Origin: Xanthomarina sp. F2636L
Lineage (GTDB): Bacteria > Bacteroidota > Bacteroidia > Flavobacteriales > Flavobacteriaceae
DNA: 64,000 bases
NCBI RefSeq assembly: GCF_026410195.1
Contig: NZ_JAPMLM010000068.1
Span: 439,001-503,000 of the forward strand
Direction: 5' to 3'
Translations under genes and position numbers: made by a program
In this document: positions 1 to 64,000 of the stretch, piece after piece
Layout: the number at the start of each line of letters is the position of its first letter
How positions within the stretch are numbered: position 1 is the first letter of the stretch
The notes under the pieces: generated by a model
Told to the model about the DNA's origin: nothing
What the model saw: the letters and a program-made list of their open reading frames with translations, nothing else
Database searches by the model: none

Positions 1-1002
1 AAAGTTATAAATACAAGTGGCTCATGGCTGGTTTACGAGATGCATATTAAAACTTCAGCTATAGAAAAGGTAGATATTTTTTATGATACTATTTTATTAT
101 TGTCTTACTCAGATTTTATCACGAAAGATAATTTGCACATTGCAAGTATTTGGCTTGAGTATCCTGAAGAAGGTTGGGAGAAACAGAAAATTGTACATGA
201 ATTTGAATATCGAGACTCCAGAAATACGCTACAGTTACACACTTTTAATTTAACAGTTGAAAATCAGTACACAAATCCTAAAACAATTCAATTTCCGGTA
301 CCTCAAGGTGTTTGGTTAGCAGAAGGCGCTCCTGGCTGTACCTCTTATCACACAAGAGCAATATTTCCATATCAAAATTTAATCTACGATGAAACACAAA
401 AGGGTTATTTAATAGGAAACAACCCTCAACGTTTCGCCATAGACTATGCCTTATTAAAAAACAATCTCCCATATATAAATAATGGTAAAAATTTAACTGA
501 TTGGTACTGCTATAACCTTCCTGTTAAAGCTGTAGAAGGAGGGAAAGTACTTTTTACTGAAAACAGTATTCCAGATAATACTACTCCTGGAGAATTAGAT
601 TACGAAACCAATACTTCCAATGCTTCAGGAAATGTCGTGTATATTGGACACCCTGATGGCACCATTAGTGTTTATTGTCATTTAGTGCCAAATTCAATTG
701 TAGTAAATGTGGGAAACATTGTAACAACCGGTCAAATTCTAGGGCGCCTGGGCAACTCAGGGAATTCATTTGCACCGCATTTACATATGCATATACTAAC
801 AAACCCAGAAGACAAAGAATTAATAGAGTATGCAGATGGTCTTTTTATGGAAAGTCTTCCATACAAATTTTCTGAATTCAATAAATTAGGAGCCTTGGCT
901 CCAGGCTATCTAGATGAAAGCCCAATAATTCCATTTACTCCAAATATGCATGAGAGTCATTCTGAAATGCTACCATCTGAGAGTGATGTTATAGAGTTTT
1001 AA
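1..1002 (+). CDS. M23-family (LytM-like) peptidase, 5' partial
   Basis: The reading frame is open to the left edge of the window, so the first ATG (position 40) is probably internal and the N-terminus is missing. The C-terminal half carries an M23 zinc-peptidase-like domain. The HxH motif is present (HLHMHI, about 780-797), preceded by a glycine-rich strand region (VGNIVTTGQILGRLGNSGNS). The usual upstream HxxxD motif reads RFAID, with Arg where the first zinc His normally sits, so catalytic competence is uncertain. M23 enzymes cleave peptidoglycan cross-bridges, or serve as inactive LytM regulators. The gene converges on the metal-binding lipoprotein gene and ends at a perfect bidirectional terminator. 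No signal peptide can be judged. The fold assignment is fairly safe; the function is not. Confidence 0.8.
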   Translation, partial: KVINTSGSWLVYEMHIKTSAIEKVDIFYDTILLLSYSDFITKDNLHIASIWLEYPEEGWEKQKIVHEFEYRDSRNTLQLHTFNLTVENQYTNPKTIQFPVPQGVWLAEGAPGCTSYHTRAIFPYQNLIYDETQKGYLIGNNPQRFAIDYALLKNNLPYINNGKNLTDWYCYNLPVKAVEGGKVLFTENSIPDNTTPGELDYETNTSNASGNVVYIGHPDGTISVYCHLVPNSIVVNVGNIVTTGQILGRLGNSGNSFAPHLHMHILTNPEDKELIEYADGLFMESLPYKFSEFNKLGALAPGYLDESPIIPFTPNMHESHSEMLPSESDVIEF

Positions 1003-1004
1003 AT

Positions 1005-1047
1005 AAAAAAAGCATCTCTCTGAACATTTCAGAGAGATGCTTTTTTT
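1005..1047. terminator. Bidirectional intrinsic terminator
   Basis: A perfect inverted repeat (arm GCATCTCTCTGA, 4-base loop, arm TCAGAGAGATGC) is flanked by an A-run on the left and a T-run on the right. It can therefore terminate both convergent genes, the M23 peptidase and the HMA lipoprotein. Confidence 0.92.
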
Positions 1048-1062
1048 ATAAGTTAAGAAAAA

Positions 1063-1602
1063 TTAAGCTTTCCCTTTATCGGCACAACAAGCCATTTTAC
1101 AGTCTTCTTTACACGACATTTTCTTGTCCGTTGAAGTTTCAGAAGTTTCTGCTTTGTCTGCGCAACAAGCTTTTTTACAGTCTTTATCGCAAACTTTTTT
1201 ATCAGCATCTACATCTTCACCAAAAGCATCTACAGTATGCATATCTGTAACAGAATACATATCTCCAGCTTTTTTAACAACTTCTTCTAAAGATGTTGCG
1301 TTTACTTTAGCTTCATCATACTCAACCATAGCTAATTTCTTGTCAAAATCTACTGATGCAGATTTTACACCTTCCATTTTTGCCATTTTCTTTTCAATGG
1401 TTTTTGCACAACCCATAGCGCATGTCATTCCTTCAATGGTAAACTCTGCTTTTGCATAAGTAGCATTTAGATCTAAAGAAGCTACTTCTTCCGTAGTTGT
1501 TTCAACTTCAACTGTTTTTACTTCAGGAGTTGTTTCGTTTTTACAAGCTGTTACAAAAACAGCTAAGAGTAATAACCCGATAATATTTTTTAATGCTTTC
1601 AT
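1063..1602 (-). CDS. HMA-domain lipoprotein with Cys-rich C-terminal repeats
   Basis: A lipoprotein signal peptide ends in a lipobox (VFVTAC, Cys20), so the protein is probably anchored in the periplasm or outer membrane. Residues about 52-120 form a heavy-metal-associated (MerP/CopZ-type) domain. Its metal motif is GMTCAMGC (58-65), with CxxxC spacing instead of the canonical CxxC. The C-terminus has two near-identical Cys-rich repeats, about 138-150 (CDKDCKKACCADK) and 164-176 (CKEDCKMACCADK), separated by a Ser/Thr/Glu linker. Each repeat places four Cys as CxxxCxxxCC. HMA domains bind Cu(I) or similar soft metals; metal sequestration or delivery is inferred here. No copper ATPase or efflux gene is adjacent. 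Confidence 0.85.
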   Translation of the reverse strand: MKALKNIIGLLLLAVFVTACKNETTPEVKTVEVETTTEEVASLDLNATYAKAEFTIEGMTCAMGCAKTIEKKMAKMEGVKSASVDFDKKLAMVEYDEAKVNATSLEEVVKKAGDMYSVTDMHTVDAFGEDVDADKKVCDKDCKKACCADKAETSETSTDKKMSCKEDCKMACCADKGKA

Positions 1603-1691
1603 TATTTTTAAAAATTAATTTACATACAAAATTACTAATAATTACTATTTATTGCATCAAAAATAGCAATTTTGTGCTTTGATAAAAATAT

Positions 1692-2570
1692 ATGAAGAAT
1701 ATTCAGGTTAAATGGTTGTATTTATTTGTCTTGTCCTTAATTTGGGGAAGCTCTTTTATTTTAATTAAAAAATCCCTTCTCGGTCTAACTCCTTATCAAT
1801 TGGGCGCCTTAAGAACTATCATTACTGCTGTGTTTCTATTTGTTGTAGGGTTTAAAAGTATCAAGAAAATAGAAAAATCTCAGTGGAAATGGATTGCGCT
1901 TTCAGGATTTTTGGGTTCGTTCTTTCCTGCATTTTTATTCGCCGTTGCCGAAACTGAAATTGATAGTGCTGTTGCTTCCATTTTAAATTCCTTAGTACCT
2001 CTAAACACCATTTTACTTGGTTTTGCTGTATTTAAAATTACCTCCACAAAAAGACAGGTTTTAGGAGTTGCAATTGGATTTATAGGAACAACCATCCTAA
2101 TTCTAAAAGGTGCCGAATTAAATCCAGAACAAAATTACTTATTTGCAGGCTATGTTATTCTCTCTACTATTATGTATGCTTTTAATGTAAATATTATTAA
2201 AAGTCATTTGCAATTTGTAAAACCCTTAGGAATAGCTACTGGAAACTATGTGATGATAGTAATTCCGGCCATTATAGTATTAGTATTTTCTAATTTTTTT
2301 AGTGCTCAAACTTTCGAAAACCCAAACTTTAAAATGTCTTTGGTTTACGTTACCATTCTATCATTTTTTGGTACAGCTTTAGCTAAAGTGTTTTTCAATA
2401 AGTTAATTCATATGTCCACTCCAGTATTTGCCTCTTCGGTAACGTATTTAATGCCAATTGTGGCTTTAACTTGGGGATACTTAGATGGAGAAAGTTTTAC
2501 GTTACTTCAAGGTTTTGCAACTATCATTATATTGTTAGGGGTTTATTTATCTCATAAAAGAAAACAATAA
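1692..2570 (+). CDS. EamA/DMT-family permease
   Basis: The 292-residue protein is very hydrophobic, with about ten predicted membrane segments arranged as two EamA repeats. The N-terminal WGSSFILIKKSL-type motif is typical of drug/metabolite transporter superfamily exporters. An internal PLNTILLGFAVFK-like segment ends repeat one and a PIVALTWGYLDGE segment lies in repeat two. It acts in the inner membrane as a metabolite exporter or importer; the substrate cannot be read from the sequence. It is divergent from the HMA lipoprotein gene with a 90-base gap, and stands alone before the DUF4199 gene. Confidence 0.85.
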   Translation: MKNIQVKWLYLFVLSLIWGSSFILIKKSLLGLTPYQLGALRTIITAVFLFVVGFKSIKKIEKSQWKWIALSGFLGSFFPAFLFAVAETEIDSAVASILNSLVPLNTILLGFAVFKITSTKRQVLGVAIGFIGTTILILKGAELNPEQNYLFAGYVILSTIMYAFNVNIIKSHLQFVKPLGIATGNYVMIVIPAIIVLVFSNFFSAQTFENPNFKMSLVYVTILSFFGTALAKVFFNKLIHMSTPVFASSVTYLMPIVALTWGYLDGESFTLLQGFATIIILLGVYLSHKRKQ

Positions 2571-2685
2571 TAGAATTCTAATAAGAATTTAAGCTACTTT
2601 TTTTAAACTGAAATCGTGAATTTTATAAAAATATTATGCATTCTGTAAAATAATCACGAAATTTAGTAGCATTAATTCCTTAATT

Positions 2686-3141
2686 ATGAACACTTCAGCT
2701 AAAATTTCGATTAAATATGGGTTTATAACTGCCATATTATTAATTGCCTATTTTCTAATATTGAAACTTATGGGAATGCATAATAATCCCTGGCTAAGAC
2801 TGTTTAACGGACTTATCATGGCTTTAGGAATTTACACTGTTATAAAACAATATAAATTAATTTCGGGTAACGAGTTTACTTATATAAACGGATTTAAAAC
2901 CGGTTTAATTACTGGGTTTTTAGCCACTTTTGTGTTTGCTCTTTTTATGGGTATTTATATGTTTCATCTAGATGTAGAATTTATGAATAACCTGCTAAAA
3001 GATTGGTTTCAAAACGATGGTTATGGTGGAGGTATTTTAATTTTCATAATTCTTATTGAGGGCCTGTCTTCAACTACTGTTCTAACACTAACTTTTATGC
3101 AAATTTTCAAAAACAGTAAAAATGTTCCTCAAAACGAATAA
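2686..3141 (+). CDS. DUF4199-family membrane protein
   Basis: The 151-residue integral membrane protein has four hydrophobic segments (about 10-30, 37-57, 73-95, 116-140). The order, with an SGNEFTYINGFKTGL segment between helices two and three, matches the Bacteroidota DUF4199 family, which has no assigned role. The gene lies just upstream of the rplU promoter and has its own 115-base leader. Function unknown. Confidence 0.72.
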   Translation: MNTSAKISIKYGFITAILLIAYFLILKLMGMHNNPWLRLFNGLIMALGIYTVIKQYKLISGNEFTYINGFKTGLITGFLATFVFALFMGIYMFHLDVEFMNNLLKDWFQNDGYGGGILIFIILIEGLSSTTVLTLTFMQIFKNSKNVPQNE

Positions 3142-3145
3142 AACG

Positions 3146-3176
3146 TTTGTAATTTAATTAATTAGCAGTATATTTG
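3146..3176 (+). promoter_or_regulatory. Bacteroidota-type promoter for rplU-rpmA
   Basis: The -7 box TATATTTG lies at 3169-3176 and a TTTG -33 element at 3146-3149, separated by 19 bases. It matches the Bacteroidota primary sigma factor consensus and sits about 60 bases before the rplU start codon. Confidence 0.75.
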
Positions 3177-3238
3177 CACCCGCTTTCCTATAGGTTAGCA
3201 GATATATTTTAAACAAATTAATAAATAAACGTTACGCT

Positions 3239-3925
3239 ATGTACGCAATTGTAGAGATAGCAGGGCATCAATTCAAAGTTGAAAAAGACCAAAAAGTCTT
3301 TGTTAATCGTTTAGCAACAGAAGAAGGTAAACAAGTGTCTTTTGACAATGTACTTCTTTTAGCTGATGGAGACAAAGTTACTGTAGGCGCCCCAGCTATA
3401 AACGGAGCTCAAGTAGGAGCCAAAGTTTTAAAGCACCTTAAAGGTGATAAAGTAATCGTTTTCAAAAAGAAAAGACGTAAAGGATACCGTGTAAAAAACG
3501 GACACAGACAGTCTTTAACTGAAATCGTAATTGAAAGTATTGTTGCTTCAGGAGCTAAACCAGCTGCTAAAGCCGAAAAGAAAGCCGCTCCTGCTAAAAA
3601 AGCTGAGCCTAAAGCTACTGCTCCAAAAGCAGAAGCTAAAAAAGCTGCTCCAAAAAAATCAACTGCTAAAGCAGATGATTTAAAGAAAATTGAAGGTGCT
3701 GGACCAAAAGCTGCAGAAGCTTTGGTAAACGCAGGATACGAAACTTTCGCTAAAATAGCTAAAGCTAAACCTGAAGAATTAAGCACTGTTTTAACTGAAG
3801 CTAGCTCAAGATTAGCTCACATAGTTACAGACACTTGGCCAAAACAAGCTAAATTAGCTGCTGATGGTAAATGGGATGAACTAAAAGAATTACAAGAAAG
3901 ATTAGACGGTGGAATTGAAAAGTAA
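3239..3925 (+). CDS. rplU: 50S ribosomal protein L21 with C-terminal HhH extension
   Basis: Residues 1-103 are canonical bacterial L21 (start MYAIVEIAGHQFKV, RNA-binding end KGYRVKNGHRQSLTEI). The protein is 228 residues, about twice the usual L21 length of roughly 103. After the L21 core comes a low-complexity Ala/Lys/Pro linker (about 105-145). It is followed by a helix-hairpin-helix-like domain (DDLKKIEGAGPKAAEALV, from 146) and a helical tail ending in a Trp-containing segment. HhH units of this kind bind nucleic acids. Similar extended L21 proteins occur in Bacteroidota relatives, so this is probably lineage-wide and not a local fusion. It is co-transcribed with rpmA 42 bases downstream. 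Confidence 0.96.
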   Translation: MYAIVEIAGHQFKVEKDQKVFVNRLATEEGKQVSFDNVLLLADGDKVTVGAPAINGAQVGAKVLKHLKGDKVIVFKKKRRKGYRVKNGHRQSLTEIVIESIVASGAKPAAKAEKKAAPAKKAEPKATAPKAEAKKAAPKKSTAKADDLKKIEGAGPKAAEALVNAGYETFAKIAKAKPEELSTVLTEASSRLAHIVTDTWPKQAKLAADGKWDELKELQERLDGGIEK

Positions 3926-3967
3926 TTTTCGTTTCATTTAATATTAATAATATAAAACCTTAAGACA

Positions 3968-4228
3968 ATGGCACATAAAAAAGGAGTCGGAAGTTCGAAA
4001 AACGGTAGAGAGTCAGAATCGAAACGTTTAGGTGTTAAGATTTATGGTGGTCAAGCTGCAATAGCTGGTAACATAATCGTTAGACAAAGAGGTACTGCAC
4101 ATAATCCAGGTGAGAATGTGTATGCTGGAAAAGACCATACTTTACACGCTAAAGTAGATGGCTTAGTAAAATTTACAAAGAAAAAAGATAATAAATCTTA
4201 TGTTTCTATTGAGCCTTTTGAAGCTTAA
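3968..4228 (+). CDS. rpmA: 50S ribosomal protein L27
   Basis: The 86-residue protein starts [20 protein letters not shown]. The Gly/Lys-rich N-terminus that reaches the peptidyl-transferase centre is intact and has no Firmicutes-type cleavable extension. The [20 protein letters not shown] core motif is present. It forms the classic rplU-rpmA operon and ends before a strong terminator. Confidence 0.98.
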
Positions 4229-4283
4229 GAAACTGTTTCTTTAAAATTTACCGGAGCTTTGCTTAGGTAGATTTACCAACTAA

Positions 4284-4318
4284 AAAAAACCCCATCAGGA
4301 GACTGAAAGGGGTTTTTT
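4284..4318. terminator. Bidirectional terminator between rpmA and the DUF1569 gene
   Basis: The arms are AAAAAACCCC (4284-4293) and GGGGTTTTTT (4309-4318). The right T-run overlaps the stop codon of the leftward DUF1569 gene. It serves rpmA on the plus strand and can serve the opposing gene. Confidence 0.85.
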
Positions 4319-4790
4319 ATTTTGCTTTTGCCGTTATCGCATTTATTATCTTTAAATGATGATTGGTGTGTAACTCCAAAAAACGATGTACTCTTTTTTT
4401 ATTTATATCACCAAATAAAGGATGTTTAAAAAAAGCATTCTTATCTAGATTAGGTATGATATTAATATGCACTCTTGCTTCCTGGAGCTGATTTAAAAGA
4501 TCTTCTTTTAAAATAACTTCAGGAGGTTTTACATGTTTTGGAGCCTTAGCTTTTCCTCTTGGAAAAAAGCCAAGTGTAAAAAACAGCTTTCCTAATAGGC
4601 TAAAATTATTTTTATATAAAGTAGAATCTGAAGACTGAAGTGCTAGAATAACATTATTAACAACCTTAAAACTATGATCTATATGCCAAGCAATATTAGC
4701 TTTAGAAACATTTGGGTTAACAATTTCATGATGTTCTATATGTTTCTCTAAAGAATTAATTAGCTGGTCTAACTTTTTTTGTGAGCTCAT
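4317..4790 (-). CDS. DUF1569/DinB-like protein
   Basis: The translation from the ATG at 4790 (MSSQKKLDQL) gives 157 residues. A longer frame reaches 4856, but its extra N-terminus looks non-native. The protein has a four-helix DinB-like pattern with His residues positioned for metal binding (NIAWHIDHSF near the N-terminus; FLELHTNHHLKI near the C-terminus) and no signal peptide. DUF1569 proteins are DinB/YfiT-superfamily members of unknown substrate, possibly thiol-dependent enzymes. It stands alone, convergent with rpmA. Confidence 0.72.
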   Translation of the reverse strand: MSSQKKLDQLINSLEKHIEHHEIVNPNVSKANIAWHIDHSFKVVNNVILALQSSDSTLYKNNFSLLGKLFFTLGFFPRGKAKAPKHVKPPEVILKEDLLNQLQEARVHINIIPNLDKNAFFKHPLFGDINKKRVHRFLELHTNHHLKIINAITAKAK

Positions 4791-4871
4791 CAATATGGTT
4801 TTAAGAGGTTGAATATAACCATTCCTAAACAAAAAGCAGCTGTGATATAAAAGCATCTTTAGCTAATTAGT

Positions 4872-5000
4872 CTGCGTTAGGGATTGAACGGGATGTTTAA
4901 ACTCCCGACTTTGAAAGAGAGAGTAGTAAAATATTTATATTCACTATTACTTAATTTAAAATAAAAACCAATAAGTAAAGCCAGACCCTTTGGGAAACGC
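4872..5000 (+). ncRNA. Candidate structured RNA (flavobacterial intergenic element)
   Basis: This non-coding stretch has closing arms GCGTT (4874-4878) and AACGC (4996-5000), inside which GGG (4880-4882) can pair with CCC (4986-4988). An internal hairpin CGGGA-loop-TCCCG spans 4889-4907. A second hairpin pairs AGTAGTA with TATTACT around 4922-4951 through one G-U. An intrinsic terminator follows directly. The layout (GCGTTAGGGATTG at the start, GACCC and an AACGC end) resembles a recurrent intergenic motif I associate with Flavobacteriia, possibly the Flavo-1 class; that name is from memory and unverified. It is not a tRNA: there is no T-loop and no acceptor-stem geometry. Confidence 0.55.
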
Positions 5001-5006
5001 AAAAAA

Positions 5007-5037
5007 AATCCCAAACAATAATTGTTTAGGATTTTTT
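5007..5037. terminator. Terminator after the structured RNA
   Basis: The stem AATCCCAAACAA/TTGTTTAGGATT has a short loop and one mismatch, with T-runs on both strands. It terminates the plus-strand RNA candidate and can also end the leftward ahcY transcript. Confidence 0.8.
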
Positions 5038-5090
5038 CATATTTCTAAAAGCGAAGCTGCCTTTATTCTAAAGACGCTAGCGGTCTTTTT

Positions 5091-6407
5091 CTAATATCTA
5101 TAATATTCAGGTTTAAACGGGCCTTCTACTTCTACTCCAATATATTTTGCTTGGTCTTCACGTAGTTCCGTTAATTCAACACCTATTTTAGCTAAGTGTA
5201 ATTGCGCTACTTTTTCATCTAAATGCTTAGGTAGCATATACACTTCGTTTTGGTAAGCATCTCTGTTTGTCCAAAGTTCTATTTGAGCCAAAGTTTGGTT
5301 GGTAAACGAGTTACTCATTACAAAACTAGGATGCCCTGTAGCACAACCTAAATTCACTAAACGACCTTGCGCTAAAAGAATCACATCTTTTCCGTTAATA
5401 GTATATTTATCAACTTGTGGTTTAATTGTATTTTTAGTGTTCCCGTGATTTTTGTTTAACCAAGCCATATCAATTTCGTTATCGAAATGTCCAATATTAC
5501 AAACTATGGTTTTATCTTTCATAGCTTCAAAATGACGGCCTTGAACGATATCTTTATTTCCAGTAGTTGTAATAACAATATCAGCATTGCCAACAACCGT
5601 TTCTAGTTTTTTCACTTCAAAACCATCCATAGCAGCTTGTAACGCACAAATTGGATCGATTTCTGTAACTGTAACAATACTACCAGCTCCTTTAAAAGAT
5701 GCAGCAGTACCTTTTCCTACATCTCCATATCCACAAACAACCACTCGTTTTCCAGCCATCATAATGTCTGTTGCACGACGAATAGCATCTACAGCACTTT
5801 CGCGACAACCATATTTGTTGTCGAATTTAGATTTTGTAACACTATCATTTACATTAATTGCAGGCATTGGTAAAGTTCCTGCTTTCATACGTTCGTATAA
5901 TCTATGAACTCCAGTAGTCGTTTCTTCTGAAAGACCATTAATTCCTGCAGCAAGCTCTGGATATTTATCTAAAACCATGTTGGTTAAATCGCCACCATCA
6001 TCAAGAATCATGTTTAATGGTTTTCTATCTTCTCCAAAAAACAAGGTTTGCTCTATACACCAATCGAACTCTTCTTCATTCATATCTTTCCATGCATAAA
6101 CAGCAGTTCCTGTAGCAGCTATAGCAGCAGCAGCTTGATCTTGAGTAGAGAAAATATTACAAGAACTCCAAGTAACTTCAGCTCCTAAAGCTTGTAAAGT
6201 TTCAATTAAAACAGCCGTTTGGATTGTCATATGTAAACAACCAGCAATTCTAGCTCCTTTAAGAGGTTGAGAATTTTTGTATTCTTCACGAAGACTCATT
6301 AGTCCTGGCATTTCAGCTTCAGCTAATTCAATTTCTTTTCTTCCCCAATCTGCAAGTGAGATATCTTTTACCTTATTTGGTACGTAAGCAACAGTTTTTG
6401 TATTCAT
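5091..6407 (-). CDS. ahcY: S-adenosylhomocysteine hydrolase
   Basis: This cytoplasmic NAD-dependent enzyme splits S-adenosylhomocysteine into homocysteine and adenosine, clearing the product of SAM-dependent methylation. The full-length 438-residue protein has the N-terminal substrate domain ([16 protein letters not shown]), the Rossmann NAD motif [10 protein letters not shown], the [17 protein letters not shown] segment and the conserved C-terminal KPEYYRY. It is transcribed alone, leftward, with a leader of about 100 bases. Confidence 0.98.
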
Positions 6408-6511
6408 TATTTCTAAATTTCTTTTGTTTTATTAAAGTCAACATTTTTGGTTTAGCACTTAAATTCGCTAAATTCGCTACGTTAAAAATGAGACATTCGC
6501 CTTAGGCGGTG

Positions 6512-6519
6512 CAAAGATA
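6512..6519 (-). promoter_or_regulatory. Putative -7 box for ahcY
   Basis: On the minus strand TATCTTTG occurs about 105 bases upstream of the ahcY ATG. No clear -33 TTG is seen at the expected distance. The long leader contains a short palindrome (GCCTTAGGC) and a repeated TTCGCTA, but no recognisable SAM or SAH riboswitch. Confidence 0.5.
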
Positions 6520-6542
6520 ACCAATAACTTTTAAAAAATTAA

Positions 6543-7172
6543 ATGCCTCTATACAAATCCTTTAGTCCTAATTCCCAAACAATTGTTAAAATCTGGAAGA
6601 TCACAGAATCTTACGACCATTTATTACAGGCTGTTACTTTAAAACCTGAAAACATGGAACGTGTTTTAAGAATGAAAAGCGAATTACACCAAAGAGGGTT
6701 TTTAAGTGTTAGACATTTATTAGCAGAATTTGGTTATACAGATGCCGATTTATATTATGATGAAAATGGCAAGCCTCATTTAAAAGACGGAAAACATATT
6801 TCCATTACTCATTCATTTACATTTTCTGGCGTTATTGTGAGCGATTTTAAAGTAGGAATAGACATTGAAAAACAACGAGATAAAATTGGTATAATTGCTC
6901 ATAAATTCATGGAGTATGAGTTTCAATATTTGAAAAAAGATGAAACAGATTATATTAATAAACTAACCGTTATTTGGTGTATTAAGGAATCTTTATACAA
7001 GCTTTTTGCAACGCCTGGATTAAGTTTCCTACAACATACTTTAGTCATTCCGTTTACTATTGAAGAAGCTTCTACTGTTGCTTGGATAGATTATGAAGAT
7101 AAAAAATATAGATTTAATTCGGCCTTTTTTGAGTTTGAAGGGTTTACTTGTGCTTATGCCCTGCCTTCTTAA
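6543..7172 (+). CDS. 4'-phosphopantetheinyl transferase superfamily protein
   Basis: The 209-residue protein shows the two signature motifs of Sfp/AcpS-type transferases: VGIDIEK in the middle and WCIKESLYKLF about 50 residues later (the WxxKEAxxK-type motif with the Mg-binding Glu). These enzymes move phosphopantetheine from CoA to a carrier-protein Ser. Length fits the Sfp-type pseudo-dimer. It starts a rightward run and is divergent from ahcY. No NRPS or PKS gene is nearby, so the likely substrate is the fatty-acid ACP or another stand-alone carrier. Confidence 0.88.
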   Translation: MPLYKSFSPNSQTIVKIWKITESYDHLLQAVTLKPENMERVLRMKSELHQRGFLSVRHLLAEFGYTDADLYYDENGKPHLKDGKHISITHSFTFSGVIVSDFKVGIDIEKQRDKIGIIAHKFMEYEFQYLKKDETDYINKLTVIWCIKESLYKLFATPGLSFLQHTLVIPFTIEEASTVAWIDYEDKKYRFNSAFFEFEGFTCAYALPS

Positions 7173-7199
7173 TTTTAGCAAACAAAATAATGACAATTA

Positions 7200-7934
7200 A
7201 TGACTAATAAGAAAGCACTGTATCAAAGCATATTAAAATCCATTTTAGAGGATAAAAAGCTTTTGGCTGTCTTAATAGATCCTGATAAAATGGCCATTGA
7301 GTTAACTTCAGGTTTTATTAAGAAAGTGAATGGTTCTTTAGCTACACATATTTTTGTTGGGGGAAGTACTGTGGATGATTTTGCTACAGAAAAATTGATT
7401 TCAGAAATTAAGAAACATACTACTTTGCCAATTATTCTTTTCCCTGGAGACGTATCTCAGATTACAGATCAAGCAGATGCCTTGTTGTTTTTATCTTTGA
7501 TTTCTGGTAGAAATCCGGAGTATTTAATTGGAAAGCAAGTCAAGTCTGTTTCAAAATTACGCCAATTGCAACTTGAGGTGATACCAACAGGATATCTTCT
7601 TATTGAAAATGGAAAAGTAACATCTGTTCAAAAAGTAACAGCTACAAAACCTATGTCTAAAATCAATGTTCAGGAAATTGTAGATACTGCGAAAGCTGGA
7701 GAATTATTAGGAATGAAATTAATATATCTTGAAGCAGGTAGTGGCGCTATGGACCCAATTCCTTCAGACATAATAACTAAAGTAAAAAAAGAATTATCTA
7801 TTCCTTTAATTATTGGAGGAGGTATTAGAACAAAAAAACAATTAGAAGAAGCTTACCTTTCTGGAGCAGATTTAGTAGTTATTGGAACTGCTTTTGAGGA
7901 CGATGAGACTTTCTTTGAAGAACTAAAAATGTAA
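7200..7934 (+). CDS. Geranylgeranylglyceryl/heptaprenylglyceryl phosphate synthase family
   Basis: This TIM-barrel prenyltransferase homologue has the family motifs LIDPDK near the N-terminus, YLEAGSGA in the middle and IIGGGIRT plus GADLVVIGTAFE in the phosphate-binding C-terminal part. Family members join a long prenyl diphosphate to glycerol-1-phosphate by an ether bond. Bacteroidota carry a bacterial group of this family with poorly defined end products. It lies 27 bases after the phosphopantetheinyl transferase gene and 10 bases before the next gene, so co-transcription is likely. Confidence 0.9.
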   Translation: MTNKKALYQSILKSILEDKKLLAVLIDPDKMAIELTSGFIKKVNGSLATHIFVGGSTVDDFATEKLISEIKKHTTLPIILFPGDVSQITDQADALLFLSLISGRNPEYLIGKQVKSVSKLRQLQLEVIPTGYLLIENGKVTSVQKVTATKPMSKINVQEIVDTAKAGELLGMKLIYLEAGSGAMDPIPSDIITKVKKELSIPLIIGGGIRTKKQLEEAYLSGADLVVIGTAFEDDETFFEELKM

Positions 7935-7944
7935 AGAAACATCC

Positions 7945-8205
7945 ATGAGAATATCAGTAGACTTAACCTTATCACCTTTACAAGACGATTATGAAATTCA
8001 TGTTATTAACTTTATTAAAAGTCTAAGAGATTCTAAATTTTCGGTTTTGGAGAACCCGTTGAGTACTCAAATTTTTGGTGAATACCATGAGTTGATGCCT
8101 TTCTTAACAACTCAAATTTACAAATCGTTTGAAGAACAAAAAATATGTGTTTTAACCATGAAGGTTGTAAAAACAGACAGAAGCGACTATGAACCAAGTT
8201 TTTAA
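7945..8205 (+). CDS. Small YkoF/MTH1187-like (thiamine/HMP-binding-like) protein
   Basis: The 86-residue cytoplasmic protein has the ferredoxin-like beta-alpha-beta pattern of the YkoF and MTH1187 families. It begins with a strand ending in a proline turn (ISVDLTLSPLQDDYE), then a helix, a strand with NPLSTQIFGEYHE, a second helix and a final strand (CVLTMKVVKTDR). YkoF-type proteins bind thiamine or its pyrimidine precursor HMP. The next gene, a PnuC-family permease, starts inside this one (17-base overlap), which suggests translational coupling and a shared job. The family call comes from pattern recall and is moderately supported. Confidence 0.6.
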   Translation: MRISVDLTLSPLQDDYEIHVINFIKSLRDSKFSVLENPLSTQIFGEYHELMPFLTTQIYKSFEEQKICVLTMKVVKTDRSDYEPSF

Positions 8206-8821
8206 TTTTTTTTTCGAACAATATGCTGGTTATCAAACCATCGATATCGGTTTAGAAATTATTGCCGTTATTTTTGGGTTTCTCTCTGTATGGTTTTCCA
8301 AACAAAACAATATTTGGGTTTTTCCTACAGGAATAATTAGTACCAGTATTTTTGTGTACCTGCTTCTAAAATGGGGATTATTAGGAGATATGATGATAAA
8401 CGCCTACTATTTTATCATGAGTATTTACGGCTGGTATGTGTGGACTAGAAAAATAGACGCTACGCATGTAACACCCATTTCATCTACAACAAAAAAAGAA
8501 AAAAGAACTAGTATTTGGATTTTCTTAATCACTTTATTATTTGTTTTTATTGTCTATAACAGCTTTAATATGTGGACAAGCTGGGTGGCTTATGTAGACA
8601 CCTTAACTACGGCTATCTTTTTTGTAGGTATGTGGCTCATGGCAAGAAAAAAAGTAGAAAACTGGATTTTTTGGATTTTAGGAGATTTAATTTCAATTCC
8701 ATTATATTTTTATAAAGGATTCACTTTTACTAGTTTACAATATTTAGGATTTACGGTTATTGCCATATATGGATATCTAGCATGGAAGAAACACTTAAAC
8801 AATATAAAAGTAGCTGCATAA
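8189..8821 (+). CDS. pnuC: PnuC-family vitamin permease
   Basis: The 210-residue protein has about seven membrane helices typical of PnuC transporters, which carry nicotinamide riboside, thiamine (PnuT) or riboflavin (PnuX) across the inner membrane by facilitated diffusion driven by intracellular phosphorylation. Visible family motifs are MSIYGWYVWTRK near residues 77-88 and the substrate-site WxxWxxxD (W159, W162, D166) followed by a YGYLAWKK end. It overlaps the upstream YkoF-like gene by 17 bases and the downstream kinase gene by 40 bases, so the three are almost certainly co-translated. The kinase partner favours nicotinamide riboside; the YkoF-like neighbour and nearby TPP riboswitch favour thiamine. 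Substrate is therefore left open. Confidence 0.85.
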   Translation: MNQVFNFFFEQYAGYQTIDIGLEIIAVIFGFLSVWFSKQNNIWVFPTGIISTSIFVYLLLKWGLLGDMMINAYYFIMSIYGWYVWTRKIDATHVTPISSTTKKEKRTSIWIFLITLLFVFIVYNSFNMWTSWVAYVDTLTTAIFFVGMWLMARKKVENWIFWILGDLISIPLYFYKGFTFTSLQYLGFTVIAIYGYLAWKKHLNNIKVAA

Positions 8822-9345
8822 AAGTAGTTTTATTTGGACCAGAATCAACTGGCAAGACTATTTTAGCAACCCAATTGGCTGCTTATTATAAAACACTTTG
8901 GGTTCCAGAATATTCTAGAATTTATGCCGAAGAAAAAGTTAAAAACAATCAGTTTCTAACTAAAGAGGATGTGTTACCCATTGCCATTGGACAAATGGCT
9001 TTAGAAAATTCTTTAGCAAAACAAGTCGATAGTTTACTAATTTGTGACACTGATTTGTTAGAAACAAAAGTATATAGCGAAGCATATTTTAATGGTTATT
9101 CTCCTCAATTATTGAACAAATATGCCATTGAAAACACCTATAATCTCTATTTTTTAACTAATATTGATATTCCATGGGAATCTGACGGAATTCGTGATAA
9201 ACCAAACGAAAGAAAAGTCATGTTCGAGGCGTTTCAAACGGCTTTAATTAAAAATAACCTGCCTTATGTGTTATTGAATGGAAGTTTGTCCAACCGAATG
9301 GAAACTGCCATAAAACATATAGATAAATTACTAAACAACAACTGA
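8782..9345 (+). CDS. NadR-like P-loop kinase (ribosylnicotinamide-kinase-like)
   Basis: The 187-residue protein has a Walker A motif GPESTGKT (19-26), an EYSRIYAEE segment, an ICDTDLLETKVYSEAYF Walker-B-like strand and a DIPWESDGIRDKPNER lid. Order and spacing match the C-terminal kinase domain of NadR, which phosphorylates nicotinamide riboside; no nucleotidyltransferase or DNA-binding domain is present. Kinases of this type trap a vitamin that enters through PnuC. The start codon lies 40 bases inside pnuC and the stop abuts the next gene. An alternative reading, a thiamine kinase, is discussed under findings. Confidence 0.82.
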   Translation: MEETLKQYKSSCIKVVLFGPESTGKTILATQLAAYYKTLWVPEYSRIYAEEKVKNNQFLTKEDVLPIAIGQMALENSLAKQVDSLLICDTDLLETKVYSEAYFNGYSPQLLNKYAIENTYNLYFLTNIDIPWESDGIRDKPNERKVMFEAFQTALIKNNLPYVLLNGSLSNRMETAIKHIDKLLNNN

Positions 9346-10896
9346 ATGTTTTCAGAAAAAGACATCATACAAATTGAAAAAAAAGGGCTAACTATTGAAA
9401 AGGTGACTGCTCAAATCGACTTGTTTAAAACGGGCTTACCTTTTGTTAACTTACAATCGGCTGCAACTATTAACAATGGGATTTTAAAACTTTCAGAAAA
9501 AGAAAAAAAAGCATCTATCCAATTGTTCGACGATAAAAGAAACAACTATTCTATTATAAAATTTGTTCCAGCTTCTGGAGCAGCAACCAGAATGTTTAAG
9601 TCTTTTTTTAGTTTTATAGAGGATTATAACCCAGAACAAGAAACAGTAAATGCTTATATAAATAGAACCAAGGAAGCTTTATTGGCAGTCTTCTTTGTAG
9701 GCTTGGAAAAACTGCCTTTTTACAAAATAGTATTAGATAAAATAGTTAATGTATTTCCAGATTATCATTCATCATCAACAGACAAACAGCGTTATATGTT
9801 TGTTAAAACTATGTTAGATGAAGACAAGTTAAATTATGGGTTCTATCCAAAAGGCTTGTTGCCATTTCATGAATATAGAGAGCATATTGCAACAGCTTTC
9901 GAAGAGCATTTGTTTGAAGCTGCTCTATATGCTTCAACAAATAATAAAGCGAATATACACTATACTATTTCAGAAAAGTATAAAGATATTTTTGATGGTG
10001 AATTTAAAAAAATCCAAACCATTGTAGAGCGTAAAACTAATACTAAATTCGAAATTTCTTTTTCATATCAAAAAGAATCTACAGACACCATTGCTGTTAC
10101 TCTAGAAAACGAACCTTTTAGAATGGACGATAACAGCCTATTGTTTAGACCTTCTGGGCATGGCGCTCTACTCTCAAATTTAAACGATTTAGATGCAGAT
10201 ATTATCTTTATTAAAAATATAGATAACGTTGTAGTTTTTAAATATGAAGATGAAGTAAGCGAATACAAAAAAATGTTGGCTGGTATTCTAATGGAGGTTC
10301 AAAATCAAGCTTTTAATTATCTTGAAAAACTAGACAACAATGATCTTTCGAGGAATGAAATATTAGAAATCTCAAAATTTTTATCACTTAAAATGCATGT
10401 GGTTATTTCTTCTGAATATGAAAAATATGCCACTGAATATCAATTAGAATATTTAAAGGAAAAGTTAAATAGACCTATTCGTGTTTGTGGTATGGTTAAA
10501 AATGAAGGAGAACCAGGAGGAGGTCCTTTTTGGGTAAAAGATGAAAAAGGCCAAGTCTCTTTACAAATTGTAGAATCAGCACAAATAAATAAAAAGGTTA
10601 AATCTCAAAAAGATATTTTAACAAATGCCACACATTTTAACCCTGTAGATTTGGTTTGTGGAATTAAAGATTATAAAGGAAACAGGTTTGATTTAGAGCA
10701 ATTTGTAGACCATAAAACAGCTTTTATAACCATGAAAACCAAAACGGGAAAAGACCTTAAAGCACTTGAATTACCAGGGCTTTGGAACGGAAGCATGTCT
10801 AATTGGAATACCATATTCGTAGAAGTTCCTCTAATTACCTTCAACCCAGTTAAAACAGTAACAGATTTATTAAAACCTACACATCAAGTAAAATAA
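9346..10896 (+). CDS. DUF4301-family protein
   Basis: The 516-residue soluble protein without signal peptide begins immediately after the kinase stop codon. It matches the Bacteroidota DUF4301 family, with visible conserved stretches FVPASGAATRMFKSF near residue 75, LLPFHEYREHIATAFEEHL in the middle and GMVKNEGEPGGGPFWVKDE near residue 380. The Gly-rich PASGAATRMFK stretch and the later GHGALLSNLNDLDADIIFIK segment recall sugar-nucleotidyltransferase-like folds (a phosphate loop and a metal-binding Asp pair), which is inference. Its biochemical role is unknown; the operon position suggests it is produced with the permease and kinase. Confidence 0.85.
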   Translation: MFSEKDIIQIEKKGLTIEKVTAQIDLFKTGLPFVNLQSAATINNGILKLSEKEKKASIQLFDDKRNNYSIIKFVPASGAATRMFKSFFSFIEDYNPEQETVNAYINRTKEALLAVFFVGLEKLPFYKIVLDKIVNVFPDYHSSSTDKQRYMFVKTMLDEDKLNYGFYPKGLLPFHEYREHIATAFEEHLFEAALYASTNNKANIHYTISEKYKDIFDGEFKKIQTIVERKTNTKFEISFSYQKESTDTIAVTLENEPFRMDDNSLLFRPSGHGALLSNLNDLDADIIFIKNIDNVVVFKYEDEVSEYKKMLAGILMEVQNQAFNYLEKLDNNDLSRNEILEISKFLSLKMHVVISSEYEKYATEYQLEYLKEKLNRPIRVCGMVKNEGEPGGGPFWVKDEKGQVSLQIVESAQINKKVKSQKDILTNATHFNPVDLVCGIKDYKGNRFDLEQFVDHKTAFITMKTKTGKDLKALELPGLWNGSMSNWNTIFVEVPLITFNPVKTVTDLLKPTHQVK

Positions 10897-10897
10897 C

Positions 10898-11305
10898 ATG
10901 TTTGATACAGCTTTGCTTATTACAGAACTAAACTTCAAAGCTATCAGGAGCTCTGGATCTGGAGGACAACACGTTAATAAGGTTTCGTCCAAAGTGGTTT
11001 TAAATTTCGATTTAAGTAATTCTCAGGTTTTTTCTGAAGAGCAAAAAGCTTTATTATTCAAAAATCTTGCAAACAGATTAACAACTGAAGGTGTTTTAAT
11101 TTTACAAAGTGACGAAAGCAGAAGTCAGCATAAAAACAAAGACCTTGTAATAAAACGCTTTTTAGAGTTAATTAAACAGAGTTTAAAAAGACCTAAAAAA
11201 CGAAAACCTACTAAAGTTCCACGATCTGTTAAATTAAAACGCTTATCTAAAAAGAAGCAACAAGCTGATAAAAAAGCCAATAGAAAACCTCCTGAAATAA
11301 ACTAA
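10898..11305 (+). CDS. arfB: Alternative ribosome-rescue factor / peptidyl-tRNA hydrolase
   Basis: The 135-residue protein has the catalytic GGQ motif (SGSGGQHVNKVSSKV, GGQ at 22-24) and a Lys/Arg-rich C-terminal tail (KKRKPTKVPRSVKLKRLSKK region). That tail lets ArfB (YaeJ) enter the empty mRNA channel of stalled ribosomes and release the nascent chain. Class I release-factor anticodon domains are absent, as expected. It starts one base after the DUF4301 stop codon and ends the operon before the TPP-riboswitch leader. Confidence 0.93.
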   Translation: MFDTALLITELNFKAIRSSGSGGQHVNKVSSKVVLNFDLSNSQVFSEEQKALLFKNLANRLTTEGVLILQSDESRSQHKNKDLVIKRFLELIKQSLKRPKKRKPTKVPRSVKLKRLSKKKQQADKKANRKPPEIN

Positions 11306-11323
11306 ATTATTTTTCATTCTTAG

Positions 11324-11353
11324 TTGTTAATTCTTAATTGATGGCTATCTTTG
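11324..11353 (+). promoter_or_regulatory. Promoter of the TPP-riboswitch transcript
   Basis: TTG at 11324-11326 and TATCTTTG at 11346-11353 are separated by 19 bases, a good Bacteroidota promoter. The riboswitch begins about 14 bases further on. Confidence 0.78.
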
Positions 11354-11366
11354 CATCGTTCTCAAA

Positions 11367-11434
11367 AAGGGGTGCCTATTATCGGCTGAGATCATACCCA
11401 ACGAACCTAGAACAGGTAATGCTGTTTAGGGATA
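11367..11434 (+). promoter_or_regulatory. TPP (THI-box) riboswitch
   Basis: All conserved TPP aptamer blocks are present in order: GGGGTGCC, GGCTGAGA, ACCC, GAACCT, ACAGGTAATGCTG and AGGGA. The expression platform is less clear. Downstream, GTGATATTATTGTTAAT can pair imperfectly with ATTAAACAATCTCAC, but no clean T-run follows, so control may be at translation. It lies 128 bases upstream of the TonB receptor, which it should switch off when thiamine diphosphate is plentiful. Confidence 0.96.
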
Positions 11435-11561
11435 TAAAACCAAAATGGTGATATTATTGTTAATAGTTTTACAACGATTAAACAATCTCACTATTTCAAA
11501 CAAATTAATTAATAACAAAGAATAATAACCTCTTTTTATTCGTATAAATTTATTTTATCGG

Positions 11562-13781
11562 ATGAAACTTTTATTCAACAATCTGTCACATTGTAGTAGG
11601 CGGAACTCTCAAATTTTTTTACTTTTTTTACTGTTTAGTTTTTCAGCTTATTCGCAAGAAAAACAGCAAGATTCTACAAAACTGGAAGCTTTAGACGAAG
11701 TTTTGGTTAAAGCTGTACGTGTAAACGCCACGTCACCAATTACACATTCTAACCTCACCAAAGAACAATTACAAAAACGGAATCTAGGTCAGGACTTACC
11801 CATTCTTTTAAATTATTTACCTTCGGTTGTAACCACTTCAGATGCTGGTGCAGGCTTAGGGTACACAGGAATTCGAGTGCGCGGAATTAATGCGCAGTCT
11901 ACCAACGTGACCATTAATGGGATTCCTTATAACGATGGAGAATCCTTAGGGACTTTTTGGGTGAATTTAGGCGATTTCGCCTCTTCCGTAGAAAGTCTTC
12001 AGTTGCAACGTGGTGTTGGAACATCAACCAATGGTTCTGGAGCTTTTGGAGCTAGTATTAATGTGCTTACAGATGCTGTTTCAGAAAAGCCTTTTGGGGA
12101 AATAGCCAATAGCTATGGAAGCTTTAATACATGGAAGCACACCGTAAAATTTAGTACAGGCTTGCTTAACGAACATCTTGAAATTGCTGGACGTTTGTCT
12201 CAAATTAAATCTGATGGTTACGTAGATAGAGCCTCTTCAAATTTAAAGTCGTACTTTCTTCAAGCCACATATATAAATGATAATACCATGATAAAAGCGC
12301 TTACTTTTAGTGGAAAGGAAAAAACCTATCAGTCATGGAATGGAATTGAAGACCCATATATTTTAGAACATGATAGAACTTTTAATTCTGCTGGAATGTA
12401 CACAGATGAGAATGGCAGTATTCAGTTTTATGATAATGAAATTGACAATTATCAGCAAGACCATTATCAGTTCCATTGGAACGAACGCATCAATAACAGA
12501 TGGTCCACCAATTTAGCTCTTAATTATACGCAGGGAAAGGGTTATTTCGAACAATTTAAAGAAGATGCAGAATTTGCAGATTATGGCTTTGACGATGTAG
12601 AAATTGGTAGTGAAACTATTACAGAAACAGACCTAATTAGACGTAGATGGTTAGATAACCAGTTTTATGTTTTTAATGCCAATGCTAATTATAAAAATAA
12701 TACTTTAGATGTTATTTTTGGGACATCTTTAAGTTCGTATTCAGGCGATCATTATGGTGAAATTATCTGGGCTCAATATTCAAGCGATATGATGATAAGA
12801 GATAGATATTACGATGGTAACGGAAAGAAATTAGACATGAGTGCGTTTGCTAAAGGACAATATAGATTAAACAATCATGTTAGTTTGTATTTGGATTTGC
12901 AATACAGATATGTTAACTATAAAACTACTGGAACCAATTCGGATGTGGCACCATTTATTGTTGATAAACATTTTAATTTCTTTAATCCAAAAGCTGGAAT
13001 TACCTATACTTTAAACGATAATAATAACTTCTATTTTTCTTATGCCAGAGCTAATAGAGAGCCAAATAGAGACGATTTTGAAATAAATGCCGATGTCAAG
13101 CCAGAGCAGTTAAACGATTTCGAATTGGGATGGAGACACCAATCTGAAGCCTTTAGTCTAAATACCAATTTATATTACATGTTATATAATGAACAATTAG
13201 TATTAACTGGAGCAATTAATGATGTTGGAAATCCGGTGAGAGACAACTCAGGAAATAGCTACAGATTAGGTTTGGAAATTGATGCTATTTTAAATATTTC
13301 GAATAAATTTAGTATTCAACCAAATGTGGCTTTAAGCACAAACAAAAACAAAGAAACAGTGGTTTCTTTAAATGGAGAATTAGTTGATTTAGGGTCGACA
13401 AATATTTCATTTTCTCCTAATGTTGTGGCAGGGAATGCTTTAGTTTACAGACCACTTAAAGGTTTGCAAATGTCCTTGTTAAGCAAATTTGTTGGAGAGC
13501 AGTATATGGGAAATACAGATACGGAAGCATCCAAATTAGATAGCTATTTTGTAAACGATTTTAATGTGATGTACGAAATTGAAACAAAATCTATCTTTAA
13601 AGCCATTGTTTTTTCAGGTTTGGTGAATAATCTTTTTGGAGAAAAATACAGCTCTAATGGTTTTTACTATACGTATGATGACGATTGGTCTAACCCATCC
13701 CAAATAACAACTATTGAAGGTAGTGGTTTTTATCCGCAAGCAACCAGAAACTTTTTGTTGGGAGTGACTTTGAAGTTTTAA
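11562..13781 (+). CDS. TonB-dependent receptor, predicted thiamine/precursor uptake
   Basis: The 739-residue outer-membrane receptor has a cleavable signal peptide (ending near SAYSQEK), a plug domain (NGIPYNDGESLGTFWVNLGD, ending in LQRGVG) and a C-terminal beta-barrel finishing in LKF. It lacks the N-terminal carboxypeptidase-regulatory domain found in the two larger receptors of this window. Its only visible control is the TPP riboswitch in its leader, so the ligand is very probably thiamine, a phosphate ester of it or a precursor such as HMP. THI-box-controlled TonB receptors are known from Bacteroidota. It is followed by a terminator, so it is monocistronic. Confidence 0.93.
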   Translation: MKLLFNNLSHCSRRNSQIFLLFLLFSFSAYSQEKQQDSTKLEALDEVLVKAVRVNATSPITHSNLTKEQLQKRNLGQDLPILLNYLPSVVTTSDAGAGLGYTGIRVRGINAQSTNVTINGIPYNDGESLGTFWVNLGDFASSVESLQLQRGVGTSTNGSGAFGASINVLTDAVSEKPFGEIANSYGSFNTWKHTVKFSTGLLNEHLEIAGRLSQIKSDGYVDRASSNLKSYFLQATYINDNTMIKALTFSGKEKTYQSWNGIEDPYILEHDRTFNSAGMYTDENGSIQFYDNEIDNYQQDHYQFHWNERINNRWSTNLALNYTQGKGYFEQFKEDAEFADYGFDDVEIGSETITETDLIRRRWLDNQFYVFNANANYKNNTLDVIFGTSLSSYSGDHYGEIIWAQYSSDMMIRDRYYDGNGKKLDMSAFAKGQYRLNNHVSLYLDLQYRYVNYKTTGTNSDVAPFIVDKHFNFFNPKAGITYTLNDNNNFYFSYARANREPNRDDFEINADVKPEQLNDFELGWRHQSEAFSLNTNLYYMLYNEQLVLTGAINDVGNPVRDNSGNSYRLGLEIDAILNISNKFSIQPNVALSTNKNKETVVSLNGELVDLGSTNISFSPNVVAGNALVYRPLKGLQMSLLSKFVGEQYMGNTDTEASKLDSYFVNDFNVMYEIETKSIFKAIVFSGLVNNLFGEKYSSNGFYYTYDDDWSNPSQITTIEGSGFYPQATRNFLLGVTLKF

Positions 13782-13805
13782 AATACCTAATATATTTTAC
13801 TAAAA

Positions 13806-13837
13806 AAACTCCCAAACTAGATTAGCTTGGGAGTTTT
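13806..13837. terminator. Bidirectional terminator between the TonB receptor and glyQS
   Basis: AAAACTCCCAA and TTGGGAGTTTT form an 11-bp stem with T-rich ends on both strands, between convergent genes. Confidence 0.88.
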
Positions 13838-13898
13838 AATTTTTAGAATCCTCCGGTTGCACTTAGACAAGCTTAGTGTGATATTATCAATGATTGTT

Positions 13899-15440
13899 TT
13901 ATTGCATTTTTTGAAGCCAATGTTTTACATCCACTTCAGCTTTAATAATATCTTTTAAATCTGCAATCTTAACACGCTTTTGTTCCATCGTGTCTCTATG
14001 ACGGATGGTAACAGCATTATCTTCCAGAGTATCGTGATCTACTGTAATACAAAATGGTGTTCCATTGGCATCTTGACGTCTATAGCGTCTTCCAACAGCA
14101 TCCTTTTCATCGTAATCCACGTTGAATTCCCATTTTAAATCATCGAAAATCTGTCTTGCAATTTCTGGTAAACCATCTTTTTTGACCAATGGTAAAATAG
14201 CTGCTTTTACAGGGGCTAAAACTGCTGGTAATTTTAACACTGTTCTTGTTGTATTGTTTTCTAATTCTTCTTCAACTAAAGAATTTGAAAATACAGCCAA
14301 GAACATTCTATCTAGACCAATAGAAGTTTCAAGTACATAAGGTGTGTAACTTGCATTGTCTTCGTGATCGAAATATTGTAATTTCTTTCCAGAAAAGGCT
14401 TCATGTTGTTTTAAATCGAAGTCGGTTCTAGAATGAATTCCTTCCAATTCTTTAAATCCGAATGGAAATTTAAACTCGATATCTGTAGCAGCATCAGCAT
14501 AATGAGCTAATTTTTCATGGTCGTGGTAACGATAGTTCTCTTCGCCAAGACCAAGGGATTGATGCCATTTCATTCTGTGTTCTTTCCAATATTCAAACCA
14601 GTCTTTTTGGGTTCCTGGTTTTATAAAGTATTGCATTTCCATTTGTTCAAACTCACGCATTCTAAAAATAAACTGTCTTGCAACAATTTCGTTTCTAAAC
14701 GCTTTTCCTGTTTGTGCAATTCCGAAAGGAATTTTCATACGTCCTGTTTTCTGAACGTTTAAGAAATTAACAAAAATTCCTTGAGCTGTTTCTGGCCGTA
14801 AATATAAATCCATAGCATGTTCCGCACTTGCTCCAAGCTTGGTTCCAAACATTAAATTAAATTGCTTAACATCTGTCCAGTTTCTGGAACCAGTTAATGG
14901 ATCTGCAATTTCTAGCTCTTCTATAAGTGCTTTAACATCTGCTAAATCTTCATTTTCTAAAGATTTTCCCATTCTGCTAAGAATCTCAGTTATTTTTTCC
15001 TGATATCCAACAACACGAGGATTCGTTGAGACAAATTCCTCTTTATTAAAAGCGTCTCCAAAGCGTTTTTCAGCTTTTTTGACTTCTTTATCTATTTTCC
15101 CTTCTATTTTAGCACAATAGTCTTCAATTAAAACATCTGCTCTGTAGCGTTTTTTAGAATCCTTATTATCTATTAAAGGATCGTTAAACGCATCCACGTG
15201 ACCTGAAGCTTTCCAAATAGTAGGATGCATGAAAATTGAAGAGTCAATACCAACAATATTTTCATTCATCTGCACCATAGATTTCCACCAATAGTCGCGA
15301 ATGTTTTTCTTTAATTCTACTCCGTTTTGAGCATAATCGTAAACTGCACTAAGTCCATCGTAAATTTCACTACTTTGGAATACGTAACCATACTCTTTTG
15401 CATGAGAGATTACTTTTTTAAATTGATCATCGTTTGCCAT
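13899..15440 (-). CDS. glyQS: Glycyl-tRNA synthetase (single-chain, alpha2 type)
   Basis: This class II synthetase charges tRNA-Gly. Motif 2 (QTGKAFRNEIVARQFIFRMR) and motif 3 (ETSIGLDRMFL) are visible, followed by the C-terminal anticodon-binding domain. The start is set at MANDDQFKKV (15440); a longer frame to 15467 would translate the T-tract of the preceding terminator. Length is 513 residues. The region between about residues 70 and 165 is the usual insertion seen in homodimeric bacterial and eukaryotic-type GlyRS. Its start codon lies very close to a possible -7 box. Confidence 0.97.
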   Translation of the reverse strand: MANDDQFKKVISHAKEYGYVFQSSEIYDGLSAVYDYAQNGVELKKNIRDYWWKSMVQMNENIVGIDSSIFMHPTIWKASGHVDAFNDPLIDNKDSKKRYRADVLIEDYCAKIEGKIDKEVKKAEKRFGDAFNKEEFVSTNPRVVGYQEKITEILSRMGKSLENEDLADVKALIEELEIADPLTGSRNWTDVKQFNLMFGTKLGASAEHAMDLYLRPETAQGIFVNFLNVQKTGRMKIPFGIAQTGKAFRNEIVARQFIFRMREFEQMEMQYFIKPGTQKDWFEYWKEHRMKWHQSLGLGEENYRYHDHEKLAHYADAATDIEFKFPFGFKELEGIHSRTDFDLKQHEAFSGKKLQYFDHEDNASYTPYVLETSIGLDRMFLAVFSNSLVEEELENNTTRTVLKLPAVLAPVKAAILPLVKKDGLPEIARQIFDDLKWEFNVDYDEKDAVGRRYRRQDANGTPFCITVDHDTLEDNAVTIRHRDTMEQKRVKIADLKDIIKAEVDVKHWLQKMQ

Positions 15441-15444
15441 GTTG

Positions 15445-15452
15445 CAAAAATA
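15445..15452 (-). promoter_or_regulatory. Possible -7 box at the glyQS start
   Basis: On the minus strand TATTTTTG ends four bases before the glyQS ATG and overlaps the T-tract of the upstream terminator. If used, the mRNA would be nearly leaderless. No -33 TTG is evident, so this may simply be terminator sequence. Confidence 0.35.
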
Positions 15453-15453
15453 A

Positions 15454-15484
15454 AAAACCGTTCTCATTAAAGGAACGGTTTTCC
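15454..15484 (-). terminator. Terminator between the coiled-coil gene and glyQS
   Basis: AAAACCGTTC and GAACGGTTTT form a perfect 10-bp stem with an 8-base loop. On the minus strand it is followed by a T-run, ending transcription of the upstream coiled-coil gene. Confidence 0.9.
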
Positions 15485-15503
15485 AAAAAATATAATTGGT
15501 TAG

Positions 15504-16388
15504 TTAATAAAGTTCTAATTCTGTTTTTCCTATTAGGAAATCGTCATTATAAATAACAACATTATAAGTACCTTCTTTTAAGAGTTTTTTAGATTCTACA
15601 TTAATTTTGGTACAAACATCTATATTATCGTAGTTATTATTTACTACAGTCATTCCACTGTAATCTAAAGATTCATCTTTAAATCTCACATGACCTCTTT
15701 CAACCACTAAGCGATTGTCTGGACCAATAAGCTGAACAAAAATGTTTTTGTTCCCTTTTGGTGTAAACTCATTACTTAAAAGCGTTAGACAAACTTCAAT
15801 ATGATCTAAGTCGTCAATTTTACTTGTTTTCATGTCAGTTTTTGAATTAACTGTATTTAGAGCTACAGCATTCACATTAACAGCAGAAACAGAAACAATT
15901 TTTTTAATTGTTTTAGATAAGATAGCATTTTCTTTTTCTAAAGATTGCACATACTTTTGCTGATTAAATAATTGCTGAGACATAGAATAAACTTCTACTT
16001 CAAGAAACCGACTCTCCTTTTGAGCCAATTCTGACTTAGCAAATAATCGCGCCTTTTCTTTTTTAAGAATTGCTAATTGATTTTTGTACTTAGATATTAC
16101 GGATGCATCGGTATTAAAAACTAATAAAGAGTCTAAAACATTTTCAAGCTTTGATTTAGCTTCATTAAATTCTAATTGCATGGTATTGTTGTTTGCTTTA
16201 ACAGCATCATAGCTCTTAATCATTTCATTTAATTCATTTTGAACAAGTAACGTTTCCTGTTCTATAAATTCTTGATGATTTTTAAGAGTTGTATAATTTG
16301 AAAAGCTATAAGACCCTATAACAACAATTGCTATTACCAATGTACCTATAATTAATCTGTAGTTAAATAATTGAGGGTTAACTATCAT
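15504..16388 (-). CDS. Membrane-anchored coiled-coil protein
   Basis: The 294-residue protein has one N-terminal membrane segment (LIIGTLVIAIVVIGSYSF, about 12-29), a long charged coiled coil (about 35-155) and a beta-rich C-terminal domain (from about 195) ending in GKTELELY. The topology suggests an inner-membrane anchor with the bulk in the periplasm. I recognise it only as a conserved Bacteroidota hypothetical; relatives are sometimes labelled chromosome-partitioning proteins, which the sequence does not justify. It sits alone and is divergent from comF. Confidence 0.72.
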   Translation of the reverse strand: MIVNPQLFNYRLIIGTLVIAIVVIGSYSFSNYTTLKNHQEFIEQETLLVQNELNEMIKSYDAVKANNNTMQLEFNEAKSKLENVLDSLLVFNTDASVISKYKNQLAILKKEKARLFAKSELAQKESRFLEVEVYSMSQQLFNQQKYVQSLEKENAILSKTIKKIVSVSAVNVNAVALNTVNSKTDMKTSKIDDLDHIEVCLTLLSNEFTPKGNKNIFVQLIGPDNRLVVERGHVRFKDESLDYSGMTVVNNNYDNIDVCTKINVESKKLLKEGTYNVVIYNDDFLIGKTELELY

Positions 16389-16550
16389 CTTAATTTATAA
16401 TTTACCTTACGAAACTATAAATTATCATTGTGTTATTTTATTTTAATCGATAAAGTGATAAAAAAATTGTTAAAGTTCTAAATTGTTTGATTAAAAAGGG
16501 TTTAAAGGTTGAAATGTTATTAATATCTTTAAGGTTAATTCCTGCAAAAA

Positions 16551-17228
16551 ATGTTAAAATCGGTAATTGACTTATTTTTTCCTCAAGTATGTTTTGCTTG
16601 CATGTTTCAATTAGGTGATAATGAAAAATATGTTTGCACCGATTGTAGACATAATTTACCTGTGACCAATTACCACCTTGAAAATGACGATACCGTTTTA
16701 AAAACTTTTTATGGGCGTGCAAAAATAGAACATGCTACAGCTCTATTACGTTTTGAAAAAAAAGGAATTACTCAACAACTTATGCATAACTTAAAATATA
16801 AAGGTCACGAAGATGTTGGTGTATTTTTAGGCACATGGCTTGGTGAAGAACTAAAAGAATTAAAAGACTACCAAACAATTGATGCTGTAATTCCAGTGCC
16901 TCTTCATAAAAAGAAATTAAGAAAAAGAGGCTACAATCAAGTAGCGAAATTTGGACAAGAAATAGCTAAGCAACTTAACACTGATTATTGCGACGATGTT
17001 CTTATAAAAGTCACCAACACTTCTTCTCAAGTAAACAAAAACAGATTTAGTAGATGGTCAAAGAATGATGAGTTATTTGCTATTCAACATAAAGAGAAAA
17101 TAAACAACAAGCACATTCTTTTGGTGGACGACCTTATTACAACAGGAGCAACTATGGAAGCCTGTATTTCTGTATTAAACAAAGCACAGAATGTTAAAAT
17201 TAGTATAGCTTCTATGGCAATAGCTTAA
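16551..17228 (+). CDS. comF: ComF-family phosphoribosyltransferase-like protein
   Basis: Residues about 15-40 carry two CxxC pairs (CFAC and CTDC), the zinc finger of ComF/GntX proteins. The C-terminal half is a type I phosphoribosyltransferase fold with the PRPP loop LLVDDLITTGATM and the conserved RGYNQVAKFGQEIA segment. ComF aids uptake or processing of transforming DNA in competent bacteria; in many Bacteroidota its role is untested. It lies 58 bases before the Ig-like lipoprotein gene and is probably transcribed with it. Confidence 0.9.
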   Translation: MLKSVIDLFFPQVCFACMFQLGDNEKYVCTDCRHNLPVTNYHLENDDTVLKTFYGRAKIEHATALLRFEKKGITQQLMHNLKYKGHEDVGVFLGTWLGEELKELKDYQTIDAVIPVPLHKKKLRKRGYNQVAKFGQEIAKQLNTDYCDDVLIKVTNTSSQVNKNRFSRWSKNDELFAIQHKEKINNKHILLVDDLITTGATMEACISVLNKAQNVKISIASMAIA

Positions 17229-17286
17229 GGATAGTTTCGTGAATGAGAATTTAATTGTTTCTTTGTATCAAAATTTAGATTAAAAG

Positions 17287-18894
17287 ATGAATCGCACTTT
17301 TTATAAATCTTTACAACTTATTATATGCTGCATATTTTTAGCAAATTGTGCTAATAAAGGTACTCCGGGTGGAGGAGTTAAAGATATTACACCTCCTGTT
17401 ATTGTAAAATCTGTGCCTGAAAATTTTTCAACTAATTTTAAAGAAACCGAAATAAGAATTACGTTTAACGAATATATTAAAATAAACAACCTACAAAAGC
17501 AATTAATTATTTCCCCACCAATGGATCCTGCTCCAGAAATATTACCTCAAGGCACAGCTAGTAAATATATAACTATTAAAATTACAGATACATTAGATGC
17601 TAACACCACCTATGCTTTTAATTTTGGAAATAGCATTGTAGATAATAACGAAGGCAATCCGTATCCTTATTATAGATATGTATTTTCTACCGGAGACTAT
17701 ATAGATTCTCTTTCTGTAAAAGGAAATATAATTGATGCTTCATTACAAAAACCAGACAAATTTGTTTCTATTATGCTATACGAAATGGATTCTACCTTTA
17801 CAGATTCTACTGTGTATAAAAAGAAACCAAAATATATAACCAATACCTTAGATAGTACGACGACTTTTTCTATAGATAATATTAAGGCTGGGAAATACAA
17901 GATAATTGCATTAAAGGATGAAAACCAAGATAGCAAATACCAACAACGAAGTGATAAAATTGGATTTTTAGAAGAAACTATCTCTGTTCCAAAAGACACA
18001 CTTTACACCATAAAATTGTTCAAGGAAGTATCAGATCCAAAAATTATTAATCCACGTTTAATTTCCGGTGAAAAAATTGCATTTGGTTTTGAAGGAGATT
18101 TTGAAAAAATGAATATCCTGATTCAATCGAACACACCCGAAGATTTTAGCTACCGTGTAACCAAAGATGCCAAATCAGATTCGCTTAATTACTGGTATAA
18201 ACCTCGCTTTAAAGATACCGACTCATTACTTTTTAAGGTGACTAATAAAAATTACTCTGAAAACTTTACTGTTAGAATAAGTGAACAAAAAAAAGATACG
18301 CTTATTATTAAAGCATCTCCAACTTCGACTATTGGTTTTGAAGAAGATTTTAATATTTCGGGAAACATTCCTTTTGAAAAAATAGCTAGAAAACGTATTT
18401 CCATAAAAGACAAAGACTCTGTAGATGTCAGTTTTAAAACAAAATTGGATTCCTTAAAAAATGCTCTTGTTATTAGTTTTGATAAAACCGAAAACAATAG
18501 ATACAACATTCAGGTATTGCCAAATGCTTTTACTGATTTTTTTGAAAATAAAAACGACACTCTAAACTACACAGTTAGCACGAAAGCTTTCGAAGAATAT
18601 GGAAATGTTAGAGTGAATTTAAAAAACGCTAGATATCCAGTTATTGTTCAACTAACAGACGAAAAAGGAGAGGTTAAAGTTGAAAAGTACAGTAAAAAAT
18701 CTGAGCCAATAGATTTTAAATACGTGACTCCAAATGAATATTATTTAAGAGTGATACATGATGCTAATAAAAACAAAAAGTATGACTCTGGAAACTATTT
18801 AAAAAAGCAACAACCTGAAAAAATAAGCTATCTCTCAGAAAAACAAGAAGTACGCTCCAATTTCGATTACACAATAGATTTCACCCTACTTTAA
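17287..18894 (+). CDS. Ig-like (Big_5) domain lipoprotein
   Basis: The lipoprotein signal ends in FLANC (Cys21). A short Gly/Pro stretch (NKGTPGGGVKDITPP) is followed by a bacterial Ig-like domain of the Big_5 type (IVKSVPENFSTNF ... EIRITFNEYIK). Several further beta-rich modules follow to residue 535. The conserved TPGGG-KD-TPP start is characteristic of a Bacteroidota surface-lipoprotein family with no known function. Its last nine bases overlap the convergent omega-amidase gene. Confidence 0.82.
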   Translation: MNRTFYKSLQLIICCIFLANCANKGTPGGGVKDITPPVIVKSVPENFSTNFKETEIRITFNEYIKINNLQKQLIISPPMDPAPEILPQGTASKYITIKITDTLDANTTYAFNFGNSIVDNNEGNPYPYYRYVFSTGDYIDSLSVKGNIIDASLQKPDKFVSIMLYEMDSTFTDSTVYKKKPKYITNTLDSTTTFSIDNIKAGKYKIIALKDENQDSKYQQRSDKIGFLEETISVPKDTLYTIKLFKEVSDPKIINPRLISGEKIAFGFEGDFEKMNILIQSNTPEDFSYRVTKDAKSDSLNYWYKPRFKDTDSLLFKVTNKNYSENFTVRISEQKKDTLIIKASPTSTIGFEEDFNISGNIPFEKIARKRISIKDKDSVDVSFKTKLDSLKNALVISFDKTENNRYNIQVLPNAFTDFFENKNDTLNYTVSTKAFEEYGNVRVNLKNARYPVIVQLTDEKGEVKVEKYSKKSEPIDFKYVTPNEYYLRVIHDANKNKKYDSGNYLKKQQPEKISYLSEKQEVRSNFDYTIDFTLL

Positions 18895-19668
18895 TGTAAA
18901 AGCATCTTTATCGTTTAAAAAATTAAGCTTTTCTCGGTTATGTTTTATATGAGATTTGTTTAGAACAATAATTTCAATGGCTTCTTTATTGTCAGGAATC
19001 TGGTCTATTTTTTCACCTAAAACATCAAAAACAGCCGAATGCCCATTGTATTCGTGGTTATTTCCATCTAAACCTACACGATTAACACCAACGCAATAAG
19101 CCATATTTTCAATAGCTCTTGCTTTTAACAGCGTATCCCAAGCAGTTATTCTTATTTTTGGCCAATTGGCCACATAAATCAACAGGTCGTAATCTTCCAC
19201 ATTTCTTGCCCAAACTGGAAAGCGTAAATCGTAACAAATTAGTGGACATATTTTCCAACCTTTATAAGTTACAATAAGCTTTGTTTTTCCTGCCGTATAA
19301 GCTTTATCCTCTCCTGCAAGTGTAAACGTGTGTTTTTTATCGTAGGTTTCTATAATGCCATTTGGATGCACAAATAACATCCTGTTATAAAAATGCTTAT
19401 CTTCTTTGATAACCAAACTTCCCACTATAGCCGTTTGTATTTTTAAAGCCAATTCTTGCATCCAAACAACGGTTTCGCCAAACATGGTTTCAGAAACGTT
19501 TTGAGGATTCATAGTAAATCCAGATGTAAACATTTCAGGCAACACAATCACATCTACTGGTTCTGAAATACGTTCTATTTTTTTTGTAAAATGGTCTCTG
19601 TTCTGTTCTGGATTTTCCCAAAACAATTCGGTTTGAATAAGCACAATTTTTAAGTGTTCTTGCATCAT
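18886..19668 (-). CDS. Omega-amidase / nitrilase-family amidohydrolase (YafV/Nit2-like)
   Basis: The 260-residue nitrilase-fold enzyme shows the Glu-Lys-Cys triad: E45 in LPEMFTSGF, K112 in YDKKHTF and C145 in ICYDLRFPVW. Omega-amidases hydrolyse 2-oxoglutaramate or 2-oxosuccinamate, the keto products left when glutamine or asparagine serves as amino donor. The partner gene 10 bases upstream is a methionine/glutamine-type aminotransferase, exactly the pairing expected of the glutamine transaminase-omega-amidase route. The second Met is an equally plausible start. Confidence 0.9.
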   Translation of the reverse strand: MMQEHLKIVLIQTELFWENPEQNRDHFTKKIERISEPVDVIVLPEMFTSGFTMNPQNVSETMFGETVVWMQELALKIQTAIVGSLVIKEDKHFYNRMLFVHPNGIIETYDKKHTFTLAGEDKAYTAGKTKLIVTYKGWKICPLICYDLRFPVWARNVEDYDLLIYVANWPKIRITAWDTLLKARAIENMAYCVGVNRVGLDGNNHEYNGHSAVFDVLGEKIDQIPDNKEAIEIIVLNKSHIKHNREKLNFLNDKDAFTLK

Positions 19669-19678
19669 TCTAAAATTA

Positions 19679-20821
19679 TTATATGTTATTCAAAATATCT
19701 GCTGCCTGCTTTAATGTCTCGTCTGTTTTGGCGAAGCAAAATCGCAGTACCTTATTATCTAATTTATTCTCATTAAAAACTGAAAGCGGAATAGAAGCTA
19801 AACCGTGTTCTATGGTTAAGCGCTTGGCAAAATCCACATCGTATTCTTTAGTGATTTCTGAATAATCTAACACTTGGAAATATGTGCCTTGAGACGGTTT
19901 AAATTTAAACTTGGAATCTTTTATCAAACTTAAAAACAAGTCTCTTTTCTCTTGATAAAATCCAGACAGTTCTAAATACGTACTTGAGTCTTGCATATAA
20001 TCTGCTAAGCCTTTTTGCACAGGGTGATTCACACTAAACACATCGAACTGATGTATTTTTCGAAACTCATTCATTAACTCTTTTGGCGCGCAGCAATAAC
20101 CTACTTTCCACCCCGTATTATGAAAGGTTTTTCCAAAAGACGCTGTAATAAAACTTCTCGCTTTTAAATCGGGAAACAAACAAGCGCTTTGGTGTTTTTC
20201 GCCATCAAAAACCATGTGCTCATAAACCTCATCGCTTAATACCACGATATTGGTGTTTTTGGTAAGTTCCTGAAGCTGTAACATATCATTTTCGTTCAAA
20301 ACAGTACCACTTGGGTTATGTGGCGTATTGATAATTATCATTTTTGTTCTACTCGAAATTTTCTGTTTCACCTCTTCCCAATTCACTTGATAATATGGTG
20401 CTTCTAATTGAATAGACACAGGTTTTCCTCCATTAATTAAAACCGAAGGCTCGTAACAATCGTAAGCTGGTTTTATAATAATCACTTCATCGTTTGCTCT
20501 TACAAAAGCTGTAATCACATCAAAAATAGCCTGGGTAGCTCCTGCTGTAATGGTAATTTCGGTTTCTGGATGGTAAGTGCTTTCGTAAAGCAAATCAAAT
20601 TTTTTAGCAATAGCTTCACGTAATTCCATATTTCCTCCCATTAATGCATACTGATTATAACCGGAGTTCATGGCTTTGGAAACAAAATCAATTAATTTCT
20701 GATCGCTTTTAAAATTTGGAAACCCTTGCGATAAATTAATGGCTTCGTGCTTATTTGCCAAACCACTCATTATCGTAAAAATGTTGGTTTCTATATTCGG
20801 GAGTTTAGATTGGTGCTTCAT
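19679..20821 (-). CDS. Methionine (glutamine-type) aminotransferase, YbdL-like
   Basis: The 380-residue PLP-dependent class I/II aminotransferase has the N-terminal NLSQGFPNF motif, NTPHNPSGT, LSDEVYEH and the PLP-lysine motif SFGKTFHNTGWKVGY. Its closest match in memory is E. coli YbdL (methionine aminotransferase), which converts 2-oxo-4-methylthiobutyrate to methionine at the end of methionine salvage. The omega-amidase gene 10 bases downstream supports glutamine as amino donor. It is divergent from the S46 peptidase gene. Confidence 0.92.
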   Translation of the reverse strand: MKHQSKLPNIETNIFTIMSGLANKHEAINLSQGFPNFKSDQKLIDFVSKAMNSGYNQYALMGGNMELREAIAKKFDLLYESTYHPETEITITAGATQAIFDVITAFVRANDEVIIIKPAYDCYEPSVLINGGKPVSIQLEAPYYQVNWEEVKQKISSRTKMIIINTPHNPSGTVLNENDMLQLQELTKNTNIVVLSDEVYEHMVFDGEKHQSACLFPDLKARSFITASFGKTFHNTGWKVGYCCAPKELMNEFRKIHQFDVFSVNHPVQKGLADYMQDSSTYLELSGFYQEKRDLFLSLIKDSKFKFKPSQGTYFQVLDYSEITKEYDVDFAKRLTIEHGLASIPLSVFNENKLDNKVLRFCFAKTDETLKQAADILNNI

Positions 20822-20887
20822 AGCTTAAAGATACAAGTTCAATAGATAAATTTAGATCATTTTAACATCTTTTATAGCATGGTTCTT

Positions 20888-20895
20888 TATCTTTG
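20888..20895 (+). promoter_or_regulatory. Putative -7 box for the S46 peptidase
   Basis: TATCTTTG lies about 23 bases before the ATG. No strong TTG is at the exact -33 spacing, so the call rests on the -7 box. Confidence 0.55.
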
Positions 20896-20917
20896 AAGGA
20901 TACTAAATTATCTGATT

Positions 20918-23047
20918 ATGAAATTCATTAAAATTCTATTACTTTTTATTACAATTCAAGTGTCAGCGCAACAAGGTGGCATGTGGATTCCTTCACTTTT
21001 AGAGGGAATGAACGAGGAAGAAATGGCCAATCTTGGAAGCAAGCTTTCGGCTCAAGACATTTACGATGTTAACAACTCGAGTTTAAAAGATGCCATTGGG
21101 CATTTTAATGGCGGTTGTACCAGTGAGGTGATTTCTCCAAAAGGCTTGGTTCTTACCAATCACCATTGTGGATTTAGCCAGATTCAATCTCATTCATCTT
21201 TAGAAAACGATTATTTAAAAGATGGGTTCTGGGCTATGAAATTAGACGAAGAATTACCAAACCCAAGCTTATTTATAGAATTTATTGTTAGAATAGAAGA
21301 TGTAACAGAGCAAGTCTTAAATGGTGTTACAGAATCTATGACGGAAAAAGAAAGACAATCTGCTGTTTCTAAAAACTCTAATAATATTGAAGCTGGAGTT
21401 AAAAAAGAAACTTGGCAAGACACTAAAATTAAATCGTTTTATAAAGGAAATCAATACTTCTTATTTGTTACAGAACGTTTTAACGATATCCGTTTAGTTG
21501 GTACACCTCCATCAAGTATTGGGAAGTTTGGTTCTGATACAGACAACTGGGTTTTTCCGAGACATACTGGAGATTTTGCTTTATTTAGAATTTATGCAGA
21601 CAAAAATAACCGCCCAGCAGAATACAGCGAAGACAACGTGCCATATACGCCTAAACACTTTTTACCAATTTCTTTAGATGGTGTTGAAGAAGGCGATTTT
21701 ACTATGGTTTTTGGCTTCCCTGGAACTACAGATGAATATTTACCAGCAGTAGCTATAGAACAAATAACTCAAGATTATAACCCAAGTAATATTGCTATTC
21801 GTAGAGCTGCTTTAGAGGTTATTGACGCTAAAATGATGGAAAGCGACGAGGTTAGAATTAAATACGCTTCGAAGCAAGCTAGAATTGCCAATGCCTACAA
21901 AAAATGGCAAGGTGAAAATTTAGGGATTGAAAAAAGTGGCGCAATTGAAAACAGAAAGAAGTTTGAAGCCGATTTTAAAAAGGCTTTAAAAGAAAAGAAC
22001 CTGGAAGATAAGTACGGAAATATTCTTCCTGAATTTGATGTGCTATATGAAGAATTTGAAGCTATCAACGTGAAACGAAGAAGCTTTATAGAAGTATTTT
22101 TAGTAACAAACGAATTGATGGAAATGACTTTTAGAGCCTATCAATTTGAGCAAGCAGTTACAAATAATCCAGCTATTTTTGATAAAGCTAAAGCTGCTAC
22201 AGAAAGTACTTTAACTAAAATTCATAAAGATTTTGATGTGCATGTAGATAAAGGTGTTTTCGAAAATGTGATGCCTTTTTATACAGAAAATGTAGATGTT
22301 TCTATTTATGACAAAACAGCTCTAACAAGTTTAGATTCTGCTTTAAAACTATTTAAAGGTACTCAAGAAGAAATTATAGAAAAATTAAATAATGATCCGG
22401 CTTATGCCTATGCTAAACCAATGATTGACGAGTTCTATAATAGCATCAACCCAGAGTTTGAAGCCAAGAACGAGCCAATAACAGCTTTACAAACCGAATA
22501 TATGACGGCGCTTATGAAGGCACTTCCGGATGCACGATATTTCCCAGATGCCAACGGAACACTTCGTGTAACTTACGGACAGGTAAAAGGATATTCTCCT
22601 AGGGATGCTGTTTATTACGAGCCTGTGAGCTATTTGGACGGGGTTATTGAAAAGTATATTCCTGGTGATTACGAATTTGATGTACCAGAGAAACTAATTG
22701 AATTATACGAAGCTAAAGATTACGGACCATACGCTGATACTAACGGAAAAGTTCCTGTTTGCTTTTTAGGAACAAACCATACAACGGGTGGAAACTCTGG
22801 AAGTCCAGCAATTGATGCGCATGGAAACTTGGTTGGATTAAATTTTGACAGAGTTTGGGAAGGAACTATGAGTGATATGTACTACGATCCAGAAATTTGC
22901 AGAAACATTATGGTAGATGTGCGCTATATGTTATTTATTGTAGATAAATACGCTGGAGCTACACATTTAATTGATGAAATGGAATTGGTGCATCCAAAAC
23001 AAAATTCGAACAAAAAGAAAAGCAAGAAGAAAAGAAAAAAGAAATAA
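20918..23047 (+). CDS. S46-family dipeptidyl-peptidase (DPP7/DPP11-like)
   Basis: The 709-residue secreted serine peptidase has a signal peptide (cleavage near VSAQQG) and the S46 start GGMWIPSLL. The catalytic His lies in LTNHHCGF (H82/H83), followed by SIGKFGSDTDNWVFPRHTGDF, and the catalytic Ser is in TTGGNSGSPA near residue 626. S46 enzymes remove dipeptides from peptide N-termini in the periplasm, feeding amino-acid catabolism. DPP7 prefers hydrophobic and DPP11 acidic P1 residues; the deciding residue was not aligned, so the subtype is left open. An unusual Lys-rich tail (KKKSKKKRKKK-like, last 15 residues) ends the protein. Confidence 0.95.
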   Translation: MKFIKILLLFITIQVSAQQGGMWIPSLLEGMNEEEMANLGSKLSAQDIYDVNNSSLKDAIGHFNGGCTSEVISPKGLVLTNHHCGFSQIQSHSSLENDYLKDGFWAMKLDEELPNPSLFIEFIVRIEDVTEQVLNGVTESMTEKERQSAVSKNSNNIEAGVKKETWQDTKIKSFYKGNQYFLFVTERFNDIRLVGTPPSSIGKFGSDTDNWVFPRHTGDFALFRIYADKNNRPAEYSEDNVPYTPKHFLPISLDGVEEGDFTMVFGFPGTTDEYLPAVAIEQITQDYNPSNIAIRRAALEVIDAKMMESDEVRIKYASKQARIANAYKKWQGENLGIEKSGAIENRKKFEADFKKALKEKNLEDKYGNILPEFDVLYEEFEAINVKRRSFIEVFLVTNELMEMTFRAYQFEQAVTNNPAIFDKAKAATESTLTKIHKDFDVHVDKGVFENVMPFYTENVDVSIYDKTALTSLDSALKLFKGTQEEIIEKLNNDPAYAYAKPMIDEFYNSINPEFEAKNEPITALQTEYMTALMKALPDARYFPDANGTLRVTYGQVKGYSPRDAVYYEPVSYLDGVIEKYIPGDYEFDVPEKLIELYEAKDYGPYADTNGKVPVCFLGTNHTTGGNSGSPAIDAHGNLVGLNFDRVWEGTMSDMYYDPEICRNIMVDVRYMLFIVDKYAGATHLIDEMELVHPKQNSNKKKSKKKRKKK

Positions 23048-23080
23048 TTCTCTTCAAAAACGCTTTTGATTAAACTATAT

Positions 23081-23120
23081 AAACCTTTCAATCTTGAGAC
23101 ATCTGGACTGAAAGGTTTTT
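23081..23120. terminator. Bidirectional terminator after the S46 peptidase
   Basis: AAACCTTTCA and TGAAAGGTTT form a 10-bp stem with an 18-base loop and flanking A- and T-runs, between convergent genes. Confidence 0.85.
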
Positions 23121-23124
23121 TTAT

Positions 23125-24894
23125 TTAAATAATCTCCATCTTCTTTAATAAGAAACTCGCATTCATATTCTGGCAAATGCCATCCTTAAATTTATAATCG
23201 AAAAAGAGTTCGTCGTTGACAATTTGAGCATCAAAAAAGTGATTTTTCACGTCTGGTAATTCTTTAGAAATTTCACACAAACTTAAATCGTGGGTAGCAA
23301 TAATTCCAGTAGCATTACTAGCCACTAATTTCTCTACAAATTTTCTAGAGCCAATAGCTTTATCTGTGGAGTTTGTACCTTTTAAAATCTCGTCCAGAAT
23401 AATAAAATACGGTTCCTTTGAGATTTCATCTACAATAAATTTAAGTCTCGTTAGTTCTGAAAAGAAATACGAGCTATCATCTGTTAAAGAATCGCTGGTA
23501 CGCATACTTGTAATCAGTTTTACAGGAGCGTATTTACTGGACTTGGCACAAACAGGCAATCCTGCATTTGCCATTACAATATGTAAAGAAACTGTTCTAA
23601 GAAAGGTACTCTTTCCTGCCATATTAGCACCGGTTACAATAAAAAACTCTTGATTATGGATATCTAAATTACTATCTACACGTTTATTTTTATCCAATAA
23701 AGGATGGCCTAGATCTACAGCTTCAATTACCGTACTATTCTCAACAATTTCCGGGAATACATAATCCGGATGATTAAAAGCATAATTCCCTAAAGTATTA
23801 TAGGCATCAAAAAATGAAACGACTTCAAACCAATTAGCCACGGTGGTTTTATATTGAGAGATCCACTGCTCTATTCTGTAGGCATTTTTTAAATCTGACA
23901 AGAAAAACCCGTTGCCAAAAATGGCAGAAATAAGGTTATTCCTATTGTCTAAAGCATCCAAATATTTTGAAAACTGAGAGAAAATCTCAGAAGCTTTTTT
24001 TTGCTCTTGTTGAATATGGGCTTGCTTGTTTTTTAATAATTCAGACGAAAAACTTTCAGATTCAATCTGATTTAGAAGTAAAGCATATTGTCTAAAGGTA
24101 TCTCGTACTTTATCGGTATTTGCAGCTAAAACATTGATCTTTTTTAAATATAAACCTGTAATTAGCAAGCCCAGAATTAACCAATATCCAATAAAGCCCA
24201 AATCGATAATTTTAAACATACCAAGGGCAATCATTACTAAGGATGCCACGGAAAAAACTTTAGGAAACCAAGACATTATTTTGGGTAAAAATGACTTGTG
24301 AGATGTTAACCATTCAATAATTTTTAGAGCTCGAGTTTCTGCTTCAATTAAAGTAGCAACTGCCGAAAACTGTTGGCGCCACTCTGGTTTATCAGCCAAC
24401 TCTTTGATGGCATTTTGTTTTAAGGGAATGTTTTCAATTTGATTTGAAGTTAAGGTTCCTGCTAATTTTTCAGCACCTTCATTAATACTTGTTCTATTTA
24501 CAAACTGAAAGAAAGAGCCTCTTCCAAATAAATCGATATCTAAGCTATAATAATGTAAGGGATTTATAAATGTTTCCCCCGATTCTCTATGGTGAAAATC
24601 TCCGGCCGCTATTTTAATTTCCTCTTCATTTAAAGCTACCAAAGCCTTACTAACATCTCTTAAGCGTTTGGTATCTGTATATTTTGAAAGCAGAAAAATA
24701 AACAATGAAATCCCTATAATTCCAATAGCTACTGCTACCTGCCAAAAATTAAAAGTGACATATATTCCAGCGACAACTCCTAAAAAAACAAGCAATCTTA
24801 GGCTGCTCATTCCTAACAGTTTTTTATTGAAAGCCTTTGCCGCAAGTTGGTGTTTTTCTAACTGGTTTTTATAAAATGTATTTGGATGTTCCAT
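23125..24894 (-). CDS. Membrane-anchored MutS-domain-V ATPase
   Basis: Only the C-terminal part of MutS is present: a lever/clamp-like helical region, then the ATPase domain with Walker A GANMAGKSTFL (about 420-430), a TSDSLTDDSSYFFSEL segment, Walker B IILDEILKGTNS and the ATHDLSLCE switch. The N-terminus has hydrophobic pairs near residues 28-70 and another about 210-255, so the protein is probably membrane bound. The mismatch-recognition domain is absent. This matches a Bacteroidota MutS-like family without a known role in mismatch repair. The start is set at MEHPNTFY (24894); a longer frame to 24930 is possible. Confidence 0.88.
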   Translation of the reverse strand: MEHPNTFYKNQLEKHQLAAKAFNKKLLGMSSLRLLVFLGVVAGIYVTFNFWQVAVAIGIIGISLFIFLLSKYTDTKRLRDVSKALVALNEEEIKIAAGDFHHRESGETFINPLHYYSLDIDLFGRGSFFQFVNRTSINEGAEKLAGTLTSNQIENIPLKQNAIKELADKPEWRQQFSAVATLIEAETRALKIIEWLTSHKSFLPKIMSWFPKVFSVASLVMIALGMFKIIDLGFIGYWLILGLLITGLYLKKINVLAANTDKVRDTFRQYALLLNQIESESFSSELLKNKQAHIQQEQKKASEIFSQFSKYLDALDNRNNLISAIFGNGFFLSDLKNAYRIEQWISQYKTTVANWFEVVSFFDAYNTLGNYAFNHPDYVFPEIVENSTVIEAVDLGHPLLDKNKRVDSNLDIHNQEFFIVTGANMAGKSTFLRTVSLHIVMANAGLPVCAKSSKYAPVKLITSMRTSDSLTDDSSYFFSELTRLKFIVDEISKEPYFIILDEILKGTNSTDKAIGSRKFVEKLVASNATGIIATHDLSLCEISKELPDVKNHFFDAQIVNDELFFDYKFKDGICQNMNASFLLKKMEII

Positions 24895-24923
24895 GACTAA
24901 TATTGAACTGTAAAGAAACAAAA

Positions 24924-24949
24924 AACCCAAGACATAGCTTGGGATTTTA
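24924..24949 (-). terminator. Terminator downstream of sdhCAB
   Basis: CCCAAG (24926-24931) pairs with CTTGGG (24938-24943). On the minus strand the hairpin is followed by a T-rich run, ending the sdhCAB transcript before the MutS-like gene. Confidence 0.75.
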
Positions 24950-25030
24950 ACTTATAAGAGATTCTTCTAAACTACGTTTAAGTATTTTCAATCAAAATAT
25001 ATTTTGATTTCAATAATGCTCTGAATGACA

Positions 25031-25777
25031 TTATCCTTTTAAACTTGCTTTTAAGTATTCTCTATTCATTCTAGCAATACTTTCTAAGGAAATTCCTTTC
25101 GGACATTCCACTTCGCATGCTCCGGTATTCGTACAGTTACCAAAACCTTCTTCGTCCATTTGTTTTACCATATTTAAAACACGATCTGTAGCCTCTACTT
25201 GTCCTTGTGGCAATAAGGCAAATTGAGATACTTTAGCAGAGACAAATAGCATAGCAGACGAGTTTTTACAACTAGCAACACAAGCTCCACATCCAATACA
25301 AGTAGCAGCATCGAAAGCTGTATCTGCATCGTGCTTATTTACTGGAATAGCATTGGCATCTATCGTATTTCCTGAGGTATTTACAGAGATAAATCCTCCA
25401 GCATGCTGGATTCTATCGAAAGAAGTTCTATCAACTATTAAATCTTTAATTACCGGAAAAGCTGCTGCTCTAAATGGTTCGATAAAAATAGTATCTCCAT
25501 CTTTAAACATACGCATATGTAGTTGACAAGTGGTAACACCTCTATCTGGACCGTGAGCTTCTCCATTAATATAAAGCGAACACATTCCACAGATTCCTTC
25601 ACGACAATCGTGATCGAAAGCAATTGGTTCTTCACCTTTATTTATTAAATCTTCGTTTAATACGTCTAACATTTCAAGGAAAGACATATCTGGAGAAATA
25701 TCACTGACTGGATAATCAACCAATTTTCCTTTATCGTTAGCGTTTTTCTGACGCCATATTTTCAACGTTAAATTCAT
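25031..25777 (-). CDS. sdhB: Succinate dehydrogenase/fumarate reductase iron-sulfur subunit
   Basis: The 248-residue electron-transfer subunit carries all three cluster motifs: [2Fe-2S] [12 protein letters not shown] with a distal Cys in TTCQ, [4Fe-4S] [11 protein letters not shown] and [3Fe-4S] [14 protein letters not shown]. It passes electrons from the flavoprotein to the membrane quinone site. It lies 7 bases after sdhA in the leftward sdhC-sdhA-sdhB operon. Confidence 0.97.
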
Positions 25778-25784
25778 AGCTTTC

Positions 25785-27797
25785 CTATTTGTAACTTCTT
25801 TGTTTTAATTCAATATCTTTAAATTCTAAATCTTCTTTATGAAGAACGGCAGCACTTGGGTCTCCTTTATACTCCCAGGCAGCAACGTATGCAAAATTCT
25901 CATCGTCACGTTTCGCTTCACCTTTTTGTTCTCCACTTTCTTCAACCGCATCTTCTCTAAAGTGTCCTCCACAAGATTCCTCTCTATGTAAGGCGTCCTT
26001 AGCAAATAATTCACCTAATTCTAGGTAATCTGCCACACGACCTGCTTTTGCAAGTTCATCGTTAAACTCGTCGTTAGTTCCAGGAACTCTTACATCTTTC
26101 CAAAACTCCTCGCGTAGTTCTTTTATTTCTTGTAGAGCTTCTGTTAGTCCTTGAACATTTCTGGCCATTCCTACTTTATTCCACATAATTTTTCCAAGTT
26201 TCTTGTGGAAGTGGTCTACTGTATGTTTCCCGTTATTGTTTATTAAATGGTCTATTCTATCTCTTACATCTTTTTCAACTTGCTCAAATTCTTTAGAATC
26301 TGTTGAGATTTCTCCCGTTCTAATATCGTTCGCTAAATAATCACCAATTGTGTAAGGCAATACAAAATAACCATCAGCCAATCCTTGCATTAAAGCCGAA
26401 GCTCCTAACCTGTTTGCTCCATGATCAGAGAAGTTAGCTTCACCAATACAGTACAAACCAGGAACGGTTGTCATTAAATTATAATCTACCCAAAGACCAC
26501 CCATAGTATAATGTACTGCAGGGTAAATCATCATTGGAGTTTCATACGGATTTTGATCTACAATTTTCTCGTACATCTGGAATAGGTTTCCGTATTTATT
26601 TTTAACCACTTCTTTTCCTAGTTTAGTTACTAAAGCAGTATCGTTTGCATCTAAATGTCTAACTGTTGCTTGCTCTTTTCCATAACGTTCTATGGCTGAA
26701 GCAAAGTCTAAAAATACAGCTTCTCCTGTTGCATTTACACCAAAACCAGCATCGCAACGTTCTTTAGCAGCACGAGACGCCACATCACGAGGCACAAGAT
26801 TTCCAAACGCCGGATATCTACGTTCTAAGTAATAATCTCTATTTTCAGCAGGAATATCTACAGGTTTTAATTTCCCAGATCTCACTGCTTCTACATCTTC
26901 TTTTCTTTTAGGCACCCAAATACGTCCGTCGTTTCTTAAAGACTCAGACATCAAAGTTAATTTTGATTGGTGGTCTCCGGAAACAGGAATACAGGTAGGG
27001 TGAATTTGCGTGTAACACGGGTTTGCAAAGTAAGCGCCACGTTTGTGTGCTTTCCAAGCAGCCGTTACATTAGAACCCATAGCGTTGGTAGATAAAAAGA
27101 ATACGTTTCCATAACCTCCAGTTCCAAGCACAACAGCATGAGCTGAATGTCTATCTATTTCGCCAGTAATTAAGTTACGTGTTATAATCCCTCTTGCTTT
27201 TCCATCAATAATTACAACGTCTAGCATTTCATGACGGTTGTACATTTTAATTTTACCACGTCCAATTTGACGGTTCATAGCAGAATAAGCTCCTAAAAGC
27301 AATTGTTGTCCGGTTTGTCCAGCCGCATAAAAGGTTCTTGATACAAGTACACCTCCAAACGAGCGGTTGTCTAAATAACCTCCGTATTCACGAGCAAAAG
27401 GAACCCCTTGAGCCACACATTGGTCAATAATATTTGCTGAAACTTCAGCCAAACGATACACGTTTGCTTCACGAGAACGGTAATCGCCTCCTTTTACAGT
27501 ATCGTAAAATAATCTGTAAGTGGAATCGCCATCACCTTGGTAGTTTTTTGCTGCGTTAATTCCTCCTTGAGCTGCAATAGAGTGGGCACGTCTTGGGGAA
27601 TCTTGAAAGCAAAATGCTTTTACATTATATCCTAACTCTGCTAAAGTAGCAGCAGCAGAACCTCCTGCTAATCCTGTTCCAACCACAATAACATCTATAT
27701 TACGTTTGTTTGCTGGATTAACAAGATTGATATTATTTTTATAGTTTGTCCATTTGTCTGCAATTGGACCTTCTGGTATTTTAGAATCTAAAGCCAT
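25785..27797 (-). CDS. sdhA: Succinate dehydrogenase flavoprotein subunit
   Basis: The 670-residue FAD enzyme oxidises succinate to fumarate in the TCA cycle. The N-terminal dinucleotide-binding [17 protein letters not shown] motif, the FAD-linking [11 protein letters not shown] motif and the substrate-site HPTCIP region are present. The length and layout fit the type B enzyme of Bacteroidota, with a single di-heme cytochrome b subunit. sdhC lies 15 bases upstream and sdhB 7 bases downstream. Confidence 0.98.
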
Positions 27798-27812
27798 ATT
27801 AGATATAATTTT

Positions 27813-28499
27813 TTATTGATTAAAGTGATGGAATAAGGCAATAATAATAAACCCTAATGGAATTAAAATAGCATAAGCTTTTCCAAAACCTCTTAATCCT
27901 TTTGTGTATTTGTTATTTGCTCCAACAGATTGGAAAGCAGAACTAAAACCATGTAATAGGTGAAGTGATAAAAACACAAAACCAATACAATATAAAGCAA
28001 CACGCCAAACAGGAACAAACTTATGTTGTAACTCTTCATAGTAGCGCAAACCACTTTCTGCATTATTTGGATCGATTAATCCAGACGTATCTCCTTGGAT
28101 ATATTTTATATTAATTTCTGGAAACCAAAAATCTAAAAAATGAATCACTAAGAAGATTAAGATAAATAAACCGCTATAAATCATGTTTCTGCTCATCCAA
28201 GTAGAATTCGCATTTCCATTATTTTTTACATAGCTAATTTTTCTAGCACCCTTGTTTTTAATTTCTAGAACAAAACCCATAATAAAATGAAATAACACCC
28301 CAATTAATAATATAGGCTGCATAACATATTGGATTAACCAATTGGTTCCCATAAAATGAGAAACCTCATTAAAAGTTTCACTGTTGCATACAGATAATAA
28401 GTTTATTGCAAAGTGTTGTACTAAAAATATCATTAGGAAGAATGCCGAAAGTGCCATGGCAAATTTTCTTCCAATCGAAGAATTCAAAATTCCGCTCAT
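27813..28499 (-). CDS. sdhC: Succinate dehydrogenase cytochrome b subunit
   Basis: The 228-residue protein has five membrane helices with spaced His residues for heme b (e.g. VQHFAINL, LFHFIMGF, VIHFLDFW, HLLHGFSSAF, ALFHHFNQ). This is the TIGR02046-like single-subunit anchor of type B succinate:quinone oxidoreductase. It is the first gene of the operon and has a good promoter upstream. Confidence 0.94.
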   Translation of the reverse strand: MSGILNSSIGRKFAMALSAFFLMIFLVQHFAINLLSVCNSETFNEVSHFMGTNWLIQYVMQPILLIGVLFHFIMGFVLEIKNKGARKISYVKNNGNANSTWMSRNMIYSGLFILIFLVIHFLDFWFPEINIKYIQGDTSGLIDPNNAESGLRYYEELQHKFVPVWRVALYCIGFVFLSLHLLHGFSSAFQSVGANNKYTKGLRGFGKAYAILIPLGFIIIALFHHFNQ

Positions 28500-28523
28500 T
28501 GTTGAAGTTTAATTTTTATCTAA

Positions 28524-28555
28524 CAAAGATACACTTCAAATAAGATTTAGACAAA
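28524..28555 (-). promoter_or_regulatory. Promoter of sdhCAB
   Basis: On the minus strand TATCTTTG (28531-28524) is preceded by TTTG (28555-28552) with 20 bases between. This leaves a leader of about 20 bases before the sdhC ATG. Confidence 0.75.
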
Positions 28556-28667
28556 GTTGTAACAATCTAAAATGAGTATTTAGAATCATTTTAATTAAAA
28601 CAAGCCTATTAATTACAATATATATGTTTGAGCTAAGAATTCAACCAGCCACATATATCTGGTGAAT

Positions 28668-29540
28668 TTAATTTACCACAGGAATTAATCCTCTAAGTCC
28701 CATATCTACAACCTGCTCCCCAGCTTCAGGCTCATATTTTCCATCAGCATTTACTTCGGTCCATTCAAAACTATTGTTTATTGAGAAGGATAACGTTACC
28801 TCCACATCTTCGGTTTCATCTCCTGAAATAGTAAATCCGTTTTCAAATTGACCAGTTACTACGCAAGATCCTTGAGGAATTGGAGATGAGCCAAACAATG
28901 GGTTTGGAACTGTGGTTGCACCTTCAGGAGCCTGTCCTTGAGACGTGAACCCTTGAGTCTCAAAAGCCCAAAACCCTTGCAGTTTATTAGCATGAATATC
29001 AAACATACTTTCATTTAAATTGAAGCTTGAAATATAGCTTTTAAAGCCAACAAAACTGGCTAAAGTTCCAGTGTAATCAATGCCATTTACCAACAAATCA
29101 ATATTTCCTTCTTGATAAGCTAAAGAGACACGAACCCAATTGTATTCACCTGGAGTTACTTGATCTAAGGGAATCTTCATAAAAACCTCGTTATCTCCAG
29201 CAAAAGTGGCTTTTTGAAAGTCGATGGCACGACTTCCACCTGCAGTTGTTTCTTCGCCTTTAAAAATAACTTCTCCGGCACCTAAAGCGGTTAAAGCATG
29301 TGGTGCAAATTCTATATAATTAGCACTCATTCTAGAAATTGTTGGCGACTGTGCTGCATTTCCAACAGGAATGTTTGCTGGTTGTCCAAAATTATCTAAT
29401 CGTTCTTGATTTGGATCGAATTTTAATTTGATAATTAAGTTTTTCTGGACTGGACCACAACAAAGTTCATCAGACTCTTCTTTATCACAAGATAATATGA
29501 AGATTAAAAACACTAACAAAAGAGGCTTAAACAGTTTCAT
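28668..29540 (-). CDS. Conserved lipoprotein of unknown function
   Basis: The lipobox is IFILSC (Cys18), followed by an acidic linker (DKEESDEL) and a CC pair at 27-28. The remainder is predicted beta-rich with no recognised catalytic motif. A C-terminal stretch DGKYEPEAGEQVVDMG resembles an EF-hand-like or metal loop, but this is weak. Composition and the +2 Asp/Lys region fit a Bacteroidota surface or periplasmic lipoprotein. It stands alone between sdhC and the divergent aminopeptidase P gene. I cannot assign a function. Confidence 0.7.
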   Translation of the reverse strand: MKLFKPLLLVFLIFILSCDKEESDELCCGPVQKNLIIKLKFDPNQERLDNFGQPANIPVGNAAQSPTISRMSANYIEFAPHALTALGAGEVIFKGEETTAGGSRAIDFQKATFAGDNEVFMKIPLDQVTPGEYNWVRVSLAYQEGNIDLLVNGIDYTGTLASFVGFKSYISSFNLNESMFDIHANKLQGFWAFETQGFTSQGQAPEGATTVPNPLFGSSPIPQGSCVVTGQFENGFTISGDETEDVEVTLSFSINNSFEWTEVNADGKYEPEAGEQVVDMGLRGLIPVVN

Positions 29541-29670
29541 AATTTGGGGTTTTTAAGATTTTTAAATATCAAAACAACTATTTTTAATGAAATTATTTAT
29601 TAATTACTCAAAAAAGGGTGAAATTAGTATGTTTCAGTTAAAATTATTATAAATAGATTGGTCTTTTTTA

Positions 29671-29697
29671 TTGACTAAAAGGAAATCCGTATTTTTG
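29671..29697 (+). promoter_or_regulatory. Putative promoter of aminopeptidase P gene
   Basis: TATTTTTG at 29690-29697 is preceded by TTG at 29671-29673, a spacing of 16 bases, slightly short for the consensus. It lies about 55 bases before the ATG. Confidence 0.5.
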
Positions 29698-29751
29698 ATA
29701 ATTAGTAATTAATTAAGGTTTCTGAACATCGAAAATAAAAAATAATATTCC

Positions 29752-31044
29752 ATGAAATACCATCCAATTAACAACAAACTCTTTATAAAAAACCGTGAAA
29801 ATTTTACAGCTAAAATGAACCCAAATAGTTTGGCTGTTTTTAACTCTAATGACATTTATCCTATAGGTGCAGATAGCACCATGCCCTTCGAGCAAAATAG
29901 AGATATTTTCTATTTAAGTGGTGTGGATCAGGATGAAAGCATATTAGTTTTATTTCCTGATTGCCCGAAAGAAAATCATAGAGAAATTTTATTCCTTACC
30001 GAAACCAACGATCATATTGCGGTTTGGGAAGGCGCTAAACTTGACAAAGAGGCTGCTTTTAAAACATCTGGAATAAAAACTGTTTATTGGCTTCAGGATT
30101 TTGAAAAAGTCATGCATGAGCTGATGTCTCAAGCAGATACTGTTTATATTAATACCAACGAACATTACAGAGCCAATGTTGTAACAGAAACTAGAGAAGC
30201 TCGTTTTAATAAGTGGTTGAGAGAAAAGTATCCTGCACATGGGGTAGCAAAAAGCAACCCTATTTTACAACGTTTACGTTCAGTTAAAGACCAAATAGAA
30301 TTAGATTTAATTCAAGAAGCCTGCAATATTACAGAGAAGGGTTTTAGACGCGTTTTAGGTTTTCTAAAACCTGGCGTATGGGAACATGAAATGGAAGCAG
30401 AGTTTATTCATGAGTTTATAAGAAACCGTTCAAGACGCTTTGCATACACACCTATAATTGCCTCTGGAAACAACGCCAATGTTTTACATTATATTGAGAA
30501 CAATCAGCAATGTCAAGCTGGAGACTTAGTATTGTTAGATGTTGGAGCCGAATATGCTAATTACTCGAGCGATATGAGCCGAACAATTCCAGTTTCTGGA
30601 AAATTTACTAAAAGACAAAAAGAGGTTTACAACGCTGTAAACCGAGTGAAAAATGAAGCTACTAAATTATTAGTTCCCGGAGCTACTTGGGCAGAATACC
30701 ATGTAGAAGTTGGAAAAATAATGACTTCAGAGTTATTGGACTTGAAGTTACTTGATAAAACTGATGTGAAAAATGAAAACCCAGAGTGGCCAGCATATAA
30801 AAAATATTTTATGCACGGTACGTCTCACCACATGGGATTAGACACTCATGATTACGGTATTTTAACAGAACCTATGCAAGCCAACATGGTATTTACAGTA
30901 GAACCTGGTATTTATATCCCAGCAGAAGGCTTCGGAATTAGATTGGAAGACGATGTTGTTATACAAGAAAAAGGGGAACCATATAATTTAATGAAAAACA
31001 TTCCAATTGAAGCCGATGAAATTGAAGATTTAATGAATAAATAA
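29752..31044 (+). CDS. pepP: Xaa-Pro aminopeptidase (aminopeptidase P)
   Basis: The 430-residue M24 metallopeptidase removes N-terminal residues preceding proline. The creatinase-like N-domain is followed by the pita-bread fold with its five metal ligands: Asp in LLDVGAEYANYSSDMSRT (two Asp), His in HGTSHHMGLDTHD, Glu in VEPGIYI and Glu in IRLEDDVVI. Cytoplasmic, no signal peptide. It stands alone and has a terminator behind it. Confidence 0.95.
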   Translation: MKYHPINNKLFIKNRENFTAKMNPNSLAVFNSNDIYPIGADSTMPFEQNRDIFYLSGVDQDESILVLFPDCPKENHREILFLTETNDHIAVWEGAKLDKEAAFKTSGIKTVYWLQDFEKVMHELMSQADTVYINTNEHYRANVVTETREARFNKWLREKYPAHGVAKSNPILQRLRSVKDQIELDLIQEACNITEKGFRRVLGFLKPGVWEHEMEAEFIHEFIRNRSRRFAYTPIIASGNNANVLHYIENNQQCQAGDLVLLDVGAEYANYSSDMSRTIPVSGKFTKRQKEVYNAVNRVKNEATKLLVPGATWAEYHVEVGKIMTSELLDLKLLDKTDVKNENPEWPAYKKYFMHGTSHHMGLDTHDYGILTEPMQANMVFTVEPGIYIPAEGFGIRLEDDVVIQEKGEPYNLMKNIPIEADEIEDLMNK

Positions 31045-31102
31045 AAGATTAATTTCCTAATGTCATTTTATTGTAAATAATGCCATCATAAAATAACATA
31101 CT

Positions 31103-31138
31103 AAAACCTTATGAGAACAATGCTTATAAGGTTTTTTT
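31103..31138 (+). terminator. Terminator after pepP
   Basis: AAAACCTTAT and ATAAGGTTTT form a 10-bp stem with a 12-base loop, followed by a T-run. Confidence 0.85.
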
Positions 31139-31212
31139 ATTTTTAAACTATTTTGTAAAAACTTATCAATTAAAGTTTAAATTTACTTTTTTACTTTCGA
31201 AATAATAAAAAC

Positions 31213-32253
31213 TTGAATAAATTTAAACCTTATTACTTTCTACTTGTTACGTTTTTAATTATGCCCTTAAATGAGGTTTTATCTCAAAAAAATGATACTA
31301 TTTATCATGTAAACAAGAATATTCTTACGGGTGAATTAAAAAACTTAGCTTATGGTGTATTCTCATGGAAAATGGATGGCATGGGCACTATCAGTTTAGA
31401 AGAAATTAAAGTAAGTACTATTATTTCAAAAAAACAATTCGAAATTAAATTAAAAAATGATGCTGTCTATTTTGGATCCTTGGATGCTTCGGACAATCCT
31501 GGAACTGTATTTATAATAACCAAAACTGACAAAATATTAGTTCATTTAAGCGATATTGTAGAAATCTATCCTATAAAAAATAGTTTTTGGTTAAGGATTA
31601 GCGGAAATTTTAGCCTAGGATTTAATTACTCTAAAGGTAGTGATATTGGAAGCTTAGCCTTTTCCGGAAATTTAAATTACCGAAAAAAGAAAGCCTATTT
31701 TGAGGCAGAATGGGATGAAAACAACACCTATCAAGCAGATACTTTAGGGTCGAGAAAAGCAGATGTAAGCCTCGCATGGCAAAGATTATTAAAGGATGGT
31801 TGGTCAACACAATTAGCTTTAGCATTTAGTCAAAACTCCGAATTAGGTATAAAAGAAAGATGGGGAGTTAATTTAATGGGATTAAAAGATTTATCTTATA
31901 ACAATTGGAATAGGCTGTACGCAGGATCAGGCATCAATCTTACTCACGAAATACCTTATGGGGAAATTTCGGAACAAGATGATATTGCGGCTATTTTTCA
32001 GGTAGTTTGGAGGGTTTATAAATATAAAGCCCCTAAATTATGGGTCGATTCGGATATTAGTTATCTCCCCTATTTTACAGATTCAGGCAGACATCGAGCT
32101 GTATTTAACTTAAATCCAAAAATCAATCTCTTAAATGATAATTTTAAAGTTGGCTTAAAATTTTATTACACCTACGACAGCAAGCCACCTGCTGACGCAG
32201 CATCTACAAATGATTATGGTGTAAATTTTCAACTATCTTACTCTCTTCATTAA
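31213..32253 (+). CDS. DUF481-like outer-membrane protein
   Basis: The start is a TTG codon at 31213. It is chosen because the hydrophobic signal peptide (KPYYFLLVTFLIMPLNEVLSQ) begins right after it and no ATG lies upstream. The mature protein starts with a small SH3-like beta module and continues as a beta-barrel with an NNWNRLYAGSGINL segment and an aromatic C-terminus. This is the pattern of DUF481 (YdiY-like) proteins. Barrel function is unknown. It is convergent with brnQ. Confidence 0.75.
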   Translation: MNKFKPYYFLLVTFLIMPLNEVLSQKNDTIYHVNKNILTGELKNLAYGVFSWKMDGMGTISLEEIKVSTIISKKQFEIKLKNDAVYFGSLDASDNPGTVFIITKTDKILVHLSDIVEIYPIKNSFWLRISGNFSLGFNYSKGSDIGSLAFSGNLNYRKKKAYFEAEWDENNTYQADTLGSRKADVSLAWQRLLKDGWSTQLALAFSQNSELGIKERWGVNLMGLKDLSYNNWNRLYAGSGINLTHEIPYGEISEQDDIAAIFQVVWRVYKYKAPKLWVDSDISYLPYFTDSGRHRAVFNLNPKINLLNDNFKVGLKFYYTYDSKPPADAASTNDYGVNFQLSYSLH

Positions 32254-32279
32254 GGTAATTCAACTAATTTTTAATGACC

Positions 32280-33551
32280 TTATTTTAATTTTTTCCTGAT
32301 AATATTTATTAAAACAAATGTTATAATTGCTGGTAAAACCCATGCTAAACTATATTTAGCCAACGGAATTAAACCTATAAGGTATTCAACATCATCTAAA
32401 GGCACTAAATACTTTAAAAAATCTGAAATACTAAACAAAAAGGTTATTAATACAACTGCTCTAAACACTAATATTGAAGCGTATTTTTCAGGCAATACAT
32501 TTAAAATAATTAGCACAATAGTTATTGGATAAATAAACATTAGTGCTGGCAAAGCAATGTCTATAATAAATCCAACATTATAACTTCCAACAACAACTCC
32601 AATAATACAACCTAAAACAGCCGTTAAAAGATAAGCTGTTTGTGAGCCTTTAAATAATCCTTTAATATAATCAGAGGTTCCAGTAACAACCCCTACAGCT
32701 GTTGTAAAACAAGCTAAAGCTATTAACACACTTAAAAACACAGAACCAACATGTCCTAGAGTTAAATTGCTTAACCCTATTAAAACATCAGTTCTACTTG
32801 TATCAAAAGAAAATTCACTTTGAAACAAAGAACCACTTAAAATTAATCCTGCATAAATAACTATAAGTCCAAAACCTGCCAACCAGCCAGATTTTGTTAT
32901 TAAATCCTTTTTCTCTTCAAAAGTTTTATTCTTTTTTAAATTAAGTGAAATTACTATAACTGCTCCAACTACAACTGCTCCAATAGCATCAAACGTTTGA
33001 TAGCCCTCAAGAATCCCTTCAGAAAACGGAGATGTTACAATAGTTTTACTTACTTCAAAAGGAGATGTTACAAGGCCAACACCTATAATACTTAATAAAA
33101 TAACACCAATTAAAGGAGTCAAAAATTTTCCAATTATATCCAATATCTTACTCCTATTCATTACAAAAACAAATACCAATAGAAAATAAATAGTACTTGT
33201 TAATAATGCATTAGAATTAAAAAAAGGTGCGATAGCCATTTCATGTGTTACAGAAGCTGTTCTTGGTCCAGGTAAAGAAATTGCAATTAGGTAAACCACA
33301 AAACAATAAATAGAACTAAATAATGGAGATACTTTTTTACCAAAGTCGTACATGGTACCTTGTAATTTGGCATGAGCAAAAACTCCAAGCACTGGAATAA
33401 ATACAGCAGTGATTGAGAATCCAATGGCTACCAAAATCCAGTATTCTCCAGATTTAAAGCCTAAATAAGGAGGAAGTATTAGGTTTCCCGCACCAAAAAG
33501 CAACGAGAAAAGTGCAAATGCTGTTATAAATACTTCTTTTGTTTTACTCAT
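32280..33551 (-). CDS. brnQ: Branched-chain amino acid permease (LIVCS family)
   Basis: The 423-residue protein has about twelve membrane segments. Its start is typical of LIVCS family Na+/branched-chain amino acid symporters (LFSLLFGAGNLILPPYLGF), and PGPRTASVTHEMAIAPFF is a family hallmark. It imports leucine, isoleucine and valine. It is convergent with the DUF481 gene and divergent from the alpha/beta hydrolase. Confidence 0.95.
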   Translation of the reverse strand: MSKTKEVFITAFALFSLLFGAGNLILPPYLGFKSGEYWILVAIGFSITAVFIPVLGVFAHAKLQGTMYDFGKKVSPLFSSIYCFVVYLIAISLPGPRTASVTHEMAIAPFFNSNALLTSTIYFLLVFVFVMNRSKILDIIGKFLTPLIGVILLSIIGVGLVTSPFEVSKTIVTSPFSEGILEGYQTFDAIGAVVVGAVIVISLNLKKNKTFEEKKDLITKSGWLAGFGLIVIYAGLILSGSLFQSEFSFDTSRTDVLIGLSNLTLGHVGSVFLSVLIALACFTTAVGVVTGTSDYIKGLFKGSQTAYLLTAVLGCIIGVVVGSYNVGFIIDIALPALMFIYPITIVLIILNVLPEKYASILVFRAVVLITFLFSISDFLKYLVPLDDVEYLIGLIPLAKYSLAWVLPAIITFVLINIIRKKLK

Positions 33552-33638
33552 AAATTATTGTTTAGCAGAAGGTTGCATTTACTTATTTGTTTTAACGTAA
33601 TTAATTGATTATTGCATCTTCAAGCTATTAAGACTTTT

Positions 33639-33646
33639 TATCTTTG
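33639..33646 (+). promoter_or_regulatory. Putative -7 box of the alpha/beta hydrolase gene
   Basis: TATCTTTG lies 17 bases before the ATG. A TTG occurs at 33612-33614, but the 24-base spacing is long. Confidence 0.5.
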
Positions 33647-33663
33647 CACAAGATAGTTTAAAA

Positions 33664-34440
33664 ATGATTTTAGAACATAAAGGCATCCTTGTTTTTTATA
33701 CAGATCAAGGCATTGGCAAACCCATTATTTTATTACATGGCTTCCTTGAAAACAGTAGCATGTGGAACCATTTAATTCCCGAAATCTCAAAGCGCCATAG
33801 AGTTATTGCAATAGATTTACTGGGACATGGGCAAACAGGAAGTCTTGGTTACATTCATAGTATGGAACTTATGGCTGAAGCTGTTGAAGCTGTATTAAAC
33901 ACCCTAGAAATTAAAAATCCAATTCTTATAGGTCATTCTATGGGTGGCTATGTAGCTTTAGCATTTGCTGAAAAACATCCATTGGCCATAAATGGACTAT
34001 GCTTAATGAATTCAACATTTCTTGCAGATGATGAAGAGCGAAAAATATTAAGGACAAGAGCCAATAACATGGCGAAAACTAATTTTGAAAACTTAGTTAG
34101 AATGTCTTTTACTAATTTATTTAGTCCGGAGAGCAAGGAGCTATATAAAACTGAATTGGAAGCCGCATTAAAGGATGCGCTAAAAACTTCCATTCAAGGT
34201 TATATGGCTGCAAATGAAGGCATGAAAACACGAAAAGACAAAACAGATCTTTTTAAAAACCTTCCTATAAAAAAACTTTTAATCATTGGTAAAAAAGACC
34301 CTATTTTAGAAGCAACAACAGTGAAAAAATTATTAGAAAACACAGATGTTGATATTGCAGAATTTTCTGAAGGACATATGAGCCATATTGAAAATAAGAA
34401 GGATTTAGCCTACAAGCTATTGCATTTCATCGAAAATTAA
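33664..34440 (+). CDS. Alpha/beta hydrolase
   Basis: The 258-residue soluble hydrolase has oxyanion motif HGFLENSSMW, nucleophile elbow GHSMGGYVAL (Ser about 93), an Asp in KKDPILE and the catalytic His in EGHMSHIENK. The fold is close to MenH/BioH-type esterases, but the substrate cannot be derived. It is followed by the two small zinc-ribbon-like genes. Confidence 0.9.
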   Translation: MILEHKGILVFYTDQGIGKPIILLHGFLENSSMWNHLIPEISKRHRVIAIDLLGHGQTGSLGYIHSMELMAEAVEAVLNTLEIKNPILIGHSMGGYVALAFAEKHPLAINGLCLMNSTFLADDEERKILRTRANNMAKTNFENLVRMSFTNLFSPESKELYKTELEAALKDALKTSIQGYMAANEGMKTRKDKTDLFKNLPIKKLLIIGKKDPILEATTVKKLLENTDVDIAEFSEGHMSHIENKKDLAYKLLHFIEN

Positions 34441-34501
34441 TTGCTTTTTAGCTGTTATTTTGAATTTTATGTCTAAGTTAGGGTTCCCAATCTAACTAAA
34501 A

Positions 34502-34765
34502 ATGAAAAAAACTACATCCTACCTAACGCCACTTAAGATATATTGTGATGTCTTTGGACACAATTATCGAGTTTCAAAAAAAGTAACTTCCCATGTAAAA
34601 GAATACACGTGCAAGTGTTGTAAAAAACAATTAACAACAAATAGTAACGGAAACCTAACAGAACTCACTCCTAAGTACAAAGAAATAAATAGTTCGTTAG
34701 AAGATTTTTACAATAGACGAATGATGCGCTTAAAGAACAAATCGCTCGTTTCATCGATTTATTGA
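34502..34765 (+). CDS. Small zinc-ribbon-like protein, copy 1
   Basis: The 87-residue protein has the motif GHNYRVSKKVTSHVKEYTCKCCKKQ, presenting H...H...CxCC, a probable metal site, followed by a conserved LTTNSNGNLTEL segment and a basic tail. It is clearly paralogous to the next gene (NxNGxLTxLTxKxKEINS shared). Resembles small DUF1660-like proteins common in Flavobacteriaceae; function unknown. Confidence 0.72.
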   Translation: MKKTTSYLTPLKIYCDVFGHNYRVSKKVTSHVKEYTCKCCKKQLTTNSNGNLTELTPKYKEINSSLEDFYNRRMMRLKNKSLVSSIY

Positions 34766-34826
34766 AATTGATACTTAAAGTCTTCCTTGGATTACTTATA
34801 TTAATATTTAATTAATAGCAATTTAT

Positions 34827-35054
34827 ATGAAAAATCTGATTTGTTCCCTCGTAGGTCATGATTTTAAAGAAACTAAAAAAGTGACCAATCATGTTAGTGA
34901 ATTTCAATGCATTCATTGTAAAAAACAAATGTCCACTAACGAGAATGGTGATTTAACCCCTTTAACTTCAAAACAAAAAGAAATTAATTCTCTTTTACAT
35001 TCTATTCATAGAAAAAAGAAAAAGAAAGCTGCTCAAGTATCTACTGATTATTAA
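34827..35054 (+). CDS. Small zinc-ribbon-like protein, copy 2
   Basis: The 75-residue protein starts MKNLICSLVGHDFKETKKV and has NHVSEFQCIHCKKQM, i.e. His plus CxxC, a more canonical metal site than in copy 1. The tail is Lys-rich (HRKKKKKAAQ). The gene lies 61 bases behind copy 1, so the pair is a tandem duplication. Its last 14 bases overlap the 3' end of convergent thiL. Confidence 0.72.
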   Translation: MKNLICSLVGHDFKETKKVTNHVSEFQCIHCKKQMSTNENGDLTPLTSKQKEINSLLHSIHRKKKKKAAQVSTDY

Positions 35055-36090
35055 ACGAAGTCCAGCCTTGTGCTTTTATTGGAATACTTGTTTCTGCTCT
35101 TGTAATTAAATGCATACCTGCAGACGCTTCCTTCATAAATCCTATGACGGTAAAATTTGGATTATCTTTAATTTTTGGAAAATCTTCTTGCGAAATAGTA
35201 AATAACAATTCGTAATCTTCTCCTCCATTTAAAGCAACTGTCGTACTATCTATATTAAATTCTTCACAAGTTGAAATAACTTGAGGGTCTAATGGAATTT
35301 TATTTTCATACAAATCGCAACCCACTTTACTTTGCTTGCACAAGTGCATGATTTCAGAAGATAGGCCATCGCTGATATCAATCATAGAAGTTGGTTTAAC
35401 ATCTAAATCCTTAAGCAGTTTTGCCACATCTTTTCTGGCTTCAGGCTTTAACTGTCTTTCAATAATATAGGTGTAAGCATCAAGTTCCGGTTGGTTATTA
35501 GGGTTTACCTTAAACACTTCCTTTTCTCGTTCTAAGACTTGCAACCCCATATATGCAGCTCCTAAGTCGCCAGTTACAACCAATAAGTCGTTTGGTTTTG
35601 CACCACTTCTGTAAACTACATTTTCAGAATCGGCCATTCCAATAGCCGTTACAGAGATTATTAATCCTGTTGTTGAAGATGTTGTATCGCCACCAACAAC
35701 ATCAACATTGTAAATTTTAGCAGCCGTTTCAATTCCAGCATAAAGTGCTTCTAATGCTTCTAATGGGAATCTATTAGATACTGCTATAGAAACTGTTACC
35801 TGTGTTGCAACAGCATTCATAGCATAGACATCAGACAAATTTACCACAACAGCTTTATAGCCCAAATGTTTTAAAGGAGCGTAACTCAAATCAAAATGCA
35901 CGCCTTCCACCAACATATCCGTAGTAACAACCACTTGTTTCTTTTTAAAATCTAAAACTGCAGCATCGTCTCCAATGCCTTTTATGGTTGATGTATGTTT
36001 TATAATAAAGTTTTTGGTTAAGTGATCTATTAGACCAAATTCACCTAAGCTTCCTAAATCTGTTTTATTCTGGTTTTTATCTTCAATCAT
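35041..36090 (-). CDS. thiL: Thiamine-monophosphate kinase
   Basis: The 349-residue enzyme phosphorylates thiamine monophosphate to thiamine diphosphate. Motifs: GIGDDAAVL near the N-terminus (ATP/Mg site), VVGGDTT in the middle and LNGGEDYELLF near the C-terminus. The start is set at MIEDKNQNK (36090); the longer frame to 36162 encodes an unlikely hydrophobic leader on an otherwise cytosolic enzyme. Its presence fits a cell that makes thiamine monophosphate by synthesis or by a kinase route. Confidence 0.95.
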   Translation of the reverse strand: MIEDKNQNKTDLGSLGEFGLIDHLTKNFIIKHTSTIKGIGDDAAVLDFKKKQVVVTTDMLVEGVHFDLSYAPLKHLGYKAVVVNLSDVYAMNAVATQVTVSIAVSNRFPLEALEALYAGIETAAKIYNVDVVGGDTTSSTTGLIISVTAIGMADSENVVYRSGAKPNDLLVVTGDLGAAYMGLQVLEREKEVFKVNPNNQPELDAYTYIIERQLKPEARKDVAKLLKDLDVKPTSMIDISDGLSSEIMHLCKQSKVGCDLYENKIPLDPQVISTCEEFNIDSTTVALNGGEDYELLFTISQEDFPKIKDNPNFTVIGFMKEASAGMHLITRAETSIPIKAQGWTSFNNQ

Positions 36091-36093
36091 AAT

Positions 36094-36101
36094 GCAAAAA
36101 T
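36094..36101 (-). promoter_or_regulatory. Possible -7 box for thiL
   Basis: On the minus strand TATTTTTG lies about 4 bases before the chosen ATG, implying a very short leader. No convincing -33 element is seen. Moderate to weak. Confidence 0.4.
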
Positions 36102-36346
36102 AAGAAGCTTCTATTGATAAGCAGATAAAAATAACTATTAAAAACAAATCAACCCGTTGCAATTAAAAAATAGATAATAAAACAAATGTTATTATCTACA
36201 TTTTTTTAAGCTGACAGCGCTTACATGTTATGGCTTACAGACCCTTTATTTATTAGCCTTTTATACTTTTATACTCGATAGTAAAAACCAATAAGACTAT
36301 TTGCTAATATAATGTTATGTTCCATGGTAAAATTAGACATATATTG

Positions 36347-36354
36347 TATCTTTG
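36347..36354 (+). promoter_or_regulatory. Promoter of the suf locus
   Basis: TATCTTTG lies 33 bases before the A-type carrier gene. The 297-base intergenic region 36091-36386 upstream holds no ORF and no obvious operator. There is no clear IscR or Fur-like palindrome that I could recognise. Confidence 0.6.
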
Positions 36355-36386
36355 CGTTTCTATTTAGAATTAATCTATTTTAACTT

Positions 36387-36716
36387 ATGATTAAAGTATC
36401 AGAAATTGCAAAAAAGAAAGTAGTAGAACTTATGTCCGATGATGGTTATAATTCAACTACAGATTTTGTGCGTGTTGGTGTTAAAAGTGGTGGATGTTCT
36501 GGTTTATCTTACGATTTAAAATTCGACAAAGAAAAACAAGATGAAGATAAAGTTTTTGAAGATAATGGCGTAAGAATTATTGTCGACAAAAAAAGTTTTC
36601 TATACTTAATTGGAACAACGCTTGAATATTCGGGTGGCTTAAATGGAGCTGGCTTTGTTTTCAACAATCCAAATGCCAATAGAACTTGTGGTTGTGGTGA
36701 ATCATTCTCCTTATAA
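36387..36716 (+). CDS. A-type iron-sulfur carrier (SufA/IscA/ErpA family)
   Basis: The 109-residue HesB-like protein has the three ligand cysteines C37 (GGCSG), C101 and C103 (TCGCGESF). It ferries or holds Fe-S clusters between the SUF scaffold and target proteins. It heads the suf locus and is separated from sufB by a decayed gene. Confidence 0.95.
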   Translation: MIKVSEIAKKKVVELMSDDGYNSTTDFVRVGVKSGGCSGLSYDLKFDKEKQDEDKVFEDNGVRIIVDKKSFLYLIGTTLEYSGGLNGAGFVFNNPNANRTCGCGESFSL

Positions 36717-36734
36717 GTTTAAGGTTTTAAAATT

Positions 36735-37152
36735 ATGGCAACGGTAAAACAGTTTGAAGATTTAGAAATTTGGAAATTATCTAGAATTCTTTGCGATTAC
36801 AACTATACCATAGCTATAAATACAGATTTAAGAAAGGAATACAAGTTCTACAACCAAATAGACGGTTTATCTGGTTCTATTATGGACAATATAGCGAAAA
36901 GCTTTGGGCGCAATGTAAATAGAGAATTTATTCAATTCTTATCTTTTTCTAAAGCTTAAGCTGAAGAACAAGATCTTAACTTTATAGAGTTTTAGATCAA
37001 AACATATTGAAACAGAGACGTTCAATAAATCAAAAAAATCAAGTCATTCCCTTGAGTAAAATGATTGGTGATTTATGAGCTATCTTAAAAAGAGTGGTTT
37101 AAAAGGAGCTAATACAAACTGGATTAGCTCAACTTTAAATTTTGAATTTTAA
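36735..37152 (+). pseudogene. Decayed four-helix-bundle (23S rRNA IVS-type) gene
   Basis: The first 74 codons resemble the four-helix-bundle family of rRNA intervening-sequence proteins (FEDLEIWKLSR near the start, GSIMDNIAKSFGRN, FIQFLSFSKA), then stop at 36957-36959. Beyond the stop, homology continues in other frames: INQKNQVIPLSKMIGDL ends in a TGA, then the +1 frame continues as MSYLKKSGLKGANTNW from 37075. At least one stop and two frameshifts are needed, so it is a degenerate copy. It sits between the A-type carrier and sufB without terminator or promoter signals of its own. Confidence 0.78.
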
Positions 37153-37161
37153 ATTTTAATT

Positions 37162-38610
37162 ATGAACAAGTATACTGAAGACGATTTAAGAGAAGAACTA
37201 AAAACCAAAGAATACGAATATGGTTTTTTTACAGATATCGAGTCGGAAACATTCCCTATAGGTTTAAATGAAGACGTAGTGAGAGCTATTTCATTAAAAA
37301 AAGAAGAGCCAGAGTGGATGACTGAATGGCGCTTAGAAGCGTTTCGCACTTGGCAAGAAATGATAGAACCAGATTGGGCTAATGTCAATTATGAAAAACC
37401 AGACTTCCAATCTATCTCCTACTATTCTGCACCAAGTACAAAACCTAAATACGACAGTTTAGACGAAGTGGATCCGGAGTTATTAGACACCTTTAAAAAA
37501 CTTGGTATTTCAATAGACGAACAAAAAAAACTTGCAGGAGTAGCCATGGATATTGTTATAGACTCCGTTTCTGTAGCTACATCTTTTAAGAAAACCTTAG
37601 GCGAAAAAGGAATTATTTTTTGTCCTATAAGTGAAGCTATTAGAGATTATCCGGATTTAGTTAAAAAATATATAGGAACCGTGGTTCCACAAAAAGATAA
37701 TTTCTATGCCGCTTTAAATTCTGCAGTATTTAGTGATGGTAGTTTTTGCTACATTCCAAAGGGTGTTCGTTGCCCAATGGAATTATCTACATACTTTAGA
37801 ATAAACCAAGGAGGAACAGGACAATTTGAACGCACACTTTTAATTGCTGACGAAGATAGTTATGTAAGTTATCTGGAAGGCTGTACAGCTCCAAGTAGAG
37901 ATGAAAACCAATTGCATGCCGCTGTTGTAGAGCTTATTGCTTTAGATGGTGCAGAAATAAAATATTCTACCGTTCAAAACTGGTATCCTGGAAACGCCGA
38001 AGGGAAAGGTGGCGTTTACAATTTTGTAACTAAAAGAGGGATTTGTGAGAAAAACGCAAAAATTTCTTGGACACAAGTAGAAACCGGATCAGCAGTAACC
38101 TGGAAATATCCAAGTTGTATATTAAAAGGTGATAATTCTGTAGGTGAGTTTTACTCCATTGCTGTTACTAATAATTTTCAGCAGGCAGATACAGGAACCA
38201 AAATGATTCATTTAGGTAAAAACACCAAATCAACTATTATTTCTAAAGGAATTTCTGCAGGAAAATCGCAAAACTCTTATAGAGGTTTGGTTAAAATAGG
38301 TCCTAATGCAGATAACGCTCGTAACTTCTCACAATGTGATAGTTTATTAATGGGGAACGAATGTGGCGCACATACCTTCCCTTATATAGAAGCGAAAAAC
38401 AAATCAGCTCAAATAGAACACGAAGCTACAACTAGTAAAATTGGAGAAGACCAATTATTCTATTGTAACCAACGTGGAATCAATACTGAAAAAGCCATTG
38501 CACTTATTGTAAACGGATTTAGTAAGGATGTATTAAACAAGCTTCCAATGGAGTTTGCTATAGAAGCTCAAAAGCTATTGGAAATCTCGTTAGAAGGATC
38601 TGTTGGATAA
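37162..38610 (+). CDS. sufB: Fe-S cluster assembly scaffold SufB
   Basis: The 482-residue core scaffold subunit has a beta-helix with the conserved [41 protein letters not shown] and [14 protein letters not shown]-like (here [15 protein letters not shown]) segments. It forms SufBC2D with the ATPase SufC and SufD and builds Fe-S clusters from sulfur supplied by SufS-SufE. It starts 9 bases after the decayed gene. Confidence 0.98.
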
Positions 38611-38680
38611 AATTATTAAGAGACTTACCAGTCCTAAATTTATGGGTATAATATTTGAATGATCTAAAAACAATTAATTA

Positions 38681-39082
38681 ATGAAAAAACTATTAATTCT
38701 ATTCTTAGTAGCAACTAGCTTTTATAGTTGCAAAAACGATTCTAAAAATGAAGCTGTTGAAACTGAAATTGATGCTGTAGAAATAAAAGGACTCACCTTA
38801 TTAAAAGGAGACTTCGTGTATTATTCAGATGCTGCTGTATTACAAACAACACATGAAGTTTATGGAGTTGTTATCAACAAGAAAATGCATGAATTGGACG
38901 AAATGGCAAAACCTTATAAAAAATCGGAAACAGATATGGTTCCTGTTGAAGTAAGAGGAAAAATAATCCAAAAACCTGATGGCGAAGAAGGCTGGCCATT
39001 TCGTATTGAAATTAAAGAAATTATAACTATTAGCCAACCAGATCCTAATAAAGAAGATATTATTCTTGGATCTGAAAAATAA
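38681..39082 (+). CDS. Small lipoprotein within the suf operon
   Basis: The 133-residue protein has a lipobox (TSFYSC, Cys17), then an acidic linker and a small beta-rich domain (about 35-115) with a GDFVYYSDAAVLQTT segment. No cysteine remains in the mature domain, so a cluster-binding role is unlikely. Its position between sufB and sufC is odd for a periplasmic lipoprotein. Function unknown. Confidence 0.75.
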   Translation: MKKLLILFLVATSFYSCKNDSKNEAVETEIDAVEIKGLTLLKGDFVYYSDAAVLQTTHEVYGVVINKKMHELDEMAKPYKKSETDMVPVEVRGKIIQKPDGEEGWPFRIEIKEIITISQPDPNKEDIILGSEK

Positions 39083-39148
39083 ACTAAAAACTGAGTATTA
39101 TTTTAAGCAATAACAAAGCTTGAAATTTAATTTTTTGAATAAATAATT

Positions 39149-39901
39149 ATGTTAAAAATTAAGAATTTACACGCAAGTGTTGAAGATAAAGCCATTTTAA
39201 GAGGCATAAATTTAGAAATAAACCCAGGAGAAGTTCATGCTATCATGGGGCCAAACGGTTCTGGAAAAAGCACCTTGGCTTCTGTAATAGCTGGAAAAGA
39301 AGAATACGAAGTAACAGATGGAGAAATTCTATTCTTCGATGAGGATATAGACGAATTAGGTCCTGACGAGCGCGCTCATAGAGGGGTTTTCTTATCGTTT
39401 CAATATCCTGTAGAAATTCCTGGAGTTTCTGTAACCAACTTTATAAAAACAGCTATTAACGAAACTCGTAAAGCAAAAGGTTTGGAAGATATGCCAGCCA
39501 ATGAAATGCTAAAACTAATTCGCGAAAAAGCTGAGTTATTAGAAATTGATAGAAAATTCTTATCTCGTTCTTTAAACGAAGGGTTTTCTGGAGGAGAGAA
39601 AAAACGTAATGAAATTTTTCAAATGGCTATGTTAAATCCTAAGTTAGCTATTTTGGATGAAACAGATTCTGGTTTAGATATCGACGCCTTAAGAATTGTT
39701 GCAAATGGCGTTAACAAACTAAAGAGCAAAGACAATGCTGTTATTGTAATTACGCATTACCAAAGACTTTTAGATTATATAGTTCCAGACTTTGTACATG
39801 TTATACACGAAGGTAGAATTGTAAAATCTGGTGGTAAAGAATTAGCATTAGAGTTAGAAGAAAAAGGTTACGATTGGATTAAAGAAAAAGCAAACGCATA
39901 A
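39149..39901 (+). CDS. sufC: Fe-S assembly ATPase SufC
   Basis: The 250-residue ABC-type ATPase has Walker [10 protein letters not shown], signature SGGEKKR, Walker [13 protein letters not shown] and the H-loop VITHYQRL. It drives the SufBCD scaffold in the cytoplasm. Confidence 0.98.
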
Positions 39902-40040
39902 ATTATTTACCGTTTTAAGTAAGCTCATGCAAGCTTAAAACTGCAATAGCAAAGCTTTTAAAATGTAAAATAGCAAACAGCATTCTCTAGTAGACTCAAA
40001 ATTATTGAACTGTACTACAGATGACTGAAAACTTAATTAA

Positions 40041-41354
40041 ATGGAATTAAAAGAAAAACTCATATCCTCCTTTTTAGCATTTGAAAATGAAGTGGATTTA
40101 GATTCACGCGTTCACGATGTAAGGAGCGAAGCCATAAAAGTATTTGAAAACGAAGGATTTCCATCTAAAAAAGACGAGGCTTGGAAATATACTTCTTTAA
40201 ATAGTGTTTTAAAACATGATTATAGCGTGTTTCCAAAACATGAAAAAAACGTTGAATACAACGATGTTAAGAAGTACTTTATTCATGAAATTGATAGTTA
40301 TAAAATTGTATTTATAGATGGTAAATATTCATCTCACCTCTCGGAAACAACACACGATGGGATTGATGTTTGCTTAATGTCTTCAGCTTTAAACAAACCT
40401 AAATATCAGTTAGTAATAGATAACTATTTTAATAAAATAGCTCCTAAAGACAGTTTAACATCTTTAAACACTGCTTTTTCCAGAGAAGGCGCTTATATTC
40501 AAATTCCTAAAAATAAAATGGTGGATAAACCCATCCAGATTATCCATTTTTCAACAGGGAATGAAGCTGCATTAATGAATCAACCGAGAAACTTAATAGT
40601 AGTAAACGAGAATTCGCATGTACAAATTATAGAACGTCACCAAAGTTTAACAGATAATCCTGTTTTAACAAACTCTGTGACAGAAATTTTTGCAAACAAA
40701 CGCGCAATTGTAGATTATTATAAAATTCAAAACGATAACGAACATGCATCTTTAATAGATAGCACATATATCAATCAGAAGCAAGAAAGTGTATGTTCCG
40801 TTCACACCTTTTCTTTTGGTGGAAAATTAACCAGAAACAACCTAGAATTTTATCAAAATGGGGAACGTATAGACTCTACCATGAAAGGTGTAACAATTAT
40901 TGGTAACAAACAACATGTAGACCACAACACTTTGGTGCACCATATCGAACCAAATTGCGAAAGTCACCAAGATTATAAAGGAATTTACGACGATAGTTCT
41001 ACAGGAGTTTTCAACGGAAAAGTACTTGTAAACAAAGAGGCTCAAAAGACGAATGCGTTTCAAGCAAACAACAACATTTTAGTAAGCGATAAAGCATCAA
41101 TTAATACAAAACCACAATTAGAGATTTTTGCAGACGATGTTAAATGTTCTCATGGTTGTACCATAGGGCAATTGGATGAAAGCGCTTTATTTTACATGCA
41201 ATCAAGAGGTATTCCCAAGAAGGAAACGAAAGCTTTATTAATGTATGCTTTTAGTAATAATGTATTGAATTCAGTTAAAATTCCAGAAATTAAACAACGA
41301 ATCACTAAAATTATAGCTAACAAATTAGGTATTAACATTGGGTTTGACCTTTAA
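40041..41354 (+). CDS. sufD: Fe-S cluster assembly protein SufD
   Basis: The 437-residue beta-helix paralogue of SufB has N-terminal helices (KKDEAWKYTSLNSVL) and a C-terminal conserved region DVKCSHGCTIGQLDESALFYMQSRG. It pairs with SufB. The 139 bases before it hold no ORF and no clear terminator. Confidence 0.97.
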   Translation: MELKEKLISSFLAFENEVDLDSRVHDVRSEAIKVFENEGFPSKKDEAWKYTSLNSVLKHDYSVFPKHEKNVEYNDVKKYFIHEIDSYKIVFIDGKYSSHLSETTHDGIDVCLMSSALNKPKYQLVIDNYFNKIAPKDSLTSLNTAFSREGAYIQIPKNKMVDKPIQIIHFSTGNEAALMNQPRNLIVVNENSHVQIIERHQSLTDNPVLTNSVTEIFANKRAIVDYYKIQNDNEHASLIDSTYINQKQESVCSVHTFSFGGKLTRNNLEFYQNGERIDSTMKGVTIIGNKQHVDHNTLVHHIEPNCESHQDYKGIYDDSSTGVFNGKVLVNKEAQKTNAFQANNNILVSDKASINTKPQLEIFADDVKCSHGCTIGQLDESALFYMQSRGIPKKETKALLMYAFSNNVLNSVKIPEIKQRITKIIANKLGINIGFDL

Positions 41355-41391
41355 TTTTTACCAAGAAAGGAACCTAATATTATAATTATTT

Positions 41392-41497
41392 GGAGCTATT
41401 TCCAGCTTTCGGCAGTCGCTTTTTTTTATAGATAGAACTTTTATAAAGTTCTATCTATAAAAAAGAGCTTCAACAAATGCCTCAATCTGGGCTAAAA
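41392..41497. repeat. Nested inverted-repeat element between sufD and sufS
   Basis: A 24-bp stem with a 3-base loop spans 41418-41468. Arms 41422-41441 and 41445-41464 are perfectly complementary, extended by one G-U and three more pairs. Outside it, GGCA (41411-41414) pairs with TGCC (41478-41481), and CCAG (41402-41405) pairs with CTGG (41487-41490). These nest in the same order. Read on the minus strand it contains GATTGA (41487-41482), also present at the candidate RNA near 4882. It could be a structured mRNA segment, a processing or attenuation site, or a small repetitive element. Confidence 0.65.
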
Positions 41498-41506
41498 AAT
41501 TAGACT

Positions 41507-42733
41507 ATGTTCAACATAGAATCCATAAGAAAAGATTTCCCAATACTTTCAAGAAAAGTACATGGTAAACCATTAGTGTACTTAGATAATGGTGCGACCT
41601 CGCAAACCCCTATACAAGTAATAGATACAATTGTAGAATATTATACAAACTACAATGCCAATATACATAGAGGTGTCCATACATTAAGTCAAGAAGCAAC
41701 AGACAAATACGAAGAAGCCAGACATAAAATTCAACATCATTTTAATGCCAAACATGCCCATGAAATTATTATGACTTCGGGCACTACAGAAAGCATTAAT
41801 TTAGTAGCACATGGTTTTGCTTCTTTACTAAAAAAGGGAGATGAAGTTCTTGTTTCAGCCCTAGAACATCATAGTAATATTGTGCCTTGGCAAATGTTAT
41901 GCGAAAAAACTGGAGCTATTCTTAAGGTAATTCCTATGAATGATTCTGGAGAACTAGTCATGGCTGAATACGACAAACTACTTTCAGAAAAAACCAAACT
42001 CGTTTTTGTAAATCACATTTCAAATGCCATAGGAACCATTAATCCTATAGAAGAAATCATTAAAAAAGCACATGCAGTCAATGCAGCTGTTTTAATAGAT
42101 GGCGCGCAAGCTTGTCCTCATGTAAAACCAGATGTGCAAGCACTTGATGTCGACTTTTATGTAGTATCTGCTCATAAAATGTGTGGCCCAACGGGTGTTG
42201 GAATGCTTTACGGAAAGGAAGCATGGCTTAACAAATTACCACCTTATCAAGGAGGTGGCGAAATGATTGCTGAAGTGACTTTCGAAAAAACAACCTATGC
42301 TGGATTACCACATAAATTTGAAGCAGGAACGCCTAACATTTGCGGAGGCATTGCTTTTGGTGCAGCTATAGATTATTTAAATACCATTGGTTTTGATAAT
42401 ATCGAAACCTATGAACATGAGCTTTTAGAATATGCTACTAAAAAACTCTTGGAAATAGAAGGTTTAAAAATTTATGGCCCGAGCGATTCAGCCTTAAAAA
42501 ATAAAACGTCGGTTATTTCCTTTAATTTAGAAGGAATTCATCCCTACGATGTGGGAACCATCCTAGATAAGTTAGGAATTGCCGTAAGAACTGGGCACCA
42601 TTGTGCACAACCTATTATGGCCTATTTTAAAATACCAGGAACGGTTAGAGCGTCGTTTGCATTTTATAACAATAAAGAAGAAGTGGATGCCTTAGTAGAG
42701 GGTGTTAAGAAAGCAAAAATGATGTTAGCATAA
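41507..42733 (+). CDS. sufS: Cysteine desulfurase SufS
   Basis: The 408-residue PLP enzyme takes sulfur from cysteine to feed SufE and SufBCD. The PLP lysine is in VVSAHKMCGPTGVG and the persulfide cysteine in the class II motif RTGHHCAQPI. The N-terminal YLDNGATSQTP motif is present. Confidence 0.98.
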   Translation: MFNIESIRKDFPILSRKVHGKPLVYLDNGATSQTPIQVIDTIVEYYTNYNANIHRGVHTLSQEATDKYEEARHKIQHHFNAKHAHEIIMTSGTTESINLVAHGFASLLKKGDEVLVSALEHHSNIVPWQMLCEKTGAILKVIPMNDSGELVMAEYDKLLSEKTKLVFVNHISNAIGTINPIEEIIKKAHAVNAAVLIDGAQACPHVKPDVQALDVDFYVVSAHKMCGPTGVGMLYGKEAWLNKLPPYQGGGEMIAEVTFEKTTYAGLPHKFEAGTPNICGGIAFGAAIDYLNTIGFDNIETYEHELLEYATKKLLEIEGLKIYGPSDSALKNKTSVISFNLEGIHPYDVGTILDKLGIAVRTGHHCAQPIMAYFKIPGTVRASFAFYNNKEEVDALVEGVKKAKMMLA

Positions 42734-42789
42734 TTACTTTGGCTTCCTTTTTGTATCTTTTATTATTAAAACTTAATAAAAATAATAGA

Positions 42790-43599
42790 ATGAAATATTT
42801 AACCATATTACTTAGCGTTTTCACTATCATGTCTTGCGGCAATTCTAAAGATGTAAATGCCATGGATACTAACAAAGAAACAATGGAACAAATTTCCGGA
42901 ACGTATTATGTAACCAACATCGGAGAAAACAATTTTTCTCAAGAAAAATTAAGCATACAATTTGACGAAAACACGAACACAGTTTCAGGCTTTTCTGGAT
43001 GTAATAGATTTACAGGAACTTATAAATTGGATGGAGACTCCATCGCATTTGGTCCTTTAGCAACTACTAGAATGCATTGTCAGGATGCAGACAACAAGAT
43101 GGAGCAGAACATGTTATCTGCTTTAAATAGTGCAAATGTCATCGAGTTTAAAAATCAAGAATTAGCTTTATATAATAAAGACGCTGTTCTTATAAAAGCT
43201 TCTAAGAATTCTGATGTAATACTAGCTCAAGAAAACATGTATAGGATTGAATACACCTCTTCAACCAGAGGTTTTTATAATCAGTATATTTTTGAAAACG
43301 GAAAACTATCTCTTCAAAAAGATAGAAGCTCTGCTCCTAGTACTAAAACCTGTTCTCAAGAAGAAACGAACAAGCTGTTAAAGGAAGTAAAAACTTTAGA
43401 TTTAGAAAAATTAAAAACTTTAGAAGCTCCTTCAGAACGTAGATTTGTAGATGCTGCTGCCATTGCAACCTTAAAAATTACGCATCAAGGTAAAACCTAC
43501 CAAGTGCCAGAATTTGATGCCGGAGAACCAAATAAATACATTGCTCCTTTGGTTTCGGTATTATTGGAATTGACTGAAAATAAACAAAAAATTGATTAG
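42790..43599 (+). CDS. META/HslJ-domain lipoprotein
   Basis: The start is set at MKYLTILLS (42790), which gives a lipobox FTIMSC (Cys16); an upstream ATG at 42739 would add an unlikely hydrophobic stretch. Residues about 34-120 form a META (HslJ-like) domain with the GCNRFTGTYKLDGD and FGPLATTRMHC motifs. A second module (about 140-269) is not recognised. Placed between sufS and sufE; role unknown. Confidence 0.82.
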   Translation: MKYLTILLSVFTIMSCGNSKDVNAMDTNKETMEQISGTYYVTNIGENNFSQEKLSIQFDENTNTVSGFSGCNRFTGTYKLDGDSIAFGPLATTRMHCQDADNKMEQNMLSALNSANVIEFKNQELALYNKDAVLIKASKNSDVILAQENMYRIEYTSSTRGFYNQYIFENGKLSLQKDRSSAPSTKTCSQEETNKLLKEVKTLDLEKLKTLEAPSERRFVDAAAIATLKITHQGKTYQVPEFDAGEPNKYIAPLVSVLLELTENKQKID

Positions 43600-43638
43600 A
43601 AATAATACTTATTGTATTTTTGTATAAAATATTAACAC

Positions 43639-44061
43639 GTGAAAATTCAAGACATTCAAAACGATATTATAGACGAATTCTCCATGTTTGAAGATTGGGA
43701 AGAGCGTTATCAATATATGATAGATTTAGGTAAAACTTTACCATTAATCGATCCAAAATATAAAACTGATGACTACCTTATTAAAGGTTGTCAGAGTAAA
43801 GTTTGGGTTCATGCAAATATGGAAAATAACAAAATTGTTTTTACAGCAGATAGCGATGCTATAATTACAAAGGGGGTGATTGCTATTTTAATTCGTGTAT
43901 TTTCAAATCAGAATCCAAGTGACATTATTGAAGCCAATACTGATTTTATAGATAATATTGGCTTAAAAGAACATTTATCGCCAACACGTGCAAACGGTTT
44001 GGTTAGTATGATCAAGCAAATAAAAATGTATGCTATTGCATACCAAACACAGTTAAATTAG
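43639..44061 (+). CDS. sufE: SufE sulfur acceptor
   Basis: The start codon is GTG at 43639. The 140-residue protein has the conserved persulfide-accepting cysteine in IKGCQSKVWV and the typical MFEDWEERYQYMIDLGK start. It receives sulfur from SufS and transfers it to SufB. Confidence 0.96.
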   Translation: MKIQDIQNDIIDEFSMFEDWEERYQYMIDLGKTLPLIDPKYKTDDYLIKGCQSKVWVHANMENNKIVFTADSDAIITKGVIAILIRVFSNQNPSDIIEANTDFIDNIGLKEHLSPTRANGLVSMIKQIKMYAIAYQTQLN

Positions 44062-44149
44062 TGAAGTTTTTTGTTGTTTAGGTGTTAAGATGTGGAAACG
44101 ACTCTCAACTAAGCAACAAACCTGTAACTTAACAAAAAACAATAATAAA

Positions 44150-44476
44150 ATGAGTGAAACAACCATAGACACAAATGCTTTAGGCGAAAAAATAGTAACA
44201 GTTATAAAAACCATATACGATCCAGAGATTCCTGTAGACATCTATGAACTAGGTTTAATCTACGATGTTTTTGTTAACGAAGACTATGAAGTAAAGATTC
44301 TAATGACCCTTACAACTCCTAATTGCCCAGTTGCAGAAACCTTGCCTTTAGAAGTTGAAGAAAAGGTAAAGTCTATAAACGAAGTAAAATCAGCTGAAGT
44401 AGAAATTACTTTCGACCCACCTTGGAACCAAGACTTAATGAGTGAAGAAGCCAAACTAGAGCTTGGAATGCTTTAA
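44150..44476 (+). CDS. DUF59/MIP18-family Fe-S maturation protein (SufT-like)
   Basis: The start is set at MSETTIDTN (44150), since the longer frame from 44090 would encode an unlikely leader. The 108-residue protein has YDPEIPVDIYELGLIYDV and TLTTPNCPVAETL, motifs of the DUF59/MIP18 fold. It belongs to the SUF-associated accessory group that helps mature target proteins. The cysteine in PNCP is conserved. Confidence 0.93.
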   Translation: MSETTIDTNALGEKIVTVIKTIYDPEIPVDIYELGLIYDVFVNEDYEVKILMTLTTPNCPVAETLPLEVEEKVKSINEVKSAEVEITFDPPWNQDLMSEEAKLELGML

Positions 44477-44572
44477 TAGAGAGTAGTTTCTTTGTGAGGA
44501 GTTTTATTACAAGTAATTTTAAGCCTTATCGTTACTTCTCAACAACTTAACATCAAACAATATACAACAGAC

Positions 44573-45091
44573 TTGGAAGAAGAAATAATTAATCGCGTAG
44601 CGAATAGCAAATTAGTCGTTTTAGATTTGGAAGATTATTATCCAGAGGGAAAACGTATTGTTTTAGATGTAAAAGATTGGTTATTTGAAGGTTTTGTACT
44701 TCGTGAAAAGGAATTTAGAAAATCTTTAAAAGAACACGATTGGACGCATTATCAAGATTGTTTTGTGGCTTTAACCTGCTCTAGTGATGCCATTATTCCT
44801 GCTTGGGCTTATATGCTTATTGGATTGGAATTAGAAACGGTTTCAAAAAAAACTATTATTGGCACTTTGGAAGAATTAGAAAGTTCCGTTTATCAAGATA
44901 TCATCAATGGTTTAAATCTAGAAGAATATATAGGGAAACCAGTTATTATAAAAGGATGTGCCCACAAACCTGTACCTAGAAATGCTTATATCATGATTAC
45001 AGAAAAGCTAAAACCTTTAGCACTATCAATTATGTATGGAGAAGCTTGTTCATCTGTTCCATTATACAAAAAACCAAAAACAAAGAATTAA
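44573..45091 (+). CDS. DUF2480-family protein
   Basis: The likely start is TTG at 44573 (MEEEIINRVANSKL). The 172-residue soluble protein has the conserved FVALTCSSDAIIPAWAYMLI and IKGCAHKPVPRNAY stretches with three cysteines (CS, GCAH, EACS). It is regularly found beside SUF genes in Bacteroidota; an accessory Fe-S role is inferred from position only. Confidence 0.83.
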   Translation: MEEEIINRVANSKLVVLDLEDYYPEGKRIVLDVKDWLFEGFVLREKEFRKSLKEHDWTHYQDCFVALTCSSDAIIPAWAYMLIGLELETVSKKTIIGTLEELESSVYQDIINGLNLEEYIGKPVIIKGCAHKPVPRNAYIMITEKLKPLALSIMYGEACSSVPLYKKPKTKN

Positions 45092-45137
45092 TCGATTCTT
45101 TTAAAATTCACTAAATTTACAATACCCCTTATTTTTC

Positions 45138-45168
45138 TTGATAAAAAGCTTTATAACTTATATATTTG
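45138..45168 (+). promoter_or_regulatory. Promoter of the first DUF3078 gene
   Basis: TTG at 45138-45140 and TATATTTG at 45161-45168 are 20 bases apart, a strong Bacteroidota promoter. It shows that the DUF3078 genes can be transcribed independently of suf. Confidence 0.75.
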
Positions 45169-45210
45169 CAAACTTTTTACAATTAATTTAATCCATTAAA
45201 AACTAATAAG

Positions 45211-46152
45211 ATGACTAAAAAATTACTTTCAATTCTTGTTTTAGTATTTACTATTTCGACAGGATTTTCTCAAACAAGAGAAGAACTAAAATCTGAGCAA
45301 GCAGCTAAAAAAGATTCTATCAGCGCACTTCAAAGTAGCGTAGACGATTTACAAAAACAAATTGATGAGTTTCCAGGTTGGAAATTTGGAGCGTTTGGTA
45401 CTATTGGTGCAAGTTTCTCAAATTTTAATAATTGGTACGCACAAGGTTCGCCAAACAATTCTGCTGGGAACATTACCATTACAGCAAACCCTCATGCAAA
45501 ATTAGATAGAGAAAAATACTTTTGGTATAATACGGCTAACATTAACTTAAGTTGGGTGAAATTTGATGATAAAGACGATCCAACTGATGATGATAGTTTT
45601 AGAGAGTCTAGCGATGTTTTTAATGTAACTTCTCTTTTTGGTTATAAAATAACTAAAAATTTAGCAGCATCTACCTTAGGCGAATATAGAACAACGTTAA
45701 TTAACAACTTTAACAATCCTGGATATTTGGATGTAGGTGTTGGTGTTACTTGGACTCCAATAGAAAATTTAGTTGTTGTGGTACATCCAATAAACTACAA
45801 CTTTGTATTTGCAGATAATGATGCCATCTTTGAGTCATCTCTTGGTGCCAAAGTAGTAGCTAACTACAACCGTTCTTTTGGAGGTTTAAAATTTAATTCA
45901 AATCTTTCAGCTTTTATGAGTTATAAAGATTCGGATTTATCTAACTGGACTTGGATTAACTCTTTAAGCTATACCGTTTGGAAAGGAATAGGGCTTGGAT
46001 TTGAAATTGGCTTAAGAGACAGTAAACAAGAAGCACTTAACTATGCTTATGGCCAATGGGATCCAACTGGAACGGAGGCTCAACCAGATTTTGAAAATGT
46101 AGATAATGCTGTTCAAGTATATACTACGTTTGGTTTAAGTTATAACTTCTAA
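45211..46152 (+). CDS. DUF3078 outer-membrane-like protein, copy 1
   Basis: The 313-residue protein has a signal peptide (cleavage near TGFSQT), a short coiled coil (KSEQAAKKDSISALQSSVDDLQ), then a beta-rich barrel with NFNNWYAQGSPNN and an aromatic C-terminus (GLSYNF). DUF3078 proteins are small Bacteroidota outer-membrane proteins of unknown role. It is followed by a terminator. Confidence 0.85.
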   Translation: MTKKLLSILVLVFTISTGFSQTREELKSEQAAKKDSISALQSSVDDLQKQIDEFPGWKFGAFGTIGASFSNFNNWYAQGSPNNSAGNITITANPHAKLDREKYFWYNTANINLSWVKFDDKDDPTDDDSFRESSDVFNVTSLFGYKITKNLAASTLGEYRTTLINNFNNPGYLDVGVGVTWTPIENLVVVVHPINYNFVFADNDAIFESSLGAKVVANYNRSFGGLKFNSNLSAFMSYKDSDLSNWTWINSLSYTVWKGIGLGFEIGLRDSKQEALNYAYGQWDPTGTEAQPDFENVDNAVQVYTTFGLSYNF

Positions 46153-46167
46153 CAAGAATATACCCTA

Positions 46168-46216
46168 CAAAAAGCGCCTTATTAGTTATTATTCTAGCTA
46201 ATAAGACGCTTTTTGT
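46168..46216 (+). terminator. Terminator between the DUF3078 genes
   Basis: AAAAAGCG-CTTATTAG and CTAATAAG-CGCTTTTT form a long stem with one mismatch, ending in a T-run. It separates the two DUF3078 genes into different transcripts. Confidence 0.85.
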
Positions 46217-46272
46217 ATTTATAAAAACAGGAAATCATTCCCTTAAAAGAATAACAAATTACATGTTTTATT

Positions 46273-47193
46273 ATGAAAAAAATACTCCTCGTTTTAGCTC
46301 TAGTTACTTATGTTAATTTAATTAATGCCCAAGATACTATAAAGCCAACCGATTCATTAGAAGGATGGTCTTCTGACGGGAAAATAACGCTATTAATTAA
46401 CCAATCGGCGTTTTCTAATTGGCAACCCGGTGGAGACAACAATGCTGCCGCCAATTTAAGCGTCAATTACAACATAGACTATGTTAAAGGACCCTGGTTG
46501 TGGGATAATAAGATTCTAGCAAGTTATGGTTTAACTATCAATGATGATGATGGGATGAGAAAAACCGATGACAGATTAGAGCTTAACTCCATTCTTGGTC
46601 GTTCTATGAATAAAAAATACTGGAGTTTCTCCTTCTATATGAATTTTAGAACACAGTTTAGTGACGGTTACGATTATAATGGAGACTTTGTTGGAGAAAA
46701 CGAAGACTTTCCAACTTCAGGATTCTTCAAACCTGCATACTGGAGTTTTGGTCCTGGTTTTTTATGGAAAAAAAGCAAGAACTTAAGTGTGAACATTGCT
46801 CCTGTAACCTCTAAATTTACTTTTATTACAAGTGAAATTTATACAATCAACGATGATGATAGCGACAATGTATATTACGAGTCAAGCAACGATATTGAAA
46901 CCTATGGTGTGGCTCCGGGAAAATCGTTACTATATGAGTTTGGTATGAACATACGTGGTTATTATAAGTTTGATATTATGAAGAATATTTCTATGGAAAA
47001 TATATTAAGTCTTTATTCTAATTATCTAAACAAACCTAAGAATATGGATTTAGACTATACCATGAATATTGTTATGAAAATAAATGATGTATTCTCAACC
47101 AATCTTACCTTTCAAACAGTATATGATGATGACGCTTTCGAAGGGTTTCAAATTCGTGAAGTTTTTGGTTTGGGGTTAAATGTTAATTTTTAA
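46273..47193 (+). CDS. DUF3078 outer-membrane-like protein, copy 2
   Basis: The 306-residue protein has a signal peptide (NLINAQDT), then a barrel with the family motif SAFSNWQPGGDNNAAANLS and an aromatic C-terminus (GLGLNVNF). It is a distant paralogue of the preceding gene, lacking its coiled coil. Function unknown. Confidence 0.87.
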   Translation: MKKILLVLALVTYVNLINAQDTIKPTDSLEGWSSDGKITLLINQSAFSNWQPGGDNNAAANLSVNYNIDYVKGPWLWDNKILASYGLTINDDDGMRKTDDRLELNSILGRSMNKKYWSFSFYMNFRTQFSDGYDYNGDFVGENEDFPTSGFFKPAYWSFGPGFLWKKSKNLSVNIAPVTSKFTFITSEIYTINDDDSDNVYYESSNDIETYGVAPGKSLLYEFGMNIRGYYKFDIMKNISMENILSLYSNYLNKPKNMDLDYTMNIVMKINDVFSTNLTFQTVYDDDAFEGFQIREVFGLGLNVNF

Positions 47194-47206
47194 GATATCT
47201 CAACAG

Positions 47207-47250
47207 AAGAATAAAAAAAAAGCGCCAATAGGCGCTTTTTTTTATTCTTC
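47207..47250. terminator. Palindromic bidirectional terminator at the hflX stop
   Basis: AAGCGCC-AATA-GGCGCTT has long A- and T-runs. The symmetry extends on both sides (GAAGAATAAA/TTTATTCTTC), so the inverted repeat includes the last codons of hflX. It serves the DUF3078 gene and hflX from opposite sides. Confidence 0.9.
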
Positions 47251-48453
47251 TTCGTTATAATCTGGGTATAAAAAATGATTGTAAGGAAAACGAGTTACAT
47301 GAATCTCTCTAACCTCATCGTAAACACGTTTTTTAAAATCATCTATATTTTGTTTGTTCAATGCTGAAATAAATAAAGCATTGTTGCCAACCCGATTCAT
47401 CCATGTTTTTTTCCATTCTTGTAAAGAATAATGAGCTTCTGTTCTTTCTACCTCTAAATCTGTTTCATCAAAAGGTTCTGGTTTATAAGCATCAATTTTA
47501 TTAAACACCATAATAACAGGTTTGTCTGCACTATCTATTTCACCTAAAATCTTATTTACAGAATCTATGTGGTGATCAAAATTTGGATGCGAAATATCAA
47601 CCACATGTAAGAGTAAATCGGCTTCACGAACTTCATCTAGTGTGCTTTTAAAACTTTCTACTAATTGTGTTGGCAACTTTCTAATAAACCCAACTGTATC
47701 GGATAATAAAAACGGTAAATTTTGAATAACTACTTTTCTAACCGTTGTATCCAAAGTAGCAAACAATTTATTTTCAGCAAAAACCTCACTTTTACTTATC
47801 ACGTTCATTAAAGTAGATTTCCCTACGTTTGTATAACCCACTAAAGCAACACGCACCATTTTTCCACGATTGCCACGTTGTACTGCCATTTGTTTATCAA
47901 TGACCTTGATTTTATCCTTTAAAAGTGAAATTTTATCTCTTACAATACGTCTATCCGTTTCAATCTCAGTTTCCCCAGGACCACGCATTCCAATACCACC
48001 TTTTTGGCGCTCTAAATGCGTCCACATACCTTTTAATCGTGGTAATAAATATTCGCATTGAGCCAATTCTACTTGTGTTCTGGCATAACTAGTTTGGGCT
48101 CTTTGGGCAAAAATATCTAGAATTAAATTGGTTCTGTCTAATACCTTACATTCTAATATTTTACTTATATTTCGTTCTTGAGCTGCAGACAACTCATCAT
48201 CAAAAATGGCGGTTCCAATGTCGTTTTCACTAATGAATTTTCGTACATCTTCAATTTTACCCGTTCCAATAAATGTTTTTGGATTAGGCATATCCATTTT
48301 CTGAGTAAAACGTTTTATAACTTCTCCTCCTGCTGTATAGGTTAAGAACTCTAGCTCGTCTAGATATTCTTTAGACTTTTCTTCATCTTGTTCTTTTGTA
48401 ACAACGCCTATTAAAACAGCTCTTTCTAATTCAAAATCTTTTTTTTCAATCAT
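47242..48453 (-). CDS. hflX: GTPase HflX
   Basis: The 403-residue translation-associated GTPase binds 50S subunits and splits stalled ribosomes. It has the N-terminal HflX domain, a GGIGMRGPGETEIETDRR linker, G1 GYTNVGKST, G3 DTVGFIRKLP and G4 NKID. It is divergent from the first EEP gene. A minus-strand TAACTTTG about 20 bases upstream is a possible -7 box. Confidence 0.97.
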   Translation of the reverse strand: MIEKKDFELERAVLIGVVTKEQDEEKSKEYLDELEFLTYTAGGEVIKRFTQKMDMPNPKTFIGTGKIEDVRKFISENDIGTAIFDDELSAAQERNISKILECKVLDRTNLILDIFAQRAQTSYARTQVELAQCEYLLPRLKGMWTHLERQKGGIGMRGPGETEIETDRRIVRDKISLLKDKIKVIDKQMAVQRGNRGKMVRVALVGYTNVGKSTLMNVISKSEVFAENKLFATLDTTVRKVVIQNLPFLLSDTVGFIRKLPTQLVESFKSTLDEVREADLLLHVVDISHPNFDHHIDSVNKILGEIDSADKPVIMVFNKIDAYKPEPFDETDLEVERTEAHYSLQEWKKTWMNRVGNNALFISALNKQNIDDFKKRVYDEVREIHVTRFPYNHFLYPDYNEEE

Positions 48454-48553
48454 ATATTAAAATAAAGTACAAAGTTACGTAATTGAAAGCATTTTAATTT
48501 TTATATTTTTAAAACCTTAACTATTGCTTTAAAAATAACTATTAAGGAAAATC

Positions 48554-49471
48554 ATGCACACTCTTGCGTTTTACAATACCGAAAACTTTTTTGAAGCTCA
48601 TAACGATATATCAACTGCTACAGATAAAAAATGGACTGCAAGACGCTATGCTGAAAAATTAGATAATATTAGTTACGTTATTTCTAAAATTGGAGAAGCC
48701 GCTACAAATAAACACCCTTCAATAGTTGGTTTGGCTGAAATTGAAAACCAAACTGTATTGCAAAATCTGGTTGATTCTAAACATTTAAAAGGCTGCCAAT
48801 ACAAGTATCTCTATTTTCCTTCTAAAGACGAACGAGGAATAAATATTGCTTTGTTATATGATAGAAGCGTTTTTGAGATTGAAAGCTCAAAACCATACGC
48901 TGTTGAGCTAAAAGATAAATTTGGAACTCCTGAATACACTAGAGATATTTTGTTAGTCTCTGGAGTTTTAGAAGGAGTTAAAATACATTTGATAGTGAAT
49001 CATTGGCCTTCAAAAAGAGAAAATGATATAGGAACTGAATACAAACGTTTAGCAGCATCTGACAAAGTGAGTGAAATAATTTCATCTTTAAAAACTAAAA
49101 ATCTAAAGGCTAATATTATTGTTATGGGAGATTTTAATGATAACCCTACTAGCAAAAGTGTCAAACGTTTGGTTAATGAATTCAAGTTGCGAAATCCATT
49201 TGAAACACTAAGAACATATAGTAGAGGCTCGACCAACAATAATAGACAATGGCATTTGTTTGATCAGGTTATGTTAACAGAGTCGTTTTTTGAACCAAAA
49301 AAAAACAGCTTACAATTTAAAATTGCCAATATATTTGATGCAGATTTTTTAAAAAATTCTGAAGGAAAACATAAGGGAATTCCTAATAGAACTTTTAAAG
49401 GCACAACCTATCATGGTGGTTATAGCGACCATTTTCCAGTTTATATTGTATTAAAAAAACAGGTTGTCTAA
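48554..49471 (+). CDS. Endonuclease/exonuclease/phosphatase-family protein, copy 1
   Basis: The 305-residue EEP-fold metal-dependent phosphodiesterase or phosphatase starts directly with strand one (HTLAFYNTENFF). Motifs follow in order: VGLAEIENQTVL (metal Glu), NHWPSKRE, VMGDFNDNPTS (metal/catalytic Asp and Asn) and SDHFPVYI (Asp-His pair). No signal peptide is visible, unlike the paralogue at 54310, so it may act in the cytoplasm or its true start may lie elsewhere; no in-frame alternative with a signal was seen. Confidence 0.9.
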   Translation: MHTLAFYNTENFFEAHNDISTATDKKWTARRYAEKLDNISYVISKIGEAATNKHPSIVGLAEIENQTVLQNLVDSKHLKGCQYKYLYFPSKDERGINIALLYDRSVFEIESSKPYAVELKDKFGTPEYTRDILLVSGVLEGVKIHLIVNHWPSKRENDIGTEYKRLAASDKVSEIISSLKTKNLKANIIVMGDFNDNPTSKSVKRLVNEFKLRNPFETLRTYSRGSTNNNRQWHLFDQVMLTESFFEPKKNSLQFKIANIFDADFLKNSEGKHKGIPNRTFKGTTYHGGYSDHFPVYIVLKKQVV

Positions 49472-49845
49472 ACAGCTTGCATAAGAATTAAAGCCAAGAA
49501 AACACATGCAACAGGAAGTAACCAAAGCATGATGATAGAATAATTTGCTGATCTCTTTTTAAGCATTTTTGCATTAAGTACTTTTCGTTTTCTTCCAGCA
49601 TATTGAATCCAATTTTTAAAGAAAATAAAAACAGATAACAAAACAAACAAGAACCAGGCTTTATCTTGAGACATGGTATCCATATTCATCTGATTAAAAA
49701 ACCCAGCAAAAAACACTCCTAAAACCAATAAAATAGCACTTTGTAGGACAGAAATATACAAGGTAGCCAATTGGTTTGCCTTTTTACTTTTGGCATCCTT
49801 ATAATACTTAAATACATTAAAAAAAAGAGAGTCGAAGATGGACAT
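49468..49845 (-). CDS. Small three-helix membrane protein
   Basis: The 125-residue protein has three hydrophobic segments (about 30-50, 65-82, 103-123) linked by basic loops (AGRKRKVLNAKMLKKRS). It is a conserved Flavobacteriaceae hypothetical without a recognised family. Its last bases overlap the end of the convergent EEP gene. Function unknown. Confidence 0.7.
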   Translation of the reverse strand: MSIFDSLFFNVFKYYKDAKSKKANQLATLYISVLQSAILLVLGVFFAGFFNQMNMDTMSQDKAWFLFVLLSVFIFFKNWIQYAGRKRKVLNAKMLKKRSANYSIIMLWLLPVACVFLALILMQAV

Positions 49846-49870
49846 AACGTGTACAATATTATGAATTAAA

Positions 49871-49903
49871 AAAACCTGCTAATGATTAGCATTAGCAGGT
49901 TTT
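49871..49903 (-). terminator. Terminator of the DUF5689-TonB operon
   Basis: AAAACCTGCTAAT and ATTAGCAGGTTTT form a perfect 13-bp stem with a 7-base loop. On the minus strand it is followed by a T-run, just past the DUF5689 stop. Confidence 0.9.
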
Positions 49904-49926
49904 AAGATATTTAGTTACTAGCTAAA

Positions 49927-51354
49927 TTAGTTAGCTAATACTTTATAATTGTCTATTTGGTATGCTCCATCAAGAGTTTCGTCTGTACCAGAACCAGTAA
50001 CTTTAAAAGCTACGTAAACTGTACCTGAATAAGCAGAGATATCAATTAATCCAGAATCTACCATCTCATACCAAGAATTTGATTGCGTAGGTAAAACTGC
50101 AGAAACTGGTTCCCAAGTAGCACCTAAAACGTCTGAACCATCAAAATCTGTAGAAACAAAAATTTCTAAAGTATTATCTGGAGAATCTAAATGGTGTTGT
50201 GCCGCTTGAAAGTTAAAGAAAGCATTACCTCCAATTGTTGACATATCAATACCAGGAGTTACTGCCCAAGCAATATTTACATCATCACCAGAACCATAGG
50301 TGCTAAACTCAATATATCCATTTCCAGAATACTCTTTTTCACGCCATACGCGAGATCCATCTTCTACGAAATTAGTCCAACCTGGAAAATCGAAATCCGT
50401 GTTGTTTACAGCTGTTTCGAAATCTTCATCCACAAGTACTGTAAAATCACTGATGTCTAGAGGAGTACATCTTGTACCATTAAAATCTACATCTTCAGTT
50501 TTGTTTATTGCTACAATTAGACTTGAACCGTCGTATGTTTTATTAAGGACGGCTTTAATAGAACCATTACCAGTTGGCAACAATTCATCTCTAAAAGATG
50601 CGAAGCTACTAGTTTCTAATTGAATGGTTGAATAAGAAAACCCTTCGCAAGCTTGTATTGTTCTTTTGGTATCAAAATCTTGCATTGGATCAAAATAACG
50701 TTTACCAAGTAAATTATCGGCAAATTCTGCGTTATCTATTTGAACAAATGTTCCAATATAATCAGAACTTAATTGTGAAATAGTTAAGTTAAGAGGCACC
50801 ATTTCTTCAGTTGTAGGTGATCTAAAAATGTGAGAGCTTGTTTGAATTCTACCAAAACTTGTTACTGTTGTCCCATATTGGTCTGTTTCTGTTCCAGCAC
50901 CTAATGTAATAACTTGATTTCCGATACGTTCTTCACCAACATAAACACCTTTTAAACTAACATATACTTCTCTACCAAAATTGAACTGGTTGTAAGTATC
51001 AACTTCATTTAAAATAATTTTAATAGCTATTGTAGGGTTTGAAGGACTGTCTTGAATAAAAAATTCTTTAAAGAAATTTCCTGTTCTATCAGAAGAAGAC
51101 ACATATCCTTTTACATATATGTCTGTTTCAAGAAGCTTAGCTACATTATCTGAAGGGTTTGGTTCTGTAAGATACATTGCTTTAAGTTCTGCCATGCTAA
51201 TTTCTGTTCCTGTAGCAATTAAATTGTTTAGTTTGGCATTTTCTTCGTCACCTAAACTAGAAGGAACCGTATAATCGTCGTCTTGTACACAGGATGCAAC
51301 GGTAAAAACTACCATTAAACCAAGTACTACTTTTAAAAATTTATTTGTTTTCAT
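49927..51354 (-). CDS. DUF5689 / choice-of-anchor-J lipoprotein
   Basis: The lipobox is FTVASC (Cys22). Residues about 40-285 form the DUF5689 module, an OB-fold-like region with DIYVKGYVSSSDRTGNFFKE. The C-terminal domain (from about 300, DFETAVNNTDFDFPGW ... YQIDNYKVLAN) matches cleaved-adhesin or choice-of-anchor-J beta sandwiches that bind ligands at the surface. It lies 39 bases downstream of the TonB receptor and probably forms its surface partner. Confidence 0.87.
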   Translation of the reverse strand: MKTNKFLKVVLGLMVVFTVASCVQDDDYTVPSSLGDEENAKLNNLIATGTEISMAELKAMYLTEPNPSDNVAKLLETDIYVKGYVSSSDRTGNFFKEFFIQDSPSNPTIAIKIILNEVDTYNQFNFGREVYVSLKGVYVGEERIGNQVITLGAGTETDQYGTTVTSFGRIQTSSHIFRSPTTEEMVPLNLTISQLSSDYIGTFVQIDNAEFADNLLGKRYFDPMQDFDTKRTIQACEGFSYSTIQLETSSFASFRDELLPTGNGSIKAVLNKTYDGSSLIVAINKTEDVDFNGTRCTPLDISDFTVLVDEDFETAVNNTDFDFPGWTNFVEDGSRVWREKEYSGNGYIEFSTYGSGDDVNIAWAVTPGIDMSTIGGNAFFNFQAAQHHLDSPDNTLEIFVSTDFDGSDVLGATWEPVSAVLPTQSNSWYEMVDSGLIDISAYSGTVYVAFKVTGSGTDETLDGAYQIDNYKVLAN

Positions 51355-51393
51355 GAGTAATAATTTTTAATTAATTTTTTTCTTTTTCTTTTT

Positions 51394-54171
51394 TTAGAAT
51401 CTAAAGTTAACATTTAAAAAATAAGTGGTTCCACGTCCGTACCAATATTTTGAACCGAAAACACGTTTAGGATTATTATTATCTGCTAATAACTCTTCGT
51501 AGTTAGCATTTCTTCCTTGCTCAAAACCACCTGTTTTGTAAACTTTATCTAACAAGTTATTTACACTTGCAAAGAAACCAATATAATAATCGCCTATTTT
51601 CCAAGATTTTCCACCTGTAAGGTTTACAACCATGTAATCATCAAATTCTTCTTGTTTTAATAATTGATTTGCAACATCCTCATCGTAATTGTTAAATGGC
51701 AATCCGTCATTATCTAAATAGAAGTTTTCTGTTCTAGTTAACGGACTCACATCTACATAGGTATTAGAGAAGAAATTTGCAGTTGCACCAAAGAACCAAT
51801 AGTTTGGATCTCTATATTCAAAACCTACTGAAAACGCTTGTTGTGGTCCACCAGCTACTTTATAATCTTTTAAATTAGATGTAAATGTTTCTGATCTACC
51901 AAAACTAGATGCTGTTAAATATAAATTTGGATTGTTTTGGTATGTGTATTGACCTACAGAAGCAGCACCTTTTAATTTAATAGTTGGTGTTACTTGTGCT
52001 TCTATACCTAATTCTGCTCCAATATGCTGTTTATCTACTCCTTGTAATACTTCTTGTACAAAAGCTGTTGTTTCGTTAATATTAATTCCGTCTGCATTTT
52101 CAACACCAATATTTGTTAAACCATCTGCATAGTAAAATGAGATTTCGTTAGCATCCTCAATTTTAGAGTAAAAACCAGTCAGTTTTGCCTTAATAATTGG
52201 AGATCTAAAAATATAGCTAATATCTCCAGAAGTTATTTTTTCTTCTGTAAGTCCTTCAACTGTACTGTTATTTTCTCTTGAGTTTGAATAACTATTTCTA
52301 ATACTTGGTGCCTTTGTAATATATCCAGCATTCACATCTATTAAGTGCTTACCAGTAATTTTATAGGTTAATCCACCTTTAGCTCCAATTCCAGTGAAAG
52401 ATAATTTCTCACCTTTCCCAGCAGAATTTCCAATGTACGCTTCATTCTCCCATAAGCCATCTCTTTGGTAAGTTGTATTTGTTACACTTCCAGACACATA
52501 AAAATCTACTTTATTATATTTAAATTGTGCTTGAGCATAACCTGAAATCACATCTGAATTAATGTTGTAGTTATATCTAAATTTATCTCCTTCTCCTAAA
52601 ACTCTGTTTGGGTTTTGGTAATCGTATTGGAAACCATCAAAAGAATCTACGTTAAGGTAACCAGTAGTAGATCCTAATAAATCGATAATTTCACCAAAAT
52701 TTTCAGATTTTAAATTCTTATAGGTAACAGCCGCATTTATTAAAATGTTTTCGTTAATCTCTGTATTAAAAATAGAATTTACCGTTACTTGCTTATCGTC
52801 GCTTCTATCTTCATATAACACATAAGCCCCATAATTATCCTCATTTGTAGGATCGTTATTAGTAATGTTAGCATCGAAAATACGATCCCAATCAATTTGA
52901 CCATTATTAATAAATTCTTGTTCGTCTATATATGCTTGTGCATAATCCGGACCATCTGGTCTTGCTAAAGAATAACTTGGTAATTGTTGGTAGTAAGCTG
53001 GGCTTGGGTTTGCACCTCCACTATAATCTAAACGACTGTTTCCTATTTTACCAAATTGGTAACCTATGTTTGTGTTTAAACTTGTTTTACTATTAATATC
53101 CCAATAGTGGTTAAGCATGATTATAGGCTCTTCTACTTCTTTGATACGTGAATTTTTCTTTTCACCATCAAACCATCCCCAATATTCGTTATATCTTGTA
53201 TCTCTTAAATCGTAAACCTCTTGTGTATTTGGAGAAGATTTCCCTCTACGATTTGGCGTATAGATAGATGTAAAGTTTAAGCTGTGTTTCTCGTTGATAA
53301 CTTTTTCAACAGAAGCAAAGAACGAGTTAGCATCGTATAAGGTACCATCTTGATATCCTTCATTTCCCCAGCGTCTTCCAGCCATAATAGTATAAGCCCA
53401 ACCTCCATCTAATAATCCAGAAGAGTAGCTACCCATAATTCTATTAGTATAACTTCTGTTAGAAGAAGAGTAAGTAATACGCCCACCTTCTCTGTATTGA
53501 GAAGCTCTAACAATCATGTTTGTAGTTCCTAAAACCCCACCAAAGTTATAACTAGATGGTTGCAAACCTGTTGTAAGCTCTTGGTTTCTTAGAACATCGT
53601 TCAATCCACCCCAATCACTCCATTGTGGTCTTCCATCGTACAGTTTGTTCATTTCAATACCGTTAATTAAAACAGAACCGTTTTCAGAATCCAAGCCTCT
53701 TACTTTAAAGAAAGAAGAGCTAAACTCATAAGCAGCCGTACGCTGAAATATATCTTTAGACGATTGTAACAATCCAGAAATATTATCCATACCACTATCA
53801 TCACTATCAAGCTCGTCGTCTGATAAGGTAATGGTAAACATATCGGTATCAGACACATCTTTTGTTAAAGTCATGTCTGTAATATTAACCGTTTGTCCCT
53901 GGTTTACTACAATAGGATATCTTTTTGAGATATATCCACTTTTAGAAATATGCAACACTTGTTCTCCAAAAGGAATCTCTTCTAAAAATTGAAACTCACC
54001 TTTTGAGTCAGTTTCAACAGATAGCACAGTACCTTCAACAGTTACAGTTACACTTGGAATTGGTTCAAAAGAAATGGCTTCAGTGACACTTCCCTTTACA
54101 ACAGTTTCTTGAGCGACTGCTGTAACAGCTGAAAAAATTCCGAATAGAAAAATAAATAAACTTTTTTTCAT
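51394..54171 (-). CDS. TonB-dependent receptor with carboxypeptidase-regulatory domain
   Basis: The start is set at MKKSLFIFLFG (54171), because the longer frame to 54231 overlaps the promoter. The 925-residue receptor has a signal peptide (cleavage near AVAQET), a CarboxypepD_reg-like domain (VVKGSVTEAISFEPIPSVTV), a plug with INGIEMNKLYDGRPQWSDWG and a 22-strand barrel ending NVNFRF. Imports its ligand across the outer membrane. It is transcribed with the DUF5689 lipoprotein and lies divergent from the second EEP gene. Confidence 0.95.
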   Translation of the reverse strand: MKKSLFIFLFGIFSAVTAVAQETVVKGSVTEAISFEPIPSVTVTVEGTVLSVETDSKGEFQFLEEIPFGEQVLHISKSGYISKRYPIVVNQGQTVNITDMTLTKDVSDTDMFTITLSDDELDSDDSGMDNISGLLQSSKDIFQRTAAYEFSSSFFKVRGLDSENGSVLINGIEMNKLYDGRPQWSDWGGLNDVLRNQELTTGLQPSSYNFGGVLGTTNMIVRASQYREGGRITYSSSNRSYTNRIMGSYSSGLLDGGWAYTIMAGRRWGNEGYQDGTLYDANSFFASVEKVINEKHSLNFTSIYTPNRRGKSSPNTQEVYDLRDTRYNEYWGWFDGEKKNSRIKEVEEPIIMLNHYWDINSKTSLNTNIGYQFGKIGNSRLDYSGGANPSPAYYQQLPSYSLARPDGPDYAQAYIDEQEFINNGQIDWDRIFDANITNNDPTNEDNYGAYVLYEDRSDDKQVTVNSIFNTEINENILINAAVTYKNLKSENFGEIIDLLGSTTGYLNVDSFDGFQYDYQNPNRVLGEGDKFRYNYNINSDVISGYAQAQFKYNKVDFYVSGSVTNTTYQRDGLWENEAYIGNSAGKGEKLSFTGIGAKGGLTYKITGKHLIDVNAGYITKAPSIRNSYSNSRENNSTVEGLTEEKITSGDISYIFRSPIIKAKLTGFYSKIEDANEISFYYADGLTNIGVENADGININETTAFVQEVLQGVDKQHIGAELGIEAQVTPTIKLKGAASVGQYTYQNNPNLYLTASSFGRSETFTSNLKDYKVAGGPQQAFSVGFEYRDPNYWFFGATANFFSNTYVDVSPLTRTENFYLDNDGLPFNNYDEDVANQLLKQEEFDDYMVVNLTGGKSWKIGDYYIGFFASVNNLLDKVYKTGGFEQGRNANYEELLADNNNPKRVFGSKYWYGRGTTYFLNVNFRF

Positions 54172-54228
54172 ACTTGAATTTATAGTTAATAGTTTCATTT
54201 GTCCTAAATAATAATTATTTAAGGCTTG

Positions 54229-54236
54229 CAAATTTA
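54229..54236 (-). promoter_or_regulatory. Putative -7 box of the TonB-DUF5689 operon
   Basis: On the minus strand TAAATTTG lies about 58 bases before the receptor ATG. No clear -33 element; moderate. Confidence 0.5.
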
Positions 54237-54309
54237 CATTATTTATAATAAATATCTACTTTTGGCAGGAGATTTGTATTAACATAACTATAACATAACA
54301 TATAATTAT

Positions 54310-55362
54310 ATGAAAAATTTGAAATTCAGGCTTACTGCTTTACTTTTAACTGCTTTTTTAGCCGTTAATGCTCAAGAAAAAAAGACCTTTAAAATCCATA
54401 CGGTTGCGTTTTATAATTTAGAAAATTTATTTGACACTATTGACGATACATCTAAAAATGATGAAGCTAGTCCGATTATGGAGATGAAAGGCGACGTTGA
54501 AGCTGTTTATAAAAAGAAAGTTAGCAATATGGCTCGCGTAATTTCTGATATTGGAGCAGATGTAGCCAAAAACTCTCCTGCAATTATTGGGGTTTCTGAA
54601 GTAGAAAATAGAAAGGTTATGGAAGATGTTGCTAACGACCCACAATTAATTGACAAAGATTATGGCATTGTACATTACGATTCTCCAGACCGTCGTGGTA
54701 TTGATGTTGGTTTGTTTTATCAGAAAAAATTATTTACACCCATCCATACAAGTAGTCATGAACTTATAATTTATGACGACAGTTCTAGAGACCGTGTTTA
54801 TACCAGAGATCAATTATTGGTTAGTGGAAAGCTAGAAGGCGAAATGATTCATCTTATTGTTAATCACTGGCCATCAAGAAGTGGTGGGGAAGCTAGAAGC
54901 AGACCTAAACGTGTGGCAGCTGCACAACTTAGTAAAAAAATTATCGACTCTTTACAAACCATAGATCCTTATGCTAAGATATTCCTTATGGGAGATTTAA
55001 ACGACGACCCAACTAATGCTAGTGTAAAAGATGTTTTAAAAGCAGAAAAAGAGAAAGAAGACGTTGGCCTAAAAGGTATTTACAACCCAATGGAAAGCTT
55101 CTTTAAAATGGGATTAGGTTCTAATGCTTATAGAGATAGCTGGAGTTTATTCGATCAAATATTGGTAACACAACCTTTAATAGAAAAAGATTATTCTTCT
55201 CTTAGGTTCTATAAAGCTGGTATTTATAATAAAAATTATCTAGTGAATAAAAGAGGTAGATGGAAAGGTTATCCGTTACGTAGTTTTGCAGATGGTGGTT
55301 TTACTGATGGGTTTAGTGATCACTTCCCTGTCTATGTTTTTGTTATTAAAGAAGTGGAATAA
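54310..55362 (+). CDS. Secreted endonuclease/exonuclease/phosphatase-family protein, copy 2
   Basis: The 350-residue protein has a signal peptide (cleavage near AVNAQEK), so it acts in the periplasm or outside. EEP motifs are VAFYNLENLFDTIDD, IGVSEVENRKVM (metal Glu), NHWPSRSGGEARSRPKR, LMGDLNDDPTN and SDHFPVYVF. It is a clear paralogue of the EEP gene at 48554. It is divergent from the TonB-DUF5689 operon, sharing a control region of about 140 bases. Confidence 0.93.
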   Translation: MKNLKFRLTALLLTAFLAVNAQEKKTFKIHTVAFYNLENLFDTIDDTSKNDEASPIMEMKGDVEAVYKKKVSNMARVISDIGADVAKNSPAIIGVSEVENRKVMEDVANDPQLIDKDYGIVHYDSPDRRGIDVGLFYQKKLFTPIHTSSHELIIYDDSSRDRVYTRDQLLVSGKLEGEMIHLIVNHWPSRSGGEARSRPKRVAAAQLSKKIIDSLQTIDPYAKIFLMGDLNDDPTNASVKDVLKAEKEKEDVGLKGIYNPMESFFKMGLGSNAYRDSWSLFDQILVTQPLIEKDYSSLRFYKAGIYNKNYLVNKRGRWKGYPLRSFADGGFTDGFSDHFPVYVFVIKEVE

Positions 55363-55387
55363 TACACCAATATATTATATAAAAAAA

Positions 55388-55431
55388 CGACTCTTTTAGC
55401 TAGGTTTAGCAATAAAAAGAGTCATTTTTTT
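55388..55431 (+). terminator. Terminator after the second EEP gene
   Basis: GACTCTTTT (55389-55397) pairs with AAAAGAGTC (55415-55423), followed by a long T-run. An A-run on the left means it can also serve the opposing gene. Confidence 0.87.
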
Positions 55432-55447
55432 TTATGTGTAGATTATT

Positions 55448-55888
55448 CTATCCCAACCAAGTACTCCAAGGAATTCTTGATAAATATAAAACCAAAGCAA
55501 GGGTATAAAACACCGATATGGTTTTAAGTTTCCCATTGGAAAGTAATTTCTTTTTATGTTTAGAATAACCAATAGTTATTAAAACAATAGCTATAATGTT
55601 TATTAACGGATGTTCTACTAAATACAATCTATCTACTGAATTTTTCATTATCTCTCCCATTCCAGAGTCGCTAAACAAACTAAATCTTGGCGATACAAAA
55701 TATAGAACCAATCCTATTAGCAGTTGAATATGAGAGACTATTAAGGCGAATAAAGCTATTCTAAAATCTTTCGCTTCATATTCTTTTTTACCCGCTAGTT
55801 TAATAATACTATTTAGCACTGCTAACACTAAGATTAAAAGCACTAAATAAGCCCAATAAGAATGAAGTATTTTTACTGTGTTGTACAT
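55448..55888 (-). CDS. Four-helix membrane protein (cytochrome-b-like hypothetical)
   Basis: The 146-residue protein has four hydrophobic segments (about 10-30, 45-65, 90-110, 122-140) with His residues at helix ends (ILHSYWAYL, SHIQLLIG, VEHPLINI). These could bind heme, which is inference. Known in Bacteroidota as an unnamed membrane protein. It stands between two terminators. Confidence 0.72.
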   Translation of the reverse strand: MYNTVKILHSYWAYLVLLILVLAVLNSIIKLAGKKEYEAKDFRIALFALIVSHIQLLIGLVLYFVSPRFSLFSDSGMGEIMKNSVDRLYLVEHPLINIIAIVLITIGYSKHKKKLLSNGKLKTISVFYTLALVLYLSRIPWSTWLG

Positions 55889-55940
55889 ATTGTTATAAGT
55901 TTATGTTGTTAAAAACACAAATGTAATCATTTAAAATCAT

Positions 55941-55976
55941 AAAAAAACCCCTTCAAATTGAAGAGGTTTTTTATAA
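55941..55976 (-). terminator. Terminator of the second large TonB receptor
   Basis: AACCCCTTC and GAAGAGGTT form a stem with one mismatch and short loop; A-run on the left and T-run on the right allow termination in both directions. Confidence 0.8.
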
Positions 55977-55994
55977 AATAGAATTTAAATAATA

Positions 55995-58556
55995 CTAGAA
56001 GTTAAAACGGATACTTGTATTCCAAGTTCTTCCGTAACCAAAACGACCGTAATTACTTGTATTTACACCTTTGTAGTTTTCTTCAGGATTTGAAGAAGCA
56101 GAAGTTGTTCCACTTACAGATTCTAAATACACTTCACTAAAAACGTTATTAACGTTTAAACGGAATTGTAATGAATTTCTATCGTCTTTTCCTACTAACA
56201 TTTTGTAAGACAACCCAGCATCTACCATGTCGTAAGAAGGCATAGATAAAGTTGGATCTTCTGGATCACCAGTAGAATACATGTCGTTATACCAGTTCCA
56301 AGCGCCATCTACGCTTAATCTTGGTAAAAATTCGTAACTGGCATTGATTCCAGCTGTTACTTGAGCAGCACCACCAACATTAAAGCCGTCTATGTTGATT
56401 TCTTCATCACTTCCAATTTGAACACCATCTGAATCAAATGTTCTTTTTGTAGCACTATCTTTATATTGCCATTCCCCTAAAGAAAGGAAACCATTAACTC
56501 TTAAATTATCCATTGGCTGCGTAAACACTTCCAATTCTGCTCCATAATGTACTTGCTTCACTCCTTGAGTTTGATAAAGTTCATATGCTGGCGTATCTTG
56601 ATCTTGACCATTAGTTCTCAACAACGTTCTGTTAGCCCAAGTCGTGTGGTATAAGTTTAAGTTGGCTTGAATTTTCTCACCACCAAATTGATATCCAGCT
56701 TCCAAACCAGTAATTTCTTGATTTTCAACTTCTGGATCAATTAAGTCATTGGAATTTCTTGTGTTAACAAATAAATCATCGTGAAAAGGTTGACGAGAAT
56801 AATATCCAGCGTTTACAAATACTTTATGCATGTCTGAAATTTCGTAAGCTGCACCAGCCTTTAAGTTGTATCCAAGATTGTTTACTTTATCTGATTTTTC
56901 TGATTGATTTTCATTTTCAGTAAAGAAAAACTCTTCTCTTTGATGGTTTTGATTAGAAATTGCTCCTTGGAAAAAAGCTGAAAATTGATCTTTTGAGTAT
57001 TCTAATTGTCCAAACACACCATAATACGTAATCATTTCTTCATAATCTCTATCCATTCTTTGGTCATGGTCTGTATTAGGATTGAACACCATTCCCCATG
57101 GACTTATACCTCCATAGGTGTTTGTTATATCATAGGTTCCTGAATATCCACTAGTTTCTGTATAAGAAGTTTGACCTCCTACAAATTCACTTATACCTCT
57201 AAAGTGTATTCCGTTATAAGATCTAACATCTGCTCCTATATTAAAATTTAAGGTTTCTGATAATTGGTTGTTATAATTGGATACTAACCCATACCAGTTA
57301 TGATTATTAAAAGAGGTTCTTACAAATCCAACTCCGTCAGAAATTTTATCTGCAGCAAAACCTCCTCTACCCATAGAACCGTAAAGTACGGTAGAAAGTT
57401 CAGATTTTTCATTAATCGTCCAATCCCAGCTTAAGTTAGCAACTGGTTTGTGGTAAATATTTCTTCCTCCTGGATACACACCTCCATGTAAGTTATTTGG
57501 ACTATTTACTCCTGTTTCAATCCAAGAATTATATCTTCTTCCTCTGCCTTCATTAACTTCAGGGTCTAAAAAGTCAGAGATTTTTCCACTTCCTGCAGCT
57601 GCATGCCATTGAGGCGCACCTGTTAGCATGAAGTTTAACGCATGATTATCGTTAGGTTGATACCCTACTGAGATATAATAAGTTTGTCCTTGACCTTGTG
57701 TATAATCTACATAACCATCACCTTGCCAATGTCCAAATAACACACCTAAAGACCAACCTTTATCATTTACTCCTGTAGAGTAATATGCAGTCGATTTAAT
57801 AAAGTTGTCGTTTCCAACCATTTGTTGAAAGAAGCCACCTTCTTTTCTGTCAATTGTTTTAGTTACAATGTTAACAGTACCACCAACTGAAGAAATAGCA
57901 AGCTTAGAAGCTCCTAGTCCACGTTGTACCTGTACTGCGTTTGCTACATCTAAAACTCCAGACCAGTTAGACCAGTACATTTTTCCATCTTCCATACCAT
58001 TAATTGGTTGTCCGTTTAATAAGAAAGCTGTGTTTGTTTGGTCGAAACCACGTAAAAACATTTGTCCATCACCAAAACCACCAGCTTGAACACTTTGTAC
58101 TGAAGGCGTTTGTTTTAATACTTCTGGTAAATCTGAGTTACCAGCTTTTTCTCTAATTTGATTGGCAGTAATTGTAGAAACAGCCACCGGCGTTTTTCTA
58201 TCTTCTGCTAAATCGATAATACCACTACCAATAATAACCACTTCTTCTAAAGTGTTATCTGGTGTAAGTGTAACATTTCCTAAACTAGTGCTTCCACTAA
58301 ATTTTACCACTACTTTGGTATAACCTACATAAGAAATAACAATTTCTCCTTCAGTAGATTCGGTTATTAATGAGAATTCTCCATCGAAATTTGAAGATAC
58401 ACCGTTAGATGTTCCTTTTTCAACGATGTTGGCACCAGGAAGTGGTGCAGCCATTTCAGCATCCATAACAGTTCCTGTTACAACTGTTTGAGCCATCGAA
58501 AAAGCAGATAACATTAATGCTCCTGCTAAAAATAATAATCTTGTAATTTTTTTCAT
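55995..58556 (-). CDS. TonB-dependent receptor (CarboxypepD_reg type)
   Basis: The 853-residue receptor has a signal peptide (cleavage near SMAQTV), a CarboxypepD_reg_2 domain (VVTGTVMDAEMAAPLPGANI), a plug domain with RGFDQTNTAFLLNGQPINGM and a barrel ending IRFNF. No SusD partner or riboswitch is seen, so its ligand is unknown; peptide, siderophore or glycan are all possible. Monocistronic, between terminators. Confidence 0.94.
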   Translation of the reverse strand: MKKITRLLFLAGALMLSAFSMAQTVVTGTVMDAEMAAPLPGANIVEKGTSNGVSSNFDGEFSLITESTEGEIVISYVGYTKVVVKFSGSTSLGNVTLTPDNTLEEVVIIGSGIIDLAEDRKTPVAVSTITANQIREKAGNSDLPEVLKQTPSVQSVQAGGFGDGQMFLRGFDQTNTAFLLNGQPINGMEDGKMYWSNWSGVLDVANAVQVQRGLGASKLAISSVGGTVNIVTKTIDRKEGGFFQQMVGNDNFIKSTAYYSTGVNDKGWSLGVLFGHWQGDGYVDYTQGQGQTYYISVGYQPNDNHALNFMLTGAPQWHAAAGSGKISDFLDPEVNEGRGRRYNSWIETGVNSPNNLHGGVYPGGRNIYHKPVANLSWDWTINEKSELSTVLYGSMGRGGFAADKISDGVGFVRTSFNNHNWYGLVSNYNNQLSETLNFNIGADVRSYNGIHFRGISEFVGGQTSYTETSGYSGTYDITNTYGGISPWGMVFNPNTDHDQRMDRDYEEMITYYGVFGQLEYSKDQFSAFFQGAISNQNHQREEFFFTENENQSEKSDKVNNLGYNLKAGAAYEISDMHKVFVNAGYYSRQPFHDDLFVNTRNSNDLIDPEVENQEITGLEAGYQFGGEKIQANLNLYHTTWANRTLLRTNGQDQDTPAYELYQTQGVKQVHYGAELEVFTQPMDNLRVNGFLSLGEWQYKDSATKRTFDSDGVQIGSDEEINIDGFNVGGAAQVTAGINASYEFLPRLSVDGAWNWYNDMYSTGDPEDPTLSMPSYDMVDAGLSYKMLVGKDDRNSLQFRLNVNNVFSEVYLESVSGTTSASSNPEENYKGVNTSNYGRFGYGRTWNTSIRFNF

Positions 58557-58587
58557 TGTATTAAAAAGATTTGTTTAAAATTTTTTG

Positions 58588-58595
58588 CAAAACTA
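58588..58595 (-). promoter_or_regulatory. Putative -7 box of the 853-residue TonB receptor
   Basis: Minus-strand TAGTTTTG lies about 32 bases upstream of the ATG; no clear -33 element. Confidence 0.45.
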
Positions 58596-58661
58596 CACTT
58601 AATTAATTGATAATTATTATCTAATTGTTAAGAAATTTCGTCGCTTGAAGATAAAGAATAA

Positions 58662-58706
58662 ACCTCCTGTTATCGCTTTTTTAATAAAAAAGCTATTAAC
58701 AAGGTT
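58662..58706 (-). terminator. Stem-loop downstream of pgi
   Basis: Nested arms AACCT/AGGTT, TGTTA/TAACA and GCTTTTTT/AAAAAAGC form an imperfect hairpin just after the pgi stop on the minus strand. It probably ends the DUF3108-tdo-M23-pgi transcript, although the T-rich part lies inside the stem. Confidence 0.55.
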
Positions 58707-58717
58707 TTCAACATGTT

Positions 58718-60370
58718 TTATGTTAAATTCTTATAATAATGTAATAAATTTAAAGTAGAAGCATCATGATTGTTAAAGCTGTTTTTTTTCATTTTTTCCA
58801 AAATATTCCCAGCTAATTGTTTTCCTAGCTCCACACCAAATTGATCAAAACTATAAATATTCCAAATAATGCCTTGAACAAAAATCTTATGTTCGTATAA
58901 AGCAATGAGTTTCCCTAAGCTTTCTGGCGTTAATTTATTAATGAAAATGGAATTTGTAGGTTTGTTACCATCAAATACTTTATAGGGAAGTATTCTATTA
59001 ATCTCTTCTGTAGATAGGTTTTGTTTCTGTAACTCTTTTAAAACAACTTCTTTTGTTTTTCCGCTTAAAAGCGCTTCGGTTTGAGCTATAAAATTGGATA
59101 TCAATTTATCTTGATGCTCTTTATTACCATGTAAGGATTTAGAAAACCCTATAAAATCGGCTGGGATGAGTTTTGTTCCTTGATGGATTAATTGAAAAAA
59201 AGCATGTTGAGAATTGGTTCCTGGTTGTCCCCAAATAACGGATCCTGTTTGATATGTAATGGCCTTACCATTTCTATCAACAGATTTCCCATTACTTTCC
59301 ATACTACTTTGCTGTAAGTAGGCCGAGAATTTATTTAGATACTGAGAATATGGAACAATAACCTCTGTTTCGGTTTTGAAAAAATTATTGTACCAAACAC
59401 CAATCAGTGCTAAGATTACAGGGAGATTTTTATCAAAGCTTTCTGTTTTAAAATGTGTATCCATTTTATTGGCACCTAAAAGCAGTTTGCTGAAATTTTC
59501 GAAACCTATAGAAAGGCTAATAGATAAGCCTACAGCACTCCAGAGAGAGTATCTGCCTCCAACCCAATTCCAAATGGGAAAAATATTGTCCTGATTTATA
59601 CCAAAATGCTTTGCCTTTTTAATATTTGTGGAAACGGCCACAAAATGCTTAGAAATGTCTTGTTGCTTTGTTCCGAAATTTTTAGACAAAAACCATTCTT
59701 TAATAGTCTGAGCATTTGTAAGAGTTTCTTGAGTAGAAAATGTTTTAGAAACTACCACAAACAAAGTAGTTTCTGGATTCAGTTTTTTAATAACTTCATT
59801 GACATGATCGCCATCAATATTACTAACAAAATGAGTGTTTAAGTGATTTTTATAAAACTCCAAAGAACTAACAACCATTGAAGGTCCAAGGTCTGAACCT
59901 CCAATACCAATATTCACAATATCGGTAAATGGTTTTCCTGTATAACCTTTTCTAGAACCATTTAAAATTTGATTCGTAAAAACTTCTATTTGTTTTTTAA
60001 CTTCAAAAACTTCTGGAACAACATCTTCGTTATCAACGCTAATAGAATCGTTTTTTTTGGTTCTTAAAGCTGTATGGAGGACGGCTCTGTTTTCTGTTTC
60101 ATTAATTTTTTCTCCAGAAAAATAACTTTTAATAGCTACTTCTAAGTTGACTTCTTTAGCCAATTGAAATAATAAGGAGAGTGTTTCTTCGGAAAGTCTG
60201 TTTTTTGAGAAATCGACATAAAAATCTTCCCATTCCAATGTCAATTTATTAGCTCTATTTGGGTCTTGAGCAAATAAATTTTTCATATGAACCTGCTTCA
60301 TAGATTGAAAATGCTCCTGAAGTTTTTTCCAGGCATTTGTAGAGGTTGGATCAATCTTTGGTAAGCTCAT
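58718..60370 (-). CDS. pgi: Glucose-6-phosphate isomerase
   Basis: The 550-residue cytosolic enzyme interconverts glucose-6-phosphate and fructose-6-phosphate. The phosphate-binding GIGGSDLGPSMV, SKTFSTQETLTN and the C-terminal signature SFDQFGVELGKQLA are all present. It is the last gene of a tight operon, 4 bases after the M23 peptidase gene. Confidence 0.98.
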   Translation of the reverse strand: MSLPKIDPTSTNAWKKLQEHFQSMKQVHMKNLFAQDPNRANKLTLEWEDFYVDFSKNRLSEETLSLLFQLAKEVNLEVAIKSYFSGEKINETENRAVLHTALRTKKNDSISVDNEDVVPEVFEVKKQIEVFTNQILNGSRKGYTGKPFTDIVNIGIGGSDLGPSMVVSSLEFYKNHLNTHFVSNIDGDHVNEVIKKLNPETTLFVVVSKTFSTQETLTNAQTIKEWFLSKNFGTKQQDISKHFVAVSTNIKKAKHFGINQDNIFPIWNWVGGRYSLWSAVGLSISLSIGFENFSKLLLGANKMDTHFKTESFDKNLPVILALIGVWYNNFFKTETEVIVPYSQYLNKFSAYLQQSSMESNGKSVDRNGKAITYQTGSVIWGQPGTNSQHAFFQLIHQGTKLIPADFIGFSKSLHGNKEHQDKLISNFIAQTEALLSGKTKEVVLKELQKQNLSTEEINRILPYKVFDGNKPTNSIFINKLTPESLGKLIALYEHKIFVQGIIWNIYSFDQFGVELGKQLAGNILEKMKKNSFNNHDASTLNLLHYYKNLT

Positions 60371-60374
60371 CGTA

Positions 60375-61679
60375 TTAATTTACCTGAGTAATTAATTTAT
60401 CAGAAGCTTTATCAGCTTCCACTTCAAGTTTTATTTGGTCTAATTGTACTTTTAAGGGTGCAATATATTCTAAATACTTAGCTTTTAAACTTTCTGAAAT
60501 AGGTTCGGCTTCTGGTAATTTTTCTTTAAACGGATCCACTTGTTCCCCATTTTTCCAAAAACGATAACATACATGTGGTCCAGAGGTGTTTCCTGTCATA
60601 CCAACCCATCCAATAACATCGCCTTGTCTTACGTATTGCCCAACCTTTACATTTTGTTTTTTCATGTGAAGATACTGGGTTTCGTAGGTCGAGTTATGCT
60701 TGATTTTTACATAATTCCCATTGCCTCTTGTAAAGCTGGATTTGGTAACAGTTCCATTTGCAGTAGCTCTAATTGGAGTTCCAATATTTGCTGAGAAATC
60801 TGTACCTTTGTGAGGTCTGATTTTATTTCCGTATAATGCAATACGTCTTCTCAAATTGTACCTTGAAGAAATACGTTTATATTCTACTGGAGCTTTTAAG
60901 AATGCACGACGCAAGTTATTTGCTTCCTCGCTAAAATAATCGCTTAATCTTTTTATGCTATCTGTTTCAAACTCGAAAGCATAAAAGGGTTCGTTTTTGT
61001 GTTCAAAAACAGCTGCTTTAATATTATCTATTCCAGCATAAATGCTATCATCTATATATTTATCTGTATAAATTACCTTAAAACTATCTCCTTTTTGAAG
61101 TCTCGTGAAATCTATAGTCCAAGCATATATATCAGACATTTTATAGGCTAAAATAAAACTAATACCTTGTTGATCTAATGTTTCAGAAATGTTACTAGAA
61201 ATAACTCCAGATACTTCTTTTTCTACATATTTAATAGGCTTTCTACTAGTGTAAGCGTGAATAGAGTCTTGAAAATTTAAAACAATATATTCTTCTCTAT
61301 TGGGCTGATAAATAAAGCATTTTGGTTCTTGAAGCGAATCTTTAGAACATAAAATGGTATATGGTTTTCCTATTTGAAGTTTTCTAATATCAAAGCTATC
61401 TCGAGCTTTTTCAGCTATTTGAAATATTTTCGGGTACCCAATTTTATTACGTTGCATGATTTCACCAAAGCTATCTCCAGCTCTAACGGTATCTCTTTTA
61501 ACGTAGTAATCGTTTAGGTTAAAACCAAACTCGTAAATATCATCAATTACTAGTTCTACAATTGCTAATTCTTCTTCAACAACTTGCGGATTTCCGTCTT
61601 TGCAACTATTAAAACTTAAAATAATTGCAAAAAGTATTAAACATTTTCCCCCCACTCTTTTAATTCTTTCTCGCTCCAT
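60375..61679 (-). CDS. M23-family metallopeptidase lipoprotein
   Basis: The 434-residue protein has a lipobox (ILSFNSC, Cys26) and a complete LytM-type domain: HKGTDFSANIGTPIRATANG (HxxxD), YLHMKKQNVKVGQ and GPHVCYRF (HxxY-like in place of HxH). It likely trims peptidoglycan from the outer membrane or periplasm. The start is set at MERERIKRV (61679), overlapping tdo by 43 bases; GTG at 61655 is an alternative with a 19-base overlap. Translational coupling to tdo is likely. Confidence 0.9.
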   Translation of the reverse strand: MERERIKRVGGKCLILFAIILSFNSCKDGNPQVVEEELAIVELVIDDIYEFGFNLNDYYVKRDTVRAGDSFGEIMQRNKIGYPKIFQIAEKARDSFDIRKLQIGKPYTILCSKDSLQEPKCFIYQPNREEYIVLNFQDSIHAYTSRKPIKYVEKEVSGVISSNISETLDQQGISFILAYKMSDIYAWTIDFTRLQKGDSFKVIYTDKYIDDSIYAGIDNIKAAVFEHKNEPFYAFEFETDSIKRLSDYFSEEANNLRRAFLKAPVEYKRISSRYNLRRRIALYGNKIRPHKGTDFSANIGTPIRATANGTVTKSSFTRGNGNYVKIKHNSTYETQYLHMKKQNVKVGQYVRQGDVIGWVGMTGNTSGPHVCYRFWKNGEQVDPFKEKLPEAEPISESLKAKYLEYIAPLKVQLDQIKLEVEADKASDKLITQVN

Positions 61680-62560
61680 AGTTCTGGAAAAAATATTCGT
61701 CTTTGATATTTTGGATGCATGTACTTTACCCATTCACTTCCTCCTGTTGCTTCAGCTGTTTTACCACCAATATTTAAGTAGTGATTTGCTGTGTTATAAT
61801 GTGCCATAACCCATGTAATATTTACGGTATAATCGTAATGACGCATGGCTTTTACTAATTCTTTATCTTCTCTAACCTCTTGTGGCAGCTCCTTAAACTT
61901 GGTCCACAAATTATTGGTATTATAGAATTTGGCAAATCTAATAAATTCCTCTTTGTAACGTTCTTCAAAAACTGTTAATAAATAAGATTTCTTACCAGTT
62001 TCATAGTCTTTTCCGGCTGCTTGCCAATATAAATGATTAAAAGCGTGTTCGAAGGAGGTGTTTCTATCGATGGTGGCTCTAAATCTATTGTCTATTAAAT
62101 TAATAAGTTCTGTAGATGCTAATTCAATTTTTCTGTATTGCGCACTTTGAAAACCACTTGCAGGTGTTAAAGTGTTTCTAAACTTGTTGTATTGCTCTAC
62201 GTCCATTCCGTCTTTCATAATTTCGAAAGAAGAGGTTAACATATCGAAATATCTACTAACACGCATGAGTTTCTCTATGAAAAAAGATGCTTCAACTACG
62301 GCAGACTTTGCAACCTGATCAATTTCCCAAAGAATCATTTTAAACAACAACTCATTAATTTGATGGTACATAATAAAAACCATCTCGTCTGGTAAGACCG
62401 TACGTTGTGTTTGAAGATCTAGAAGAGCATCGGTTTGCACGTAATCCCAATAATTTATGGGTTTACTATACAACAAACCTTTTAAATGAACATTTAAATC
62501 TTGCCCAATGGCATCGAATTTTTCTTTTAATTGACCGGTTAATTCTTTATCTATTTCCAT
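61637..62560 (-). CDS. Tryptophan 2,3-dioxygenase family protein
   Basis: The 307-residue heme enzyme family oxidises tryptophan to N-formylkynurenine. Visible features are YSKPINYWDYVQTDALLDLQ near the N-terminus, DEMVFIMYHQINELLFK and PASGFQSAQYRKIE in the middle, and TGGSEWVKYMHPKYQRR near the C-terminus. It shares one base with DUF3108 upstream (TAATG) and overlaps the M23 gene downstream. Together with hppD upstream it marks an aromatic amino-acid catabolism region. Confidence 0.95.
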   Translation of the reverse strand: MEIDKELTGQLKEKFDAIGQDLNVHLKGLLYSKPINYWDYVQTDALLDLQTQRTVLPDEMVFIMYHQINELLFKMILWEIDQVAKSAVVEASFFIEKLMRVSRYFDMLTSSFEIMKDGMDVEQYNKFRNTLTPASGFQSAQYRKIELASTELINLIDNRFRATIDRNTSFEHAFNHLYWQAAGKDYETGKKSYLLTVFEERYKEEFIRFAKFYNTNNLWTKFKELPQEVREDKELVKAMRHYDYTVNITWVMAHYNTANHYLNIGGKTAEATGGSEWVKYMHPKYQRRIFFPELWSEKELKEWGENV

Positions 62561-63384
62561 TAGTTTTTCGCAACTATTTTAAATGGGTGTTTCAATCCTT
62601 TAAAAGCATCTAAATCTGCTCTTAAAGAGCCAACAGCTAAATCTGCTTGGATACGTAAAGGTACTTTATTTTTATCATTTGAAACCCATAATGTCAAGCT
62701 TTCTTCTTCTTTAAAAACTCTTCCGGCCATAACATAAGGCCTAAATTTTAGAGCCTTAATTTTGCCAAATTGAGTGTCAATTAATTCTTTTCCAAGGTAT
62801 TTTAATTTAAATCCATAATTTTCATCGTCAAAAAACATATCAACATGCACTTCGTTTCCAACTTTCAAATTATCTACATCTAGATTTTCTCTTAAATAAT
62901 AAAACGTAGAAATCATGTCTTGAATGTTCGGTTTGGTATCGAAAACTTTTTTTCTATTGTGCTTAATGTTATTAACGTAGGCTTTGTTATTTACCTGATC
63001 GAAATTTATTTCTATGTTTTTGGTATGACCACCTTCGTTGATATCTCTAACAAATTTATAAGGCATAATATTTTCTCTATCGAAATAGCTTTCATACCTG
63101 TCTTCTACTTTAAAAAACCATTTAATAGCTCCAGTAGTCCAGCCTTTACCTACGACGTGATATACTGGCTTGTTCATATATGTGGCGTTTTTTACTGAAA
63201 TAGTTGCTTCACCTGCTTTTAAAAACCCACTATAACTCATCTCAAATCGAAACCATTCTCCATGACCAAAAGAACTTTCACTTTGAACATAATCATTAGC
63301 GCTGCTAAAAGAAGTACTTGTGCTTTGAGCAAAAAAAGATTGCGTAAAAAAGATTAATAAAATTATTATATGTAACTTTTTCAT
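62560..63384 (-). CDS. DUF3108 periplasmic protein
   Basis: The 274-residue protein has a signal peptide (FFTQSFFAQST) and the DUF3108 pattern EWFRFEMSYSGFLKAGEATISV, VEDRYESYFDRENIMPYKFV and ALKFRPYVMAGRVFKEEESL. It is a periplasmic or outer-membrane beta protein without known activity. First gene of the DUF3108-tdo-M23-pgi operon; its stop codon overlaps the tdo start. Confidence 0.9.
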   Translation of the reverse strand: MKKLHIIILLIFFTQSFFAQSTSTSFSSANDYVQSESSFGHGEWFRFEMSYSGFLKAGEATISVKNATYMNKPVYHVVGKGWTTGAIKWFFKVEDRYESYFDRENIMPYKFVRDINEGGHTKNIEINFDQVNNKAYVNNIKHNRKKVFDTKPNIQDMISTFYYLRENLDVDNLKVGNEVHVDMFFDDENYGFKLKYLGKELIDTQFGKIKALKFRPYVMAGRVFKEEESLTLWVSNDKNKVPLRIQADLAVGSLRADLDAFKGLKHPFKIVAKN

Positions 63385-63462
63385 ATTCTTAATATCTGTA
63401 AATGTAACTTTTTAGTGTTTAATAGCATAATTACAATTACCATTCCAAATGTATAAAACAAA

Positions 63463-63493
63463 AAAACTCTATCAGATAAATAGATAGAGTTTT
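63463..63493 (-). terminator. Terminator of hppD
   Basis: AAAACTCTATC and GATAGAGTTTT form a perfect 11-bp stem with a 9-base loop and a following T-run on the minus strand. Confidence 0.88.
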
Positions 63494-63518
63494 TAGGTGT
63501 ATTTTAGTTAAATATTTG

Positions 63519-64000
<482 letters not shown>

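Follow-up and report, generated by a model that had tools for sequence, protein, structure and literature searches.

Among the closest described counterparts of the locus analysed here is the OMthi-PnuT-Tnr3 system of Bacteroides, which, as outlined in PMC5613172, combines a TPP riboswitch, a TonB receptor, a PnuC-family inner-membrane thiamine carrier and the thiamine pyrophosphokinase (TPK) Tnr3. The vitamin B1 salvage enzymes named in the scheme of PMC6593275 are ThiK, ThiM and ThiN, together with a variant that has ThiL or ThiN alone. On this scheme, the step from thiamine to thiamine monophosphate (TMP) looks missing in genomes that have neither ThiC nor TPK.

Here, we describe a locus of the flavobacterium Xanthomarina sp. 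F2636L, contained in a 64,000-nt stretch of DNA (the window). It shares the riboswitch, the TonB receptor and the PnuC-family carrier with the Bacteroides system, a layout also seen in the genomes G014 and G376. Unlike that system, it has a NadR-like kinase for TPK and would need ThiL, it carries an additional DUF77 gene, and its riboswitch precedes the receptor only. We consider it highly likely that the locus serves the salvage of vitamin B1 by way of a receptor, a PnuT-like permease, a thiamine kinase, ThiL and a thiamine-binding helper. In many flavobacteria that apparently cannot synthesize B1 and lack the known activating enzymes, the cluster very probably serves to take up the vitamin and to attach its first phosphate, using a kinase so far labelled as B3-related. 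If so, the missing step from thiamine to TMP gains an enzyme, many kinase/PnuC pairs labelled as nicotinamide riboside systems are B1 systems, genome-based predictions for both B1 and B3 need correction, and a DUF77 protein acquires a testable role.

Organization of the locus

Three overlapping genes on the forward strand, spanning positions 7945-9345 of the window in the list of open reading frames, form the core of the locus. They encode a small YkoF/MTH1187 (DUF77, Thiamine_BP)-like protein of 86 aa (7945-8205), the proposed thiamine/TMP-binding helper; a PnuC-family permease of 210 aa (8189-8821; PF04973, 1.2e-53), the proposed PnuT-type thiamine facilitator; and a stand-alone NadR-RNK-like P-loop kinase of 187 aa (8782-9345; AAA_28, PF13521, 1.3e-36), the proposed thiamine kinase. 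The first and second genes overlap by 17 bp and the second and third by 40 bp, as expected from an earlier note on this DNA, which had described an overlapping trio. Downstream on the same strand, between the trio and the receptor, lie genes for a DUF4301 protein (9346-10896; Pfam) and the ArfB ribosome-rescue hydrolase (10898-11305), both of which are probably neighbours outside the B1 pathway. DUF4301 was considered as a pathway member and dropped because it persists in genomes where the kinase has been lost. Gene order is largely alike in most of the family neighbourhoods inspected, and with the kinase in 142 and the YkoF-like gene in 111 of 149 family genomes, the arrangement is more than a chance one.

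The TPP riboswitch that the note had placed two genes beyond the trio is indeed found there: the aptamer (RF00059; 11358-11449, forward strand) lies 5′ of the gene for a TonB-dependent receptor (11562-13781, forward strand; Pfam plug 3e-11, barrel 2.8e-23), the proposed, OMthi-like outer-membrane thiamine receptor. The aptamer scores 41.3 bits, below the Rfam gathering score of 54.3, and was matched over model positions 1-105 in a 401-base search (E 7e-7); in a genome-wide search (E 1.4e-6), it was the only match at E ≤ 0.001. The core and its pairing recur in an alignment of 21 sequences, in which 6 of 15 predicted pairs show one or more changes affecting both partners. In 91 of the 139 family genomes with an aptamer match at E ≤ 0.001, none exceeds the Rfam gathering score. 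Among the 150 aptamer matches listed, which allowed 110 of the 142 kinase genomes to be judged, 74 genomes have an aptamer no more than 10 kb from the kinase (median distance 2.5 kb) and the other 36 do not, an aptamer on another contig being counted as not near. No aptamer precedes the trio itself in the trio neighbourhoods fetched; the riboswitch stands before the receptor only.

The remaining enzyme, the thiamine-monophosphate kinase ThiL, is encoded elsewhere in the window, as had been claimed, on the reverse strand at 35041-36162 (open reading frame from the first TTG). It scores 323.4 bits against TIGR01379, over the cut-off of 184.15, and the profile spans residues 39-369.

The DUF77-like protein, the permease and the kinase

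Taken alone, the 86-aa protein matches PF01910 with an E-value of 0.011 and 16.1 bits, below the gathering score of 24.9. Its family is matched more firmly, in all 32 alignment rows, the window row included, at E ≤ 0.1 (best 1.8e-8), and a profile of the family retrieves SP2199 (1.4e-6), MJ1052 and YkoF from the PDB. The predicted structure (pLDDT 92.9) has the ferredoxin-like DUF77 fold, and a fold search with it returns SP2199 (E 6e-8), TM0486, MJ1052 and MTH1187, with thiamin-bound YkoF recovered weakly (E 1.7e-3). The YkoF call is thus weak for the window protein alone and firm for its family; profile and fold searches together bear out its earlier description as YkoF-like by placing it in the DUF77/MTH1187/YkoF group. 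It has the profile and fold of these thiamine-binding proteins and differs from them as a single short domain encoded beside PnuC and a kinase, with putative thiamine binding.

The permease exceeds the cut-off of TIGR01528, the PnuC model (98 bits against 42). The same model gives 109 bits to the PnuC of G014, which adjoins TPK behind a TPP aptamer, and the PnuC name therefore does not tell the substrate. In a PnuC tree, the carriers linked to the kinase, the TPP aptamer, TPK and NadR form separate groups, and aligned residues sort uncleanly by linked system; the substrate is settled by neither. Genomic context suggests that the window PnuC transports thiamine. A second PnuC of G001 and a PnuC of G286 belong to another clade, and each accompanies an NMNAT-RNK protein of the NadR type, which is the pairing that a real nicotinamide riboside system would show.

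The kinase contains an RNK-type P-loop domain (PF13521, 126.7 bits) with Walker A, E-x-x-R, D-T and W-x-x-D-x-x-R motifs. By sequence and fold, its nearest characterised relatives are NadR proteins (Foldseek entry 8x7f, E 8e-10), with which it shares the fold and motifs of the ribosylnicotinamide kinase domain. In contrast to NadR, it lacks an NMNAT domain (no CTP_transf_like match in Pfam over its 187 aa) and scores 97.8 bits against the NadR equivalog TIGR01526, far under the cut-off of 341. It also has Gln at position 71, as do 99 of 100 stand-alone kinases and all 18 long-frame fused ones, where His occupies this position in three NadR-type frames of the set and in the three best PDB NadR proteins. 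Its distribution, moreover, is tied to the TPK and YkoF-like genes. A kinase tree has long branches and does not cleanly separate these proteins from NadR domains. The proposed reaction, thiamine to TMP followed by ThiL, is that of ThiK (YcfN) of Escherichia coli, from which the window kinase differs in protein family. ThiK (TIGR02721) has no match anywhere in the window genome and, among the 149 family genomes, none over the cut-off, with weak matches in 12.

Co-occurrence in the Flavobacteriaceae

The window genome (completeness 99.99%) encodes ThiL and the kinase, with a single PnuC and a single TPP aptamer; profile searches of it gave no match to ThiC or ThiE. The note had asked about thiN/TPK and another pnuT; genome-wide searches found neither TPK (PF04263), ThiK nor a second PnuC. 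Unless some enzyme phosphorylates thiamine, it is not apparent from where this genome would obtain TMP or TPP. ThiL occurs in all 149 family genomes. Its retention alone is no proof of TMP supply, because G014, G105 and G126 keep it despite having TPK and lacking the kinase, ThiC and ThiE.

In the family set (149 genomes, 148 genera), the kinase is present in 142 genomes and TPK in 14. TPK occurs in 6 of the 7 kinase-less genomes versus 8 of the 142 with the kinase (p 1.5e-6; here and below, Fisher p values take genera as independent). ThiC is missing from 117 genomes, 112 of which also lack TPK. With ThiE scored as absent where its match falls short of 1e-20 (11 of 62 genomes), there are 98 genomes that lack ThiC as well as ThiE. 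Of these, 94 carry just the kinase, three just TPK, one both and none neither. The kinase is missing or broken in eight genomes, seven of them with TPK, the eighth being a ThiC prototroph without PnuC; the broken gene of G132 belongs to one of the eight genomes with both kinase and TPK. Four TPK genomes (G126, G130, G085 and G132) have lost the kinase in place, or carry a decayed copy, and keep PnuC, aptamer and receptor. G032 and G073, where the kinase match contains a stop, had been candidates for broken genes and were rejected, as the stop is an ordinary terminal one and the match overruns the gene end.

The note had asked whether the YkoF-like gene always accompanies the PnuC and the kinase. 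It is present in 111 genomes, every one with the kinase, and in none of the 14 TPK genomes versus 111 of the 135 others (p 6e-10). The route can run without it, since it is missing from 24 of the 135 TPK-less genomes.

On well-supported branches of a ThiL tree covering 57 of the 149 genomes (weak support, bootstrap not settled), four comparisons set the kinase against TPK and three TPK against the YkoF-like gene; none runs contrary, and they are too few for significance. G069 and G144, whose very long branches were taken as wrong reading frames, were omitted. A TPK tree comprised 11 of the 14 family genes, one a fragment, and three from elsewhere.

Proposed route and alternative readings

In the route we propose, the riboswitch-controlled TonB receptor would carry thiamine across the outer membrane and the PnuC-family protein, acting as PnuT, would pass it through the inner membrane. 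The NadR-like kinase would then convert it to TMP, thereby trapping it, as its replacement by TPK suggests, and ThiL, by its family function, would form TPP. The YkoF/DUF77-like protein may bind thiamine or TMP; it is assigned to the kinase-ThiL route because it is found in no TPK genome. As a thiamine kinase, the enzyme would belong to neither the family of E. coli ThiK nor that of TPK and would descend from the ribosylnicotinamide kinase domain family. This salvage model, sketched in the earlier note, gains support from co-occurrence and in-place loss, from which we infer the substrate specificity.

On the classical reading, nicotinamide riboside enters through PnuC and is turned by the kinase into NMN for NAD, and the nearby riboswitch-receptor pair has nothing to do with it. 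The TIGR01528 score, the NadR proteins that head the PDB relatives of the kinase and a trio that is not itself riboswitch-controlled all speak for it. We nevertheless judge it improbable: the PnuC name is uninformative on substrate, as the G014 carrier illustrates, the carriers of G001 and G286 that do pair with NMNAT-RNK proteins are of another clade, and the reading explains neither the near-exclusion of kinase and TPK nor the absence of a gene of thiamine-binding type from all 14 TPK genomes. In-place loss of the kinase in TPK genomes that retain PnuC is likewise hard to explain if the enzyme were a nicotinamide riboside kinase.

That the kinase takes TPK's place could also mean that it transfers pyrophosphate, turning thiamine directly into TPP, with ThiL retained for another reason; ThiL is, after all, also found alongside TPK, which should render it superfluous. 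The NadR/thymidylate-kinase-like fold group to which the kinase belongs consists, however, of phosphoryl transferases, and ThiL offers a ready second step in every family genome, which makes pyrophosphate transfer very unlikely. Least credible is that the salvaged compound is not thiamine itself but something else related to B1, be it HMP, thiazole alcohol or a breakdown product. B1 degradation products are reported to be able to sustain the growth of marine bacterioplankton, but use of HMP or thiazole requires ThiE, which was not found in the window genome or the 94 kinase-only genomes, and TPK as the replacement points to thiamine.

Returning to the thiamine kinase route, we give about an even chance to a fuller version of it. 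The kinases would constitute a new thiamine kinase family, derived from the RNK domain and marked by Gln where NadR has His, with a dedicated DUF77 subunit that binds thiamine or TMP and hands the vitamin from PnuT to the kinase or TMP to ThiL. This would be the standard B1 route in most Flavobacteriaceae and several other families of the phylum, dismantled upon gain of TPK, the DUF77 gene going first and the kinase next.

Distribution across the phylum

The phylum set comprised 296 genomes, 148 of them with TPK. Only kinase matches stronger than about 1e-19 entered the count, which left out 27 of 102 genomes. Outside one genus, g111, the stand-alone kinase is found in 50 genomes, a count that omits 11 of 61 genomes with frames longer than 260 aa, and none of the 50 has TPK, which occurs in 131 of the 279 phylum genomes outside g111 (exclusion p 1.6e-16). 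When all frame lengths are kept, kinase and TPK co-occur in 1 of 61 genomes; G329, omitted from the stand-alone count, has TPK and a 324-aa frame that is probably NadR-like. In g111, all 17 genomes have TPK, and in 14 the kinase is fused to DUF4301; with this genus included, TPK is present in 14 of 64 kinase genomes versus 134 of 232 others (p 4.5e-7). In other families, the kinase adjoins PnuC in 11 of 16 loci, and in three (L141, L142 and L146), an aptamer and the receptor are found at a distance of some 2 kb or less.

Organization of the locus and the TPP aptamer

Gene presence and order in the window are directly observed. A YkoF-like gene (7945-8205) overlaps that of a PnuC-family permease (8189-8821), which in turn overlaps the gene of a NadR-like P-loop kinase of 187 aa (8782-9345). 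The kinase abuts DUF4301 (9346-10896) without a gap, the two ORFs spanning 8782-10896, and ArfB (10898-11305), a TPP aptamer (11358-11449) and a TonB receptor (11562-13781) follow; ThiL is encoded on the minus strand (35041-36162). The reading frames, overlaps, riboswitch and receptor of an earlier note on this DNA are all present, and its YkoF/MTH1187 assignment agrees with the DUF77 fold predicted for the YkoF-like protein. An ORF at 3239-3925 resembles, by eye, ribosomal protein L21, with an extension of ~120 residues that is Lys/Ala-rich and then helix-hairpin-helix-like.

The window aptamer lies below the Rfam cut-off, scoring 41.3 bits (E 7e-7) in a search of 401 bases. Its core is kept in an alignment with 20 relatives, in which 6 of the 15 predicted pairs show one or more changes affecting both partners, and we read it from sequence as a divergent TPP element. 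RF00059 exceeds its gathering score in only 48 of the 139 Flavobacteriaceae genomes with a match, so annotation at that score overlooks many TPP aptamers.

Thiamine genes in the window genome and the family

The window genome (3.37 Mb, 75 contigs, 99.99% complete) carries one TPP aptamer, one ThiL and one strong kinase match, plus a weak one (21 bits) in another search. It has no match to ThiC, ThiE or ThiK, and the TPK or separate PnuC that the earlier note had suggested looking for elsewhere is not found, there being a single PnuC and no TPK match. With ThiL present and these genes and any recognised thiamine-phosphorylating enzyme absent, the genome is therefore a predicted vitamin B1 auxotroph. 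ThiL phosphorylates TMP. In the proposed pathway, thiamine would be the substrate of the PnuC-family carrier and then of the kinase, whose product would be TMP, and the YkoF-like protein may also have a role. No title or abstract opening listed in searches of open-licence papers describes this kinase as a thiamine kinase; it may nevertheless already have been predicted in a paper or a curated database.

Every gene was searched in the same 149 Flavobacteriaceae genomes (148 genera). ThiL occurs in all (148 over cut-off), PnuC in 148, the kinase in 142, the TPP aptamer in 139, the YkoF-like gene in 111, ThiC in 32 and TPK in 14, while ThiE has any match in 62 and a match over cut-off in 41, and ThiK is over cut-off in 0/149. 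The mutual exclusion of kinase and TPK is directly observed: TPK is found in 6/7 kinase-less genomes versus 8/142 kinase-bearing ones, and the seventh kinase-less genome (G018), the only one without PnuC, has ThiC and a ThiE match. The 117 ThiC-less genomes include 114 with the kinase, five with TPK and none with neither; among the 98 lacking both ThiC and ThiE, 94 have only the kinase, three only TPK, one both and none neither. The YkoF-like gene does travel with the kinase, a question raised in the same note, since all 111 genomes that have it carry the kinase; it is found in 0/14 TPK genomes versus 111/135 others. As a control, its association with ThiC is not significant (20/32 vs 91/117, p 0.11). 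Three genomes (G014, G105, G126) retain ThiL and have TPK but neither kinase, ThiC nor ThiE, leaving ThiL there without a visible TMP source; it may have a further function or act on another substrate.

Loss of the kinase in place

In-place loss is likewise directly observed. Around PnuC, DUF4301 and ArfB, genomes G126, G130 and G085 preserve the window order, and aptamer and receptor come later (some 5 kb from ArfB in G085), but the kinase is gone from between PnuC and DUF4301. Two weak fragments remain in G130 (E 0.015 and 0.34), and none at E < 1 in G126 or G085. A fourth genome, G132, has a kinase that is 58% identical to that of the window and interrupted by in-frame stops. All four have an open PnuC frame and TPK elsewhere, and survival of PnuC after kinase loss in TPK genomes is the outcome expected for a thiamine carrier, not for a nicotinamide riboside (NR) carrier. 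In G014, receptor, PnuC and TPK stand behind an aptamer, as in the Bacteroides layout, and the PnuC match of G105 has an aptamer no more than ~75 bases upstream. PnuT is a thiamine facilitator; that of B. thetaiotaomicron is reported to transport thiamine in E. coli (PMC5613172).

Distribution beyond the family and independence

In the phylum sample, TPK occurs in 148/296 genomes. Outside one genus treated apart (g111), 50 genomes have a stand-alone kinase and 0/50 have TPK; counting longer frames, the two co-occur in 1/61, and that single long frame (324 aa) is probably NadR-like. In g111, TPK is present in 17/17 genomes and the kinase in 14/17, always in one frame with DUF4301; with this genus included, TPK is found in 14/64 kinase genomes versus 134/232 others. 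A kinase search of named genomes gave 27 loci, with Xanthomarina at the top (80% identity), followed mostly by Flavobacteriaceae (among them Gaetbulibacter, Winogradskyella and Olleya) and including four records from Saprospiraceae. At 11/16 loci fetched from other families the kinase adjoins PnuC (L142-L149, L152, L153, L156; not in L138, L139, L141, L150, L151), and aptamer and receptor are near it in L141, L142 and L146.

Of the 11 TPK genes of the family in the tree, nine form one clade, that of G014 groups with TPK of another family and that of G111 is separate. The ThiL tree (57 genomes) has six state changes in kinase presence. Independent comparisons on well-supported branches number 4 (kinase versus TPK) and 3 (TPK versus YkoF-like gene), not significant alone and none contrary to the pattern; being so few, they mean that Fisher p values for co-occurrence overstate the evidence.

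Features of the kinase and related PnuC systems

The fold class of the kinase is directly observed in its model (pLDDT 95.4), whose nearest folds are NadR, then thymidylate kinases. The Walker A lysine and glycines, E43, R46, D89, T90, W132, D135 and R138 are invariant in a 45-row alignment. Gln occupies position 71 in 99 of the 100 distinct stand-alone kinases compared (one a broken gene's fragment), in 18/18 long fused frames, 17 of them containing DUF4301, and in the long-frame family kinase L082. His takes its place in L151, in the NadR-type frames L063, L140 and L232 and, read by eye, in the three PDB NadR proteins that match best; L153 has Ala in one alignment and His in another. This sequence difference offers a lead on specificity, not proof.

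A single open frame spans kinase and DUF4301 in 17 genomes (G005, G148, G337 and the 14 kinase-bearing g111 genomes, including G111), the loci listed being L023, L031, L104, L108, L118, L120-L132 and L231; G139 has a frame of the same length. Position 141, a LID proline in every row of the 45-row alignment, holds Ala or Gln in fused L121, L128, L130 and L132, all four from g111, a genus that has TPK as well; the change is suggestive of relaxed constraint.

Loci L063 (G001) and L140 (G286) encode NMNAT and RNK in one protein, and their PnuC sequences cluster together outside the window clade in the PnuC tree; they are thus probable true NR systems within the phylum that differ from the window locus. 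The L063 PnuC is the second of G001, and this locus adjoins a TonB receptor-like gene. In L059-L062 (G125, G010, G145, G006), a second PnuC lies directly behind a TPP aptamer and belongs to a clade different from the kinase-linked PnuC also present in those genomes.
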